The notes beneath the pieces are model-generated. The model did not search any database. It had not been told where the DNA came from and was given only the letters and a program-made list of their open reading frames with translations. From the NCBI RefSeq assembly GCF_003344885.1, contig NZ_CP031155.1:930001-994000 (forward strand): a DNA stretch of 64,000 nt. Direction: 5' to 3'. Source of the stretch: Altererythrobacter sp. ZODW24. Lineage in GTDB: Bacteria; Pseudomonadota; Alphaproteobacteria; Sphingomonadales; Sphingomonadaceae. The translations under genes and the position numbers were made by a program. Positions 1 through 64,000 of this stretch are shown one piece after another (position 1 is the stretch's first letter; the number at the start of each line of letters is the position of its first letter).

Positions 1-1
1 G

Positions 2-664
2 TCCGGACACCTCGCAGTACAGGCGCAGCGCGCCGGTGCGGGTCCTGTAGTACTCATCGACATTGATCCGCAGGGATCACTCGCCGACTGGTGGAACGAG
101 CGTGAGGCGGAATATCCCGCCTTCGCACAAACCACCGTGGCGCGTCTGGCCCATGATTTGGCGACCCTTCGCCAACAAGGCTTCAAACTGGCTGTGATCG
201 ATACGCCGCCTGCTATTACACTGGCTATCCAGTCGGTAATTGCAGTGGCTGAGCTGATCGTCGTTCCGACTCGCCCCAGCCCACATGATTTGCGCGCTGT
301 TGGTGCAACGGTCGATCTTTGCGACCGTGCCGGCAAGCCGCTGATCTTCGTGGTCAACGGTGCAACGCCGAAAGCCAAGATTACTTCGGAAGCCGCCGTC
401 GCGCTGTCACAGCACGGCACCGTGGCTCCGATCACACTTCACCACCGCACTGACTTTGCAGCCTCGATGATCGATGGCCGCACAGTGATGGAAGTCGATC
501 CAGACGGCCGTAGCGCACAGGAAGTTACCGCGCTGTGGAATTACGTTTCGGACCGGCTGGAAAAGAATTTCCGCCGTACTGTCTTCGCCGCTCCTGGCAG
601 TGTGCAGCAAATTCAGGGCAATCAACGCCCTGTAGGTGGCTTTGGCCGCCGCGTTGCACAGTGA
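2..664 (+). CDS. ParA/MinD-type partition ATPase, 5' end outside window
   Basis: The frame is open from base 2 and begins SGHLAVQAQRAG, which follows directly on a ParA Walker A loop that must lie just outside the window. The Walker A' segment VVLIDIDPQGSLADWW and the Walker B-like VIDTPPA are visible. This is a deviant-Walker ATPase that probably dimerises on ATP and positions a cargo such as DNA or a protein cluster. It sits 36 bases before a gene whose product has a ribbon-helix-helix-like C-terminus, a pairing seen for ParA proteins that use a small DNA-binding partner instead of ParB. No ParB or parS site is visible here, so it need not be the chromosomal partition ParA. An ATG at 137 is internal and cannot be the start, because the conserved nucleotide-binding part lies upstream of it. 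Confidence 0.9.
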   Translation, partial: SGHLAVQAQRAGAGPVVLIDIDPQGSLADWWNEREAEYPAFAQTTVARLAHDLATLRQQGFKLAVIDTPPAITLAIQSVIAVAELIVVPTRPSPHDLRAVGATVDLCDRAGKPLIFVVNGATPKAKITSEAAVALSQHGTVAPITLHHRTDFAASMIDGRTVMEVDPDGRSAQEVTALWNYVSDRLEKNFRRTVFAAPGSVQQIQGNQRPVGGFGRRVAQ

Positions 665-700
665 TCGTAAATGACGATTTTAGGGGAACAGGACGAGACA

Positions 701-1279
701 ATGAGTGATACTAATGCATTCGCGTCGCTCAGCCCGACGCTCCTCGCTCGGAAGGGCGGTGCCAAGCCAGCTATGCGCCGGCAAATGGCATCATCGCTTT
801 CGGCGTTCGATGGGCAGGCTGCTCGCGATACTGACGAGATGGAAGATCTGGGCTGGAATGACATGGGCGAAGACGAGGCCCAAGAAACGACTGCGCGCAG
901 TGCGGATGTCCTTTCTCTGACACCCGAACCGGCCAATCCAGATGCCGAAGCTGAAACACGCGTCCATGATAAGGCCTCAGCCAAAGCGCTAGTGCCCGAA
1001 GTGGTCAAACAGCAGGAAACGATTGCCGAACGCGTGGCTGAAAAGCCCGTGGCCGTTCAAGCCGTTCCCGCTCCAAAGCGTGCCCGTCGTTCGGCTCTCG
1101 CTCGCGGCAAGCGCGCCGCTTTCACGCTGCGTCTTGACGCTGATCGTCACCTGAAACTGAAGCTGGCCAGCACGATGAAGAATCGCAGCGCCCAGCAATT
1201 GGTGACCGAAGCACTCGACCAGCTGCTCGAAAATATGCCGGACCTCGGCGACCTTGCTGCGCAAGTAAAGCGCCGTTGA
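701..1279 (+). CDS. ParA-linked protein with ribbon-helix-helix-like C-terminus
   Basis: The protein has about 192 residues. The N-terminal two thirds look disordered, rich in Ala, Glu and Pro. The last 50 residues are basic then helical, with KRAAFTLRLDADRHLKLK followed by NRSAQQLVTEALDQLLEN. This has the strand-helix-helix pattern of ribbon-helix-helix DNA-binding domains. The ATG at 701 is preferred over the in-frame ATG at 671 because it is preceded by purine-rich AGGGGAACAGGACGAG, while the upstream ATG has no ribosome site. Being next to the ParA-type ATPase, it is most simply read as its DNA-binding or cargo partner. That role is inferred; I do not recognise a named family for the whole protein. 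Confidence 0.8.
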   Translation: MSDTNAFASLSPTLLARKGGAKPAMRRQMASSLSAFDGQAARDTDEMEDLGWNDMGEDEAQETTARSADVLSLTPEPANPDAEAETRVHDKASAKALVPEVVKQQETIAERVAEKPVAVQAVPAPKRARRSALARGKRAAFTLRLDADRHLKLKLASTMKNRSAQQLVTEALDQLLENMPDLGDLAAQVKRR

Positions 1280-1307
1280 ACTGAATTTTTGGAAGGGGAA
1301 AGACGAC

Positions 1308-2741
1308 ATGACCCAGACCGCGAAAACTACGAGAATGATGAGCCTTGCGCTCACCACTGCTCTTGCCACTACGGCATTGGGCGGCTGCACCACCAATGCT
1401 GCGCCCCCATCGGCAGTTTCGGCCTCCAAGGCTGAAAACGCACTTGCCAAGGGCAAAACCAGCAAAGCGATCCAGCATGCCGAGGCCGCCGTTCTGGCAG
1501 AGCCGCGCAACGCTGCGCTTCGTGCGATGCTGGGTGCGACTTATCTCGAAGCAGGCCGATTCCAATCTGCCGCCACGAGCTTTGACGATGCCATGTCGCT
1601 GGGCGATAACAGCCCGCGCACCGCTCTTAGCCTTGCTCTAGCTCAGGCTGCTTCGGGTGACTACAAATCAGCCCAATCGGTGCTTACCGATTGGCAGGAT
1701 GATATTGCCGCTGCCGATCTCGGCTTGGCATTCGCGCTTGCTGGTCAGCCTGACCGCGGCGTCCACATCCTCAGCAACACGCTTCGCGCTGGAGAAAACA
1801 CGGCAAAGGTTCGCCAGAACCTCGCCTATGCCTATGCCCTGCAGGGTAACTGGCGTGCAGCGCGTGTTATGGCTGCCGAAGATATTCCGGCTGGTCAGAT
1901 CAATGACCGGATCAGTCACTGGGCGCAGATGGCTCAGCCTGAGAATTTCCAACGCCGCGTAGCAGATTTGCTTTCTGTGCCGGTAACGGCCGACAGCGGT
2001 CAGCCGCTTATGCTGGCCCTCAGCAACTCGCCAACCGGCGAACAGCTGGCTTCGGAAGCTGCTGCTTATGAAGCTCCAGTTGTTGCCGAAGCTGCTCCGG
2101 TCGCTTCTGGTAACTATGCGCTGGCTTCTGTCCCGGGTGAGCTTCCAGCACTTGGTGATGCGGCTGCTTTCCCGCCGCCGCCAGCTCCAGCTCCAGCTCC
2201 AATGCCCGTAGCTGCCGAAGCTCCAGTGGTCGCGCTCAAGGAATATCCGGCCAAGCCGGTCGCACGCCCTGACAATTTCCAGGCTGCGTTTGATACATCC
2301 GCTCCGGCTGGCGCAAGTCCGGCCGAAGTGATGATGGACACCGTTCGTTTCGCTACCAGCCCGGTTGTGCAAAGTGCACCGGCGCGCATGACCGCAGCAC
2401 CTAAGGCGAGCGAAAGCCGTTCTGCACAGGCACCTGCCAAGTCAGCATCGGGGGATCACCTCGTACAGCTGGGTTCATTCTCCAGCGAACGCGGCGCAAA
2501 ACGCGCTTGGGGCATTTATGCTAAGCGCTATCCACAGCTGTCGCAGCACGACATGGTCATCACCAAGGCGATGGTCCGCGGAAAGACATATTGGCGCGTT
2601 TCGGCCGCTGGTTTTGGCAAGAAGGCCGCAAACAACATGTGCTCCACTGTAAAAGGTGCGGGACAGGGCTGCTTTGCATGGGCCAAGGATCGTCCAATGC
2701 CAGGCGCAATCGACACGGGCATCCGCGTCGCGTCACGCTAA
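1308..2741 (+). CDS. TPR-repeat lipoprotein with C-terminal SPOR domain
   Basis: The 477-residue protein starts with a signal peptide ending in a lipobox (TTALGG then Cys27), so it is probably a lipoprotein. Residues about 40-190 form TPR-like helical repeats (AIQHAEAAVLAEPRNAALR, then a GATYLEAGRF repeat). A long Ala/Pro-rich linker follows, including a run of alternating Ala-Pro. The last 85 residues are a SPOR domain, beginning HLVQLGSFSSERGAKRAW and containing YWRVSAAGFG. SPOR domains bind glycan strands lacking stem peptides at division septa, so a role in envelope growth or division is likely. A strong terminator follows at 2764. Two cysteines near the C-terminus (NMCSTVK and QGCFAW) could form a disulfide. 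Confidence 0.9.
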   Translation: MTQTAKTTRMMSLALTTALATTALGGCTTNAAPPSAVSASKAENALAKGKTSKAIQHAEAAVLAEPRNAALRAMLGATYLEAGRFQSAATSFDDAMSLGDNSPRTALSLALAQAASGDYKSAQSVLTDWQDDIAAADLGLAFALAGQPDRGVHILSNTLRAGENTAKVRQNLAYAYALQGNWRAARVMAAEDIPAGQINDRISHWAQMAQPENFQRRVADLLSVPVTADSGQPLMLALSNSPTGEQLASEAAAYEAPVVAEAAPVASGNYALASVPGELPALGDAAAFPPPPAPAPAPMPVAAEAPVVALKEYPAKPVARPDNFQAAFDTSAPAGASPAEVMMDTVRFATSPVVQSAPARMTAAPKASESRSAQAPAKSASGDHLVQLGSFSSERGAKRAWGIYAKRYPQLSQHDMVITKAMVRGKTYWRVSAAGFGKKAANNMCSTVKGAGQGCFAWAKDRPMPGAIDTGIRVASR

Positions 2742-2763
2742 GACAAACAAACTTCAGCGAGCG

Positions 2764-2797
2764 AAAAGCCCCTTCCGCCAAGCGGAAGGGGCTTTTT
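2764..2797 (+). terminator. Rho-independent terminator after the SPOR lipoprotein gene
   Basis: AAAAGCCCCTTCCG, loop CCAAG, CGGAAGGGGCTTTTT: a GC-rich stem ending in a T run, 22 bases after the stop codon. It closes the ParA/RHH/SPOR gene group. Confidence 0.95.
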
Positions 2798-2868
2798 GTT
2801 GCGCTGTAGCGCTCCGAGCGTCAGCCACCACTGGCGATCAAGCCGCCCCGATTACGCGGACGCTAGGC

Positions 2869-2900
2869 AAAAAAATGCCCCGCACAATGGCGGGGCATTG
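2869..2900 (-). terminator. Rho-independent terminator of small exported peptide gene 1
   Basis: On the minus strand AATGCCCCGC, a six-base loop, GCGGGGCATT and then a run of T. It lies 20 bases past the stop of the 2921-3145 gene. The GCCCCGC stem core and the loop are almost identical to the terminator at 3402-3430, evidence that gene and terminator were duplicated together. Confidence 0.93.
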
Positions 2901-2920
2901 AATTCAAACTGTTTTGAAGA

Positions 2921-3145
2921 TTACGCGCTCGTTGGCGTGTCATCGTTGCTATCAGCGGCAATGATAATGCCGGCGATGATCGCTGCTGCAGCGAGGATAG
3001 CGATGATGATGCCGCTTCCGCCTTCGAGTTCGCTAGTAGCGCCGGCAGGAGCCGAAGCGCGGTCAGCGGTGGTTGCCTGAGCTACAACTGGAGTTGCGAC
3101 CAGAGCAAGCGATGCTGCGGTAGTTGCAAAGTATTTAGTCGTCAT
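2921..3145 (-). CDS. Small exported single-membrane-segment peptide, copy 1
   Basis: The 74-residue protein has an N-terminal signal peptide (cleavage likely after VVAQA, near residue 24). A short polar stretch TTADRASAP follows, then the conserved LEGGSGI and one hydrophobic helix of about 18 residues, and an acidic tail ending DDTPTSA. It is a clear paralogue of the peptide at 3452-3679, with identical TTADRASAP and a near-identical C-terminal half. The ribosome site AAGGCGAAC is also shared with the paralogue. It is monocistronic with its own terminator. The function is unknown; the layout suggests a small protein anchored in the inner membrane with a periplasmic N-terminus. Confidence 0.85.
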   Translation of the reverse strand: MTTKYFATTAASLALVATPVVAQATTADRASAPAGATSELEGGSGIIIAILAAAAIIAGIIIAADSNDDTPTSA

Positions 3146-3401
3146 TTTCGTTCGCCTTAATCATTAAAGAACCGGTGATTCATACTGCTATTGCATTTTT
3201 CTGAGAGCTTGTCGACCTCTCCTGTCAATAATTGAAGCCTGTCGCGCTCGTGCAACAATTGGCGTTTTCAAAGGCCTACTTTCAAGATGAGTTGAACTAT
3301 CCCGCACTTGCGAACAACAGCTCTGACCCGGGCCAAATGTAAGAACGTTAGCAACTGGGTAGGCGCTCAACAGCCGCCGGGAGCTCTAGCAGAGTACAAA
3401 C
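3146..3401. other. Intergenic leader between the two small peptide genes
   Basis: No gene with credible coding features is visible. The right part of the interval follows the 3402 terminator on the minus strand, and the left edge carries the leader of the downstream peptide gene, with AAGGCGAAC just before the ATG at 3145. An AACCGGTG octamer at 3169-3176 resembles the LacI-type operators described near 47940, but the flanks do not match. Confidence 0.6.
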
Positions 3402-3430
3402 AAAAAGCCCCGCACAGTGGCGGGGCTTTT
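3402..3430 (-). terminator. Rho-independent terminator of small exported peptide gene 2
   Basis: An 11-bp stem AAAAGCCCCGC/GCGGGGCTTTT around a six-base loop, 22 bases past the stop of the 3452-3679 gene. The AT ends make it workable on both strands, but only a minus-strand gene precedes it. Confidence 0.93.
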
Positions 3431-3451
3431 CGCTGCATCTGACCGTTTCGA

Positions 3452-3679
3452 CTACGCGCTAGTCGGCTCATCATCGTCATCGCCGTCGGCAATAATGATG
3501 ATACCAGCAATCACAGCTGCTGCTGCGAGCAGAGCAATCAGAATGCCGCTTCCACCTTCGAGATTGCTGGCCGAGCTGACCGGAGCGGATGCGCGGTCTG
3601 CAGTCGTTGCCTGAGCTGCGATAGGTGTAGCAGCCAATGCAATGGAAGCCACTGCGGGAGCAATGAATTTAGTTTTCAT
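3452..3679 (-). CDS. Small exported single-membrane-segment peptide, copy 2
   Basis: The 75-residue paralogue of 2921-3145 has a signal peptide MKTKFIAPAVASIALAAT with cleavage near AAQA. TTADRASAP, LEGGSGI, one hydrophobic helix and a strongly acidic tail GDDDDEPTSA follow. The leader TATAAGGCGAACAGAT upstream of the ATG matches that of copy 1 around the ribosome site. Conservation is highest in the mature N-terminus, the Gly-rich turn and the membrane helix, so those parts probably matter for function. I do not recognise a named family. Possible roles include a membrane-stress peptide or a small subunit of an envelope complex, but nothing in the sequence decides. Confidence 0.85.
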   Translation of the reverse strand: MKTKFIAPAVASIALAATPIAAQATTADRASAPVSSASNLEGGSGILIALLAAAAVIAGIIIIADGDDDDEPTSA

Positions 3680-3826
3680 ATCTGTTCGCCTTATAATCGG
3701 GGGTTAAAAAGCACCGTGTAAATCCTACAGGTCCGCTTTGTAATGTCGAGGCCTTTCTCCAGAATTTGCATTTCTTTTGGCAACTTAAAGCGAGTGAAGG
3801 GATTATGAGTCGCACGTAAACTAACA

Positions 3827-3842
3827 CAAACCTATGGGTTTG
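3827..3842. repeat. Small inverted repeat downstream of pyrC'
   Basis: CAAACC, a four-base loop TATG and GGTTTG form a six-bp hairpin about 90 bases past the end of pyrC'. It lacks a clear T run, so it is at best a weak termination or processing site. Apart from this, 3680-3928 holds only the promoter region of the small peptide gene. Confidence 0.3.
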
Positions 3843-3928
3843 CTGGCGAGGTAAGCTCCGGCGGATAAGTAGTCACACGCTGCCTGTTATGTTGCACAAA
3901 GTAGGTAGAAGCGCCGAAACTCGCCAAA

Positions 3929-5155
3929 CTAAACCCGCACACCGCCCTTGATGAGTGCAATCGCCCGGCCTTGAACTGGCTGCCCGTCAAAGGGTGTGTT
4001 CCCCGCGCTTGCCGTCATCTTGCCTGTATCAACAATCCAGGGCTTCTCTGGCTGAACTAGCGCGATGTCGGCTTCCTGCCCGGTCGCGAGCACTCCGGCC
4101 TGCACGTTCAGCAGTTCAGCGGGCTTTGTCGAAAGCATCTCAAACGCACGGGCCATGTCGATTATGCCGTCACGCACCAGTGTCAGCGTCATAGGCAGTA
4201 AGGTCTCTGCCCCCGCCATGCCTGGTTCGGCATCAGCGAAGGGCAGGCGCTTATCTTCGGGGCCGCGCGGATCGTGGCCAGAGGCGATCACGTCAATTGT
4301 GCCGTCGCCGATTGCTTCAAGTATAGCCATGCGATCCGCATCTTGCCTCAGCGGCGGCGAAAGCCGGGCGAATGTTCGGAAGTCGGCGGTCGCGAGATCG
4401 GAAAGCATGAAATGCGCTGGCGTAACCCCTGCGGTTACATTCACGCCCCTACCCTTAGCTGCGCGGATCAGGTCCAAAGCGGTGCGGGTTGTGACTTGCC
4501 GGAAGTGAACTCGTGCGCCGGTCATTTCGGCCAAGGCCACATCACGTCCAACGGCAAGTGCCTCAGCTTCAGCCGGTGCAGCAGGTAGCCCAAGACGGGT
4601 CGCCATCTCACCTGCAGTCGCCGCAGCCTCGCCTACAATCGCAGCATCTTCCGCGTGGGTCACGACCACCAAATCAAGCATTGCGGCATAGCGCAGCAGC
4701 CGCAGCATCAAGCCGCTATCGGCAATCCATTGGCGGCCTGTCGCAACGGCGCGTGCACCCGCATCCTTCATCATCGCAATTTCAGCGAGATCGCGGCCTT
4801 CGAGCCCCCGCGTTGCAGCGGCCAGCGGATGAACCCACAAGTCCGGCTTCCCGCTATAGGCGGCATATTGGATCCGTGCGCGGTAATCGAGCGGCGGCGA
4901 CTGGTCTGGCATCAACGCCGCGCGCGTAATTCCGCCGAAATGGCAAGCGGCCTTATCGACTGTGAAGACGCCCAAATCGACTAGGCCCGGAGCAACCAAG
5001 GCACCCTTGGCATTCAGAACTTCGTCACCATCCTGCGGTGCAATGTCGCCAAGTGCGACGATCAAGCCGTTTTCCAAGCGGATCGCGCCATCTTTGACGC
5101 CTTCAGGCGCGACTAGCTTGCCGCCGGTGATCGTGAGCGGGGTCCTCTGCTTCAT
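3929..5155 (-). CDS. pyrC': Dihydroorotase-like protein PyrC' (probably non-catalytic ATCase partner)
   Basis: The 408-residue protein has the amidohydrolase/dihydroorotase fold, with GLVDLGVF where active enzymes have the HxH metal motif, THAEDA at 166-171, VHFRQVTTR near 217 and TPAHFML near 248. The HxH pair is replaced by G-V-F (residues 62-64), and the catalytic Asp before His is missing (ASGHDPRG instead of ATDHAPH). This matches the inactive PyrC' proteins known from Pseudomonas, which assemble with PyrB to form class A aspartate transcarbamoylase. The ATG at 5155 overlaps the pyrB stop in an ATGA, the same coupling reported there. The upstream in-frame extension into pyrB is not used. 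A working dihydroorotase should therefore lie elsewhere in the genome. Confidence 0.92.
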
Positions 5156-6195
5156 ACCCACTGCCCCTTCGCATCCGCATCGGTCCAACCGGCGACGCCG
5201 CGCCCCCTGCGCGTGAGCACCTCGAGGCAAGCCATCCGCAGCGCAACACCCATTTCGACCTGCCGTGTGATGATGGAGCGGTCGAGCATGTCAGCCACTT
5301 CGCTGTCGATTTCGACCCCGCGGTTCATCGGGCCGGGATGCATCACCAGAGCGTCATCAGCCGCAAGCGCTAGCCGTTCCTGCGTCAATCCATACAGATG
5401 GTGATACTCGCGCGCCGAGGGAATGAACTGCCCTTCCATCCGCTCGGTCTGAAGGCGGAGCATCATGACAACTTCAGCGTCATCCAGCGCTTCCTCAAAT
5501 TTGTGCGTCGCCTTTACGCCCATCGCCTCGATACCTTCGGGCATCAGCCCGGGAGGCGCACAGCAGGTCACATCTGCGCCCAGCGCGGTGAGGCAAAGAA
5601 TGTTGGAGCGCGCGACACGGCTATGCAGAATATCGCCGCAAATCGTCACTTTCAGCCCGGTGAAATCGTCCGCAGTCTCGCCGCGCTTCCGCAATGCATG
5701 GCGTAATGCCAGTGCATCCAGCAAGCCCTGTGTCGGGTGCTCATGCTGCCCGTCGCCGGCATTCAAAACCGGGCAATCCACCTTGCTGGCAATCAGCGCG
5801 ACCGCGCCCGAACTGCCGTGCCGGATAACAATCGCATCGGCGCGCATCGCATTGAGCGTGATCGCCGTGTCGATCAGCGTTTCGCCCTTTTTCACACTCG
5901 ATTGCGCGGCATGCATATTCACGACATCGGCCCCCAGCCGCTTGCCAGCTATTTCGAAGCTGAGCAGCGTACGCGTAGAGTTTTCGAAGAAGGCGTTGAT
6001 GATTGTCAGGCCTGCCAGCGCGTCAGCGTGCTTGGATGGCTGACGGTTGAGCTCCACCCATTGTTCCGCCTCATCTAGCAAGAAAAGTATCTCGTGCCGT
6101 TCAAGCTGGCCAATGCCCAGCAAGTCGCGATGCGGAAAGGCTTGCCCACCCGCTGGATAGCGGCTGGATTGCGAAAGATTTTGCGTCGATGTCAT
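5152..6195 (-). CDS. pyrB: Aspartate carbamoyltransferase catalytic subunit
   Basis: PyrB joins carbamoyl phosphate and L-aspartate to carbamoyl-aspartate, the committed step of pyrimidine synthesis. The 347-residue protein shows the carbamoyl-phosphate loop [11 protein letters not shown], the HPTQGLLDA motif and the aspartate-side [12 protein letters not shown]. The ATG at 6195 is chosen; a TTG at 6234 would add 13 residues with no family similarity. The gene overlaps pyrC' by four bases, so the two products are probably made in fixed ratio for a shared holoenzyme. No pyrI regulatory-chain gene is seen, consistent with the class that uses PyrC'. The promoter lies in 6196-6310, shared divergently with sppA. 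Confidence 0.96.
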
Positions 6196-6310
6196 TAAAG
6201 AGATGCCCCTAGTCGAGTGACGTTGGCTGCTCAAGTGGTTTCGACTGGCGCTGCGGCCCGCCCTTCCCTAACTAGTTACAAACAGCGATTTACGGGCAAG
6301 GAATTATTAC

Positions 6311-8188
6311 ATGGCATTTGCGGGCAAGGTTTGGCGGCTGCTGGTCGGCATCAAGGACGGGTTGAGTCTCGTATTTCTGTTGCTGTTCTTCTCGCTGCTT
6401 TATGCCGTTTTGACCGCCCGCCCCAGCCCCGCGCAAATCCGTGAAGGCGCTCTGCTGCTCGAACTCAACGGCTCGGTCGTAGAGGAAAAATCCCAAATCG
6501 ATCCGATCGCGGCTCTTCTATCCGGCACCCTACCCGCCGGTGAATTCCAGGTTCGCGACCTTGTCCATGCTCTCGACACTGCAGCGACCGATGACCGGAT
6601 CAAAGCTGTCGTGCTCGACCTCAATCAGTTCCTTGGTGGAGGACAGGTTCATATTACGGAAGTCGGCGCAGCGCTCGACCGAGTGCGCGCAGCGGACAAG
6701 CCTGTCCTTGCATGGGCGACTGGATATGCTGACGACAGTATGATGCTCGCAGCGCATGCTAGCGAAGTGTGGGTCGATCCGCTTGGCGGCGCAGTGATCG
6801 CTGGGCCTGGCGGCGACCGTCTCTATTACGGCGCTTTGCTCGAACGGCTGAATATCAATGCCCGCGTCTATAAGGTCGGCACGTATAAATCGGCTGTCGA
6901 GCCATATGACCGCAACGACATGTCCGAACCTGCGCGCGAGAACGCCAATGCGCTCTATGGTGCTCTATGGGAAGAATGGCAGGCCAACGTTAAAAAGGCG
7001 CGACCTAAGATCAATCTCGACCTCGTCACAAAATCGCCGGCTGAATGGATTGCCGCGAGCAAGGGCGACCTTGCAGCCGCTTCGCTTGCCGCTGGGCTAG
7101 TCGACAAGCTGGGAAGCCGCGAAGAATTTGGAGCCCGTGTCGCAGAAATTGCAGGCAAGGATGATTGGGATAAGACCCCCGGCACCTATCGCAGCACAGA
7201 GTTGGACGCTTGGATGGCCGGCAATTCTGTCGATACGCCGGGCGAGGCAATTGGTGTTGTTACTATCGCAGGTGAAATCGTTGATGGCGACGCTGGCCCC
7301 GGCACTGCCGGCGGCGACCGCATTGCTGATTTGCTCGACGAAGCACTCAATGACGATCTGAAAGCACTGGTAGTTCGAGTGAACTCACCCGGCGGATCGG
7401 TCCTAGCAAGTGAAGAAATCCGCCGCGCGATCCTGCGCCACAAAGCGAATGAGATTCCGATTGTTGTTTCCATGGCCAATGTTGCTGCAAGCGGCGGTTA
7501 TTGGGTTGCGACACCAGCGGACCGCATCTTTGCTGAGCCGGAAACGATTACCGGCTCTATCGGTATATTCGCCGTGATCCCGACTTTCGAGGATGCGTTG
7601 GCCGAATGGGGCGTGAACGGTGACGGCGTCCGCACAACGCCGCTTTCGGGCCAACCAGACTTGTTGAATGGCTTCACGCCTGAAGTGGATGCTATCCTGC
7701 AAAGCACGGTGGAGGACGGCTACACTGACTTCCTCACCCGCGTTTCGGAATCGCGCAATATGACGACAGCGCAAGTCGATGAAGTCGGCCAAGGCCGCGT
7801 TTGGGATGGGGGAACTGCTCGCCAGCTCGGGCTGGTCGACCAATATGGCGGACTGACCGACGCTTTGGCTTGGGCAGCGTCCGAGGCAGAACTTGAAGAC
7901 GGCGACTGGCATCCGAAGTTCCTCGGCAGCACGCCAGATGGTTTCAACTCGCTCCTAGGTTCGATGTTGATGGGTGACGAAGCTGATGCCCGCACCGGAA
8001 CAGATCTGTTCGGGATGATTGCACAACGCGAACAAGCACTCGGCGCGCGAGTGGTCAGCGATCTCGACCGGCTGATGGGCGGGCGCGGGATGCAGGCATA
8101 TTGCCTCGAGTGCCCGGTCACACCGGCTAGCACGTCCGGCAAGGACGCAGGTTTCTTCGCAAAGCTGGTGAGGCTGTTCGCAGACTGA
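6311..8188 (+). CDS. sppA: Signal peptide peptidase SppA (long, 67K type)
   Basis: SppA is a membrane-anchored serine protease that degrades cleaved signal peptides. The 625-residue protein has one N-terminal membrane segment (LSLVFLLLFFSLLYAVL) and the tandem two-domain architecture of the long form. The general-base lysine is in VGTYKSAVEPY (Lys193) and the nucleophile in AASGGYW (Ser394), spaced as in the E. coli enzyme. The C-terminus carries a CLEC pair. It is divergent from pyrB and convergent with the SOUL gene, 12 bases from it. The length and the catalytic pair make the call firm. Confidence 0.96.
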   Translation: MAFAGKVWRLLVGIKDGLSLVFLLLFFSLLYAVLTARPSPAQIREGALLLELNGSVVEEKSQIDPIAALLSGTLPAGEFQVRDLVHALDTAATDDRIKAVVLDLNQFLGGGQVHITEVGAALDRVRAADKPVLAWATGYADDSMMLAAHASEVWVDPLGGAVIAGPGGDRLYYGALLERLNINARVYKVGTYKSAVEPYDRNDMSEPARENANALYGALWEEWQANVKKARPKINLDLVTKSPAEWIAASKGDLAAASLAAGLVDKLGSREEFGARVAEIAGKDDWDKTPGTYRSTELDAWMAGNSVDTPGEAIGVVTIAGEIVDGDAGPGTAGGDRIADLLDEALNDDLKALVVRVNSPGGSVLASEEIRRAILRHKANEIPIVVSMANVAASGGYWVATPADRIFAEPETITGSIGIFAVIPTFEDALAEWGVNGDGVRTTPLSGQPDLLNGFTPEVDAILQSTVEDGYTDFLTRVSESRNMTTAQVDEVGQGRVWDGGTARQLGLVDQYGGLTDALAWAASEAELEDGDWHPKFLGSTPDGFNSLLGSMLMGDEADARTGTDLFGMIAQREQALGARVVSDLDRLMGGRGMQAYCLECPVTPASTSGKDAGFFAKLVRLFAD

Positions 8189-8200
8189 TCAGGATAGCGT

Positions 8201-8842
8201 TCAGCTCTCGATTTCAACCATCACTTCGTTGCGGCGCATGAAGCCTGGGGTCCAAGGCGCGTCATAGAAGGCGTATGTCGGATCGTTCGCTGCAGTCAGC
8301 TTCTCTGCGCTCAGGAAGGCCATCAACTTTTCGCGGTGCTTATCCACATCACTCTGCTGCGCATTACCTGAATAACGGATCGCTGCGACGCGCTTTGCAG
8401 GTACTTCGAGTAGAGTGACCGCCATGTTCTTCGGCTTTGGCAACGTGTCCATCGTATATTCCGACGGCATCACGAAGCGCACTTGCCAAGAATTCTCCGT
8501 TCCAGTGCCCGATGCCTGTTGAGTGACAGGAGATGTCATAGCGATTTTCTCGCTCGCCTGCTGCGTTACAGGTGCAGTCATTGCGACTTCTTGCGACGAT
8601 AGATTGTTGCCAAAGATATAGTCGGCGATGATCCGGAAGCCGTCATTCATTGCCTTGCGCCGCTCGCCTACAACGGTCGCTTGGGCCACGATCATCGGTT
8701 CATACTCGCGAATTTCGAAGTCACCTTCGCTGGAAACAACGCGGTAATCCGGCTGTTCGATATCGCTCGTGGCGGCGCGCACTGCGACCGCACCAACGGC
8801 AGCTACACCGGCGGCGAGCAGCACGATGCTTTTGATTTTCAT
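8201..8842 (-). CDS. SOUL-family heme-binding protein, exported
   Basis: The 213-residue protein has an N-terminal signal or anchor (MKIKSIVLLAAGVAAVGAVA) and a SOUL/HBP domain: FEIREYEPMIVAQ, GFRIIADYIFG and AMTAPVTQQ. A second copy, AMTSPVTQQAS, follows within 15 residues. WQVRFVMPSEYTMDTLP and RRNEVMVEI complete the fold. SOUL proteins bind heme or other hydrophobic ligands; the substrate in bacteria is not established. It is convergent with sppA and has no clear operon partner. Confidence 0.92.
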   Translation of the reverse strand: MKIKSIVLLAAGVAAVGAVAVRAATSDIEQPDYRVVSSEGDFEIREYEPMIVAQATVVGERRKAMNDGFRIIADYIFGNNLSSQEVAMTAPVTQQASEKIAMTSPVTQQASGTGTENSWQVRFVMPSEYTMDTLPKPKNMAVTLLEVPAKRVAAIRYSGNAQQSDVDKHREKLMAFLSAEKLTAANDPTYAFYDAPWTPGFMRRNEVMVEIES

Positions 8843-8944
8843 GTCGAGTTTCCTGTCTTTGCAATTGAGCGGGATGCCAAACCCAGCGTCCCGAGGTTAC
8901 AAAGAGAACGCAGACAGCCACCCGCCGGTTCCGAAAGCCGCGAC

Positions 8945-20186: not shown

Positions 20187-20797
20187 CCGATATTGCCGCC
20201 ATCATGAAATCCGCGCCGGTAATCCCGGTGCTTGTGGTCGACGATGTCGCTCAGGCCCGCCCATTGGCTGAAGCGCTAGTGAATGGTGGTTTGCGCGTGC
20301 TGGAGGTGACCATGCGGACACCCGCCGCGCTCGAAGTGATCAAAGCCATGTCAGAGATTGAAGGCGCAATCGTTGGCGCGGGCACAGTCACCAATCCGGC
20401 GGAACTGGACCAGGCAATCGCCGCCGGTAGCGAGTTCATAGTCTCGCCCGGCCTAACTGAAAATCTCGGCAAGGCAGCTATTTCGGCTGGCATACCGTTT
20501 CTGCCCGGCACCGCGAATGCAGGCGACATCATGCGCGGGCTCGATTTGGGTCTCACACATTTCAAATTCTTCCCGGCGACAGCGGCTGGCGGTATTCCCG
20601 CGCTGAAGGCGCTCGCGGCACCATTCGGGCAGGTGAAGTTCTGCCCGACCGGCGGCATTTCCGCTGAAACCGCATCCGACTGGCTCGCCATCGAACCCGT
20701 GCTATGCGTAGGCGGAAGTTGGATCGCACCGCGCGGCACATCAGATTATGTCGGTGTTTCAGAAACCGCCAAGAAAGCAGCAGGACTGGCCGTATGA
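20183..20797 (+). CDS. eda: 2-dehydro-3-deoxy-6-phosphogluconate aldolase
   Basis: Eda splits KDPG into pyruvate and glyceraldehyde 3-phosphate. The 204-residue protein has LEVTMRT with the catalytic Glu and THFKFFPA with the Schiff-base Lys. It overlaps glk by four bases. It is also the point at which a uronate pathway such as the one at 46460-54579 would join central metabolism after phosphorylation of KDG. Confidence 0.97.
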   Translation: MTDIAAIMKSAPVIPVLVVDDVAQARPLAEALVNGGLRVLEVTMRTPAALEVIKAMSEIEGAIVGAGTVTNPAELDQAIAAGSEFIVSPGLTENLGKAAISAGIPFLPGTANAGDIMRGLDLGLTHFKFFPATAAGGIPALKALAAPFGQVKFCPTGGISAETASDWLAIEPVLCVGGSWIAPRGTSDYVGVSETAKKAAGLAV

Positions 20798-23577
20798 AAA
20801 CCGTCGCCGACCTTACGAAGCGCCTTCAGGAAATGCACCGGCAGACGGCAGAGACGCCGATCTTCAATCCGGTGTTCCAGCTCAGCCTCGAACTCTCGCG
20901 GGAGCTGGAAGGCGGACGTCTGACGCTGCCCGATATGGCCAATATGGTCGCCGAACTCGAATGCGATGCACTCAAGTCGCGGGCGACCCGGCTCCGGCGC
21001 TTGGTTTCCCCGGTCGATACTGGCGAGAATCTCGGCGCTTTGCGCAGTGATCTGCAATCGGCGACCAGTGACTTCGACGCCTTCCGCGCCAAATGGGAGC
21101 GGCCGCAGCTCCACGCTGTATTTACCGCCCACCCTACGTTCCTCATGACTGATGCACAGTCGAAATCCGTTGCTGAGGCTGCATCGCAGACCGGTGATAT
21201 CGACGATTCCGCTTGCGCCGCGCCTGGGCTACGTCAGGCAATCACCTTGGATTACGAACATGGTTGCGCGATGGATGCCATCGCCAATGCTGCCGACGCG
21301 CGTGATATAATTGTTGGTGAAGTTCTGGAGGCTGCCCGTGCGCAATATCCCGATCAGTGGCACGAACTCGCGCCCGTTCCGGTACGTTTCGCGAGCTGGG
21401 TTGGCTATGACATGGACGGGCGGACTGACATCGCCTGGTACACCTCCCTCGCCTTCCGCCTGTCTGAAAAGGCCGCGCGTTTGGCGCGTTACGCCAGCAA
21501 ACTAGATAGCATCGCAGCAGGCCATGCGCTCGTGGCCAAATTGCGCGCTGCCGGAGAGCAGGCCGCAGAGCATTCCGCGACATTCCGCACTGACTTGTCC
21601 GATCCCGGCGACCTGAGCGCTGCCGCCAATGCGCTGACTGCCAGCAATGCTGATAAACTCACTAGCCTGACGCCGGTAATCGAGCAGCTTGAGACAGAGG
21701 CCCGTGATGCGGATGCTGCCACTGCAGTGGCGCTGAAAACACTCACGGCGGCCATGCGCGCCGACGGGCTTGGCTCAGGCTGGATCCACTTCCGCGTTAA
21801 CGCAAAGCAGCTCCACAACGGCATCCGCCGCCGGATTGATGATGATGCGGCGCTCGACCTCGGCAGCCGTGGCGCGATGGCAACCTTGCGCCGGATGTTG
21901 GACGAAGTGCAGCCTTTGCGGACCAACTTCGCTGCATTGGCGATCGAGAGCAGCACGGCCATCCGCCAATTCCTCGCAATGGCGCAGATACTCAAGCACA
22001 TCGATTCTGACGCGCCGATCCGCATGCTGATTGCCGAATGCGAACAACCCGCAACAATCCTCGCGGCGCTCTATTTCGCCAAGCTGTTCGGGATTGAAGA
22101 CAAGGTCGACGTCTCGCCGCTGTTCGAAACCGAAAGCGCGCTCGAGCATGGTGGCCGCTTCCTCGATGCGCTCCTCGCAGAGCCCGCCTACCGTGCCTAT
22201 GCGGAAAAGCGTGGGCGTGTCTGCATCCAGACCGGCTTTTCTGATGCGGGCCGTTTCGTCGGACAGATTCCCGCCAGCCTCGCCATCGAACGCCTGCAAG
22301 GCCGCATGGCAGACGCGATGAAGGCCAACGGGCTGACAGACGTTGCCGCGCTGATCTTCAACACCCACGGCGAGAGCATGGGCCGCGGCGCGCATCCCAG
22401 CAGTTTCGAAGACCGCTTGGAATGGCCACTGTCCCCGTGGACGCGCCGCCGCTTTGTACGCGCCAACATCAGGTTGGAGCCAGAGGTCAGTTTCCAGGGC
22501 GGCGATGGTTACATGTTCTTCTCCACGCCCGAACTGGCGCTCGCGACGCTGTCTCGTATCGTCCAGCTCAAACCCGCTGAAACCGATATCGATGCACCCG
22601 TCGACGAGTTTTACCGCCGAACGGACCTCAGCCTCGACTTCTACCGCGCTATCCGGACGCATCAGCACCGGCATTTGCGGTCCAAGACTTACTCGCGCGC
22701 CGTCACGGCATTCGGCCTTGGCATGCTGAACGGAACCGGCAGCCGCGTTTCGCGCCGCCAATCCGACCTTGCTGCCGACCGCGCTATGACCTTGCGCCAG
22801 ATCCGCGCCATTCCGCATAATTCCGTTCTCCAGCAACTCGGTTATCCCGTGAATATCATCGCCGGTGTTGGCAGCGCCGCGGACGGAAATTACGAAGACA
22901 TCGCCTCGCTGCTGAAAGACTCCCCGCGCGGACGACAGCTGATGCGGCTTATCCGGGCGTCCAATGCGCTGGCGAGTATCAAGACGGTTGCAGCCTATGG
23001 CGAACTGTTCAATTCCGCCTATTGGGCCAGTCGTCCATACCGCGGAACCGAGCGCCATTTGTCCGATGCCTGCGAGGCGCTCGCGGAATATCTGACCAAG
23101 GATGACCGGGCCGGTGTGTTCCGCCGTCTAGCATCACGTCTGCGGGTCGATGCGTTGAAACTGCACCGCTTGTTTGAGCTCCTGCCTGATGAGAAGCCGC
23201 TGGAGGACCGCGAGCATGTGCGCCGCGCAATCGGTGTGCTGCAAGCGCTCCGCCTCGCTCTGTTCCAACACATGTTCCTCCGCGCTGTCGGCATGCCGGC
23301 GTTTAGCCGCGCCAACGATATCAGCCGTGAGGATGTGCTTGAGATGGTCTTCAGCCTGCGCGTCGATGATGCGCTGGCCCAGATGCGACGCGCCTTCCCG
23401 ACCAAATTCCCCGGGGTCGAAGATTTCGCGATGGATACGCCCAGCGATTATCCCGACGGTGACGGCGAGGGATATGCCGCCCTGCACCGCGATTATATCG
23501 ATCCGATTGATCATGCGAACCAGCTCGCCCTGCGGATCAGTGCTGCGATTGCCAATGAGTTTGGTGCTCACGGCTGA
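20794..23577 (+). CDS. Phosphoenolpyruvate carboxylase-family protein with divergent active site
   Basis: The 927-residue protein starts with ATG at 20794 overlapping the eda stop in ATGA. It aligns by motif with PEP carboxylase: VFTAHPTF keeps the His (113) of TAHPTE. However, GGDRDGNP is G-Y-D-M-D-G-R-T (204-211), GYSDSxKDxG is GFSDAGRFVG (481-490, Lys to Arg) and HGRGGSIGRGGAP is THGESMGRGAHP (about 524-535, first Arg lost). The normal C-terminal RNTG is absent; the protein ends FGAHG. Standard PEPC makes oxaloacetate from PEP and bicarbonate. With these changes the activity is uncertain; it may be altered, regulatory or lost. Its coupling to the Entner-Doudoroff genes fits a role near PEP or pyruvate. 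Confidence 0.85.
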   Translation: MKTVADLTKRLQEMHRQTAETPIFNPVFQLSLELSRELEGGRLTLPDMANMVAELECDALKSRATRLRRLVSPVDTGENLGALRSDLQSATSDFDAFRAKWERPQLHAVFTAHPTFLMTDAQSKSVAEAASQTGDIDDSACAAPGLRQAITLDYEHGCAMDAIANAADARDIIVGEVLEAARAQYPDQWHELAPVPVRFASWVGYDMDGRTDIAWYTSLAFRLSEKAARLARYASKLDSIAAGHALVAKLRAAGEQAAEHSATFRTDLSDPGDLSAAANALTASNADKLTSLTPVIEQLETEARDADAATAVALKTLTAAMRADGLGSGWIHFRVNAKQLHNGIRRRIDDDAALDLGSRGAMATLRRMLDEVQPLRTNFAALAIESSTAIRQFLAMAQILKHIDSDAPIRMLIAECEQPATILAALYFAKLFGIEDKVDVSPLFETESALEHGGRFLDALLAEPAYRAYAEKRGRVCIQTGFSDAGRFVGQIPASLAIERLQGRMADAMKANGLTDVAALIFNTHGESMGRGAHPSSFEDRLEWPLSPWTRRRFVRANIRLEPEVSFQGGDGYMFFSTPELALATLSRIVQLKPAETDIDAPVDEFYRRTDLSLDFYRAIRTHQHRHLRSKTYSRAVTAFGLGMLNGTGSRVSRRQSDLAADRAMTLRQIRAIPHNSVLQQLGYPVNIIAGVGSAADGNYEDIASLLKDSPRGRQLMRLIRASNALASIKTVAAYGELFNSAYWASRPYRGTERHLSDACEALAEYLTKDDRAGVFRRLASRLRVDALKLHRLFELLPDEKPLEDREHVRRAIGVLQALRLALFQHMFLRAVGMPAFSRANDISREDVLEMVFSLRVDDALAQMRRAFPTKFPGVEDFAMDTPSDYPDGDGEGYAALHRDYIDPIDHANQLALRISAAIANEFGAHG

Positions 23578-23608
23578 TCTGCGGACCAGACACGCGCGTT
23601 AACTTTTA

Positions 23609-23643
23609 GAATACGGGCGTTTCACAAAGGGACGCCCGTATTC
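23609..23643. repeat. Perfect 12-bp inverted repeat after the PEPC-like gene
   Basis: GAATACGGGCGT, an 11-base loop and ACGCCCGTATTC form a perfect stem 31 bases past the stop. There is no T run on the plus strand, so it is either a terminator of unusual type, an mRNA 3'-end stabiliser, or a protein-binding palindrome in front of the L,D-transpeptidase gene. Confidence 0.7.
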
Positions 23644-23685
23644 AGCCTCTGGCGCTTTTTGCCGAATCGGCGCATTAATATTGGC

Positions 23686-24420
23686 ATGGACCCGATGATC
23701 AAATGGATAGGCGGCACGACAGCCGCAATTGCCCTGCTTTTTGGCGGTGCAACCGTGGCTGCTCAATTGATGGATGGCGACAAGCCCCCAGCAATCGAGG
23801 CTGCGCCTGTTCTTACGATGGAAGAGGCCATTCCGGCCGATGATGCCAAAACGGATGCTGTCCAGTCCCTTCAGCAACCCGAAATGGTATCGAACCCCGT
23901 CGTGCAAGCGATCCCGGCGTCCACTCCAAAGCCAACCGCTCGCCCAAAGAAAAAGGACGAGCGGTTCGTCATCAAACGGATCCTGCCTATCGACGGCCCG
24001 ATCAAATATGGCGAATGGCATTGGGATGACGAAGGGGTTCCTCCTGGGCCGCTCGTCATGACTGTCGACCTCGACGCCCGCGTTATTTCAGTCTTCCGCG
24101 GCGGTTACGAGATTGGTGCGGCGGCGGTCCTGCTTGGTACCCAGGACCACCCCACACCGCTCGGCACATTTCCGATCATGTCCAAAGAACGGCATAATGT
24201 TTCGGAAAAATACGACAATGCACCGATGCCTTATACGCTTCGCCTGACACGTGATGGCATAGCCGTTCACGGCTCGCAGGTCGAAAACGGATTTGCCAGC
24301 CACGGCTGTGTAGGCGCACCCAACGAGTTCGCTGCCAAGATCTTCGCCATCGCCAAGCGCGGTGACAAAGTGATCATCACTCGCGGCGAGACAATGTCGC
24401 TGGGCGAATCAATCCTATAA
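23686..24420 (+). CDS. L,D-transpeptidase (YkuD domain)
   Basis: These enzymes make 3-3 crosslinks in peptidoglycan or attach proteins to it. The protein of about 244 residues has an N-terminal membrane anchor (IKWIGGTTAAIALLFGGAT), a Pro/Ala-rich linker and a C-terminal YkuD domain. The catalytic motif is AVHGSQVENGF then ASHGCVG (His195, Cys208). The ATG at 23686 is taken; an ATG nine bases later or a TTG at 23659 are possible because no start has a strong ribosome site. It is convergent with tilS. Confidence 0.9.
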   Translation: MDPMIKWIGGTTAAIALLFGGATVAAQLMDGDKPPAIEAAPVLTMEEAIPADDAKTDAVQSLQQPEMVSNPVVQAIPASTPKPTARPKKKDERFVIKRILPIDGPIKYGEWHWDDEGVPPGPLVMTVDLDARVISVFRGGYEIGAAAVLLGTQDHPTPLGTFPIMSKERHNVSEKYDNAPMPYTLRLTRDGIAVHGSQVENGFASHGCVGAPNEFAAKIFAIAKRGDKVIITRGETMSLGESIL

Positions 24421-24435
24421 CTGGTCATTGTCAGA

Positions 24436-25416
24436 CTAGCTTTTGCGCCCTTCCTCGGCGCGGAAGTTCCATAGTCCCCGGCGCGCAGTTGCAACCACGC
24501 CGCCGAGTGATGCGCCTTTGCCGCGCTCCAAAGCATCCATCAGCCGGGCTACACTACCGCCGCGCGGAGTAGTCCCGAAACTTGCGAAAATCCTGGCGAT
24601 TACCCGGAGGCGAATGGCGTAGGGTGCAACCGGTCGATAGATTAGCGTTTCGGCGCTACGCTCCACACAATCCTGCCATTCGGTATCTGCTGCCCAATTG
24701 AGCGCCTCATCAGCATCAGCCATGTGGCGGGCACTGGCAGCAAGCGATCCGGCATCAATCCATTCCGCATCTTGCAGGGCTTTCCTGATCCGTACGCGGT
24801 CAAACCCATCGTCTTGGTTCGACGGATCAGCGGCGGGAGTAACACCGGCCGCCTGACAGATTTCAGCAAGCTCGCTCCGCCGCCAATCGAGCAGCGGCCG
24901 GACGAGCGGCAAATCAGTGTCCAGCACCCTACCAATCGAGCGAATACCGGCGAGGCCAGCGACGCCGCTGCCCCGGTTCATCCGCATCAACACGGTTTCA
25001 GCCTGATCATCGGCATGATGCCCTGTAGCAAGAGCGGAAAGCCCGCGCTCGACCATCCAGCCAGCGAGAGCGTGGTAACGCGCCTTGCGAGCCTCATCCT
25101 GAAGGTTCCCCTCCGCCACTTCGACCGTGAGAATGCGGTGCTCAACGCCGAGTTCAGCACACAAGTCAGCGACCATCTCAGCTTCACCAGCCGCCTCAGA
25201 CCGCAGCCCGTGATCGACGGTGGCTACTTCGATAGCATCAGGGATCGCGCCATGAGCCAGTAACAGTAAGGCCATACTGTCAGGCCCACCCGATACGGCC
25301 AGCCCGAGCTTACCGCCCGCCTTCCAAATCCGCTCCAGATCGGAGCGGAACCGGTTCGTCAGTTCTGGATCAAGCGCCCTATCAATTGCAGCTGACCTTT
25401 GCAGTCTGAGCGGCAT
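24436..25416 (-). CDS. tilS: tRNA(Ile)-lysidine synthase
   Basis: TilS converts C34 of the CAU-anticodon tRNA-Ile to lysidine, so that it reads AUA. The 326-residue protein has the PP-loop AVSGGPDSMAL (residues 40-50), VDHGLR and GHHADDQAET. The ATG at 25416 lies within the 3' end of the preceding cpoB-like gene (35-base overlap); no later in-frame ATG precedes the PP-loop. In many alphaproteobacteria ftsH follows tilS; here the next gene is the convergent L,D-transpeptidase, so that link is broken. Confidence 0.95.
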   Translation of the reverse strand: MPLRLQRSAAIDRALDPELTNRFRSDLERIWKAGGKLGLAVSGGPDSMALLLLAHGAIPDAIEVATVDHGLRSEAAGEAEMVADLCAELGVEHRILTVEVAEGNLQDEARKARYHALAGWMVERGLSALATGHHADDQAETVLMRMNRGSGVAGLAGIRSIGRVLDTDLPLVRPLLDWRRSELAEICQAAGVTPAADPSNQDDGFDRVRIRKALQDAEWIDAGSLAASARHMADADEALNWAADTEWQDCVERSAETLIYRPVAPYAIRLRVIARIFASFGTTPRGGSVARLMDALERGKGASLGGVVATARRGLWNFRAEEGRKS

Positions 25417-26281
25417 AGCGCGACTGCAAGCGGCCCGTCGCGAGCGCCGGATAAGTGTCACCAAATTCAGCGAGCGCAATGCAGGCACGGCCTGTATCTT
25501 CAAGAGCGATCATAGTTTCCGCCAGATAGAGCAGACTGTCACCAGCGCGCGCGCCAGTCTTGTCGGCCTGATAGTTCTGCAGGAACCAAGGCGCCGCATC
25601 GCGGGCCTTACCATCATCGAGATAGGCGCGGCCCAGAAGGTTGCGGCCATACGTCGTACGCCAGTGGCTGGGGTGCCGATCGAGGAAAATCCGCAGCTGC
25701 TGCTGGGCCTCGGGCAAGAATCCGGCGTTCCAGAGACGGTAGCCATAGGAATACTCGTCATCCGCCGCATCGTCTGTCGATGGCTTAGCGATCGCGCTCA
25801 CAGCCGCAATTCGCGCATCGGTCGGGCCACTTTGAGCTGGTGCCGGCGCGGGCGTAGGCGTCGGAGTCGCCGCTGACGGGTTGCCAGCAGCCGGGCTGAT
25901 AGCGGGTTGGAACGTGCCACTAGGCGTTTCCAGAGCCCCAATGCGCGCCGAAAGCATCGCAATACCGTTGGTATTTTCTTCCGTTTGCGAGGTCAGTCGC
26001 TGCATCTGCGATTCCAGGGCATCAAGCCGAACGAGAATATCAGTGACCGCCGTAGTCGACCCAGCGATCGGTGTCTGGGTCGATTGCGAGGAACCAATTT
26101 CGGGCTCAAAAAACCGGCCTGCACCGCCCGGGAACACCTTACGCTGGAGCGCGCGCACCTCGGATTCGAGCTTATCTACCCGCAAAGACGTGTTTTCTTG
26201 GGCAGTGGCTACCGTGGCGGAGCCCAATATTGCCAAAGCTGCCAAACTGGAAAGGCCCGTCCGGCCGATCAGGTTACGCAT
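25382..26281 (-). CDS. cpoB: CpoB/YbgF-like periplasmic protein of the Tol-Pal system
   Basis: The protein of about 299 residues has a signal peptide (cleavage after VATAQ), a short coiled coil (TSLRVDKLESEVRALQRK), a Pro/Ala-rich linker and C-terminal TPR repeats (EYSYGYRLWNAGFLPEAQQ and following). This is the CpoB layout; CpoB links Tol energy use with peptidoglycan synthesis at constriction. The ATG at 26281 follows GGGAG; an ATG at 26299 is in frame but lacks a ribosome site. tol-pal genes are not adjacent in this window. It overlaps tilS by 35 bases. Confidence 0.88.
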   Translation of the reverse strand: MRNLIGRTGLSSLAALAILGSATVATAQENTSLRVDKLESEVRALQRKVFPGGAGRFFEPEIGSSQSTQTPIAGSTTAVTDILVRLDALESQMQRLTSQTEENTNGIAMLSARIGALETPSGTFQPAISPAAGNPSAATPTPTPAPAPAQSGPTDARIAAVSAIAKPSTDDAADDEYSYGYRLWNAGFLPEAQQQLRIFLDRHPSHWRTTYGRNLLGRAYLDDGKARDAAPWFLQNYQADKTGARAGDSLLYLAETMIALEDTGRACIALAEFGDTYPALATGRLQSRYAAQTAKVSCN

Positions 26282-26416
26282 GATATTTCGTGCTCCCATA
26301 TCCGTTAAGTGCGCTGGTTTGGCCGCTTTTGACCGAACCTGCGCTGAATGATTAACCACATTTGCCGAAGGATGCCGCCCTTGTCGAGCGCGCGATCGCA
26401 AGCTTGGGGATAGTGC

Positions 26417-27256
26417 CTAGGTACCAGTGATCGGAGCGGCGGCCTGATCTGTCGTTGCAGATGCGTCCGCTGCCCTCGCCAGCAACGCCTCAGCAGTCAC
26501 CGGAACGTCTCTAATCGTCATCAGCTCATCCGCCAGTTTAGGCTGCGTCCTGCCGCCAATCGAGATTGCGAGCGCGTCTGGACGTCCGGTCCACAATTGC
26601 GGCCCGTCGGCGTCGGTTGGCACCGTGTAACTCTCGTTCATGGCCATCTGCTTTTGCATCAGCTGGCTGCCATTGATGTCATAGAATTTGACCCAGACGC
26701 CTTCTTCCAACGCCGTGAAAACGACCGTGCCACTGGCAGAGGCTGGTGCATTGTCGGTGGTATTGGCATCAGCCGCATCAGTCGTTTCAGCCTGAGCTAC
26801 TTGCTCATCCTGCAGGGCCGGTAAATCGGCGCCCGGTGTGAAATATGGCTTGAAGAACATATATCCGCCGGCAATGAGCAGGACAACGGCGCACATCATT
26901 GCAAAGGCGAGCTTGCCCGATGGGACACGGGCCGGATCCCCCGGCTCGAACGCCGCACCGCCACGGGGGTCTTCTTCCTCGGCAATGCTGAGCTCCTCGC
27001 GCACCAGATCAGCGACTTCGGCTTCATCCAAGCCGACCATACGCGCATAGGTTCTGGAGAAGCCAATCGCATAGGTGCGTCCCGGCAACTTTGCGAATTT
27101 GCCCGCTTCGATCAGCTCAATATGGCGTTCGTTGATCCGCGTTTCGGCAGCGACTTGCTCAACCGAGAGGCTTTGTCCCTCACGCGCCGCACGCAGCCGT
27201 TCGCCAACACCGCCGAGTGGAAGCTGTTCTTCGCGATATTCTTCTTCGTCAGCCAT
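26417..27256 (-). CDS. RodZ-like helix-turn-helix membrane protein
   Basis: The 279-residue protein has an N-terminal HTH domain (LRAAREGQSLSVEQVAAETR then ERHIELIEAGKFAKLPG). One membrane helix (about 115-133) and a periplasmic DUF4115-type domain with VWVKFYDINGSQL and RPDALAISIGG follow. This is the RodZ architecture; RodZ links MreB to the cell-wall machinery. Two adjacent ATGs exist; the second (27256) is used, with GGAG just upstream. It probably shares transcription with the cpoB-like gene downstream, 135 bases away. Confidence 0.88.
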   Translation of the reverse strand: MADEEEYREEQLPLGGVGERLRAAREGQSLSVEQVAAETRINERHIELIEAGKFAKLPGRTYAIGFSRTYARMVGLDEAEVADLVREELSIAEEEDPRGGAAFEPGDPARVPSGKLAFAMMCAVVLLIAGGYMFFKPYFTPGADLPALQDEQVAQAETTDAADANTTDNAPASASGTVVFTALEEGVWVKFYDINGSQLMQKQMAMNESYTVPTDADGPQLWTGRPDALAISIGGRTQPKLADELMTIRDVPVTAEALLARAADASATTDQAAAPITGT

Positions 27257-27434
27257 CATGGCTCCGCACAATATATATGGGAAATGCCCCCGTCGTCGCA
27301 TGACAACGATTCATAGCCCTTCAAGTCAAGCGCTCATCAACTGGTAAAGTTCCGGCTGCGACAAACCGGCCCTGTTGCACGACAAAGCTTTCGCGGCGCT
27401 GACTGACTTGCAGCATAGCGCCCAAAAAGCACGT

Positions 27435-29705
27435 TCAATCCGTTTCGATGCCGCGTTCTTCAGCCCACGCCAACATTGTCGCCCGCATATCCTTAGGCGG
27501 AGAAATCAGCCAGCCATTCATTGCCTCGCCGATTTCCGCGAGATCGACCTTGCGAACCAATTCCTTAATCGGGCCAACAGCCGCGGGCGTGATCGACAAA
27601 CGCCGGATGCCGAGGCCCAGCAAAGCCAAAGCTTCCAACCTGCGCCCGCCCATCTCGCCGCAAACCGCCACATCGACTTCACTGCCGACCGTGGAATGCA
27701 CAATCCGGCGCAGGAAACGGAGGATTGCAGGGCTGAGCCAGTCATACCGTTCCGCCAGTTTGGGATTGGCGCGGTCTGCCGCAAACAGAAACTGGGTCAA
27801 ATCGTTGGTGCCGATTGAAATAAAGGACAGCTTCGGCGTCAGAATATCAAGCACCTCGGCCAAAGCTGGAACCTCCAGCATCGCGCCGTAACGGATCTGG
27901 TCAGGCAGGACTTTCTTCTGTTTTTTTAGGAATACGATCTGGTCTTCGAACACTTGCTTGGCCGCATCGAATTCCCATGGCTCGGAAACCATCGGGAACA
28001 TGACATTCAGATTGCGACCTGCGGAAGCTTCCAGCAACGACCGCGCCTGCGCCTTGAGCAGACCTTTACGCTCCATCGCCAGCCGCAACGCGCGCCAGCC
28101 CATGGCGGGGTTCTCCTCGCGGATCGCATATTCACTGTTGAGGTAAGGCACTGCCTTGTCACCGCCAATATCGACGGTGCGGAAAATGACCGGCTTGTCG
28201 CCCGCAGCATCGAGGACATCGCGGTACAGCCGCGTTTGGCGGTCGCGGGCGGGCATCGTGGCAGAAACCAGAAATTGGAATTCGGTGCGGAACAGGCCGA
28301 TGCCGTCAGCGCCTGACAGGCTGAGCGCGGACATGTCATCGCGCAGGCCAGCATTCATCATCACATGAACGCGTGTGCCGTCGCGGCTGAAAGGCTCGAC
28401 ATCACGCAGCGCCGCATAGGCCGCTTGCCGTTCGCGGTTTTTGGCAAAACGTGTTTCGAACGTATCGATAATCGTCTGGCTGGGCCGTAAAGTCACGGCT
28501 GCGCGATCTGCATCAATCAGAACATGGTCACCCTCGCGCAAATGACTGCGTAGCCCGCCCACTTGGCCAAGAACAGGAATGCCCATGGCGCGCGCCACGA
28601 TCACGACATGCGCCGTCAGCGAGCCTTCTTCCAGCACCACACCTTTCAGGCGGCGCTTGTCATATTCGAGCAATTCAGCCGGGCCAAGATTACGTGCGAT
28701 CAGGATTGTGTCGCCCCGCAGCCCCTTGGTCGCGGCCGTTCCAAGTTGACCTGAAACGATCCGCAGCAGACGGTTCGCCAGATCTTCAAGATCGTGCATC
28801 CGGTCGCGCAGCAAGGGATCGTCAATCTCGCGCATCCGCATCCGGGTGCGTTGCTGGACACGCTCAATCGCAGCCTCGGCGGTCAGTCCGCTATCGATAG
28901 CCTCGTTGATGCGGCGGCCCCAGCCCTCGTCATAGGCGAACATCTTATAGGTCTGAAGGACCTCTTCACCATCACCACCAACGCCAAACTCGGCCTGGCT
29001 GGTCATGTGGTCGATCTGCTCGCGCATCCGGTCAAACGCACGGTAAACCCGTTGGCGCTCTGCCTCGGTGTCCTCTGCCACCGTTTGTTCGATAGTGATG
29101 CGCGGCTGGTGATAGACGGCTGTTCCACTGGCGAGGCCCTTCACCAGTGCAAGCCCTTCCAGCTTGAGCGATTCTGACAGGTTACCCTGCCCCTCGCCTG
29201 CATCCTCACCATCGACCAATTCAGCATTGTCGATCAGTTCGGCAATCACCATCGCGACGGTTTGCAAAGCCTCGATCTCGACATCTTCATATTTGCGAGG
29301 ATCGACATGCTGAACATTCAGCACGCCAATCGCGCGCTGGCGGCGCACAATCGGAACGCCCGCGAAGGAGTGATACATATCCTCACCCGTTTCAGGGCGA
29401 TGCGCGAAATCGGGATGCGCGGCAGCTTCCGCCAGATTGAGCGTTTCGACGTGGTCGGCGATCTGGCCGGTCAGACCTTCGCCAATACCTAGGCGGGTCA
29501 CATGGACGGCAGCCTGGTTCAGGCCGCGGGTTGCAAACAGCTCCAGCGAGCCCTCGCGCAGGAGATAGATCGAGCACACCTCGCTATCCAATTCCTCCCC
29601 GATAATCTGGACAACCTGATCAAGCTTTCCCTGCGCGTGAATACGCGATGCCATCACATCGTGAAGACGGCTCAGGATTGTTCGGGCTGAAGCGGCTGCG
29701 CTCAT
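27435..29705 (-). CDS. ptsP: Phosphoenolpyruvate--protein phosphotransferase PtsP (PTS-Ntr enzyme I)
   Basis: PtsP takes phosphate from PEP and passes it to NPr, starting the nitrogen-type regulatory phosphorelay. The 756-residue protein has an N-terminal GAF sensor domain (about 17-155) and a full enzyme I part. The phospho-His is His366 in LTAHVVIVARAMGIPVLGQ. PEP-binding motifs GIGLFRTEFQFL and SFISIGTNDLTQ are present. The GAF domain may sense glutamine or 2-oxoglutarate, as in related proteins. NPr and EIIA genes are not in the window. Confidence 0.96.
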   Translation of the reverse strand: MSAAASARTILSRLHDVMASRIHAQGKLDQVVQIIGEELDSEVCSIYLLREGSLELFATRGLNQAAVHVTRLGIGEGLTGQIADHVETLNLAEAAAHPDFAHRPETGEDMYHSFAGVPIVRRQRAIGVLNVQHVDPRKYEDVEIEALQTVAMVIAELIDNAELVDGEDAGEGQGNLSESLKLEGLALVKGLASGTAVYHQPRITIEQTVAEDTEAERQRVYRAFDRMREQIDHMTSQAEFGVGGDGEEVLQTYKMFAYDEGWGRRINEAIDSGLTAEAAIERVQQRTRMRMREIDDPLLRDRMHDLEDLANRLLRIVSGQLGTAATKGLRGDTILIARNLGPAELLEYDKRRLKGVVLEEGSLTAHVVIVARAMGIPVLGQVGGLRSHLREGDHVLIDADRAAVTLRPSQTIIDTFETRFAKNRERQAAYAALRDVEPFSRDGTRVHVMMNAGLRDDMSALSLSGADGIGLFRTEFQFLVSATMPARDRQTRLYRDVLDAAGDKPVIFRTVDIGGDKAVPYLNSEYAIREENPAMGWRALRLAMERKGLLKAQARSLLEASAGRNLNVMFPMVSEPWEFDAAKQVFEDQIVFLKKQKKVLPDQIRYGAMLEVPALAEVLDILTPKLSFISIGTNDLTQFLFAADRANPKLAERYDWLSPAILRFLRRIVHSTVGSEVDVAVCGEMGGRRLEALALLGLGIRRLSITPAAVGPIKELVRKVDLAEIGEAMNGWLISPPKDMRATMLAWAEERGIETD

Positions 29706-29809
29706 ACAAACGACCTACCGCAAATCATGTGGCAAGGGAATGACCCAACCTTATGACCGGCCAGCACTAATTGTGCGAGGGATCCGATAATATTTAAGCG
29801 GAAGAACTC

Positions 29810-29965
29810 TCAGATATGAGAGAGCTCTTCCTTGATACGGAGTTTCTTTTTCTTGAGCTCGTGGATCGTCGTCTCGTCAGGATGCGGCCGCTTTTGTTCA
29901 TCACGAATGCGGGCTTCCAGGCCGGCATGCTTGCTGTGTAGGGCGGTTGCGTGAGACGTTTCCAT
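29810..29965 (-). CDS. Small DUF465/YdcH-family protein
   Basis: A 51-residue protein, METSHATALHSKHAGLEARI..., ending in a basic helix ELKKKKLRIKEELSHI. The repeated long amphipathic helix with LxxxHxxLExxI and the C-terminal LKKxKLxxKxEI pattern is characteristic of DUF465 (YdcH-like) proteins. A clear AAGGAG precedes the ATG at 29965. Function is unknown. It is divergent from a second DUF465 gene at 30166. Confidence 0.88.
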   Translation of the reverse strand: METSHATALHSKHAGLEARIRDEQKRPHPDETTIHELKKKKLRIKEELSHI

Positions 29966-30165
29966 CAAAGGCTCCTTTTCGGTTACGGCATCCTATGTTT
30001 ATAGGCCGCTACGACTCGGGTTTTGACGGCCGAGCCGCGCAGTCACAATCAAACACAAACAAGGTGCCTTGCGAAGCCCTTCCTTTGCGTTAAGCGATTA
30101 CTAGCTGTTTATGCGCGATAGAATGTATCTGGGATATTGCTGGCCGAACCTTCGGGAGAGAATTC

Positions 30166-30363
30166 GTGAGTGAGGAAGAAATGCGCAAGCGGCTTATCGT
30201 GCTTCGCACCGAACACCGCGACCTCGACGCTGCAATTGACGCGCTCACAGCTGCCGGATCACAAGACCAGTTGCAGATCGCGAGGCTTAAAAAGCGCAAA
30301 TTGGCGCTGAAGGATCAGATCTCGGTATTCGAGGATTACCTGCTGCCTGACATTATCGCTTGA
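30166..30363 (+). CDS. Small DUF465/YdcH-family protein
   Basis: A 65-residue helical protein with LRTEHRDLDAAIDAL and LKKRKLALKDQISVFED, the DUF465 signature. It starts at a GTG preceded by GGGAGAG. The two DUF465 genes face away from each other around a 200-base region (29966-30165), in which I see no other gene or RNA. Confidence 0.87.
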   Translation: MSEEEMRKRLIVLRTEHRDLDAAIDALTAAGSQDQLQIARLKKRKLALKDQISVFEDYLLPDIIA

Positions 30364-30442
30364 TCGCCGGATGGTTCGAATTGAGGCGGTCCAGCGCCGC
30401 TTAGGTCACTTTAGAGGCCCCTAAGTCGCGCAAAGCGTTCCC

Positions 30443-30480
30443 ATTCGGGACAGTCCCGAATCGGGGCGTGGAAAACGCCC
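30443..30480. repeat. Two adjacent hairpins upstream of rcdA
   Basis: ATTCGGGA CAG TCCCGAAT (30443-30461) is a perfect eight-bp stem, followed at once by GGGCGT, five bases and ACGCCC (30464-30480). They lie between a DUF465 gene and rcdA, and may terminate the first transcript or control the second. No T run follows. Confidence 0.5.
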
Positions 30481-30528
30481 GCTGACTCTTGGCTTCGGCA
30501 CCTTTGCAGGCCTAGCGCTGGGGAACGC

Positions 30529-30993
30529 ATGATCAAGCCAGCCAATATCAATCCGCACATTGTGGAAATGCTTTACAGCGAGGCTTTGCTTCTCGCCGAC
30601 GAAGTGCGCGCGGCTTTTCAAGTCGACGGCAAGCTAGTTGGCGGCGAGACCGGTGACGATTTGGCGCGTATTGCTCTGTCCTGTGAGGGGCTGCGGACAA
30701 CAACTCGCATGATGCATGCGCTGGCATGGCTGCTCAATCGCCGGGCGCATTTTTCGGGCGACCTCAGCGAGTTTCAATTGCGGCGACACGGCAATCTGCC
30801 CTCGGATAATCCGTCCGATCCTGAGCAATTAGCTATGCTGAACGCTCAGTTGCAGGAACTGGTGCGGCGGACCGAAAAATTTCACGCCCGCATAGCCAGG
30901 CTCGACCATGCATGGCGGGAGAAGTTTACGATGCATCCTGCAGCGATTCACCGCCTGCATCACAGGCTTGGGCGCGAAATCGCCCAGCGGTAA
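30529..30993 (+). CDS. rcdA: DUF1465 protein, RcdA-type regulator of CtrA proteolysis
   Basis: The 154-residue all-helical protein matches the DUF1465 family, of which Caulobacter RcdA is the known member. RcdA is an adaptor that works with CpdR and PopA to deliver CtrA to ClpXP in the cell cycle. Visible family features include LYSEALLLADEVRAAF, LSCEGLRTTTRMMHALAWLL and the C-terminal RLHHRL. The call to family is firm; whether it controls CtrA here is inferred. It ends two bases from convergent glpK. Confidence 0.88.
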   Translation: MIKPANINPHIVEMLYSEALLLADEVRAAFQVDGKLVGGETGDDLARIALSCEGLRTTTRMMHALAWLLNRRAHFSGDLSEFQLRRHGNLPSDNPSDPEQLAMLNAQLQELVRRTEKFHARIARLDHAWREKFTMHPAAIHRLHHRLGREIAQR

Positions 30994-30995
30994 CG

Positions 30996-32468
30996 TCAGG
31001 CTGCGGCGAGCGCCTTGCGCCAGCGAGCCAGACGTTGCTCGCGCGTTTCATCATCCATCTCGGGCGTGAAGTGATCAATGTCGCCGCGCATGGATTGTGC
31101 TGCTTCCTCAAGCGATTCGAATATACCTGCGCCGACCCCGGCCAACATCGCTGCACCCAGCGCGGTAGTCTCAACAAATTCAGGCCGTTCGACGGGAAGG
31201 TTCATCACGCCCGCCAAGTCTTGAGCCATCCAGTTGTTCGCGCTCATCCCGCCGTCGATCTTCAAACTTGTCCAAGCGGCCCCATCGGCGGCAAACGCCT
31301 CGGCTAAGTCGTGCGTCTGATGCGCCATCGCCTCTAAAGCAGCGCGCGCGATCTGCGGCCTACCACTGGCGAAGCTGAGGCCAGCGATCACGCCGCGCGC
31401 GTCAGAGCGCCAATGCGGGGCGCCAAGGCCCGACAAGGCGGGCACGATCACTACCTGTCCGCTATCCTCTACCGAACGAGCGAGCTCTTCGGTTTCCGCC
31501 GCGCTCCCGATTATCCTGAGCGCGTCGCGGAGCCACTGAACCAAGCTACCGGCAACGAACACCGATCCTTCGAGCGCATAGGTTCGCTCGCCCCCAAGCT
31601 GATAGAGAACGGTACCGAGCAAGCGGTGCGCCGAACGGGGCACTTCCTGTCCCTTGTTAGTAAGCACGAACGCGCCGGTGCCATAGGTGGCTTTGCTGTC
31701 ACCTGGCGACAGGCATCCTTGGCCGATAGTCGCCGATTGTTGGTCCCCGGCAAGCCCGGTGATCGGAATTGATGAACCGAAAATCTCGGGGTCTGTAACG
31801 CCAATAGTCCCGGCATTGTCGACGACCTTGGGCAAAGCCTTGCGAGGCACGCCGAACAATCCGCAAAGCTCATCACTCCAGTCAGCACCCAACAAGGGCA
31901 GCAGCAAGGTCCGACTAGCATTGCTGGCATCACTGACATGCGTAGCGCCGCCGGTTAGCTTATAGACGAGCCAGCACTCGACAGTGCCAAAAGCGAGTGT
32001 GCCCCTGCCCGCTGCCGCGCGAACCGCATCGTCATTATCCAGCATCCAGCGCATCTTCGTGCCGGAGAAATAGGGATCGAGCAGCAAGCCGGTCTGCTCT
32101 TGAACCATGGGTTCGTGGCCCGCGTCTTTCAGTTCTGTGCAGAAATCAGCCGTCCTCCGGTCCTGCCAAACAATAGCGTGGGTCAGCGCCTCGCCGGTCT
32201 CGCGGTCCCAAGCGACCACTGTTTCACGTTGGTTAGTGATACCGATTGCGGCGACATTTTCCGCGCCCGCCTTGGCCAAAACTGCCTGAGCGCATGCAAG
32301 CGTGTGCTCCCAGATTTCGCCCGCATCATGCTCCACCCAGCCGGGCTGCGGATAGTGCTGCGTCAACTCCGCCTGGTCCGTGCCGTGCACGCTCCCGTCG
32401 CGCGCAAACAGCATCGCGCGGGTGGATGTGGTTCCGGCATCGAGGACGAGGATCAAATCTTTGCTCAT
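30996..32468 (-). CDS. glpK: Glycerol kinase
   Basis: GlpK phosphorylates glycerol to glycerol 3-phosphate. The 490-residue protein has LDAGTTSTRAMLF, GITNQRETVVAWDRETG, YGTGAFVLTN and LKIDGGMSANNWMAQ, all FGGY-family glycerol kinase motifs. The second of two adjacent ATGs (32468) is used; a TTG at 32519 would add unlikely sequence. No glpF or glpD is nearby, so the glycerol genes are dispersed. It is divergent from the MBL gene. Confidence 0.97.
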   Translation of the reverse strand: MSKDLILVLDAGTTSTRAMLFARDGSVHGTDQAELTQHYPQPGWVEHDAGEIWEHTLACAQAVLAKAGAENVAAIGITNQRETVVAWDRETGEALTHAIVWQDRRTADFCTELKDAGHEPMVQEQTGLLLDPYFSGTKMRWMLDNDDAVRAAAGRGTLAFGTVECWLVYKLTGGATHVSDASNASRTLLLPLLGADWSDELCGLFGVPRKALPKVVDNAGTIGVTDPEIFGSSIPITGLAGDQQSATIGQGCLSPGDSKATYGTGAFVLTNKGQEVPRSAHRLLGTVLYQLGGERTYALEGSVFVAGSLVQWLRDALRIIGSAAETEELARSVEDSGQVVIVPALSGLGAPHWRSDARGVIAGLSFASGRPQIARAALEAMAHQTHDLAEAFAADGAAWTSLKIDGGMSANNWMAQDLAGVMNLPVERPEFVETTALGAAMLAGVGAGIFESLEEAAQSMRGDIDHFTPEMDDETREQRLARWRKALAAA

Positions 32469-32548
32469 CATCAAACTTTGACTGCGCAATGCGGCTATGT
32501 CGAGAGCCGAACTCGACAATCACGCCATCGCGCACCATATCGGTCACT

Positions 32549-33418
32549 ATGAAGGCTCCTCCGAAACCCTGGCCTACCGGCCTAGTCGAGACCCCCGAAC
32601 CGCTGGTTCGCCGTGTGCTCGCGCCCAATCCCTCGCCCTATACTTACACCGGCACACAGACCTATCTCGTCGGCAATGAAGGGGATGTGGCGGTAATCGA
32701 CCCGGGTCCCGATGAAGCGGAGCATGTCGACGCCATCTTGGCCGCTGTCGGCGGGGCAAAGATCACCGCGATTATGTGCACCCACACGCACCGCGACCAT
32801 TCGCCCGCTGCCGTGCCGCTGGCCGCACGGACAGGCGCTCCGATAGTTGGCTGCGCTCCTTTGGTGCTAGAGGATGAAGGACCGCGCTCTGACGCACCAT
32901 TCGACAAGACCTACGCCCCTGACCGCGTGCTCGAGGACGGCGAGAGCATGACCGGCATCGGATGGACCTTGACCGCAGTGCACACGCCCGGTCACACATC
33001 GAACCATCTGTGCTTCGCCATCGAGGAAAGCGGCGCCTTGTTTACCGGCGATCATGTGATGGGCTGGTCCACCAGCGTTATCGTGCCTCCCGATGGCGAC
33101 ATGGGCGATTATATGCTCAGCCTCGACAAGCTCTATCAGCGCGAAGACAAAGTCTATTATCCGGCGCACGGTCCGGCGATCACGAACCCTCGCCAGCTAG
33201 TTCGCGGGATGGTCGGCCATCGCCGTCAGCGTGAAAGCCAGATTACTCGCCTGCTTAGCGAAGAAGCGCGCGCGATCGAAGCAATGGTACCGCTGATGTA
33301 TAAGGGGCTAGACGAGCGGCTGATCGGCGCAGCAGGCATGAGTGTGAAGGCTCATTTGCTGGATATGGAACGCAGAGGCCTGGTCGCCCGTTCAGATGAT
33401 ATATGGCAAATACTGTAG
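32549..33418 (+). CDS. MBL-fold hydrolase with C-terminal winged helix (LACTB2-like)
   Basis: The 289-residue protein has the metallo-beta-lactamase metal motif THTHRDHS, then HTPGHTSNH, FTGDHVMG and PAHGPAI. The last 80 residues form the small helical domain seen in LACTB2-like ribonuclease/hydrolase proteins. The ATG at 32549 is chosen since the long upstream extension is antisense to glpK. It overlaps the DUF4230 gene by 16 bases. Confidence 0.92.
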   Translation: MKAPPKPWPTGLVETPEPLVRRVLAPNPSPYTYTGTQTYLVGNEGDVAVIDPGPDEAEHVDAILAAVGGAKITAIMCTHTHRDHSPAAVPLAARTGAPIVGCAPLVLEDEGPRSDAPFDKTYAPDRVLEDGESMTGIGWTLTAVHTPGHTSNHLCFAIEESGALFTGDHVMGWSTSVIVPPDGDMGDYMLSLDKLYQREDKVYYPAHGPAITNPRQLVRGMVGHRRQRESQITRLLSEEARAIEAMVPLMYKGLDERLIGAAGMSVKAHLLDMERRGLVARSDDIWQIL

Positions 33419-34083
33419 AACACACCGAACAAGATACCGTCTCACCCGACATTCACCGCACACAGCCACTCGCCCGAGTGCAGGGCGTGCCATGGTTGCT
33501 GTTCATTGTCGCGCTGGCAGTCATCGCATGGCTGGGCTGGAAGGTATTCGGCCCCAAGGATTTGGGCGATCCGCTGGCGACCAGTCTGGTGGCATTCGAA
33601 AAGCAGAACACGCTGACGGTATTTTCTGCCCAGCTTGCACCGGTCGTGGCAAGCAATGACAGCCGCCTATTCGGCACGATTCAAAGCCGCCAAGTCGCAG
33701 TGATCCCTTCGCGGGTTGATTACACTCTCGATTTGTCAGCAATGGATGCCAGTCGCCTAAAATGGAATGAGGAAACTGAGACTCTCGACGTGCAAATCCC
33801 TGCAGTAAAAGTCGGAAAGCCGAATCTCGACGAAGGCCGCGCGCAATATTTGCGAGAAGGCATCTGGATCAGCCGTGACACGCAGGACAGTCTGACCCGC
33901 AAGAATACCAAGCTCGCCGAGCAGCAGGCAGTAACTCAGGCGGGAAACCCGATCCTACTGGGACTTGCGCGCGATGCAGCAAAAGATGCAATCCGCCAAA
34001 ATCTAGCTATACCGCTACAAGTTGCCGGATATGGCAACGTAACAGTGAATGTCCGCTTCGATGGCGAGAAAGTGACTAAATGA
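33403..34083 (+). CDS. DUF4230 membrane-anchored protein
   Basis: A 226-residue protein with one N-terminal membrane helix (WLLFIVALAVIAWLGW) and a DUF4230-like periplasmic or extracytoplasmic domain (SRQVAVIPSRVDYTLDLS). The role of the family is unknown. It overlaps the MBL gene (16 bases) and nadA (ATGA, four bases), so the three genes are probably one operon. Confidence 0.88.
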   Translation: MANTVEHTEQDTVSPDIHRTQPLARVQGVPWLLFIVALAVIAWLGWKVFGPKDLGDPLATSLVAFEKQNTLTVFSAQLAPVVASNDSRLFGTIQSRQVAVIPSRVDYTLDLSAMDASRLKWNEETETLDVQIPAVKVGKPNLDEGRAQYLREGIWISRDTQDSLTRKNTKLAEQQAVTQAGNPILLGLARDAAKDAIRQNLAIPLQVAGYGNVTVNVRFDGEKVTK

Positions 34084-35066
34084 GCGTCGAGACTAAGCTT
34101 CCAACTGGCACCGACCTGATTGCTGAAATCAATCGTCTGCGTAAGGATCGCAATGCGATTATCCTGGCGCATTACTATCAGCGCCCGGAAATACAGGACA
34201 TTGCCGATTATGTCGGCGATAGTTTGCAGCTTAGCCAGAAGGCAGCCGAGACCGACGCAGATGTCATCGCATTTTGCGGTGTGAAATTTATGGCCGACAC
34301 CGCCAAAATCCTATCGCCGGAAAAGATCGTCGTACTGCCCGACATGGACGCTGGCTGCAGCCTCGAAGACAGCTGTCCGCCCGATAAGTTCAAGGCTTTC
34401 CGCGAGGCTCATCCCGATCACATCGCGCTAACCTACATCAATTGCTCGACCGAAGTGAAAGCGCTGAGCGACGTCATCGTCACCAGCTCCAGCGCCGAAA
34501 CGATCCTGCAGCAGATCCCTGAAAGCCAGCCGATCATCTTTGGTCCTGACCGGCATCTCGGTGGCTATCTCAACCGCAAGTTTGACCGCGACATGCTGCT
34601 GTGGCCGGGTGTCTGCATCGTCCACGAAGCCTTCAGCGAAACCGAATTGCTGAAGCTGAAAGAACAGCACCCCGATGCTCCGATTGCGGCGCATCCCGAA
34701 TGCCCCGCCCATATCGTCGAACATGCCGATTATGTCGGATCGACCAGCGGTATTCTGAAATATGCCGAGAGTTTCGAAGGTGACACACTAATCGTCGCGA
34801 CCGAACCGCATATCATCCATCAGATGGAAAAGGCGCTGCCGAACAAGAACTTCATCGGCGCGCCAGGTGCTGACGGCAACTGCAACTGCAACATCTGCCC
34901 TTATATGGCGCTCAACACGATGGAGAAGCTCTACACCGCCTTGCGTGATCTGGAGCCGCGCATCGAAATCGAGGAAAGTCTGCGCCTGAAGGCCAAGGAA
35001 AGCCTCGACAAGATGCTCGAAATGGCTGGCGGGACGGTTGGTAAAGGTGATCTTGGCAGGGCGTAA
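34080..35066 (+). CDS. nadA: Quinolinate synthase NadA
   Basis: NadA condenses iminoaspartate with dihydroxyacetone phosphate to quinolinate, using a 4Fe-4S cluster, in NAD synthesis. The 328-residue protein has ILAHYYQRPEIQDIADYVGDS (shortened here: AHYYQ and YVGDS), FCGVKFMADTAKIL, DAGCSLEDSCP and the C-terminal CNCNICPYM. nadB and nadC are not in the window. It overlaps the DUF4230 gene by four bases. Confidence 0.97.
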   Translation: MSVETKLPTGTDLIAEINRLRKDRNAIILAHYYQRPEIQDIADYVGDSLQLSQKAAETDADVIAFCGVKFMADTAKILSPEKIVVLPDMDAGCSLEDSCPPDKFKAFREAHPDHIALTYINCSTEVKALSDVIVTSSSAETILQQIPESQPIIFGPDRHLGGYLNRKFDRDMLLWPGVCIVHEAFSETELLKLKEQHPDAPIAAHPECPAHIVEHADYVGSTSGILKYAESFEGDTLIVATEPHIIHQMEKALPNKNFIGAPGADGNCNCNICPYMALNTMEKLYTALRDLEPRIEIEESLRLKAKESLDKMLEMAGGTVGKGDLGRA

Positions 35067-35068
35067 GG

Positions 35069-35722
35069 ATGGCGAAGTCTTCGGGAACTCTTCGCCGGTA
35101 TACAAACGTCCTGTCGCTGCTGGACATTTTGAACAAGGGACGGCTGACCCTGCTGAGTCCCGACAAATGGTACGACCAAAATGATGCGTTCGGTCTGAAA
35201 CGCTACGCAGAGCTGCCGGGTAAAGGTGCAACCTACGCTCTATGCTTTGCGGAAGGATCTGAACAGGCGCACCATTGGCAGATTTTCGCTGGTGATAGCC
35301 ACGGCGTTGCGGTCATCTTTGACAAAGCAAAACTGCTGAAATCGTTTGAACGCTTCAAACACAGCAGTGAGATTATGCACGGCGCAGTCCAATATCGAAA
35401 CCTCACTCAAATGAACGCGATGGGGCATATTCTGCCGGAACAGCTACCATTTCTGAAGCGCGATGCTTTCGCCGCCGAGGAGGAGTACCGGGTCATAGCT
35501 TGGAAAGATGCATCCCTCGATACCGGCAGTTATCAAATTCCGATCGATCTGAGCTCTATCGCTCACATATTTTACGGCCCGAACATGCCTGAGGCTCTGG
35601 CAGTCAACCTGAAGGAAATCGTTCGGGAGTTGAACGGCTGTACCGATATCACTTTCTCGAAATCGAAGGTGGTGAACAACGCCAGCTGGGAAAAAGCCAT
35701 CTCAAAGGGTTTGCGTCCTTAG
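35069..35722 (+). CDS. DUF2971-like protein
   Basis: The 217-residue protein has the DUF2971 pattern: an N-terminal LRRYTN, a LTLLSPDKWYDQNDAFG loop, CFAEGSEQAHHWQIFAG, then EYRVI near the C-terminal third and FYGPNMPEAL. It starts two bases after nadA. The function is unknown; some homologues are in accessory or defence regions, but the context here is housekeeping. Codon use looks slightly less GC-rich than neighbours, so it may be an insertion in the nadA operon. Confidence 0.78.
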   Translation: MAKSSGTLRRYTNVLSLLDILNKGRLTLLSPDKWYDQNDAFGLKRYAELPGKGATYALCFAEGSEQAHHWQIFAGDSHGVAVIFDKAKLLKSFERFKHSSEIMHGAVQYRNLTQMNAMGHILPEQLPFLKRDAFAAEEEYRVIAWKDASLDTGSYQIPIDLSSIAHIFYGPNMPEALAVNLKEIVRELNGCTDITFSKSKVVNNASWEKAISKGLRP

Positions 35723-35724
35723 GT

Positions 35725-36657
35725 TCACGTGACTTTAGGGGTGAGCCTGCGCTCAGCACGCTTCCCCCGCGCGATAACCAGCGCACCCGCTACCAACGCC
35801 ATACCCAGCATATCGAACGGCCCTAGCGCCTCACCAAAGCGGAGCCAGCCAACGAGTGCGGCAATGGCTGGCTGGGTCAGCAGAGCCATACCGATAATCA
35901 GCGGCGGGAAATGGCCGAGCGACCACACCAATAGCCCTTGCCCGATAAGCTGGCTGGACAATGCCAGCACAATCACCGGCCACCACACGGTCGGCATCAC
36001 CTGTTCGCCCAGCATCACTGCAATCAGCAACAGAATCGGCGCGCCTATCAAGCTGGACCAACTCAGAAGCGTCCAATTGCCATAGGTGATGCGGGCGCGC
36101 TGCAGGCCAAGAATGTAGAATGTGTAGAAGAACCCGGCCATGATGCAGAACAGATCACCGACCAGATAGCGCGGGTCGATATCGAGGCTGCGACCTAGCA
36201 AGATCGCAGCGCCTGAAAGGGCCGCCAGCACGGCTATCAACTCGCTCGCACCCGGCCTGCGCCGCAACATAATCAAGCCCCAAGCCATGATCAAAATACT
36301 GCCCGAATTGCCAAACAAGGTCGCATTGCCGAGACGCGTTTGCACGATCCCGATGTGCCAGCTGGCCAAGTCTAAAGCGAAGAAAATGCCTGCGCCGAAT
36401 GTCAGCAACCAAAACCCGCGTGCGATGGCCACACTGCCGCCCTGCTCGCGCCGCGCCAACCAGAACAGAAATGGCAAAGCGATGGCGAGGCGCCAAAAGC
36501 CTGCTGAAACAGGTCCGGTATCAGCCAGCCGCACGAACCACGGCCCCAGAGCCAAAGCAGCATTTCCCCCAAGCAAAGCGGCCAAAGCGAGCCAGCGCGG
36601 CGTTTCGGCAATCCTTTCTTGAGCGGCCTCAAGTTTTGGCTCGGTTGTATTCCCCAT
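35725..36657 (-). CDS. DMT-superfamily (EamA) transporter
   Basis: The 310-residue protein has ten predicted membrane helices in two EamA halves (GNAALALGPWFVRL and the second starting DLFCIMAGFFYTFYIL). EamA proteins export metabolites such as amino acids; the substrate cannot be told. It is convergent with the DUF2971 gene (two bases) and divergent from the Old Yellow Enzyme gene. Confidence 0.92.
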   Translation of the reverse strand: MGNTTEPKLEAAQERIAETPRWLALAALLGGNAALALGPWFVRLADTGPVSAGFWRLAIALPFLFWLARREQGGSVAIARGFWLLTFGAGIFFALDLASWHIGIVQTRLGNATLFGNSGSILIMAWGLIMLRRRPGASELIAVLAALSGAAILLGRSLDIDPRYLVGDLFCIMAGFFYTFYILGLQRARITYGNWTLLSWSSLIGAPILLLIAVMLGEQVMPTVWWPVIVLALSSQLIGQGLLVWSLGHFPPLIIGMALLTQPAIAALVGWLRFGEALGPFDMLGMALVAGALVIARGKRAERRLTPKVT

Positions 36658-36710
36658 TGCCTGTCATTAGCTGCTGCAACACGAAAGCCAATTACAGAAA
36701 GGCCTATCCC

Positions 36711-37823
36711 TTGAACGACAACCTCTTCCAGCCACTGAAACTCGGCGCGATCACGGCACCAAATCGCATCTTGATGGCTCCGCTGACACGCGGCCGTTCC
36801 GAAGCAGGCTTCGTTCCGGGCGAAATGATGGTCGAATATTACCGCCAGCGTGCCAGTGCCGGCCTGATTATCAGCGAAGCAACCGGCATCAGCCGTGAAG
36901 GGCTAGGCTGGCCGAACGCGCCGGGCATCTGGTCGGCAGAGCAAGTTGAAGGCTGGAAGCCTGTGACCAAGGCAGTCCACGATGCTGGCGGCAGGATCGT
37001 GCTGCAAATGTGGCATATGGGCCGAATCGTGCATCCATCGTTTCTCGACGGCGAACCGGGCGTTTCAGCCTCCGCCACCACAGCACCTGGCCATGCGCAC
37101 ACGCCAACTGGCCGTCAGGATCACCAACAAGCACGCGCGCTCAGCACCGAAGAAATCGCCCGCGTGGTCGAAGATTACCGCAAGGCCGCGATCAATGCGA
37201 AAGAAGCCGGGTTTGACGGCGTGCAGCTGCACGGCGCCAATGGCTATCTGATCGACCAGTTCCTGCGCAGCAGCACCAACCTGCGTACCGACGAATATGG
37301 CGGCAGCATCACAAACCGAACCCGTTTGCTGCGCGAAGTCCTGACCGCACTAGTGGGCGTCTGGGGTCCTGATCGCACCTCCGTGCGCTTGTCCCCTAAT
37401 GGCGACACGCAGGGCGCAGACGATCCGGAACCATCTGCATTGTTCGGCGCGGCCGCTCAGGTGGTCGAGGATCTGGGACTTTCCTTCCTTGAGCTACGTC
37501 AGCCAGGGCCAGAAGGCACGTTTGGATCAACCGATGTGCCGCAACAGGATGATGTCATCCGCAAAATCTATTCCGGGCCATTGGTGCTCAACAGCGATTA
37601 CTCGGGCGAAGAAGCCTCCAAGGATGTTGCAAGCGGGCGCTGCGATGCCGTGTCCTTCGGGAGGCCGTTCATCTCCAATCCTGACCTGCCGCACCGGATA
37701 AAAACCGGGGCAGAACTAACGGAGAATGTGAACGTGCCGCAAAGCTGGTACTTGCCCGGCCCTGCCGGATATATCGATTATCCGACACTCGAAGAACAAA
37801 TGGCAGAGGTGCCCGTAGCCTAA
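36711..37823 (+). CDS. Alkene reductase (Old Yellow Enzyme family, NemA-like)
   Basis: The 370-residue flavoprotein reduces activated C=C bonds, often with NADPH. It shows MAPLTRGRSEAG, the substrate pair His174/Asn177 in VQLHGANGYLIDQF and TNLRTDEYGGS. The start is read as TTG at 36711, with AGAAAGG just upstream and the family N-terminus NLFQPLKLGAITAPNR following. Longer starts run antisense through the EamA gene. The natural substrate is unknown. Confidence 0.92.
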   Translation: MNDNLFQPLKLGAITAPNRILMAPLTRGRSEAGFVPGEMMVEYYRQRASAGLIISEATGISREGLGWPNAPGIWSAEQVEGWKPVTKAVHDAGGRIVLQMWHMGRIVHPSFLDGEPGVSASATTAPGHAHTPTGRQDHQQARALSTEEIARVVEDYRKAAINAKEAGFDGVQLHGANGYLIDQFLRSSTNLRTDEYGGSITNRTRLLREVLTALVGVWGPDRTSVRLSPNGDTQGADDPEPSALFGAAAQVVEDLGLSFLELRQPGPEGTFGSTDVPQQDDVIRKIYSGPLVLNSDYSGEEASKDVASGRCDAVSFGRPFISNPDLPHRIKTGAELTENVNVPQSWYLPGPAGYIDYPTLEEQMAEVPVA

Positions 37824-37847
37824 TCAAATGTGCGCGAGGGGTGAGGC

Positions 37848-38084
37848 TTAATCCTCATCCCCGTCATCTTCGGCACCATCGTCATCGCCCGAACCCGCTT
37901 CACCTTTGAGCGGCGGCGACTGTGATTGAACTTCCCCAAGCGGCAGCATGTCATCGCTGATTGTGCCGCCTGTCAGCTCACCCACATCACCCGACTTCGC
38001 CGCTTCTGGCGCGGGATCATCGCCGCATGCCGCCAATAGCAGCGCGGGAAGAATAGCCAAAGCGGCGGTCTTGCGGATGATCAT
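37848..38084 (-). CDS. Small acidic lipoprotein
   Basis: A 78-residue protein with a signal peptide and lipobox LLLAAC, followed by a low-complexity acidic tail (GAEDDGDED). The mature part has no recognisable fold. It overlaps lipB by four bases (ATGA), so it is expressed with lipB, though a functional link is not evident. Confidence 0.75.
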
Positions 38085-38755
38085 GTGCTTGGTTCCAGTC
38101 CTTGCGGCTCTAGCGCGGCGAGGAATGCCGGTGCTTGACTGAGCAATGCCTCATCCCACTCCTCCGGCGCAACCTCTAACCCCAAATCGGCCAGGCTAGT
38201 GACGCCAAATTCGGCTATCCCGCATGGCACGATCCCGCCGAAATGTGACAGATCAGGTGACAGGTTCACCGCGAAGCCATGCATCGTCACCCAGCGGCGG
38301 ACCCGCACACCGATTGCGCCGATCTTCGCCTCGCCGCCATCAGGGCCAAGCGTCCAGATGCCCACGCGGCCTTCCGCGCGCCAGCTTTCCACCCCGAATG
38401 TGGCCAGCGTACCGATTACCCAGCCCTCAAGAGCATGGACGAAACCGCGCACATCCTTGGCCCTGCGCGACAGATCGAGCAGGACATAGCCGACGCGCTG
38501 CCCCGGCCCGTGATAGGTGTAACGCCCGCCGCGCCCTGTCTCGACAACTTCGAAGCGCGGATCGAGCAGCTCGCCCTGCCCCGCGCTGGTGCCAGCGGTG
38601 TAAACCGGAGGATGTTCCAGCAGCCACAGCAATTCACGCGCATCGTCCGCATGAATCGCGGCGTTACGCGCAGTCATTTCATCGAGCGTTTCGCGATAGG
38701 GCATCAGGCTGCTCTCGCGCCTCAGCTCAATACTATCGGGTAAAGGGACGGCCAT
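38081..38755 (-). CDS. lipB: Octanoyltransferase LipB
   Basis: LipB moves octanoate from acyl carrier protein to lipoyl domains. The 224-residue protein has [26 protein letters not shown] with the catalytic Lys and [13 protein letters not shown] with the nucleophilic Cys178. The ATG at 38755 is chosen; upstream in-frame ATGs would extend it across the divergent neighbour's promoter and coding start. It is divergent from the 38814 gene with 58 bases between. Confidence 0.95.
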
Positions 38756-38813
38756 CGCGATTGCCTGCCCCCACTTAATTCGCTTATCAAGACCTGAAAT
38801 TAGGAGGGACGGC

Positions 38814-39644
38814 ATGAAACTCGACTTTAGCAAGGCTTGGAACACCATCACATCGCTGATTGGCGGCAACAAAGATGTTGTCATGATTGTTGCTGGCGTG
38901 TTCTTCTTCCTGCCTTATCTGGTCGTGATGTTGGCCATGCCGGAAGTCACCGCCGTGATGCAAGGTCAGTTTGGCGATACGCAAGATCCCGACGCCATGA
39001 TGGCTGCGATGCAAGGCGCTTTCCAAAGTTATTGGTGGGTATTCATTGTTTTAGGCATCATCCAATATCTCGGCACGCTTTCGCTACTGGCGCTGTTTAC
39101 CGATCACAATCGCCCGACTGTGGGTGAAGCCATTGGGATAGGGGCAGCCCGCTTGGTCCCCTACTTCGTAACCGTCATTTTGATGGGTGTAGCCATCGCA
39201 GTAATCGCTGGATTGCTTGCCACGCTCGGCGCTGTGACCGGTGTGGGGCTAGTCGGTTTTATCGCTGTAATGCTCGCGTTCGTGGTAGCGATCTATCTGT
39301 TCATTAAATTCTCGCAGGTTGCTCCGGTGATGGCGATTGAAGGAACATCAAATCCAATCAAAGCGCTCAGCAGGTCTTGGGCTTTGACCAAGGGTAACAG
39401 TTTCAGAATCCTGCTGTTCGTACTGCTGATCTTCATTCCGCTATTCATCATCACATCAATTGTGAGCATGATCTTCGGACTGGGCTTCGCTGCAGGCGGC
39501 GCTTCGGTTGCTACGATTGGCAATGGCCTAGTGGCCGCGCTTATGAACGCCGTTTCAGGCGCGGTCGGCGCAGCTATCCTTGCCGCGATCTACCGCCAAT
39601 TGGCAGGTGATTCACCTTCGGCAGTCAGCGAAACGTTCGAATAA
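38814..39644 (+). CDS. Multi-pass membrane protein of unknown function
   Basis: The 276-residue protein has about six hydrophobic segments, Met/Ala-rich loops near residues 40-70 and a conserved-looking [18 protein letters not shown] loop. The arrangement resembles membrane domains found with glycerophosphodiester phosphodiesterases and other integral proteins, but no catalytic domain is seen. GGAGG precedes the start. Function is unknown. Confidence 0.8.
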
Positions 39645-39671
39645 TTGGGTTAGTGAGCGAGAGCGAGGCGC

Positions 39672-40307
39672 TTAGGCTGCGTTCTCTTTCCAGCCCCAGA
39701 ACAATTTGCATGGCAGAATGTTCAGCGCCTCAAAACCCGCGTCGATGCGAGTGAAATGTTTGGCCATAAAGTCGCGCGCCTTGGCCGAGAATTGATAGAC
39801 CAGAAACGCTCCGCCCGGACGTAGAACGTCGTAAGTCGCCTTGGCGATCGCTGGGCCCACACCATCGGGCAGCGTCGAGAATGGCAAGCCTGACAGCACG
39901 TAATCGGCATGGTCATGCCCATTGTCGCGAACGATTGTCTCAACATCTGCGGCGGAGCCCAGCACGGCAATGAAGCGGCTGTCGGTGATTGTGCGCTGGA
40001 GGTAATCGATAAAAAGCGGGTTGGTGTCGATCACGATCAGCGCACCGTCCTGACGCAGCCGTTCCAACACTGGCTGGCAGAATGTGCCGACGCCAGGGCC
40101 ATATTCCACGAACAGTTTGCATTCGTCCCATTTCACGGGCGCTAGCATCTTGCGGATTGTGAAGCGCGACGACGGGATAATCGATCCGACCATCCGCGGC
40201 TGTTCGAGGAACCCCTCGAAGAACACGCCGAGCGGCCCTAGCGCCTCCATGAAGCGCCGCCGAAAATTGCCGGTCTTTGCCGGTTTGGTCATTTCCGATC
40301 CGTTCAT
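39672..40307 (-). CDS. SAM-dependent methyltransferase, PmtA-like
   Basis: About 211 residues with the SAM motif VEYGPGVGTF and a C-terminal YVLSGLPFSTLPDG, as in PmtA-type phospholipid N-methyltransferases. These methylate phosphatidylethanolamine towards phosphatidylcholine. The N-terminal FMVGSIIPSSR-like stretch (MVGSIIPSSRFTIRKML) is also typical of this group. The ATG at 40307 is preferred over the longer start at 40376, which adds unlikely sequence; an ATG at 40292 is possible. It is divergent from the MFS gene. Confidence 0.85.
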   Translation of the reverse strand: MNGSEMTKPAKTGNFRRRFMEALGPLGVFFEGFLEQPRMVGSIIPSSRFTIRKMLAPVKWDECKLFVEYGPGVGTFCQPVLERLRQDGALIVIDTNPLFIDYLQRTITDSRFIAVLGSAADVETIVRDNGHDHADYVLSGLPFSTLPDGVGPAIAKATYDVLRPGGAFLVYQFSAKARDFMAKHFTRIDAGFEALNILPCKLFWGWKENAA

Positions 40308-40378
40308 TGTCTTGTGTGCGCCCTTAAATCGCGCAGGTCCTTGCGACCGCGCAGTGCAATGGGCAGGCGTTCGCAAAT

Positions 40379-41833
40379 ATGACTGACCATTGCAACCGCG
40401 ACCTGCCCGGCGTAGCGGATTTGCCGATGACTACTCCTTCGCAACCTGCCGAAACTCTGGCTCCGCCCTTAGGCAATCAGGCCAAGCCGATTTCGCGCGA
40501 GCGGATGACGTTGCTGTTCATGGTCATGCTGGTGACCGCGGCAGGCAATACCGCCATGCAATCGGTAATGCCTTCGATTGGCACAGCCCTGAAGGTCAAC
40601 GATGTTTGGATCAGTCTGGCCTATAGCTGGTCGGCGCTGCTGTGGGTCATCATGGCCCCGTTTTGGGCGAAGCGTTCGGATCGGCGCGGGCGAAAGGCGA
40701 TGATGGCGCTGGGGCTGATCGGTTTCATAGTCTCGCTGGCCCTATGCGGACTGCTACTATGGCTGGGCCTGTACGGCTGGCTATCGGCCACTGCTACCTT
40801 GCTGTTGTTTGCTGCAGCGCGCAGTCTTTATGGCGGTTTCGGCTCAGCAGCACCGCCTGCCGTACAAGCTTATGTCGCCAGCCGCACGCCGCGCTCACAG
40901 CGCACCAAAGCGATGGCGCTGATTGCTTCCAGCTTTGGCCTTGGCACAGTAATCGGCCCTGCCCTTGCGCCATTGCTGGTTTTCCAACCGATGGGCCTTG
41001 TCGGGCCATTCATGATCTTTGCCGCGTTCGGCGCGTTGGTGTTAGTCGCCCTGCGTCTGCGACTTCCGGGTGACGATCCTACCTATGCTGCTCGGGGCAG
41101 TATTGTGAGCGCGCCTTACAGTGCCAGCGCCGCGTCGCGTTACAACTCGGACGATGAAAGCACGGGCAGCGACGAGGACGAGCCCACGCTCGCCAAGCCA
41201 GCACCCGTTTCCAGCGAACCGGCGGTCGCAGTTCCCGAATTGAAGTGGCTTGATAGCCGGCTTAGACCTTGGCTAGTGGCGGGTCTCGTCGGCGGACATG
41301 CTCAGGCAATGATCCTCGGTATCTCGGGGTTCCTCGTCCTCGACCGGCTTGGCCTGCGCGCCGACCCCGATGCAGGGACGGGCCCCATCGGCTTGGTCTT
41401 GATGTCCGGTGCGCTCGCCACCCTGCTAGCGCAATGGGGCATTATTCCGGGCCTGAAGCTTGGCCCCCGCTCATCGACCCTTTGGGGCATGGCCCTCGGT
41501 GTCTTCGGGATCGCAATGTTGGCCTTCGCGCAAGAATTGCACACGATCGCGCTTGGCTTTTCCGTCGCATCGCTGGGCTTCGGGCTTTACCGGCCAGGGT
41601 TTACCGCTGGCATGTCGCTCGCTGTGACCCGCGCTGAGCAAGGCCAGGTCAGCGGTGTCGTCGCATCCGTGAACGGCGCGGCTTACATCGTCGGCCCAGC
41701 ACTCGGCGTCTGGTTGTATGGCCGGCACGCCGACTTGGGCTTCGGCATTATTGCTGGCCTATGCGTGCTAGTTTACGTGCTCGGCTGGAGAAGCCTCGAT
41801 AGCGACGAAGCTCTCGCAGCCCGTAGCGACTGA
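40379..41833 (+). CDS. MFS transporter
   Basis: The 484-residue protein has 12 predicted membrane helices and the MFS motif A APFWAKRSDRRGRKAMM after helix 2. A long acidic loop (about residues 240-285, with SDDESTGSDEDEP) lies between the halves. It is a probable drug or metabolite exporter; the substrate is unknown. An internal ATG at 40428 is an alternative start. It is convergent with the arsC-like gene. Confidence 0.92.
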   Translation: MTDHCNRDLPGVADLPMTTPSQPAETLAPPLGNQAKPISRERMTLLFMVMLVTAAGNTAMQSVMPSIGTALKVNDVWISLAYSWSALLWVIMAPFWAKRSDRRGRKAMMALGLIGFIVSLALCGLLLWLGLYGWLSATATLLLFAAARSLYGGFGSAAPPAVQAYVASRTPRSQRTKAMALIASSFGLGTVIGPALAPLLVFQPMGLVGPFMIFAAFGALVLVALRLRLPGDDPTYAARGSIVSAPYSASAASRYNSDDESTGSDEDEPTLAKPAPVSSEPAVAVPELKWLDSRLRPWLVAGLVGGHAQAMILGISGFLVLDRLGLRADPDAGTGPIGLVLMSGALATLLAQWGIIPGLKLGPRSSTLWGMALGVFGIAMLAFAQELHTIALGFSVASLGFGLYRPGFTAGMSLAVTRAEQGQVSGVVASVNGAAYIVGPALGVWLYGRHADLGFGIIAGLCVLVYVLGWRSLDSDEALAARSD

Positions 41834-41840
41834 CCCCTCT

Positions 41841-42185
41841 TTAGAGGATTTCTTCGACGCGTTCTTTAGGTCGGCAGAGACGCACGCCTTTGTCGGTTTC
41901 GACCAGCGGGCGTTCGATCAACCCCGGTTCAGCCACCATCGCTGCGATCACAGTCGCATCATCCGCTTTGGTCAGCCCGCGCTCTGCAGCATCGGTTCCT
42001 CTGATCCGTAAACCTGCGCTTGCAGCCATCCCGGCATCACCGAATAGTTGAGCTAGCTTTTCGGCTCTTGGCGGGTTTTTGAGATACTCAACCACGGTCA
42101 CGTCGACATCACTGCGCTCTTCGAGAATCGCCAACGTGTTACGCGAGGTGCCGCATTTGGGGTTATGCCAGATCGTTGCTTTCAT
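41841..42185 (-). CDS. arsC: ArsC-family glutaredoxin-type reductase
   Basis: The 114-residue protein starts MKATIWHNPKCGTSRN with the Cys11 redox motif, and has IRGTDAAERGLT and ERPLVETDKGVRLCRP typical of ArsC/YffB-like proteins. Glutaredoxin-linked ArsC reduces arsenate. There is no arsR, arsB or acr3 beside it, so it could equally be a YffB-like or unrelated reductase. The ATG at 42185 gives the family length. Confidence 0.88.
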   Translation of the reverse strand: MKATIWHNPKCGTSRNTLAILEERSDVDVTVVEYLKNPPRAEKLAQLFGDAGMAASAGLRIRGTDAAERGLTKADDATVIAAMVAEPGLIERPLVETDKGVRLCRPKERVEEIL

Positions 42186-42287
42186 GGTCCGTCCTCTCGG
42201 TGTTTCCAGCCTTCTAACCAACCATTCACCGCATTTCCAATCTTTCTAGTTGCAATTGCGAATAGGTCGCAATAGCAGAGCAATCAT

Positions 42288-42310
42288 TGTTGATAACGAT
42301 TCTCAATTAG
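42288..42310 (+). promoter_or_regulatory. Fur-box-like site before the TonB receptor
   Basis: GATAACGATTCTCAATTA begins at 42292, eight bases before the start codon region, and agrees with the 19-base Fur consensus at about 12 positions. It suggests iron repression of the receptor gene. An additional inverted repeat TTGCGA-ATAGG-TCGCAA lies nearby at 42256-42272. Confidence 0.6.
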
Positions 42311-42317
42311 GACATTT

Positions 42318-44423
42318 ATGCGCTCCCAGATCCTCAACCGTGCCGCCCTTCTCGCAAGCGCCGGTTTCCTGATTACCCAGCCAGCTTTCGCCGAGACCGC
42401 ACCGGCCGAACCGCAGCAGGATCGCGATTATTTGGGTGCAGAGATCGTCGTCGTTGGCCAGGCCGATGGCTATTCCATTGAAGATGGATCGTCCGCGACC
42501 AAAACACCAACCCCGCTGATCAACGTACCGCAGACAGTGTCTGTCATTACTCAGGATCAGTTGCACGATCAGGGCGTCACCCGCCTCAATGATGCGTTGC
42601 GCTATGTCCCCGGCGTCAGCCTTGAAACAGGTGAAGGCCACCGCGACGAAGTATTCATTCGCGGACAGGAAACCACCGCGGACTTCTACCTCGACGGCCT
42701 GCGCGACGATGCGCAATATTACCGCTCGCTCTATAATGTGGAACGGATCGAAGTCCTGAAGGGCCCGAACGCGCTGATCTTTGGCCGTGGCGGCGGCGGC
42801 GGAGCGATCAACCGCGTCAGCAAGATCGCCGATGTGGGCAACCCATTTGCAGGCATCTCTGGATCGATCGACACGTTTGGCGCATTCGACGTGGCGGCGG
42901 ACATCAACCTCCCGTTGGGCGAAAATGTCGCAGGACGCATCAATGCGACGTATGAAGAGTTCGGCAACCACCGCGACTTTTATGATGGCCGCTTCATTGG
43001 CATCAGCCCCACCCTCGCATTCGAGCTTGGTCCTGACACGCGGCTGGTCGCAACTTACAGCTATGATGATGACAGTCGCGTCACAGATCGCGGCGTTCCG
43101 TCCTTTAATGGCGAACCATTGCGGGGCTTTGACGAAACCTTCTTCGGCGACCGCGACTTCAACACCGCCAGCGCCAAGGTACACATCGCCCGCGCCCGGC
43201 TCGAACATAAGTTCAGCGATGCGGTAAGCGTGAATGTGACCGGCCAGTTTGCCGATTATGACAAAGTCTATGCCAACGTCCTGCCGCGCAGCACAGATGG
43301 CACAGTGGTCGAACTGTCCGGCTATCAGGATTTCACCCAGCGCGAAAATTACATCGGTCAGGCCAATGTCGTCTGGACCGAGGACTTCGGCACAATCGGG
43401 CACACATTTCTCGCCGGCGTCGAAGTATCCGCACAAGATACGGACAATGGCCGCTTCAACGTGCTGTTCAATGGCACCGATACGCGCGCCACAGTTGATC
43501 TTGCAGAAGTGATCTTCGTTCCACCCGTTTCGCTGTCGGCGATCGCGCGGGAGCGGCGCTCCGAATTGACGACGACCTCCGCCTATATTCAGGAACAGCT
43601 CGCCATTGGTGACTATGTCGAGCTCATCGGCGGCGTCCGCTTCGATAGCTTCGACCTCGACACGCGCGATTTGGTCGGGGCGAATTCGTTCAGCCGCAAG
43701 GACGATGTTTGGAGCCCGCGCTTCGGCGCGATTGTCAAACCGATGCAAAACATCTCGGCCTATGCCAGCTATGCGACCAGCTTCCTGCCGCAATCGGGCG
43801 ATCAGTTTCTGACCTTGAGCGCGACGGACGAAACGCTTGAGCCAGAGAAGTTTGAAACACTGGAAGCTGGCATCAAATGGGCGATCAGGCCTGACCTGCT
43901 GCTAAGCGCAGCCATATTCCAGCTTGACCGCGACAATCAGACGGCCTCCGATCCGCTTAACCCCGGCGTGACCGTGCTCACCGGTTCAAGCCGCACAAAG
44001 GGCGTCGAACTGCAGCTGGCAGGGCGCGTAACCGAAGCGCTGCAAGTCAATCTCGGCTATGCCTATATGGACGGCGAGATCACCAGCGATACTGATTCAG
44101 CGGACGCTGGCACACGTTTGCAGCAATTGCCTGAACATCAGATCACCGCTTGGGGCCGCTATGCTCTGAGTGACAAGGTCGGTTTGGGCGCAGGCGTGAT
44201 CTACCAGTCCGAACAGTTCACATCATTCAGCAATGATGTGACCCTGCCCGGCTATGTCCGCGTTGATGTCGCGGCCTATTACACGGTGAATGACCGGGTT
44301 TCCCTGCAGCTCAATGTCGAGAACTTGTTCGACGAAGGCTATTACCCGAGCGCGCATGGCGACAACAATATCCAGCCCGCCGCACCGCTGAATGCCAGCG
44401 TCGGCGTGCGGATTACGCTCTGA
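42318..44423 (+). CDS. TonB-dependent siderophore receptor
   Basis: The 701-residue outer-membrane protein has a signal peptide (cleavage near AFAETA), a plug domain with PQTVSVITQDQLHDQGV, LNDALRYVPGV and VERIEVLKGPNALIFG, and a C-terminal beta barrel ending in GVRITL. The plug motifs resemble catecholate and hydroxamate siderophore receptors. The Fur-like site upstream supports ferric siderophore uptake. TonB energises it. It is convergent with the 2Fe-2S gene, their stop codons meeting in the palindrome TGATCA. Confidence 0.94.
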   Translation: MRSQILNRAALLASAGFLITQPAFAETAPAEPQQDRDYLGAEIVVVGQADGYSIEDGSSATKTPTPLINVPQTVSVITQDQLHDQGVTRLNDALRYVPGVSLETGEGHRDEVFIRGQETTADFYLDGLRDDAQYYRSLYNVERIEVLKGPNALIFGRGGGGGAINRVSKIADVGNPFAGISGSIDTFGAFDVAADINLPLGENVAGRINATYEEFGNHRDFYDGRFIGISPTLAFELGPDTRLVATYSYDDDSRVTDRGVPSFNGEPLRGFDETFFGDRDFNTASAKVHIARARLEHKFSDAVSVNVTGQFADYDKVYANVLPRSTDGTVVELSGYQDFTQRENYIGQANVVWTEDFGTIGHTFLAGVEVSAQDTDNGRFNVLFNGTDTRATVDLAEVIFVPPVSLSAIARERRSELTTTSAYIQEQLAIGDYVELIGGVRFDSFDLDTRDLVGANSFSRKDDVWSPRFGAIVKPMQNISAYASYATSFLPQSGDQFLTLSATDETLEPEKFETLEAGIKWAIRPDLLLSAAIFQLDRDNQTASDPLNPGVTVLTGSSRTKGVELQLAGRVTEALQVNLGYAYMDGEITSDTDSADAGTRLQQLPEHQITAWGRYALSDKVGLGAGVIYQSEQFTSFSNDVTLPGYVRVDVAAYYTVNDRVSLQLNVENLFDEGYYPSAHGDNNIQPAAPLNASVGVRITL

Positions 44424-44978
44424 TCAATTCCCCCCGATTGGAGCGTCAGTGCTTGGTGGTGCCATTGCTGGTACCGCCAGCGCTGCATCTTCTGCATCGA
44501 TACCGGGAGCAGGTGCAGCGCTGATTGTTTCCTGACTGCGCGTGACCCGTCCAGCGCGCTGGACCGCTTCGACAAGCCGGGGATAGACACCGCACCGGCA
44601 AAGGTTCGGGATCGCCTCTTCGATTTCCGCCTTTGAAGGCGCAGAGTTTTTCCGCAGCAACGCCGCCGCTGCAATCGCGATACCCGGTGTGCAGAAACCG
44701 CATTGGATTGCCTGTTCTGCCACCAACGCTTGTTGGACGGGGTGCGAACGGTCGCGGCTGAGCCCTTCGATCGTAGTGATAAAGCGCCCCTCGGCCTCGC
44801 CAATGGTGATCAGGCAGCTACGCAGCGCCTCGCCATCAACCAGCACCATGCAAGATCCGCAATCCCCCGCCCCGCAACCATATTTGGTGCCGGTCAGATT
44901 GGCGGCATCGCGCAAGGCATGCAGCAACGGCGTTTCCGCATCGAGATCGAAGCGAACCGGCCTGCGGTTTATTGTCAT
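44424..44978 (-). CDS. (2Fe-2S)-binding small subunit of a molybdenum hydroxylase, orphan
   Basis: The 184-residue protein has the plant-ferredoxin cluster motif YGCGAGDCGSCMVL and the second cluster motif QCGFCTPG with NLCRCGVYPRL, as in isoquinoline oxidoreductase/CoxS-type small subunits. A low-complexity Ala/Pro tail of about 30 residues follows. The usual large molybdopterin subunit is not on either side. The start is taken at 44978; 44987 is equally possible. It may pair with a partner encoded elsewhere. Confidence 0.88.
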   Translation of the reverse strand: MTINRRPVRFDLDAETPLLHALRDAANLTGTKYGCGAGDCGSCMVLVDGEALRSCLITIGEAEGRFITTIEGLSRDRSHPVQQALVAEQAIQCGFCTPGIAIAAAALLRKNSAPSKAEIEEAIPNLCRCGVYPRLVEAVQRAGRVTRSQETISAAPAPGIDAEDAALAVPAMAPPSTDAPIGGN

Positions 44979-45093
44979 TCCTGGCATAGGTGAACGATAT
45001 AGGACCAGTGACACGCCTGCGACAAGCGTATGATGTGCGGTAGTCCGGCGAATTGCTTTGCACCGCGGACCTGCCGCCATTAGGCAGCCCGCA

Positions 45094-46449
45094 ATGAGCG
45101 ACAACGCCAAGCTTACTCGCGGGTCCATCCGCGGCCATTTAGTCGCCCAGACTTTGCCCATGATTATCGGGATCGCCGCAATGACTTCGGTCGGATTGGT
45201 CGATGCGTATTTCATCGGACAATTGGGCAGCGCAGAGCTGGCCGCGATCAGCTTCATCTTCCCGATCAGTGTGGCAATCGTCAGTCTAGGCGTCGGCGTA
45301 TCCGTAGGGATCAATTCAGTCGTCGCACGAGCGCTCGGTGCGGGTGACGATGATGAAGCTGCAAGGCGCGGTAATTTCGGGATTGCCTTCGCGATTGCCC
45401 TGGGTCTGATGGCATGCGTGCTTCTGTACTTCCTCAGCGAGCCTCTGTTCCGGTTAATGCAAGCCGATGAAACGCTGCTGCCCCTGATCCTGATCTACAT
45501 GAAACCATTCGCTTTCGGTCTGCCGTTGATCTTGGCGATTCAGGGCGTCAACGGCGTGCTACGCGGTCAGGGAGAGGCCAAGCGGACCTCTATGATCGCG
45601 ATCGCTTATTCGGTCGCAAACTGGATATTGGATCCACTGCTGATCACTGGCGCATTTGGCTTTGCGGGCTACGGCGTTGCAGGCGCTGCCTATGCCACGG
45701 TGCTGGGGTGGGGCGTCGGTGCAGCGATGGCCTTCTATTTGCTGCGCGGCACGGCGATCAATTTCCACCCGCGCCGGTTGAAGGAAGCGGATTGGGTGAA
45801 GAGCCTGCGCGCCATTGGCAGAGTCGCTGGCCCTGCCGCATTCTCCAATTCGATCAACCCGATGGGTCTGGCCGTGCTGACAGCACTGATCGCGGCCGAA
45901 GGGCAGGCCGCTGTCGCAGGCTTCGGCGCGGGCGGACGACTTCAAAGCTTCGCGGTCGTTCCGCTCCTTGCGCTCTCGGCTGCTATTGGCGGCATCGTTG
46001 GCCAGAACTGGGGCGCGAAGCAATATGACCGGTCACGCTCGGCACTTGTTCAAGCGGGCGCGTTTTGCCTGATCTATGGCCTGTCTGTCGCACTTGTGCT
46101 GGTCGCGGCAGGCGATTGGTTCGCAGGTTTCTTCTCTGACGATCCGGCGGTGACACACGAGTTCACCCGCTACCTCGCGATCAGCGCGTGGGGCTATGCC
46201 GGTTTCGGTGTGCTGATCGTGGTCAACGGCGCGTTCAATGCCATTGATCGTTCCTCATTCGCTTTGGGTCAGAGCTTTGCCCGGGTGTTCCTGATCATGC
46301 TTCCGGTCGCTTGGCTGATGCGCGATGCTTGGAGCGCAGAGGCGATCTACACAGCCGAACTGGCCGCTAATCTGGCGGGCGGTCTCGTGGCAGCGGTGCT
46401 AGCTTGGTATCTGTTCAGTAGGTCAAAGCGCGAAGAAGCGGCGGCCTAG
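45094..46449 (+). CDS. MATE-family efflux transporter
   Basis: The 451-residue protein has 12 predicted membrane helices and MATE motifs such as GIAAMTSVGLVDAYFIGQLG and the second-half repeat. It exports cationic drugs or metabolites in exchange for Na+ or H+. The ATG at 45094 is used; a TTG at 45058 would add 12 residues. It ends 10 bases from the convergent kduD gene. Confidence 0.93.
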   Translation: MSDNAKLTRGSIRGHLVAQTLPMIIGIAAMTSVGLVDAYFIGQLGSAELAAISFIFPISVAIVSLGVGVSVGINSVVARALGAGDDDEAARRGNFGIAFAIALGLMACVLLYFLSEPLFRLMQADETLLPLILIYMKPFAFGLPLILAIQGVNGVLRGQGEAKRTSMIAIAYSVANWILDPLLITGAFGFAGYGVAGAAYATVLGWGVGAAMAFYLLRGTAINFHPRRLKEADWVKSLRAIGRVAGPAAFSNSINPMGLAVLTALIAAEGQAAVAGFGAGGRLQSFAVVPLLALSAAIGGIVGQNWGAKQYDRSRSALVQAGAFCLIYGLSVALVLVAAGDWFAGFFSDDPAVTHEFTRYLAISAWGYAGFGVLIVVNGAFNAIDRSSFALGQSFARVFLIMLPVAWLMRDAWSAEAIYTAELAANLAGGLVAAVLAWYLFSRSKREEAAA

Positions 46450-46459
46450 CGGATTGCCA

Positions 46460-47221
46460 TCAGCGCGCCAGCCAGCCCCCGTCGACCGCAAGAATGTGGC
46501 CCTGAACATATTTGGCCGCATCAGAGGCTAGGAACACAGCCGCACCGCCCAGATCAGATGGTTCGCCCCAGCGCCCTGCCGGAATACGTTCCATAATCTG
46601 GCGATTACGATCCTCATCAGCCTGCAAGGCGGCCGTGTTGTTGGTCGCAATGTAGCCGGGCGCGATGGCATTCACATTGATGCCCTTGCCGGCCCATTCG
46701 TTAGCCATCAGTTTGGTCAGCCCGCCCACACCGCTTTTCGAAGCGGTGTAGCTCGCCACGCGGATGCCGCCCTGGAAGGTGAGCATCGAGGCGATGTTGA
46801 TCACGCTGCCGCCGCCATGATCCACCATATGGCGTGCCGCTGCCTGCGTTAGGAAGAACAGGCTCTTGAGATTAGTGTCCATCACCGCGTCCCAGTCGTC
46901 CTCGGTGAAATCGACCGCATCGTTACGGCGGATGATTCCGGCATTGTTTACCAGAATGTCCAGCCCGCCAAGCGTGCTCACGATATCCGCAACTACGCGG
47001 TTCACCGGCTCGACTGTCGACAGATCAGCCCGAACAATCAGTGCCCGGCGACCAAGCGCATCGACCATCTTGGCGGTCTCGTCGGCGTCACTTCGCCCGA
47101 TCAAGGCCACGTCTGCGCCCGCCTGAGCCAATGCGACCGCAATGCCCTGTCCAATACCGGTGTTGGCACCGGTGACAGCTGCGACCTTGCCAGACAGATC
47201 GAACGGCGAATGGGTGCTCAT
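46460..47221 (-). CDS. kduD: 2-keto-3-deoxygluconate dehydrogenase-type SDR (KduD/DhuD-like)
   Basis: The 253-residue short-chain dehydrogenase has TGANTGIGQG, NNAG, and the Ser-Tyr-Lys triad (INIASML, YTASK). Its C-terminus AGRWGEPSDLGGAAVFLASD is the KduD pattern. KduD reduces 3-deoxy-D-glycero-2,5-hexodiulosonate to 2-keto-3-deoxygluconate after pectin or glycosaminoglycan lyase action. It lies 10 bases from the RpiB-like isomerase gene, the neighbour expected for DhuI-DhuD. A ribosome site AAGGA precedes the ATG at 47221. Confidence 0.93.
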   Translation of the reverse strand: MSTHSPFDLSGKVAAVTGANTGIGQGIAVALAQAGADVALIGRSDADETAKMVDALGRRALIVRADLSTVEPVNRVVADIVSTLGGLDILVNNAGIIRRNDAVDFTEDDWDAVMDTNLKSLFFLTQAAARHMVDHGGGSVINIASMLTFQGGIRVASYTASKSGVGGLTKLMANEWAGKGINVNAIAPGYIATNNTAALQADEDRNRQIMERIPAGRWGEPSDLGGAAVFLASDAAKYVQGHILAVDGGWLAR

Positions 47222-47231
47222 TTTCAGGTCC

Positions 47232-47864
47232 TTAAAGGCTGCGCAGATAGCCGCTGATTTCGTCATCCTGCGCATTGGCGTAGAACAGCTCTTCGAACTT
47301 CTCGCCCGCGATCGTCGACTTCAGTAGATCCTGATCAATGTTTTTCAGAACCGACACCATGTCATGGCAAGTGACATCCTTCACTTGCGAGAGGATGCCG
47401 CGGTTCTTGGCCATGATTTCAGCGCGTTCTGTAGGATACCCCAGCCCGCCTTCTTCTTCGAACAACTTGCGGTAGCAATCCTGCAAGTTCAGCTCTGCTG
47501 CCCAGCCAAAACCCTTGGCATGGGGCATCGAAATGGCGTTACCGTCATTGATCCGGTTGAACAGGAACGCGTCAGTCGGATCGATCACGAGGCCGCAAAA
47601 CACACCCGGCATCGAATTACATGCCAACATCGAACCCATACCCGTGCCGCAACCCGTGACCACGAAATCCGCTGCCTTCGAATTCAGCAGAATGCCTGTG
47701 AGCAGTCCGTTCATTACATAAGTCAGCTGCGCATCATCTTCGGCAGTGTACATGCCGTAATTATGCACCTGGTGACCCATGGGCTCTGCAACAGAGGTCA
47801 GCGCGTCATGGATAATACCGTTCTTGGCGGCTTGGCTGTTTTCGCTGATCAGTGCAATTTTCAT
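47232..47864 (-). CDS. RpiB/LacA/LacB-family sugar isomerase, DhuI-like
   Basis: The 210-residue protein begins MKIALISENSQAAKNG and carries the RpiB-fold motif VVTGCGTGMGSMLACN. It is longer than ribose-5-phosphate isomerase B (about 150 residues), like DhuI, the RpiB-type isomerase of 4-deoxy-L-threo-5-hexosulose uronate described in streptococci and Sphingomonas. It lies directly before KduD/DhuD-like SDR, so the DhuI role (conversion of the unsaturated uronate product to the dehydrogenase substrate) is likely. The ATG at 47864 is chosen. A LacI-type palindrome lies 70 bases upstream. Confidence 0.85.
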   Translation of the reverse strand: MKIALISENSQAAKNGIIHDALTSVAEPMGHQVHNYGMYTAEDDAQLTYVMNGLLTGILLNSKAADFVVTGCGTGMGSMLACNSMPGVFCGLVIDPTDAFLFNRINDGNAISMPHAKGFGWAAELNLQDCYRKLFEEEGGLGYPTERAEIMAKNRGILSQVKDVTCHDMVSVLKNIDQDLLKSTIAGEKFEELFYANAQDDEISGYLRSL

Positions 47865-47934
47865 AATTTCTCGCTCTTCAGTGTAATTCAGGCGCATTGT
47901 GATACCCATCACACGCTTAGATTTATGATCGTTA

Positions 47935-47948
47935 GGTAACCGGTGTCA
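47935..47948. promoter_or_regulatory. Putative LacI-type operator upstream of the isomerase gene
   Basis: GGTAACCGGTGTCA, centred on ACCGGT, lies 70 bases upstream of the isomerase ATG. It matches palindromes at 52798 and 52834 upstream of the divergent hydratase and beta-helix genes. The shared half-site is ACCGGTGYCA. Confidence 0.6.
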
Positions 47949-47988
47949 TACGCCTATGCAAGCGGTATACTGACGCCTCTCGAAACAC

Positions 47989-49008
47989 TTACGTCGTGGG
48001 CGGTGCGACAACTGATCCGCGTTTCATCAACTCGGACAGCAGCAGCGTTTCCTGAACTGGTTCCGATTCAGGATCCGCTATCAATTTGAGCGCTGCGGCG
48101 CGGGCCATGCCCACGATCGGCCAGCGCACAGTTGTGAGTGATGGCCAGACATGGCTGGATAGCGGCGTGTCGTCGAAACCGACAATCGAAAGGCCGCGCG
48201 GGATTTCAATGCCGCGCTGGCGGGCAGCGATCATGACGCCGATGGCCATCTCGTCATTGGATGCGAAAACTGCGGTCGGCCAGACCTCGCGCTCGAGCAT
48301 GGCAAAGCCAGCTTCCTTGCCGGATTCGAACGTATAGGCACCAGCTTGGATCAGCTCAGGTCTCAGCTCCAGCCCGGCTTGTTCCAGCGCCTCTTCATAA
48401 CCGGCACGGCGCTCCCTGGCTGACAAAAAGCCCTTAGGCCCCTCAATCAGCCCAATTCGCTTATGCCCCATTTCAATGAGATACGTGACTGCCTCGCGCA
48501 CAGCGCTACGATCATTTGAGGTCACCATATGCTCAGGCTTATCGAGCTCGACCGAAGCCATTCGGACATATTTTGTGCCGTAACTGGCGCATAGCTCAGC
48601 CAACGCGTCATTGCCGGAAATCGGGGGCAGCAAGACAACACCGTAAGGGCGCTGCCTTTCCAGAAACTGGCGGATCGTATCTTCAACATTGGGCGAGTTG
48701 CGATCAACCGGCTGGACCATTAGTCCGAAATCGCTGCCCTCTATGCCCTCAAGAATGCCTTGCTGGACGTTCACTAGAAATTGAGCGTTCGGGTTATCGT
48801 GAATGACGGCAATGATGAAATTGTGGCGAAGCGCCAATGCGCGCGCTTGCGGGTTGGGAACATAGCCAAGTTCTGCGATCACATGTTCGACATGCAGCCG
48901 CGTCTTTTCACTTAGTAAGGGCGATTTGTTGATCACCCGGCTTACGGTCTTCTTCGAGACCTCCGCGATTCTTGCCACATCATTGATTGTCGGATTGCCC
49001 ATTGGCAT
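47989..49008 (-). CDS. LacI-family transcriptional regulator
   Basis: The 339-residue protein has an N-terminal LacI HTH (TINDVARIAEVSKKTVSRVI) and a sugar-binding domain with SIVGFDDTPLSSHVWPSLTTVR (given here in parts: VGFDDTPLSS and PSLTTVR). It lies between the TRAP permease gene and the isomerase gene on the same strand. It probably controls this locus and responds to a pathway intermediate such as KDG, as KdgR proteins do. A start at 49002 is an alternative. Confidence 0.93.
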   Translation of the reverse strand: MPMGNPTINDVARIAEVSKKTVSRVINKSPLLSEKTRLHVEHVIAELGYVPNPQARALALRHNFIIAVIHDNPNAQFLVNVQQGILEGIEGSDFGLMVQPVDRNSPNVEDTIRQFLERQRPYGVVLLPPISGNDALAELCASYGTKYVRMASVELDKPEHMVTSNDRSAVREAVTYLIEMGHKRIGLIEGPKGFLSARERRAGYEEALEQAGLELRPELIQAGAYTFESGKEAGFAMLEREVWPTAVFASNDEMAIGVMIAARQRGIEIPRGLSIVGFDDTPLSSHVWPSLTTVRWPIVGMARAAALKLIADPESEPVQETLLLSELMKRGSVVAPPTT

Positions 49009-49059
49009 CCTTCATGAATGTTGCGGCGGCTGCCTGCAAGTGCGCAGGCCAGACCGCGT

Positions 49060-50337
49060 TTAGAAAGCGTTCGGAAGCGCCAGCGACAATACCGGTACGA
49101 AGCTGATCAGAATGAGCGCAAAAATGAGCGTGAAATAGAACGGCCATATCGTCTTGACCAAAGTCGGCACAGGGATCTTGCCCACCGCCGAACCCACGAA
49201 CAGTACCGAACCCACGGGCGGCGTCACTAGCCCGATGCCAAGGTTGAGCATCAGAATAATCCCGAAGTGAACCGGATCAACGCCTGCCTCCATCGCCACG
49301 GGCAGGAAGATCGGCGTCGTGATAACAATCAGCGGCGCCATGTCCATAAATGTGCCGAGCATTAGCAACATAACATTGATAATCAGCAGCGTCATGATCG
49401 GGTTATCTGTCATCAGCGCGATCAGTTCAGCAAGCTGTGCAGGCACTTCAAGTAGCGCCAGTGCGAAGCCGAAGGCAGTCGCTGCCGCGATAATGAACAA
49501 CACCATGGAAGCTGTGCGAACCGACTTGGCAGCTGCCTCGCCAAACCCTTTCCAGCCAAGGCTACGGTAAACCAGCCAACCAACCAACGCGGTGTAGATG
49601 ACGGCGATGGCGGAGGATTCCGTGGGCGTGAAAATCCCGCTCAAAATGCCGCCCATGATGATCACGCCGGTCATCAGGCCCGGGATCGCATAGACCGCAG
49701 CGCGAATGAACTTGCGCCAGCCAGGGAATGTACCGCGCGGAAGGCCGCGCTTGCGGGCCACCAGCCAGGCGGTCAGCATCAACATAAAGCCGGTAAGCAG
49801 GCCGGGGACTATGCCAGCGAGGAACAGGTCGCCAATAGAAACGCCAACACCCGATGCGGCAGCGTAGATGATCATATTGTGTGATGGCGGGATCAGCAGA
49901 CCAACCACAGCGGCGGTCACAGTGACGTTCACCGCATAATCGCCGGGATAGCCCTTCTCCTCCATCAGCGGAACCATCGTGGAACCGATGGCTGACGCGC
50001 TGGCGATAGCCGAACCGCTCACCGCACCGAACATCATCGACGCGCCGACATCGACCAAGCCCAAGCCCCCGCGCACCCTCCCAAAGGCGACATCGGCGAC
50101 GCTCACCAGCCGGTCCGCAATGCCAGATCGGTACATTAGGTCGCCCGCGAATATGAAGAACGGGATCGCCATCAAGGTGAACACGCTGATCCCTGCCGCC
50201 ATGCGCTGGACAGCGACAACCAAGGGAATATCGATCAACCAGAAGGTCGCCAGCGCCGCGCCAAGCAGAGAGAATGCCACAGGCACGCCCAAAGCCAGAA
50301 GGAGCAACAACACGCCAAAGAGAACCAGAATCTCCAT
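49060..50337 (-). CDS. TRAP transporter large permease (DctM-like)
   Basis: The 425-residue protein has about 12 membrane helices and the DctM pattern: GVPVAFSLLGAALATFW, MAIPFFIFAGDLMYRSGIA and PPSHNMIIYAA. It is the main sodium-coupled permease of a tripartite system. It overlaps the small permease gene by one base (TAATG). In this context it probably imports uronic acids or unsaturated oligouronides. Confidence 0.93.
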   Translation of the reverse strand: MEILVLFGVLLLLLALGVPVAFSLLGAALATFWLIDIPLVVAVQRMAAGISVFTLMAIPFFIFAGDLMYRSGIADRLVSVADVAFGRVRGGLGLVDVGASMMFGAVSGSAIASASAIGSTMVPLMEEKGYPGDYAVNVTVTAAVVGLLIPPSHNMIIYAAASGVGVSIGDLFLAGIVPGLLTGFMLMLTAWLVARKRGLPRGTFPGWRKFIRAAVYAIPGLMTGVIIMGGILSGIFTPTESSAIAVIYTALVGWLVYRSLGWKGFGEAAAKSVRTASMVLFIIAAATAFGFALALLEVPAQLAELIALMTDNPIMTLLIINVMLLMLGTFMDMAPLIVITTPIFLPVAMEAGVDPVHFGIILMLNLGIGLVTPPVGSVLFVGSAVGKIPVPTLVKTIWPFYFTLIFALILISFVPVLSLALPNAF

Positions 50338-50810
50338 TATTCGGCGCCTCCCGCTGGAGCCGTGCGCCATTCATTCCGCGCATGAGCAAGTGCGAACACC
50401 ATCATGAGCAGGCCCGAGAATGGCAACGGCAGATAGGCAAAACCGCGGCTGATCCCGAGGCCGGGAATGACGTTGCCGCGCACCAACCACGCGAGCTCCG
50501 TTCCAAAGACAAGCAACACCGCGCCAAACAGCGCCACCAGCAGATGGATCCCGAGCCGGACGATCCGTGCGCGCGAAGGCGAAGACATGTTTTCGAGCAA
50601 CGCAATCCGGATATGAAACCCTTCGCGCACGCCCGCGGCAGCAGCAAAAAGCACATACCAAATCATCAGGATCAACGCGGCCGGTTCGGACCATGACGGG
50701 CTCGAATTTAGCACAAAGCGGCCAAACACCTGCCAGCCAATTATGCCGGTCATGATGACAAGACCCGCAGCGCCGATCCGCACTAGCCATTCTGAAACCT
50801 TGTCGAGCAT
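50337..50810 (-). CDS. TRAP transporter small permease (DctQ-like)
   Basis: The 157-residue protein has four membrane helices with the DctQ motif SEPAALILMIWYVLF. It bridges the large permease and the binding protein. It overlaps both neighbours by one base. Confidence 0.92.
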   Translation of the reverse strand: MLDKVSEWLVRIGAAGLVIMTGIIGWQVFGRFVLNSSPSWSEPAALILMIWYVLFAAAAGVREGFHIRIALLENMSSPSRARIVRLGIHLLVALFGAVLLVFGTELAWLVRGNVIPGLGISRGFAYLPLPFSGLLMMVFALAHARNEWRTAPAGGAE

Positions 50811-51829
50811 CAGCCACCACTCCTCATCGCAAGAATCTTATCGACAAGCTCGCGCTGCTTGGGTGTGGTGATAAAGCTGTCCCACATATCGGTCATCTTG
50901 CCAGTAAAGAGAGCGGGGTCGACTTCATTCACTTCGACGCCCGATTCCATCACGGTCTTCATGCTTTTTGCGACCTGCGCGTCCCACAGCTGACGCATGT
51001 AGGGCACGGAATCGCGGGCCGACTGGCGCACAATTTGCTGTTCTGCTGTCGAAAGCTTGTCCCAGCTGATCTTCGACATCACGAAGACCTCTGGCGCGAG
51101 CAAATGTCGCGTCAGGCTGTAATAGCGGGCAACCTCGTAATGGCGGCCGCTTTCGAAGCTTGGCCAGTTGTTTTCGGCACCATCAATCACGCCTTGTGCG
51201 AGCGACTGGTACACTTCATCGAGCGGCATTGGCGTGGCGTCCGCTCCCAATGATTTGACCATCGCAACATAGAGGTCGGAGCCGGGAACGCGCAGCTTCA
51301 AGCCCTTCATATCCTCAGGCGTCGTGATGGGTCCGCGCGTGTTGTAAAAACTGCGCGCGCCGGAATCATAGAAGCACAGCCCAATCAGCCCGTGCGGCTC
51401 AAGCGAGGCGAGAATTTCATCGCCAATCGGCCCATCCAGCGATGTCCGCATATGCTCGGTAGATTCGAACAGGAAGGGCAGCGCTGCGACAATTGTCAGC
51501 GGCTCGATGGAATTGAGCGGCGCCAAGTTCACGCGGTTGAAATCAAGCCCGCCAAACGTGGTGATTTCCAGCGTATCGCGCTCATTACCGAGCTGCCCGC
51601 CAGCATACATGCGCAGAGTGCGTTTTCCGCCTGTCCGTTCGCTCAGCAGCTCGCCAAACCGGATGACGGCCTGCACAGTGGGATAATCGAGCACATGGGT
51701 ATCAACCGCTGTAAAAGCGTCGCCCAGTCGCATTCCGCAGGACGCCAAAAGCGCTGAACTGCCCGCGATAAATCCGCGCCTGCCGAATGTCATAAGCGGA
51801 TGCGCTGCGGCGGGCGGGAAATCACTCAT
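50810..51829 (-). CDS. TRAP transporter solute-binding protein (DctP-like)
   Basis: The 339-residue periplasmic protein has a Tat-like RRGFIAGSSALL signal and a possible lipobox LLASC. The DctP domain includes GGQLGNERDTLE, LPFLFESTEHMR and GLKLRVPGSDLYVAMVKSLG. The Arg of KLRVP is the residue that binds carboxylates in this family, in keeping with an acidic sugar. The ATG at 51829 overlaps the hydratase gene stop by four bases; an internal ATG before the signal (51793) is an alternative. Confidence 0.92.
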   Translation of the reverse strand: MSDFPPAAAHPLMTFGRRGFIAGSSALLASCGMRLGDAFTAVDTHVLDYPTVQAVIRFGELLSERTGGKRTLRMYAGGQLGNERDTLEITTFGGLDFNRVNLAPLNSIEPLTIVAALPFLFESTEHMRTSLDGPIGDEILASLEPHGLIGLCFYDSGARSFYNTRGPITTPEDMKGLKLRVPGSDLYVAMVKSLGADATPMPLDEVYQSLAQGVIDGAENNWPSFESGRHYEVARYYSLTRHLLAPEVFVMSKISWDKLSTAEQQIVRQSARDSVPYMRQLWDAQVAKSMKTVMESGVEVNEVDPALFTGKMTDMWDSFITTPKQRELVDKILAMRSGG

Positions 51830-52638
51830 CCAGCGAACGGCTTCGCTGGCACGAGCTTGAGCTGTATCTCGCCAAATTGTCCGAAGCGGCAAACGGCGGA
51901 AACTCCGCTACGCGTTTCGTGAACGCCGGTGATCGCACCGGAAGTAACCAACGAATCCTGCGGCAGATCGATTGAGTGTTTCTCCGCATGAGCGCGCAAA
52001 AAGGCCAGCGCATCGAGCGCGTCTTTGGGGAAATTGGTCAAAGTGCGCGTGCCAACAACTTCGCCGTCGATCAGTGTTTCCAAGTCAATCGACCCGGCAT
52101 CAATATCGCGCCAGTTCTTGATTTCCTGTCCAACCAGCAGGCCGCCATTATTGCCGAAGTCACAGATGACGGCGACCGGGCCAAGCGAGTTGATAGCGGG
52201 AACCGGGCTGCTGGCGAGTTCGACGCCAATGAACATGCGCTCTTCACCGGGGTTTGCCCCCAGTTGAAAGACGAACTCACCCTCCACCGCAGCGGACCCT
52301 GGATAAACGGGGAACTCGGCGACTTCGCCCTCCCCCACATGATGTATCGCGCGGCTGAATACTGGCCCGACCAGCCGGTCGACGCCAAAGCGCTCGCGAT
52401 ATGGTCCCGGAGGAACGCCCCCGACTTTCCAGGCCCCAACCTCATCCGGCCAAGCGTGGCGTGAATAATTCTGGATGGCGTAAGCATCCTCGAACGTGTC
52501 AGGCAGCTGGCCGGGAAACGCCGGGAGCGCGCGTGCATCGCGCCTTGCGGAAAGCAAAGTGTCCGCAATGGATCGAAGCTCAGCGCCCAGCTCTTGCTTA
52601 GCGCCAGGTGAACCTGATTTCCCAATGGTACCTGTCAA
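51826..52638 (-). CDS. 2-keto-4-pentenoate hydratase-family protein (MhpD-like)
   Basis: The 270-residue protein has the FAH/MhpD-like fold: AWKVGGVPPGPYRERFG, EGEFVFQLG with metal-binding Glu, and GVHETRSGVSAVCRFG. Related enzymes hydrate or cleave 2-oxo acids. It is the first gene of the TRAP-lacI-isomerase-SDR group. Its substrate in uronate catabolism is not evident; possibly it acts on a keto-acid shunt product. The start is a TTG at 52638 with GAGGGGG upstream. Confidence 0.8.
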   Translation of the reverse strand: MTGTIGKSGSPGAKQELGAELRSIADTLLSARRDARALPAFPGQLPDTFEDAYAIQNYSRHAWPDEVGAWKVGGVPPGPYRERFGVDRLVGPVFSRAIHHVGEGEVAEFPVYPGSAAVEGEFVFQLGANPGEERMFIGVELASSPVPAINSLGPVAVICDFGNNGGLLVGQEIKNWRDIDAGSIDLETLIDGEVVGTRTLTNFPKDALDALAFLRAHAEKHSIDLPQDSLVTSGAITGVHETRSGVSAVCRFGQFGEIQLKLVPAKPFAG

Positions 52639-52797
52639 AATTGCCCCCTCAGACCCGTTGCGTTACGCACGAAGGATAGTCCGCAGGGGGCAGCCTGTCA
52701 CGCCGGGGGAATTAGAGGAGCTGCAAGGTGAAGAATGGACTGCGTCACAACGCATTTTGTAGCTCTCTCCTCAGTGTTTTACGAGGCATTTTGCCTT

Positions 52798-52811
52798 CTG
52801 AACCGGCGCCA
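52798..52811. promoter_or_regulatory. Putative LacI-type operator, divergent promoter region (1)
   Basis: CTGAACCGGCGCCA, part of the same palindrome family as 47935 and 52834, in the 255-base region between the hydratase-like gene and the beta-helix gene. A TGAACCGGCGCCATT core with GCCATT is shared with the next site, 36 bases on. Confidence 0.6.
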
Positions 52812-52833
52812 TTAGCGCCTATACCCCCACAAT

Positions 52834-52847
52834 TGACACCGGTGCCA
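52834..52847. promoter_or_regulatory. Putative LacI-type operator, divergent promoter region (2)
   Basis: TGACACCGGTGCCA is an almost perfect palindrome, the best copy of the motif. A weaker relative, AATACCCGGTGAAT, follows at 52857. The rest of 52639-52893 holds no gene I can support. Confidence 0.68.
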
Positions 52848-52893
52848 TTGAAGGTCAATACCCGGTGAATAATGACAATGAGAGAGATGCGGG

Positions 52894-54579
52894 ATGGTTG
52901 GGCGAGACAAAATACGTGATGTTTTGAAATGTTTGTCGATCTCTGCCAGCGCGTTGGCAATTGCGGCAGCGCCAGCAGAGTCGCAGGAACTCCCCGAGAT
53001 ACTCGACCAGAGCGAAAGTTCTGAGGCGCCCTATCTACCCGACTTTTCCTATGCCGGTTACGAATACGGGCTGGAGCCTGTGCCCGAGGTTTCACAGATC
53101 ATTCTCGCTGCCGATCACGGCGCGGTTCCAGACGATGGCAGGGATGATAGCGCTGCGCTGATCGCTGCTATTGCAGCGGCTTCTGCCACCAATGGTCCGG
53201 TGAAAGTGCAATTGGCTGCAGGCCGCTATGAACTCACGGAAATTCTCTGGATTGAAGGCAGCAATATCGTGCTGGCCGGCGTGGGATCAGGCGAAGGCGG
53301 GACCGAACTCTACATGCCCCGCCCGCTCAACCAGATGGATGATGGCGGCGCGTCGGACGAATTGCGCAAATATCTTGTCGAGAATGACAAGCGCGAGCGG
53401 CAACCAGACAAGAACCTCGACGTATTGTTCAGCGAATATAGCTGGAACGGCGGCTTTATCTGGACGCGCGCACCGGGCGGACGCCATGCGACTTACATGG
53501 AAGAATATGACCGCGATATCGTTGGACTCGGCGATATTAGTGTCGGCGTGAAGGGGACCAGACAGGTCTCTATTGGGGCCAAGAGCGACCTAAAGGTCGG
53601 CGATGTCGTCCAAATCCATTGGCATAATCGCGCTGGCGAAAACGGCCCGCTGATTGCAGAAATGTACGGCGACACTGATGAGAAGATCGGAGATCGCCAT
53701 TGGACTCTGCCTGACCGGCCCTTGGTTCGCCAAGCAACGCGGATCGAAGCGATCAATGGCAATCAGGTCACCATCGCTGACCCCTTGCTCCACAACATCT
53801 CGGGTGACCTTCCTGCCTATTTCGCGAAGTGGGATCATCTTTCGGGAGTGGGCTTGCAAGACTTCGCCATGACATTCCCCGAGAACCCGTTTTTCGGCCA
53901 TCACAATGAAAGCGGCTTCAACGGCATTTACTTCACCGGTGTCCACAATGGCTGGATCACAAACGTCACCGTGACCAATGCCGATGCCGGGATCATGACG
54001 GATGATCTCGCCAATGTGACCATTTCCAATATCAAGACCGATGGCAATCATATCGCCCACTACAGCGTCCATGTCGGCAATGTTCACAATGTGTTGGTGG
54101 AGGGCGTGAATGTCTTCAACCCCACGATCCATACCTTTAGCTTCAACACGCAGGCGACCAAGTCGGTCTATCGAAACTCCGTCGGTTGGGTCGCACCAAC
54201 GCTGGATCAGCATGCCGGGGCCAACCATCAGAACCTGTATGACAATGTGACGGTTCACATCACACCGGATCAGAAGGCAGCGGATGGCTCCGCAATGTAC
54301 GACCTCTATAAGGCTGGCGGCGCCGGATATTGGCTGCCCGGGCACGGGCGCTATAACACGATGTGGAATGTTAAAGTCCTAGTGGATGGCAGCGTTCCAC
54401 CAGACGAAAAGGTGACAATCCTGGGCGCATCAGAAGGCCCGGAAGCGCGCATCATCGGAATGCATGGCAACCGCGAGATTGTGCTCGACTACCGTCCCCA
54501 GCCCTATGTTGAGCTGATGAACACACCGATAGATACGATCCCGTCGCTCTATGCTTGGCAGCTAGCCCAAAGGAGATAG
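52894..54579 (+). CDS. Secreted right-handed beta-helix protein, candidate polysaccharide lyase
   Basis: The 561-residue protein has a signal peptide (cleavage near residue 31, PAESQE) and a pectate-lyase-3-type N-terminal repeat (DHGAVPDDGRDDSAAL). Beta-helix rungs follow from about residue 300, with many Asn and His: NGIYFTGVHNGWITNVTVTN, NHIAHYSVHVGNVHNVLVEG and DQHAGANHQNLYDNVTVHI. The regular VxNVxI rungs and exposed His/Asn/Asp fit a lyase or epimerase acting on a uronic-acid polymer. The divergent TRAP-isomerase-SDR operon supports lyase. I do not recognise a CAZy family from the motifs alone. Confidence 0.8.
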   Translation: MVGRDKIRDVLKCLSISASALAIAAAPAESQELPEILDQSESSEAPYLPDFSYAGYEYGLEPVPEVSQIILAADHGAVPDDGRDDSAALIAAIAAASATNGPVKVQLAAGRYELTEILWIEGSNIVLAGVGSGEGGTELYMPRPLNQMDDGGASDELRKYLVENDKRERQPDKNLDVLFSEYSWNGGFIWTRAPGGRHATYMEEYDRDIVGLGDISVGVKGTRQVSIGAKSDLKVGDVVQIHWHNRAGENGPLIAEMYGDTDEKIGDRHWTLPDRPLVRQATRIEAINGNQVTIADPLLHNISGDLPAYFAKWDHLSGVGLQDFAMTFPENPFFGHHNESGFNGIYFTGVHNGWITNVTVTNADAGIMTDDLANVTISNIKTDGNHIAHYSVHVGNVHNVLVEGVNVFNPTIHTFSFNTQATKSVYRNSVGWVAPTLDQHAGANHQNLYDNVTVHITPDQKAADGSAMYDLYKAGGAGYWLPGHGRYNTMWNVKVLVDGSVPPDEKVTILGASEGPEARIIGMHGNREIVLDYRPQPYVELMNTPIDTIPSLYAWQLAQRR

Positions 54580-54662
54580 GCGCGGAAATAGCTGCACTTC
54601 TCACACACTTTCGCCTAAGCGCGCATCCGGCAATCCTGCCGCCCTTTGCGAGAGTGTAATCC

Positions 54663-55841
54663 GTGACCCAGCAATATGACGCCATCATTCTAGGCGCAGG
54701 TGCCGCCGGATTGATGTGCGCGGCTGTCGCCGGTCAGCGCGGACGCAAAGTGCTGGTGCTTGAACGGGCCGAGAAGCCGGGCAAGAAGATCCTGATTTCT
54801 GGCGGCGGGCGCTGTAATTTCACCAATCTGGACGTTGCACCGGACCGCTATCTCTCCTCCAACCCCCATTTCGCAAAATCCGCACTCAGCCGCTATACGG
54901 CGCAGGACTTTGTCGCCTTGGTCGATAGCTACGATATCGCGTGGCATGAGAAGACGCTGGGCCAGCTGTTCTGCGATGGCTCCTCCAAACAAATCGTCGA
55001 GATGCTGCTGGCGGAATGCGCCAAGGGCGATGTCACGATCAGCTGCGATATCGAAGTTGATCAGGTCGCGCAGGCGGATGACGGATCGTTCACCGTCACT
55101 GCCGGAAACGAAACATTCGCAGCCAAGTCGTTCGTTCTCGCATGCGGCGGTCCCTCCATCCCGAAAATGGGTGCAACGGGATATGCCTATGATCTGGCCC
55201 GCCAGTTCGGCCTCAAGGTGGTTGAGCCTCGCCCTGCCCTTGTCCCGCTGACGCTCGGCGGAGAGGATGTGCTGTTCCGCGAGCTGTCCGGCGTTGCGAC
55301 AGATGTCATCGCTAGAGCTGGCAAAACCGAATTTCGCGAGGCAGCGCTGCTCACGCATAGAGGGTTATCCGGCCCCGCGATCCTGCAAATCTCTTCCTAT
55401 TGGAAGCCCGGCGAAGAAGTCGGTATCGATTTCCTGCCCGCAATGGACGCCGATTGGCTAACCGAAATGAAGCGTGACTATCCGCGTGCAAGCATTGCCG
55501 GCCTACTCAAGGAATATCTCCCCGACCGCCTAGCCGTGACATTGGCTGATAGGATCGGTCTAGACGGCCCGATCCAGGGGCTCTCCGACACTGTATTGCG
55601 CGAGGCAACTACACGTCTCGCCGACTGGCGTTTCGCTCCCAATGGCACCGAAGGCTTCGCCAAAGCCGAGGTCACAGTGGGCGGAATCAGCACGTCTGAA
55701 CTTTCATCGAAAACAATGGAAGCCAAACGGGTACAAAACATGTATGTGGTCGGCGAAGCCGTCGACGTGACCGGCTGGTTGGGCGGATATAATTTTCAAT
55801 GGGCCTGGGCCAGTGGCTGGGCCGCCGCACAAAACCTCTGA
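54663..55841 (+). CDS. HI0933-like flavoprotein (YhiN family)
   Basis: The 392-residue protein has an N-terminal FAD motif IILGAGAAGLMCA, KKILISGGGRCNFTN and a C-terminal MYVVGEAVDVTGWLGGYN. These are hallmarks of the HI0933/YhiN family of dinucleotide-binding flavoproteins of unknown reaction. It starts at a GTG (54663) and is followed by the helicase gene, 50 bases later. Confidence 0.93.
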   Translation: MTQQYDAIILGAGAAGLMCAAVAGQRGRKVLVLERAEKPGKKILISGGGRCNFTNLDVAPDRYLSSNPHFAKSALSRYTAQDFVALVDSYDIAWHEKTLGQLFCDGSSKQIVEMLLAECAKGDVTISCDIEVDQVAQADDGSFTVTAGNETFAAKSFVLACGGPSIPKMGATGYAYDLARQFGLKVVEPRPALVPLTLGGEDVLFRELSGVATDVIARAGKTEFREAALLTHRGLSGPAILQISSYWKPGEEVGIDFLPAMDADWLTEMKRDYPRASIAGLLKEYLPDRLAVTLADRIGLDGPIQGLSDTVLREATTRLADWRFAPNGTEGFAKAEVTVGGISTSELSSKTMEAKRVQNMYVVGEAVDVTGWLGGYNFQWAWASGWAAAQNL

Positions 55842-55891
55842 CTTTTCCTTGCCTTACCGCCCCGCGGTATCGCCGACCCCCTGAGTATGTA

Positions 55892-57721
55892 ATGACTTTC
55901 GAAAATGTACCGCCGATTCTCGGCGAAGCCCTGACCACCCGCGGATATGAAGCGCTGACCCCAGTGCAGCTTGCGGTGACCAAGGAAGAAGCCGCTGGCC
56001 GCGACCTGATCGTGTCGGCACAAACCGGTTCGGGCAAAACCGTCGCTTTCGGCCTCGCCATGGCGGCAGAACTGCTGAAGCCAGATGGCCAAATGCCATT
56101 TGCTGACAAGCCGCTCGCGCTCGTCATCGCACCAACGCGCGAACTTGCATTGCAGGTTAGCCGCGAGCTGACATGGCTCTATGCCAAGGCTGGCGCGCGC
56201 ATCGCGACCTGTGTTGGCGGCATGGATGCCAGCAAAGAACGCCGCAATCTGCGCCACGGTGCGCACATTGTTGTCGGCACGCCAGGCCGCTTGCGCGATC
56301 ACCTTGAGCGCGGCGCGTTGGAGCTATCCGAACTCAAAGCAGCCGTACTCGATGAAGCGGACGAAATGCTCGACATGGGCTTCCGCGAAGACCTTGAGGA
56401 AATCCTCGACGCTACGGGTGACGTCCGCCGGACCCTGCTGTTCTCAGCCACCATGCCGAAGTCGATTGTCTCGCTGGCCAAGCGCTATCAGAAGGACGCT
56501 CTGCGTATCTCAACGGTTGGTGACGACCGGGGCCATGGCGATATTTCCTATCAGGCTGTGACCGTCTCACCCTCCGAGATCGAAAACGCGGTCGTAAACC
56601 TGCTGCGTTTCCATGAAGCTGAAACAGCAATGCTGTTCTGCGCCACGCGCGACAATGTTCGCCGTCTTCACGCAACCTTGCAGGAACGCGGCTTTGCGGT
56701 TGTTGCCCTGTCGGGCGAACACTCGCAGCAAGAACGCAACCAAGCCATGCAGGCCATGCGCGACCGCCGCGCCCGTGTCTGTGTTGCCACCGACGTTGCC
56801 GCACGCGGTATTGATTTGCCGACGCTCAGCCTCGTGATCCACGTTGAAGTGCCGCGCGATGCAGAGGCTTTGCAGCACCGTTCGGGCCGTACCGGCCGTG
56901 CCGGTAAGAAGGGCACCGCAGTCATCATCGTGCCATATCCGCGCCGCCGCCGGGTCGAGAGCATGCTTCGCGGAGCCAAGATCAACGCCGACTGGATCGA
57001 AGCGCCTACCCGCGAACAGATCAATGTTCAGGACCGTGAGCGTCTGCTGAAGAACCTGCTCGAACCATCCGAATTCGAAGAAGAAGACCGCAAACTGGCC
57101 GAACGCCTGATGGCCGAACGCACGCCCGAAGATATCGCCGCTGCTCTGGTCAAGGCGCACCGTGCCAAAATGCCGCAGCCCGAAGAGATGCTGGCAAACA
57201 CCCCCGAAGCGCGCAAGGATGCGCAGAAGGAACGCCATCGTCCCGGTTTCGAAGACACTGTGTGGTTCCGCATGGATATCGGACGTCAGCAAAACGCCGA
57301 TCCGCGCTGGTTGCTGCCGCTGCTATGCCGCCGGGGTCACATCACCCGCAATGAAGTGGGCGCGATCCGCATCGGGCCGAAGGAAACATTCTTCCAGATC
57401 CCGCGTGCAATCTCCGGCAAATTCGCTGATGCCTTGCAGCGCACCGCTGGTGCAGAAGCAGGCGAAGATAGCGTGAATATTGAACCATCAGCCGACGGAC
57501 CACGCGTCGAAGCGCGCGCCAACCGTAAAGGCGGGGGCGGCGGCGGCAAGTTCCACCGCAAGGGCAACGAAGGTGGCGGTTCGGGCGGCGGCTATCGCGG
57601 CGGACCCGGTGGTGGCGGTGGCGGCAAGTATAGAGCCAAGCCCAACCGCAAAAACCCGACCAAACCGCCGTTCAAAGGTAAAAAGAACTTCAAACCCGCT
57701 GGCGGCCCTAAGCCGGGCTGA
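55892..57721 (+). CDS. DEAD-box RNA helicase with Gly-rich C-terminal tail
   Basis: The 609-residue protein has AQTGSGKT (motif I), PTRELA, GTPGR, VLDEADEMLDMGF, SATMP and HRSGRTGRAGKKG. A DbpA-like RNA-binding domain follows (about residues 430-530). The last 80 residues are Gly- and Lys/Arg-rich with several GGGG runs, a likely RNA-binding or cold-response tail. It probably helps ribosome assembly or RNA decay. The ATG at 55892 is used; the longer in-frame start lies within the flavoprotein gene. Confidence 0.94.
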   Translation: MTFENVPPILGEALTTRGYEALTPVQLAVTKEEAAGRDLIVSAQTGSGKTVAFGLAMAAELLKPDGQMPFADKPLALVIAPTRELALQVSRELTWLYAKAGARIATCVGGMDASKERRNLRHGAHIVVGTPGRLRDHLERGALELSELKAAVLDEADEMLDMGFREDLEEILDATGDVRRTLLFSATMPKSIVSLAKRYQKDALRISTVGDDRGHGDISYQAVTVSPSEIENAVVNLLRFHEAETAMLFCATRDNVRRLHATLQERGFAVVALSGEHSQQERNQAMQAMRDRRARVCVATDVAARGIDLPTLSLVIHVEVPRDAEALQHRSGRTGRAGKKGTAVIIVPYPRRRRVESMLRGAKINADWIEAPTREQINVQDRERLLKNLLEPSEFEEEDRKLAERLMAERTPEDIAAALVKAHRAKMPQPEEMLANTPEARKDAQKERHRPGFEDTVWFRMDIGRQQNADPRWLLPLLCRRGHITRNEVGAIRIGPKETFFQIPRAISGKFADALQRTAGAEAGEDSVNIEPSADGPRVEARANRKGGGGGGKFHRKGNEGGGSGGGYRGGPGGGGGGKYRAKPNRKNPTKPPFKGKKNFKPAGGPKPG

Positions 57722-57733
57722 CCGGGACCGGAC

Positions 57734-57756
57734 CGGGCGACGCTTGCGTTCGCCCG
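57734..57756. terminator. Hairpin between convergent helicase and GST genes
   Basis: CGGGCGA-CGC, loop TT, GCG-T-TCGCCCG: a strong stem with one bulge 12 bases past the helicase stop. It has no T run, but it is placed to stop transcription from both sides. Confidence 0.5.
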
Positions 57757-57760
57757 CTGG

Positions 57761-58405
57761 CTAAGAAGCGACCGGCACTTCACCAAACAGGCTAGGCTCA
57801 TCGCCATCGGCCCAAGGCTGGCGCTTGATCATGATCGCCTGAAACAGCGGTGATGCGATGTGCCGGTCAAGCCATTTGCGCAAATGCGGAACGGGCGCTC
57901 CATCAAACCAGTCGCGGTCGGTGGCAGCGAACTGGCGCACAAATGGGAAGATCGCCATATCGGCGATGCCGCGCGTTTCTCCGCAGAGGTTTGTGCTATC
58001 CCCAAGCCGCGCCTCCAGATGCTGGAGGATGACCATCGCCGCCGCGCGGTGTTCCAGCGGGTCAGTGTCATGGCGCGCCGAGTATTTGTAACGGTCGAGG
58101 TGATGTTTGAGCGGGCCGTCATTGACTTCGATTAGTTCGGGAGCATCACGCTCCAGCCAACCTTCGGGGTCCTGCTGAGCAAGCGACCACCGCATAATGT
58201 CGAGGCTTTCCTCCAGCACGTCACCGTCACTTAAAACGAGAACCGGCACCGTCGCCTTTTCGGATGCTGCGATCATGGCTTCAGGCTTTGCCGAGAGCTT
58301 TACCTCACGGATTTCGCAGGCCTGACCGGCGATCAGTACCGCCATCCGCGCCCGCATTGCATAGGGGCAGCGGCGGAAGCTGTAGAGGATCGGCAGATCG
58401 CTCAT
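57761..58405 (-). CDS. Glutathione S-transferase family protein
   Basis: The 214-residue protein has a thioredoxin-like N-terminal domain with [13 protein letters not shown] and VPVLVLSDG, and a helical C-terminal domain. The CPYAMRAR motif is of the omega/SspA-like type with a cysteine instead of serine or tyrosine. It overlaps trhO by four bases. Confidence 0.92.
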
Positions 58406-59352
58406 TTCTTTGGCTTCTGCTCAGCGCCCAAGTGCGCTTCACCGGCCTGTGCCGCCTTCTCTTCTTGACGCTGACGTTCGCGGTAACGCTCGCGTTGCTC
58501 ATCGGTCCGCTCGTCATAGCAGGCAGCGCATTGCACCCCCTCTTCAAATTGCGGTGATGCTTTGTCTTCGGCGCTAATCGGGCGGCGGCAGGCATGACAC
58601 AAATCATATGATCCCGTCTCCAGCCCGTGTTTCACAGTGACGCGCTGATCGAAGACGAAGCATTCGCCTTCCCACAGGCTTTCATCTTCAGGGACATTTT
58701 CGAGATATTTCAGAATGCCGCCCTTGAGGTGAAAGACGTCCTCGACGCCCTCAGACTTGAGGAATGCAGTCGATTTTTCGCAACGAATGCCGCCAGTGCA
58801 AAACATCGCGACCTTTGGAGCCTTGCCCTCGCCTAGCAACCGTTCGCGTTCGGCGCGGAACCAAGCGGGAAAATCACGGAAGGTGGCGAGCTCAGGGTCA
58901 ATCGCCCCGCTGAAGGTGCCGACAGCCGTTTCATAGTCGTTGCGCGTGTCGATCATGATCGTGTCAGGATCGGATATCAGCGCGTTCCAATCCTGCGGCG
59001 ACACATATTGCCCAACGCTGGCGGTGGGATCGATATTGGGCTGGCCCATGGTCACAATCTCGCGCTTCAGCCGCACTTTCATGCGGTAGAAAGGCATCTC
59101 ATCCGCGCCCGAAAACTTCACTTCAAGATCAGCAAATTCCGGTTTTGCCCGCAGATGCTCAAGCAGCGTATCGATTGCAGATTGGTCACCTGCCAATGTG
59201 CCATTGATGCCTTCAGGCGCGACCAGCAACGTGCCTTTGAGCCCGGCAGCGTCGCACACGCCTTGGAGTTCAGCGCGTAATTCAGGCGGCGAGCCAATCG
59301 GCGCGAATTTATACAGCGCGGCGACGCAGATGGGTGATGTTTGGACAGTCAT
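58402..59352 (-). CDS. trhO: tRNA uridine(34) hydroxylase TrhO (rhodanese-like)
   Basis: TrhO (YceA) hydroxylates U34 of some tRNAs with oxygen towards 5-methoxyuridine-type modifications. The 316-residue protein has an N-terminal ferredoxin-like domain ([11 protein letters not shown]), a rhodanese domain with active Cys in [15 protein letters not shown] and a Cys-rich C-terminal segment ([17 protein letters not shown]). It overlaps the GST gene by four bases. Confidence 0.94.
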
Positions 59353-59378
59353 TGCGCCGGTCCCCTAGCGCAGCGGCT

Positions 59379-62300
59379 CTAGGAAGTCATCGCCTCTGCC
59401 GCCGGTTCAGCCTCTTCACTGGCGAACCAGCCCTGAATTCGGTCGACCGCGCGCATTTGCAAGATCGCCAGTGCTGGGATCAGCAGAATCAGCAATACCG
59501 TGCCGAACAAAACCCCAAAGCCGAGGCTGGCCGACATCGGGATAAGGAACTGTGCCTGCAGGCTCGTCTCAAAGGTGATCGGCGCGACCCCCAGGAACGT
59601 CGTGATCGCGGTCAGCATGATTGGGCGGAAGCGCGACTTGGCGGCGTCCACAACGGCTTCGCCGCGCTCCATTCCGGCGGCCAAATTCTCGTTCATGAAG
59701 TCGATCAGCACCAGCGCTCCGTTGATGATAACACCCGACAGAGCGATAATCCCGAACATCGACAAAATGGCGAGCGGAATGCCGAGGATAAGGTGTCCCA
59801 GCAACGCGCCAATGATCCCGAATGGGATAGCGGCCATGATGATGAGCGGCTGGATGTATGAGCGGAACGGTATCGCCAGAAGTGCATAGATCGCGAGCAG
59901 AGCCAGACCAAACGCGCTGCCAAGATCGCCGAAGCTTTCCTCTTGCTCCTCCTGCTCACCGCCAAAGCTATATTGCAGCCCGGGATAGTCATCCACGGCT
60001 GCGGGCATGATCTCGCTTTCGAGTAACGTCGCAACTTCCTGCCCCGTGACCACTTCATCATCCAGATCGGCGCTGACCGTCGTCATCCGGCGGCCTTCTT
60101 CGCGGCGGATAACCGAGGGCGCTTCGGCAAAGGACACATTGGCGAGGCTGCCAAGCGGGACCTGACCTCCGGGCACTCGCACGCGGAAACTCTCGATGTC
60201 GGCAATCGAATTGCGCTCTTCTTCGGGCAGGCGCACATAGACGCGCACGTCCTCACGGCCGCGCTGGACCCTGACTGCTTCTGCACCGAAGAATGCCGCA
60301 CGCACCTGACCCGCAACATCTTGCAACGTCACGCCCAAGGTGCGCGCTGATGGCTTCAGACGCAGGTCGACTTCTCGCATCCCTTCGTCCTGATCGCTTT
60401 CAATGTCGAACACGCCCGAGACGCGCCCCAGCGATGCCATGACTTGCTGCGAAGCTCGGTCCAGCACTTCCTCATCTGGATGAGACAGTTGGACATTGAC
60501 CGGATCACCTACGGAAAGCAGCGATGACGAGATCGCCAGCGAACGCGCTTCGGGCACTTCGCCCAGCTCTTCGCGCCATGCTTCTTCGATCTGTGCCGCG
60601 GAAACATCGCGCGCGGTTGAAGAAACCAGGCTGAGCTGGACGTTAGCCAGATTGGGCCGCAAAGTTTGCGTGTTACCATCGGGGCCGCCCGAACGGGCAA
60701 TCATCCCGACCGTCGTATAGGTCGCTTTCATAAAGGCAGCGTCGTCAGCGGCCTCGTCCGTAAATCGCTCGATAGCGCGGTCCGCAGCGGCTTCGATCCG
60801 CTCGGTGACAGCTTCCGTCCTGTCGATGGTCGTACCTGCAGGCATTTCAAGTGTGGCAGACACGACATCAGCCTCGATATCCGGGAAGAATGTGAACTTG
60901 ATGATCCCGGCCGGCACCATCGCGCCCACGAAGATCAGCAGCGCGACCCCGCCTGCCAAGATTACATAAGGCGCCTTCACGGTGAACCGCAGCGCCTGGT
61001 CAAGCGGCCCTTCGACGAAGGCCTTAAAACGGCGATCGACGGCTTGTTGGACATTTTCGAGCGAGCGCATGATGCGGCTTTTTGCCGCCGTTCCCGCAGC
61101 GGGCAGATGGCTCAGGTGATGCGGCAGGATCAACAGAGCTTCGACCAGCGAAAGGCTAAGCACTGCGATCACAACCAACGGAATATCCGCCAGCAATTTG
61201 CCAATCGTTCCGCCAACTGCGAGCAGCGGCGAGAAAGCGGTAATCGTGGTTGCGACGGCAAACAGCACCGGCACTTTCACGCGCTGCGCCCCCGCGATGG
61301 CCGCGCCGACCCCGGTTCGCCCACGTTCGCGCTCGGCATAGATATTCTCGCCGACAACAACCGCATCATCGACCACCAGCCCCAAGGCCAGAATGAATCC
61401 GAAAAGGGAGAACATGTTGATACTCGACCCCGCCCAATCGAGGATAAAAATCGCGCCGATGAAGGTGATGCCAATGCCCGCAGCTGTCCACAGAGCGAGG
61501 CGAATGTCGAGGAACAGCGTCAGCGCGACCAACACCAGCAACAGGCCGATAACGGCGTTCTTGAGGAGCAAGCTCAGGCGATCATTGAGCAATTCGGAGT
61601 TGTCGTCCCAAACCGCATAACTGACGCCAGTTGGCAGGCTGTAACCGTCTTCCAGCAGAGTCTTAACCGATGCCGCGACGTCCAGCACCCGCTCGTCACT
61701 GGTGCGGTAAACATCGACAAAGGCGACCGGCTGATCATTGAAACGCGTGATCAAATCGGAATCTTCGAACCCGTCATTGACGGTCGCAATGTCGCCCAAC
61801 CGCAAGATATTGCCCGAACTGCTCGTCAGGATCACAATGTCTTCAAAGTCTTGCTGGTTGTAATTCTGACCGACGGTTCTGATGCGAATTTCTTCGCTAT
61901 TGGTGTCAATCGAGCCTGCCGGACTATCCAGACTGCTGGACGCTATTGTCCGCGAAACGTCAGTCAGCGAAAGGCCCAGCGAGCGCAATCGGTCCTGCGG
62001 AACATCGGCGTAAATCTGATATTGGCGCACGGCGCTGGTTTGGACGTAACTCACTTCCGGCAAAGCGGCGATGGCATCCTCAAGCTCGTAAGCAGTCTCT
62101 TTCAATGTGGCTTCTGGCAGGTCACCATAAAGTGCAATCCGCATGACAACTTGGCGCGTCGTAAGTTCGCGAATGTCTGGCTCTTCCGCCTCGACCGGGA
62201 ATGTCTGGATCTGGTCAATCTCGGATTTCACATCATCGAGAGCGCGGGCGATATCGGTGCCAAGCTCCAGCTCGACGTTGACCGTGCCAACGCCCTCAGA

Positions 62301-62642
62301 CGCAGTTGCGGTAATTTCTTTCACGCCTTCTATCGCCTCAACGGCTTCCTCGACCTTCTGGACAATCGATTCCTCGATCTCTTCAGGCGTGGCGCCAGGA
62401 TAGGTGACTGAAACGGATACTGTATCGAGGCTGCTCTCGGGGAAAACTTCCTGCACAATCGACGAATATGATGCGATCCCTGCAATCAGCATCAGCATCA
62501 TCAACAGGTTCGCAGCGACCCCGTTTTTGGCCATGAAGGCGATGAAACCCTTGCGTTCACGCGCGTGATCGCCCGCGACATTGCCGAAGCGGTCGCGCGC
62601 TTGCCCGTCCGGCACGGGACTGCCTTCGCCGGGCTCACTCAT
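59379..62642 (-). CDS. RND-family efflux permease
   Basis: The 1087-residue protein has 12 predicted membrane helices and two large periplasmic loops, as in AcrB-like pumps. FFPDIEADVVSATLEMPAGT lies at the start of the second periplasmic part. The membrane pair with GFILALGLVVDDAVVVGENI holds the proton-relay Asp residues. It exports drugs, metals or metabolites through a tripartite complex. It overlaps the adaptor gene by eight bases. No outer-membrane channel gene is in the window. Confidence 0.94.
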   Translation of the reverse strand: MSEPGEGSPVPDGQARDRFGNVAGDHARERKGFIAFMAKNGVAANLLMMLMLIAGIASYSSIVQEVFPESSLDTVSVSVTYPGATPEEIEESIVQKVEEAVEAIEGVKEITATASEGVGTVNVELELGTDIARALDDVKSEIDQIQTFPVEAEEPDIRELTTRQVVMRIALYGDLPEATLKETAYELEDAIAALPEVSYVQTSAVRQYQIYADVPQDRLRSLGLSLTDVSRTIASSSLDSPAGSIDTNSEEIRIRTVGQNYNQQDFEDIVILTSSSGNILRLGDIATVNDGFEDSDLITRFNDQPVAFVDVYRTSDERVLDVAASVKTLLEDGYSLPTGVSYAVWDDNSELLNDRLSLLLKNAVIGLLLVLVALTLFLDIRLALWTAAGIGITFIGAIFILDWAGSSINMFSLFGFILALGLVVDDAVVVGENIYAERERGRTGVGAAIAGAQRVKVPVLFAVATTITAFSPLLAVGGTIGKLLADIPLVVIAVLSLSLVEALLILPHHLSHLPAAGTAAKSRIMRSLENVQQAVDRRFKAFVEGPLDQALRFTVKAPYVILAGGVALLIFVGAMVPAGIIKFTFFPDIEADVVSATLEMPAGTTIDRTEAVTERIEAAADRAIERFTDEAADDAAFMKATYTTVGMIARSGGPDGNTQTLRPNLANVQLSLVSSTARDVSAAQIEEAWREELGEVPEARSLAISSSLLSVGDPVNVQLSHPDEEVLDRASQQVMASLGRVSGVFDIESDQDEGMREVDLRLKPSARTLGVTLQDVAGQVRAAFFGAEAVRVQRGREDVRVYVRLPEEERNSIADIESFRVRVPGGQVPLGSLANVSFAEAPSVIRREEGRRMTTVSADLDDEVVTGQEVATLLESEIMPAAVDDYPGLQYSFGGEQEEQEESFGDLGSAFGLALLAIYALLAIPFRSYIQPLIIMAAIPFGIIGALLGHLILGIPLAILSMFGIIALSGVIINGALVLIDFMNENLAAGMERGEAVVDAAKSRFRPIMLTAITTFLGVAPITFETSLQAQFLIPMSASLGFGVLFGTVLLILLIPALAILQMRAVDRIQGWFASEEAEPAAEAMTS

Positions 62643-63960
62643 TGGCGGCTGGTTTCTTTGCGGCCGGCTTCGCCGGATTTACCTGATTCATGCGAACCGG
62701 CATTCCATCGGTTGGCGTGCGGAGGCTGCTAATTACCAGCCGTCCGCCCTGCGCCAGCGACGGCGTCGAAATATAGGCCGTGTCATCGGTCCGTTGGATC
62801 ACGCGAACAGGCAGGATGCGAAGCTTGCCATCCCTGACCACCCAAATGGTATTGCCAGAGCGCAACGCATCGGCGGAGATTGCGGCATAAGAAGCAAGGC
62901 TCGCGCCAGTAATTTCGGCGCGCACAAAACTGCCGAGAAGCAGCGGCGGAGCGCGTGATGCCTCAGCGGCATCTTCGCCGCCTGTGACCAGCCGTCCGCC
63001 ACCAAGCGGATTGGGAACGCGCAGAAAAACGTCAATGGTGCGCGTTTCGGGATCAAGGATACCGTCTGCGCGGTCGACAAATGCATCCCAGCGATAAGTA
63101 AGCCCGCCAAAGTCGGAATAGACACTCGCCGGAATGCGCGAGCCATTGCTGCGAAGCAGCCCCGGGATCAGCGCCGCCTCGGATTCCGTCAGGGAAACGC
63201 GCACCTCATAGGAGGCAGTGGAGACGATTGAACCAAGCGCCTGACCGGCCTGCACCAGCGTGCCTACGGCTGCGGTCTCGCTTCGTACAATGCCGCTAAA
63301 GGGTGCTGAAACGCTGGTACGCGAAAGCGACAAGCGCGCATCGGCGAGATTGGCAGCCGCTCGCTCCCGCGCCGCACGTGCAGAGCGCAATTGCGGCTCG
63401 CGCGTGGCGAGCTGCGAAGGCTGGCTAGAAGCTCTCGGCTTAACGTCTTCGGTGGCCATACCGGCAGGCGGCAAGATGCGTGACGCATAGTCATCAGGAT
63501 CGACAACCGTCGCCAAGGCACTGCCGCGCGCCTCGCGCTGGGCAAAGCGCTCCAACTCCGCCTCTGCGATGGTAACCTCCTGCTGCGCCTGAAGCACTGC
63601 GACATCCTGCGCAGCCACGTCGGCGCGCGCAGTGCGCACCCGGTTGCGGAAATCGGAGGTGTCGATGCGGAACAAGGTCGTACCCGCCCCAACGGTGCTG
63701 CCCTCGCGGAAATTGCCGTTTACATAGGTCAGACGCCCGCCGACTTCCGCGCCGATTGTCACTTCCTCGCGCGGCTGCACAGTTCCCGAACCCTGCACCT
63801 GCAGTGGCCCCGCAGCTGCGGCAAAACTGGCAGTTTCTACCAGCGGAGCTTGTTCCACCCGTTCTTGCTCCACCGGTTCTGGCCGCAGCATGATCATCAG
63901 GGCAGCGAGCACAATCGCGCCGCCGATGAGGCCCACAGCCCATAATGCCTGCCGGGTCAT
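62635..63960 (-). CDS. RND efflux periplasmic adaptor (membrane fusion protein)
   Basis: The 441-residue protein has an N-terminal membrane anchor (AVGLIGGAIVLAALMIML), a lipoyl/barrel-sandwich hybrid split by an alpha hairpin (DVAAQDVAVLQAQQEVTIAE) and a C-terminal beta barrel. It links the RND pump to the outer-membrane channel. AAGGAAA precedes the ATG at 63960. The 40 bases beyond it do not show an identifiable gene. Confidence 0.93.
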   Translation of the reverse strand: MTRQALWAVGLIGGAIVLAALMIMLRPEPVEQERVEQAPLVETASFAAAAGPLQVQGSGTVQPREEVTIGAEVGGRLTYVNGNFREGSTVGAGTTLFRIDTSDFRNRVRTARADVAAQDVAVLQAQQEVTIAEAELERFAQREARGSALATVVDPDDYASRILPPAGMATEDVKPRASSQPSQLATREPQLRSARAARERAAANLADARLSLSRTSVSAPFSGIVRSETAAVGTLVQAGQALGSIVSTASYEVRVSLTESEAALIPGLLRSNGSRIPASVYSDFGGLTYRWDAFVDRADGILDPETRTIDVFLRVPNPLGGGRLVTGGEDAAEASRAPPLLLGSFVRAEITGASLASYAAISADALRSGNTIWVVRDGKLRILPVRVIQRTDDTAYISTPSLAQGGRLVISSLRTPTDGMPVRMNQVNPAKPAAKKPAANE

Positions 63961-64000
63961 TGCGTGTTTCCTTCTTCGGGGGAGGATGCGTCAGAGGGTA

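Follow-up and report, generated by a model that had tools for sequence, protein, structure and literature searches.

Described systems for the catabolism of unsaturated uronates

The DHU that derives from pectin is the same as that from glucuronate polymers, according to the available text of two previous studies (PMC12838403, PMC6045597). The type G dhuI-kduD cluster has been reported, as far as the available part of its description goes, only in Sphingomonadaceae (nine strains) and Erythrobacteraceae (four strains) (PMC12838403, mSphere 2025), and that part describes no β-helix protein, TRAP genes, operator or MhpD-like companion. The GAG cluster of Streptococcus agalactiae contains a DhuI-type isomerase together with DhuD, PTS import and UGL, as outlined in the accessible sections of the same two papers (PMC12838403, PMC6045597). 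BT3328 from Bacteroides thetaiotaomicron is a lyase of glucuronate-containing GAGs that, in the portion of the work available, cuts only hyaluronan oligosaccharides of at least 8 residues (PMC6994673).

Organization and conservation of the locus

The locus occupies positions 46460–54579 of the window, the 64,000-nt stretch of Altererythrobacter sp. ZODW24 that was analysed. Reading of the eight ORFs showed all of them open at the coordinates and on the strands given in a preliminary description: genes for KduD, a DhuI-type isomerase, a LacI regulator, a TRAP importer and an MhpD-fold protein on the minus strand, and a divergent gene for a putative secreted β-helix protein. The linkage of these genes is not due to chance, since a search of the kind the preliminary description had proposed found MhpD, DhuI, KduD, DctM, DctP and LacI together with the β-helix gene in 17 of 90 non-duplicate relative loci (DctQ was not required). 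These 90 loci, counted after removal of six duplicates, were drawn from three sources: the 80 top-ranking relatives of the β-helix protein, which has at least 515, the family genomes (six loci) and plasmids (four). Gene presence was called by tblastn with thresholds set by us. Any scored uronate gene was present in 79 of the loci, and a DHU isomerase or GH88 in 77, while 11 contained no scored uronate gene. Together with the profiles of DhuI and KduD, this supports the earlier reading of the region as a uronate-polymer utilization locus.

Co-occurrence was counted in 199 family genomes. DhuI-positive genomes were the 30 with strong matches (at least 75% identity) out of 170 with any match, and KduI-positive genomes were the 29 with PF04962 matches of 78–117 bits, matches above 350 bits being taken as IolB and excluded. 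GH88 was counted above the cut-off only (18 of 19 genomes; G013 dropped) and MhpD at E < 1e-20 (58 of 61 genomes; G031, G088 and G165 dropped).

The dhuI-kduD pair

The SDR gene (46460–47275, minus strand; likely start ca. 47221, judged by eye) codes for a probable 2-dehydro-3-deoxy-D-gluconate 5-dehydrogenase, scoring 391.9 bits against the KduD model TIGR01832 (NCBIfam, cut-off 338.85), with two narrower KduD models under their cut-offs (355 vs. 430 and 352.3 vs. 369). By profile, the SDR formerly described as KduD/DhuD-like is thus KduD. The product of dhuI (47232–47912, minus strand; likely start ca. 47864, derived from an alignment with 4u8e) is a predicted RpiB-fold DHU ketol-isomerase that scored 325.6 bits against NF006753 (cut-off 137), whereas the NCBIfam RpiB/LacAB models matched stayed under their cut-offs (21.8–31.4 bits); the superfamily model PF02502 was above its cut-off, as expected for the RpiB fold family. 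Its best PDB matches were 3c5y (2.7e-111) and 4u8e (2e-83, entitled gbs1892, which we take to be DhuI), compared with 4.1e-6 or weaker for ribose-5-phosphate isomerases. By profiles and PDB matches, rather than by a tree, the isomerase is of the DhuI type and distinct from ordinary RpiB/LacAB, and no clustering with these was seen. Since the SDR is KduD by profile, the pair corresponds to the published type G hybrid, whose available description coincides in the order (dhuI, then kduD), direction and family of both genes (PMC12838403), and the core of the locus is therefore already known. The S. agalactiae cluster, as described in the available text, shares only the DhuI-type isomerase, the window locus having KduD instead of DhuD, TRAP instead of PTS import and no UGL match genome-wide (PMC12838403, PMC6045597).

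The secreted β-helix protein

The divergent gene (52894–54579, plus strand) codes for a protein with a signal-peptide-like N-terminus, as judged by eye, and a predicted right-handed β-helix (AF2 model, pLDDT 93.4, pTM 0.92). It missed PF12708 (24.3 bits, cut-off 27) in Pfam and showed no specific match in a sequence search of the PDB. The NCBIfam BT_3328 model, representing PL29, aligned with residues 219–392 only, at 59.6 bits (cut-off 1100). The same model was matched by all 55 scanned members of the β-helix family; a Persicobacter protein bridges both groups, with 298.4 bits to BT_3328 and 166.7 bits to the β-helix family profile. In this comparison, two plasmid-borne relatives stood in for true Bacteroidota PL29 sequences. 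By homology, the β-helix protein is a distant relative of PL29 (BT3328-type) lyases, below the cut-off of the family model, and it is most likely the source of unsaturated uronides that the preliminary description had supposed. Homology to BT3328 is detectable over the β-helix core, but the window protein is devoid of the ca. 300-residue N-terminal region, and the size preference of BT3328 differs from the monomer-releasing exo-lyase proposed here (PMC6994673).

Structural comparison of the model with VIA yielded, among the matches listed, lyases, epimerases, hydrolases and inulin lyases intermixed at Z 20–26, including an alginate epimerase/lyase (8jaz, Z 25.4, 2.7 Å over 284 residues), a K1 capsule lyase (Z 24.8, 3.6 Å over 350) and an alginate lyase (6kfn, Z 23.1, 2.7 Å over 264). 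The Foldseek search that had been suggested returned phage tailspikes or depolymerases in its top seven rows by E-value. The fold alone is therefore no proof of a lyase, and its matches, which also include polygalacturonases and GH110 enzymes besides epimerases and tailspikes, would also suit a hydrolase, an epimerase or a binding protein in an organism that scavenges unsaturated uronate made by others. A TRAP system fitting monomers and the lack of the usual receptor among the genes found in the genome agree with such scavenging. We nevertheless deem it improbable, given the homology chain from the β-helix protein to PL29, its signal-peptide-like N-terminus and the gene neighborhoods in flavobacteria, where the β-helix gene adjoins GH88 and the annotated cluster representatives contain no other lyase gene, save an alginate-lyase-type gene in the loci L085, L099 and L112. 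Association of the β-helix gene with GH88 was also positive in the 199 genomes (4/14 vs. 14/185, p = 0.027), suggesting that GH88 is often part of such systems.

A candidate uronan lyase of this kind could act on different polymers. Were the locus devoted to pectin or galacturonan, the β-helix protein would act as a pectate-type lyase or hydrolase, with galacturonate and unsaturated galacturonate as the substrates of the TRAP system. The identity of DHU from both sources is compatible with this, as are a rhamnogalacturonidase model weakly matched by 10 of the 55 family members and the DhuI-KduD-LacI-MhpD clusters devoid of the β-helix gene found in relatives, which suggest that the core is not tied to a single polymer. 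Against it, BT_3328 was matched by every scanned member, and the contexts of the β-helix gene in relatives (UxaC/UxuA, sulfatase and rhamnose-type genes, and an ulvan plasmid) point to glucuronate; a pectin locus thus appears unlikely, albeit slightly less so than scavenging. Plasmid copies of the β-helix gene are annotated as ‘GH28-related’, as hypothetical or with unrelated names. One of them, 45% identical and with no annotation beyond ‘glycosyl hydrolase family 28-related’, belongs to a plasmid of Alteromonas sp. 76-1 that the available text ties to growth on ulvan and that, according to a table in the paper, carries PL24, PL25, GH88 and GH105 (PMC6431674). This homolog sits with sulfatases, an α-L-rhamnosidase and GH43; the window locus has none of these plasmid genes. 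Unlike in 79 of the 90 loci, no uronate genes were found near the plasmid homolog.

The MhpD-like protein

The preliminary description listed the MhpD-like protein (51826–52638, minus strand) merely as one member of the set, as a hydratase; it is the most informative part of the locus and the least expected result. The fold withstood the analysis and the named function did not: there was no Pfam match at 0.001, no named hydratase or decarboxylase model of NCBIfam was reached above its cut-off, and the better of two weak matches scored 23.9 bits (cut-off 350.55). A profile match and the AF2 model (pLDDT 92.3) both place the protein in the MhpD fold, with VIA Z scores, among the matches listed, of 24.3–26.3 to MhpD, HpcG and oxalocrotonate decarboxylases (2wqt: Z 25.4, 2.7 Å over 240 residues). 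K71, E119, E121, E140 and H240 are invariant across 28 members, conserving the ExE...E plus Lys pattern of the MhpD/HpcG/4-oxalocrotonate decarboxylase superfamily. In spite of the common fold, identity to this superfamily is only 15–18%, and the protein is here linked to uronate catabolism.

The MhpD-like protein occurs in 51 of the 52 genomes that encode a DHU isomerase, be it DhuI or KduI, vs. 7 of the 147 without (10 of 147 if the three dropped genomes are restored; 51 of 58 if the six genomes with PF04962 matches above 350 bits are counted as isomerase-positive). The association also holds inside 23 genera with both states, among the genera listed, and 42 of the 58 MhpD-like genes have a DHU isomerase gene no farther than 10 kb away. 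These figures argue strongly against the protein being a hydratase or decarboxylase from a meta-cleavage route for aromatics that lies here by chance, as its fold and distant profile matches might suggest; the low scores against both named models and an operator-like site preceding its gene in 13 of 14 loci without the β-helix gene point the same way, making this origin very improbable.

A uronate role is thus preferred. Perhaps the MhpD-like protein opens unsaturated uronate instead of KdgF, a cupin and hence of a different fold, possibly at the same step. We tentatively propose, as a conceivable if rather doubtful function, that it is the enzyme still lacking from DHU catabolism in Sphingomonads: a metal-dependent protein that converts 4,5-unsaturated uronate into DHU by ring opening and ketonisation, replacing KdgF without being related to it. 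Such a replacement would parallel that of KduI by DhuI. Substitution for KdgF by mutual exclusion was not supported: KdgF (matches below 1e-30; 19 genomes with weaker matches dropped) was found in 12 of 199 genomes, six with MhpD (p = 0.11, in the direction opposite to exclusion), the two genes being on separate contigs or at least ca. 19 kb apart. Two loci (L062 and L075) had KdgF and lacked MhpD, too few to count.

In a bolder form, the enzyme may act in the cytoplasm, hydrating C4=C5 of short unsaturated oligouronides and replacing GH88/GH105. This would explain why GH88 is missing from 23 of the 24 sampled genomes in which the MhpD and DhuI genes are no more than 15 kb apart, and present in all six DhuI genomes (four genera) with MhpD elsewhere. 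The negative relation is confined to this linkage pattern among the 30 DhuI genomes; over the 199 genomes, the association of MhpD with GH88 is positive (16 genomes with both, OR 26), and six loci (L029, L039, L045, L046, L054 and L077) carry the two genes close to the β-helix gene, so substitution of GH88 by mutual exclusion was rejected.

Import and regulation

The TRAP system is complete, in agreement with the preliminary description, with DctM (49060–50370; PF06808, TIGR00786), DctQ (50337–50810; PF04290) and DctP (50810–51892; PF03480), all on the minus strand and above their cut-offs. The solved chains closest to DctP (4mij, 4mhf, 4n8y, 4ovr and 4x8r) are, we assume, glucuronate/galacturonate binders, and its sequence indicates that DctP probably binds uronate as well. 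The LacI-family regulator (47989–49008, minus strand) was likewise above the cut-offs of PF00356 and PF13377, and its cluster was present in 35 of the 93 loci with a called β-helix ORF, the window and duplicates included.

The divergent promoter region repeatedly contains an operator-like palindrome, TGACACCGGTGTCA, in relatives; the window copy, TGACACCGGTGCCA (52834–52847), has one mismatch, and a weak, uncertain copy, GGTAACCGGTGTCA (47935–47948), with three mismatches, lies in the lacI-dhuI gap. With a consensus derived from the same loci on which it was scored, the site was found upstream of the β-helix gene in 33 of the 89 loci besides that of the window, compared with 117 of 9,000 random windows. 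The former figure is from a repeat count excluding the window; the latter accompanied an earlier count, which had used 90 loci with the window and without L059. A site with up to two mismatches preceded dhuI in 1 of 23 β-helix loci vs. 9 of 14 DhuI loci without the β-helix gene. These 14 loci (L195–L208), the same of which 13 bear the site before the MhpD-like gene, were kept out of the consensus reading but chosen for close DhuI and MhpD. The site was absent at 15 of 39 LacI-linked loci, and the site of the TonB receptor was that of the β-helix gene itself in 14 of 15 cases, so both are not separate evidence. A shared operator before kdgK was discarded, with no site in 20 loci and a single three-mismatch match, at chance level, in the organism's own alginate-type locus. 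The locus is probably under LacI control, with LacI presumably binding the palindrome.

Functions present and absent elsewhere in the genome

Absences are given at the sensitivity of the searches used. The lack of KdgK noted earlier applies to the locus but not to the genome, where KdgK and a KDPG aldolase are found in the alginate-type locus 1.1 Mb away, the former 87% identical to a KdgK adjoining the β-helix gene in a relative. The absence of UGL, in turn, extends to the whole genome, with no match to PF07470, which we take to cover GH105 as well as GH88 and which was positive in 3 of 14 controls, whereas standard GAG, ulvan or pectin loci contain GH88/GH105. Neither did the genome match KduI, whose absence from the locus had been noted earlier, nor a single KdgF-like query, presumably KdgF from its motif. 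Unlike Bacteroidota-type PULs, the eight ORFs include no SusC/SusD pair. The missing receptor is a feature of this genome and of some relatives but not a trait of the system, as a TonB receptor is common at the corresponding place in relatives. A genome-wide search gave no TonB receptor of the usual type (39% for the best match), and this gap in uptake counts against the proposed model.

Proposed pathway and significance

From the gene content, homology, predicted folds, linkage, recurring operator-like site and absences observed, we infer a LacI-controlled locus for the utilization of a glucuronate polysaccharide (glucuronan or ulvan-like), a model that we consider probable as a whole. The β-helix protein would cut a glucuronate-rich polymer by β-elimination, yielding 4,5-unsaturated uronate. 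Since the genome search gave no unsaturated uronyl hydrolase, cleavage should proceed down to monomers, the β-helix protein either acting as an exo-enzyme on a homopolymer or being assisted by another lyase. The TRAP system would then bring in unsaturated uronate or DHU, its open form. The MhpD-like enzyme would take part in this pathway too, its most likely substrate being an unsaturated or enol form beside the DHU step. Counted against the model were the PL29 match far under the cut-off, the size limit of BT3328, the 11 loci without a uronate gene, the gaps in the operator-like site and the association of the β-helix gene with GH88.

The model would tie a widespread and uncharacterized β-helix family, with at least 515 relatives, to the breakdown of glucuronate polymers. 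It also draws attention to an MhpD-like family retained in nearly all sampled family genomes with a DHU isomerase, for which no connection with uronate was found in paper searches of partial coverage; the one exception was an uninvestigated FAH-family gene in a Vibrio alginate locus (PMC13390454). Should opening or hydration of unsaturated uronate indeed prove to be the task of the MhpD-like enzyme, this step of the textbook pathway would gain a second solution.

Gene content and neighbourhoods of the locus

The locus at 46460–54579 is a real, conserved and probably co-regulated uronate-polymer system. All eight ORFs of the preliminary description are open: seven on the minus strand, in the reading order MhpD-like protein, DctP, DctQ, DctM, LacI, DhuI and KduD, and the divergent beta-helix gene (52894–54579) on the plus strand. 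In profile searches, KduD and the DhuI-type family passed curated cut-offs; matches of the isomerase to the NCBIfam RpiB/LacAB models were under cut-off and that to the superfamily model PF02502 was over it. The solved chains closest to the isomerase were 3c5y (2.7e-111) and 4u8e, titled gbs1892 (2e-83), which we take to be DhuI of S. agalactiae. Those closest to DctP were 4mij/4mhf, 4n8y, 4ovr and 4x8r, presumably all uronate-binding proteins. By eye, the N-terminus of DctP (50810–51892) shows a twin-arginine-like signal and then a lipobox (RRGFIAGSSALLASC), so that it may be a lipoprotein. The isomerase-reductase pair has the gene order and both families of type G (dhuI-kduD), a type that the accessible part of a survey of 3,550 genomes reports from nine strains of Sphingomonadaceae, four of Erythrobacteraceae and no other family, and by that account the dhuI-kduD core of the locus is already published (PMC12838403).

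A scan of GTDB genomes yielded at least 515 confirmed relatives of the beta-helix protein among 599 candidate stretches; the best 80 of these, with six loci from family genomes and four from plasmids, made up 90 non-duplicate loci. A DHU isomerase was present in 47 of the 90 and GH88 in 36, one or the other in 77, and any scored uronate gene in 79. The usual order in Sphingomonadales is kduD-dhuI-lacI-dctM-dctQ-dctP-mhpD-TonB receptor, with the beta-helix gene opposite; MhpD, DhuI, KduD, DctM, DctP and LacI were all found in 17/90 loci, of which 15 also have the receptor. Many flavobacteria have kduD-uxuA-beta-helix-c8-c13-c14-GH88, where the size, position and sequence start of c8, c13 and c14, rather than profile matches, suggest a sensor and a SusC/SusD pair; the other neighbour families were named from a single representative per cluster. 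Locus L095, recorded as a Klebsiella pneumoniae MAG, has the neighbours of flavobacterial loci and a beta-helix gene that falls inside Bacteroidota in the tree, and is probably a mis-binned contig rather than a Klebsiella gene.

Some Pontixanthobacter/Erythrobacter loci continue with GH88 and with sugar-kinase, aldolase-dehydrogenase, isomerase-like and DeoR genes, a set that we read as L-rhamnose catabolism. In Alteromonas sp. 76-1 a homologue is carried by a plasmid of 126 kb; sulfatases, GH43 and an alpha-L-rhamnosidase are encoded nearby, but none of the scored uronate genes in the stretch examined around it. The plasmid is tied to growth on ulvan in the portion of PMC6431674 available. 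Two proteins are encoded there upstream of the beta-helix gene (L022, 775–3493), the first with no match in Pfam or NCBIfam and the second with none in NCBIfam. Taken together, the isomerase and GH88 contexts, the L-rhamnose-type genes and the ulvan plasmid favour glucuronate polymers.

The beta-helix protein is a distant PL29 relative

Strong homologues occurred in 14 of the 199 sampled family genomes, that of ZODW24 included, and a tree of 55 members covers Sphingomonadales, other Alphaproteobacteria, Gammaproteobacteria and Bacteroidota. The AF2 model is a right-handed beta-helix (pLDDT 93.4, pTM 0.92). Phage tailspikes and depolymerases head the Foldseek list by E-value; after re-alignment of the structure matches (VIA), 7chu came first (Z 26.1, 2.6 A, 281 aligned), followed by the alginate epimerase/lyase 8jaz/8ja4 (25.4) and the Klebsiella K1 lyase (24.8), and further down by the alginate lyase 6kfn (23.1), AlgE4 (22.6) and RbmB (22.1), with polygalacturonases and tailspikes interspersed. 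All 55 members scanned matched the NCBIfam BT_3328 (PL29) model (best 1e-33), the window protein scoring 59.6, far under the cut-off of 1100. A Persicobacter protein matches both BT_3328 (298.4 bits, residues 15–541) and the family profile (166.7 bits), so that the relationship to PL29 is real; the candidate lyase of this locus, a member of a large family, is distantly related to PL29. The bridging proteins with PL29-like domains, from Persicobacter and Flammeovirga (L193, 8947–11760; L194, 6880–12387), are plasmid-borne and annotated as carboxypeptidase and DNRLRE proteins. On alignment to the family profile, D438 and H440 are conserved in both outliers, as is the LPDFSYAGY block, with a single change in one of the two; at position 390 the family has Tyr and both outliers have His. 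Judging from this alignment, these positions may have a catalytic role.

A shared operator-like site

Between the divergent units lies a 14-base palindrome, TGACACCGGTGCCA (52834–52847). Scored at up to two mismatches from TGACACCGGTGTCA, such a site was found upstream of the beta-helix gene in 33/89 other loci and in 117/9000 random windows; it was present in 24/39 loci with a LacI gene and 9/50 without (Fisher 4.8e-5). Where a TonB receptor is encoded, receptor and beta-helix gene have one site in common, in their shared divergent region (14/15). Among LacI-holding beta-helix loci the site precedes mhpD in 10/34 and dhuI in 1/23, and in the window a copy with three mismatches lies ahead of dhuI. 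In 14 DhuI-MhpD loci without a beta-helix gene (L195–L208), which played no part in reading the consensus, it precedes mhpD in 13/14, lacI in 12/14 (positions that may be shared with the mhpD sites) and dhuI in 9/14. LacI would be the protein that binds these sites.

These fourteen DhuI-KduD-LacI-MhpD loci would serve a second polymer, which may be pectin. In many of them the neighbours include a gene that looks by eye like a carboxylesterase, one resembling a TonB receptor and a further one encoding about 490 residues.

The rest of the pathway

The window genome is a single contig of 2.81 Mb (completeness 99.99%), with no match to PF07470 (GH88/GH105), to PF04962 (KduI) or, with one query, to KdgF. 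A KDPG aldolase and a KdgK, the latter 87% identical to the one that a relative encodes beside its beta-helix gene, are found at about 2,066,775–2,068,471 of the genome, in a locus (L121, G000:C1 2056001–2068471) that is by content an alginate locus: TonB receptor, FadR-type regulator, PL6-like, PL17-like, MFS, SDR, KDPG aldolase and KdgK, with no KdgF match. The TonB receptor usual in relatives is not encoded in the genome, the best match (39%) lying within this alginate-type locus. An Edd-type dehydratase (17401–19212) and a second KDPG aldolase (20192–20737), Entner-Doudoroff genes, are located about 26 kb from the locus.

GH88/105 is absent from 10 of the 14 family genomes carrying the beta-helix gene, and the two are positively associated across the 199 genomes (p = 0.027). 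Without GH88/105, monomers would come from exo-lytic action or from a further lyase, for instance the PL17-like protein.

The MhpD-like protein accompanies DHU isomerases

The model of the MhpD-like protein (51826–52638, minus strand; pLDDT 92.3) aligned with MhpD, HpcG and 4-oxalocrotonate decarboxylase over 229–240 residues (Z 24.3–26.3), and K71, E119, E121, E140 and H240 are invariant across 28 members. Its gene occurred in 51/52 sampled genomes with DhuI or KduI and in 7/147 without (p = 1.5e-38), counts in which related genomes are not independent and class boundaries are our own: including the three weakest MhpD matches gives 10/147, and counting as isomerases the PF04962 matches taken as IolB gives 51/58. 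The sole isomerase genome without a match (G082) is 66% complete. Within the 23 genera of both states, the figures were 30/30 with isomerase and 2/34 without (CMH p = 5.9e-9). The same outcome for two unrelated isomerase families argues against simple hitch-hiking.

MhpD-fold enzymes use a metal to bind a 2-oxo or 2-enol carboxylate, along which they shift protons. Opening of an unsaturated uronate, chemically a cyclic enol ether, yields an enol of the 2-enol carboxylate kind, and DHU, numbered from the carboxylate, is a 4-hydroxy-2-oxo acid. A KdgF-like role in ring opening and ketonisation would fit best; hydration in the manner of GH88, or rehydration of DHU that has lost water, would fit too. 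A simple swap for KdgF is argued against by the co-existence of MhpD and KdgF, which are not mutually exclusive among the 199 genomes, and by ring opening that also occurs spontaneously, as stated in the accessible text of PMC12838403. Among the 30 DhuI genomes, GH88 was absent from 23 of the 24 with MhpD within 15 kb of DhuI and present in all six, from four genera, with MhpD elsewhere; MhpD and GH88 are positively associated across all 199 genomes, so this pattern is a lead only.

In a literature search with most subscription journals outside its reach, we found no link between an MhpD-like protein and uronate or DHU, and no paper that joins '2-keto-4-pentenoate hydratase' with 'KduI'. In the part of PMC13390454 available, an alginate locus of Vibrio includes a gene of the fumarylacetoacetate hydrolase family, which the authors deem not apparently related and leave uninvestigated.

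In 42/58 genomes, the MhpD-like gene and a DHU isomerase gene, DhuI or KduI, are no more than 10 kb apart. Since this proximity also holds without a beta-helix gene, as in L195–L208 (fetched for DhuI-MhpD closeness), the protein tracks DHU catabolism and not this polymer, and it is the part of the locus most worth bench work.
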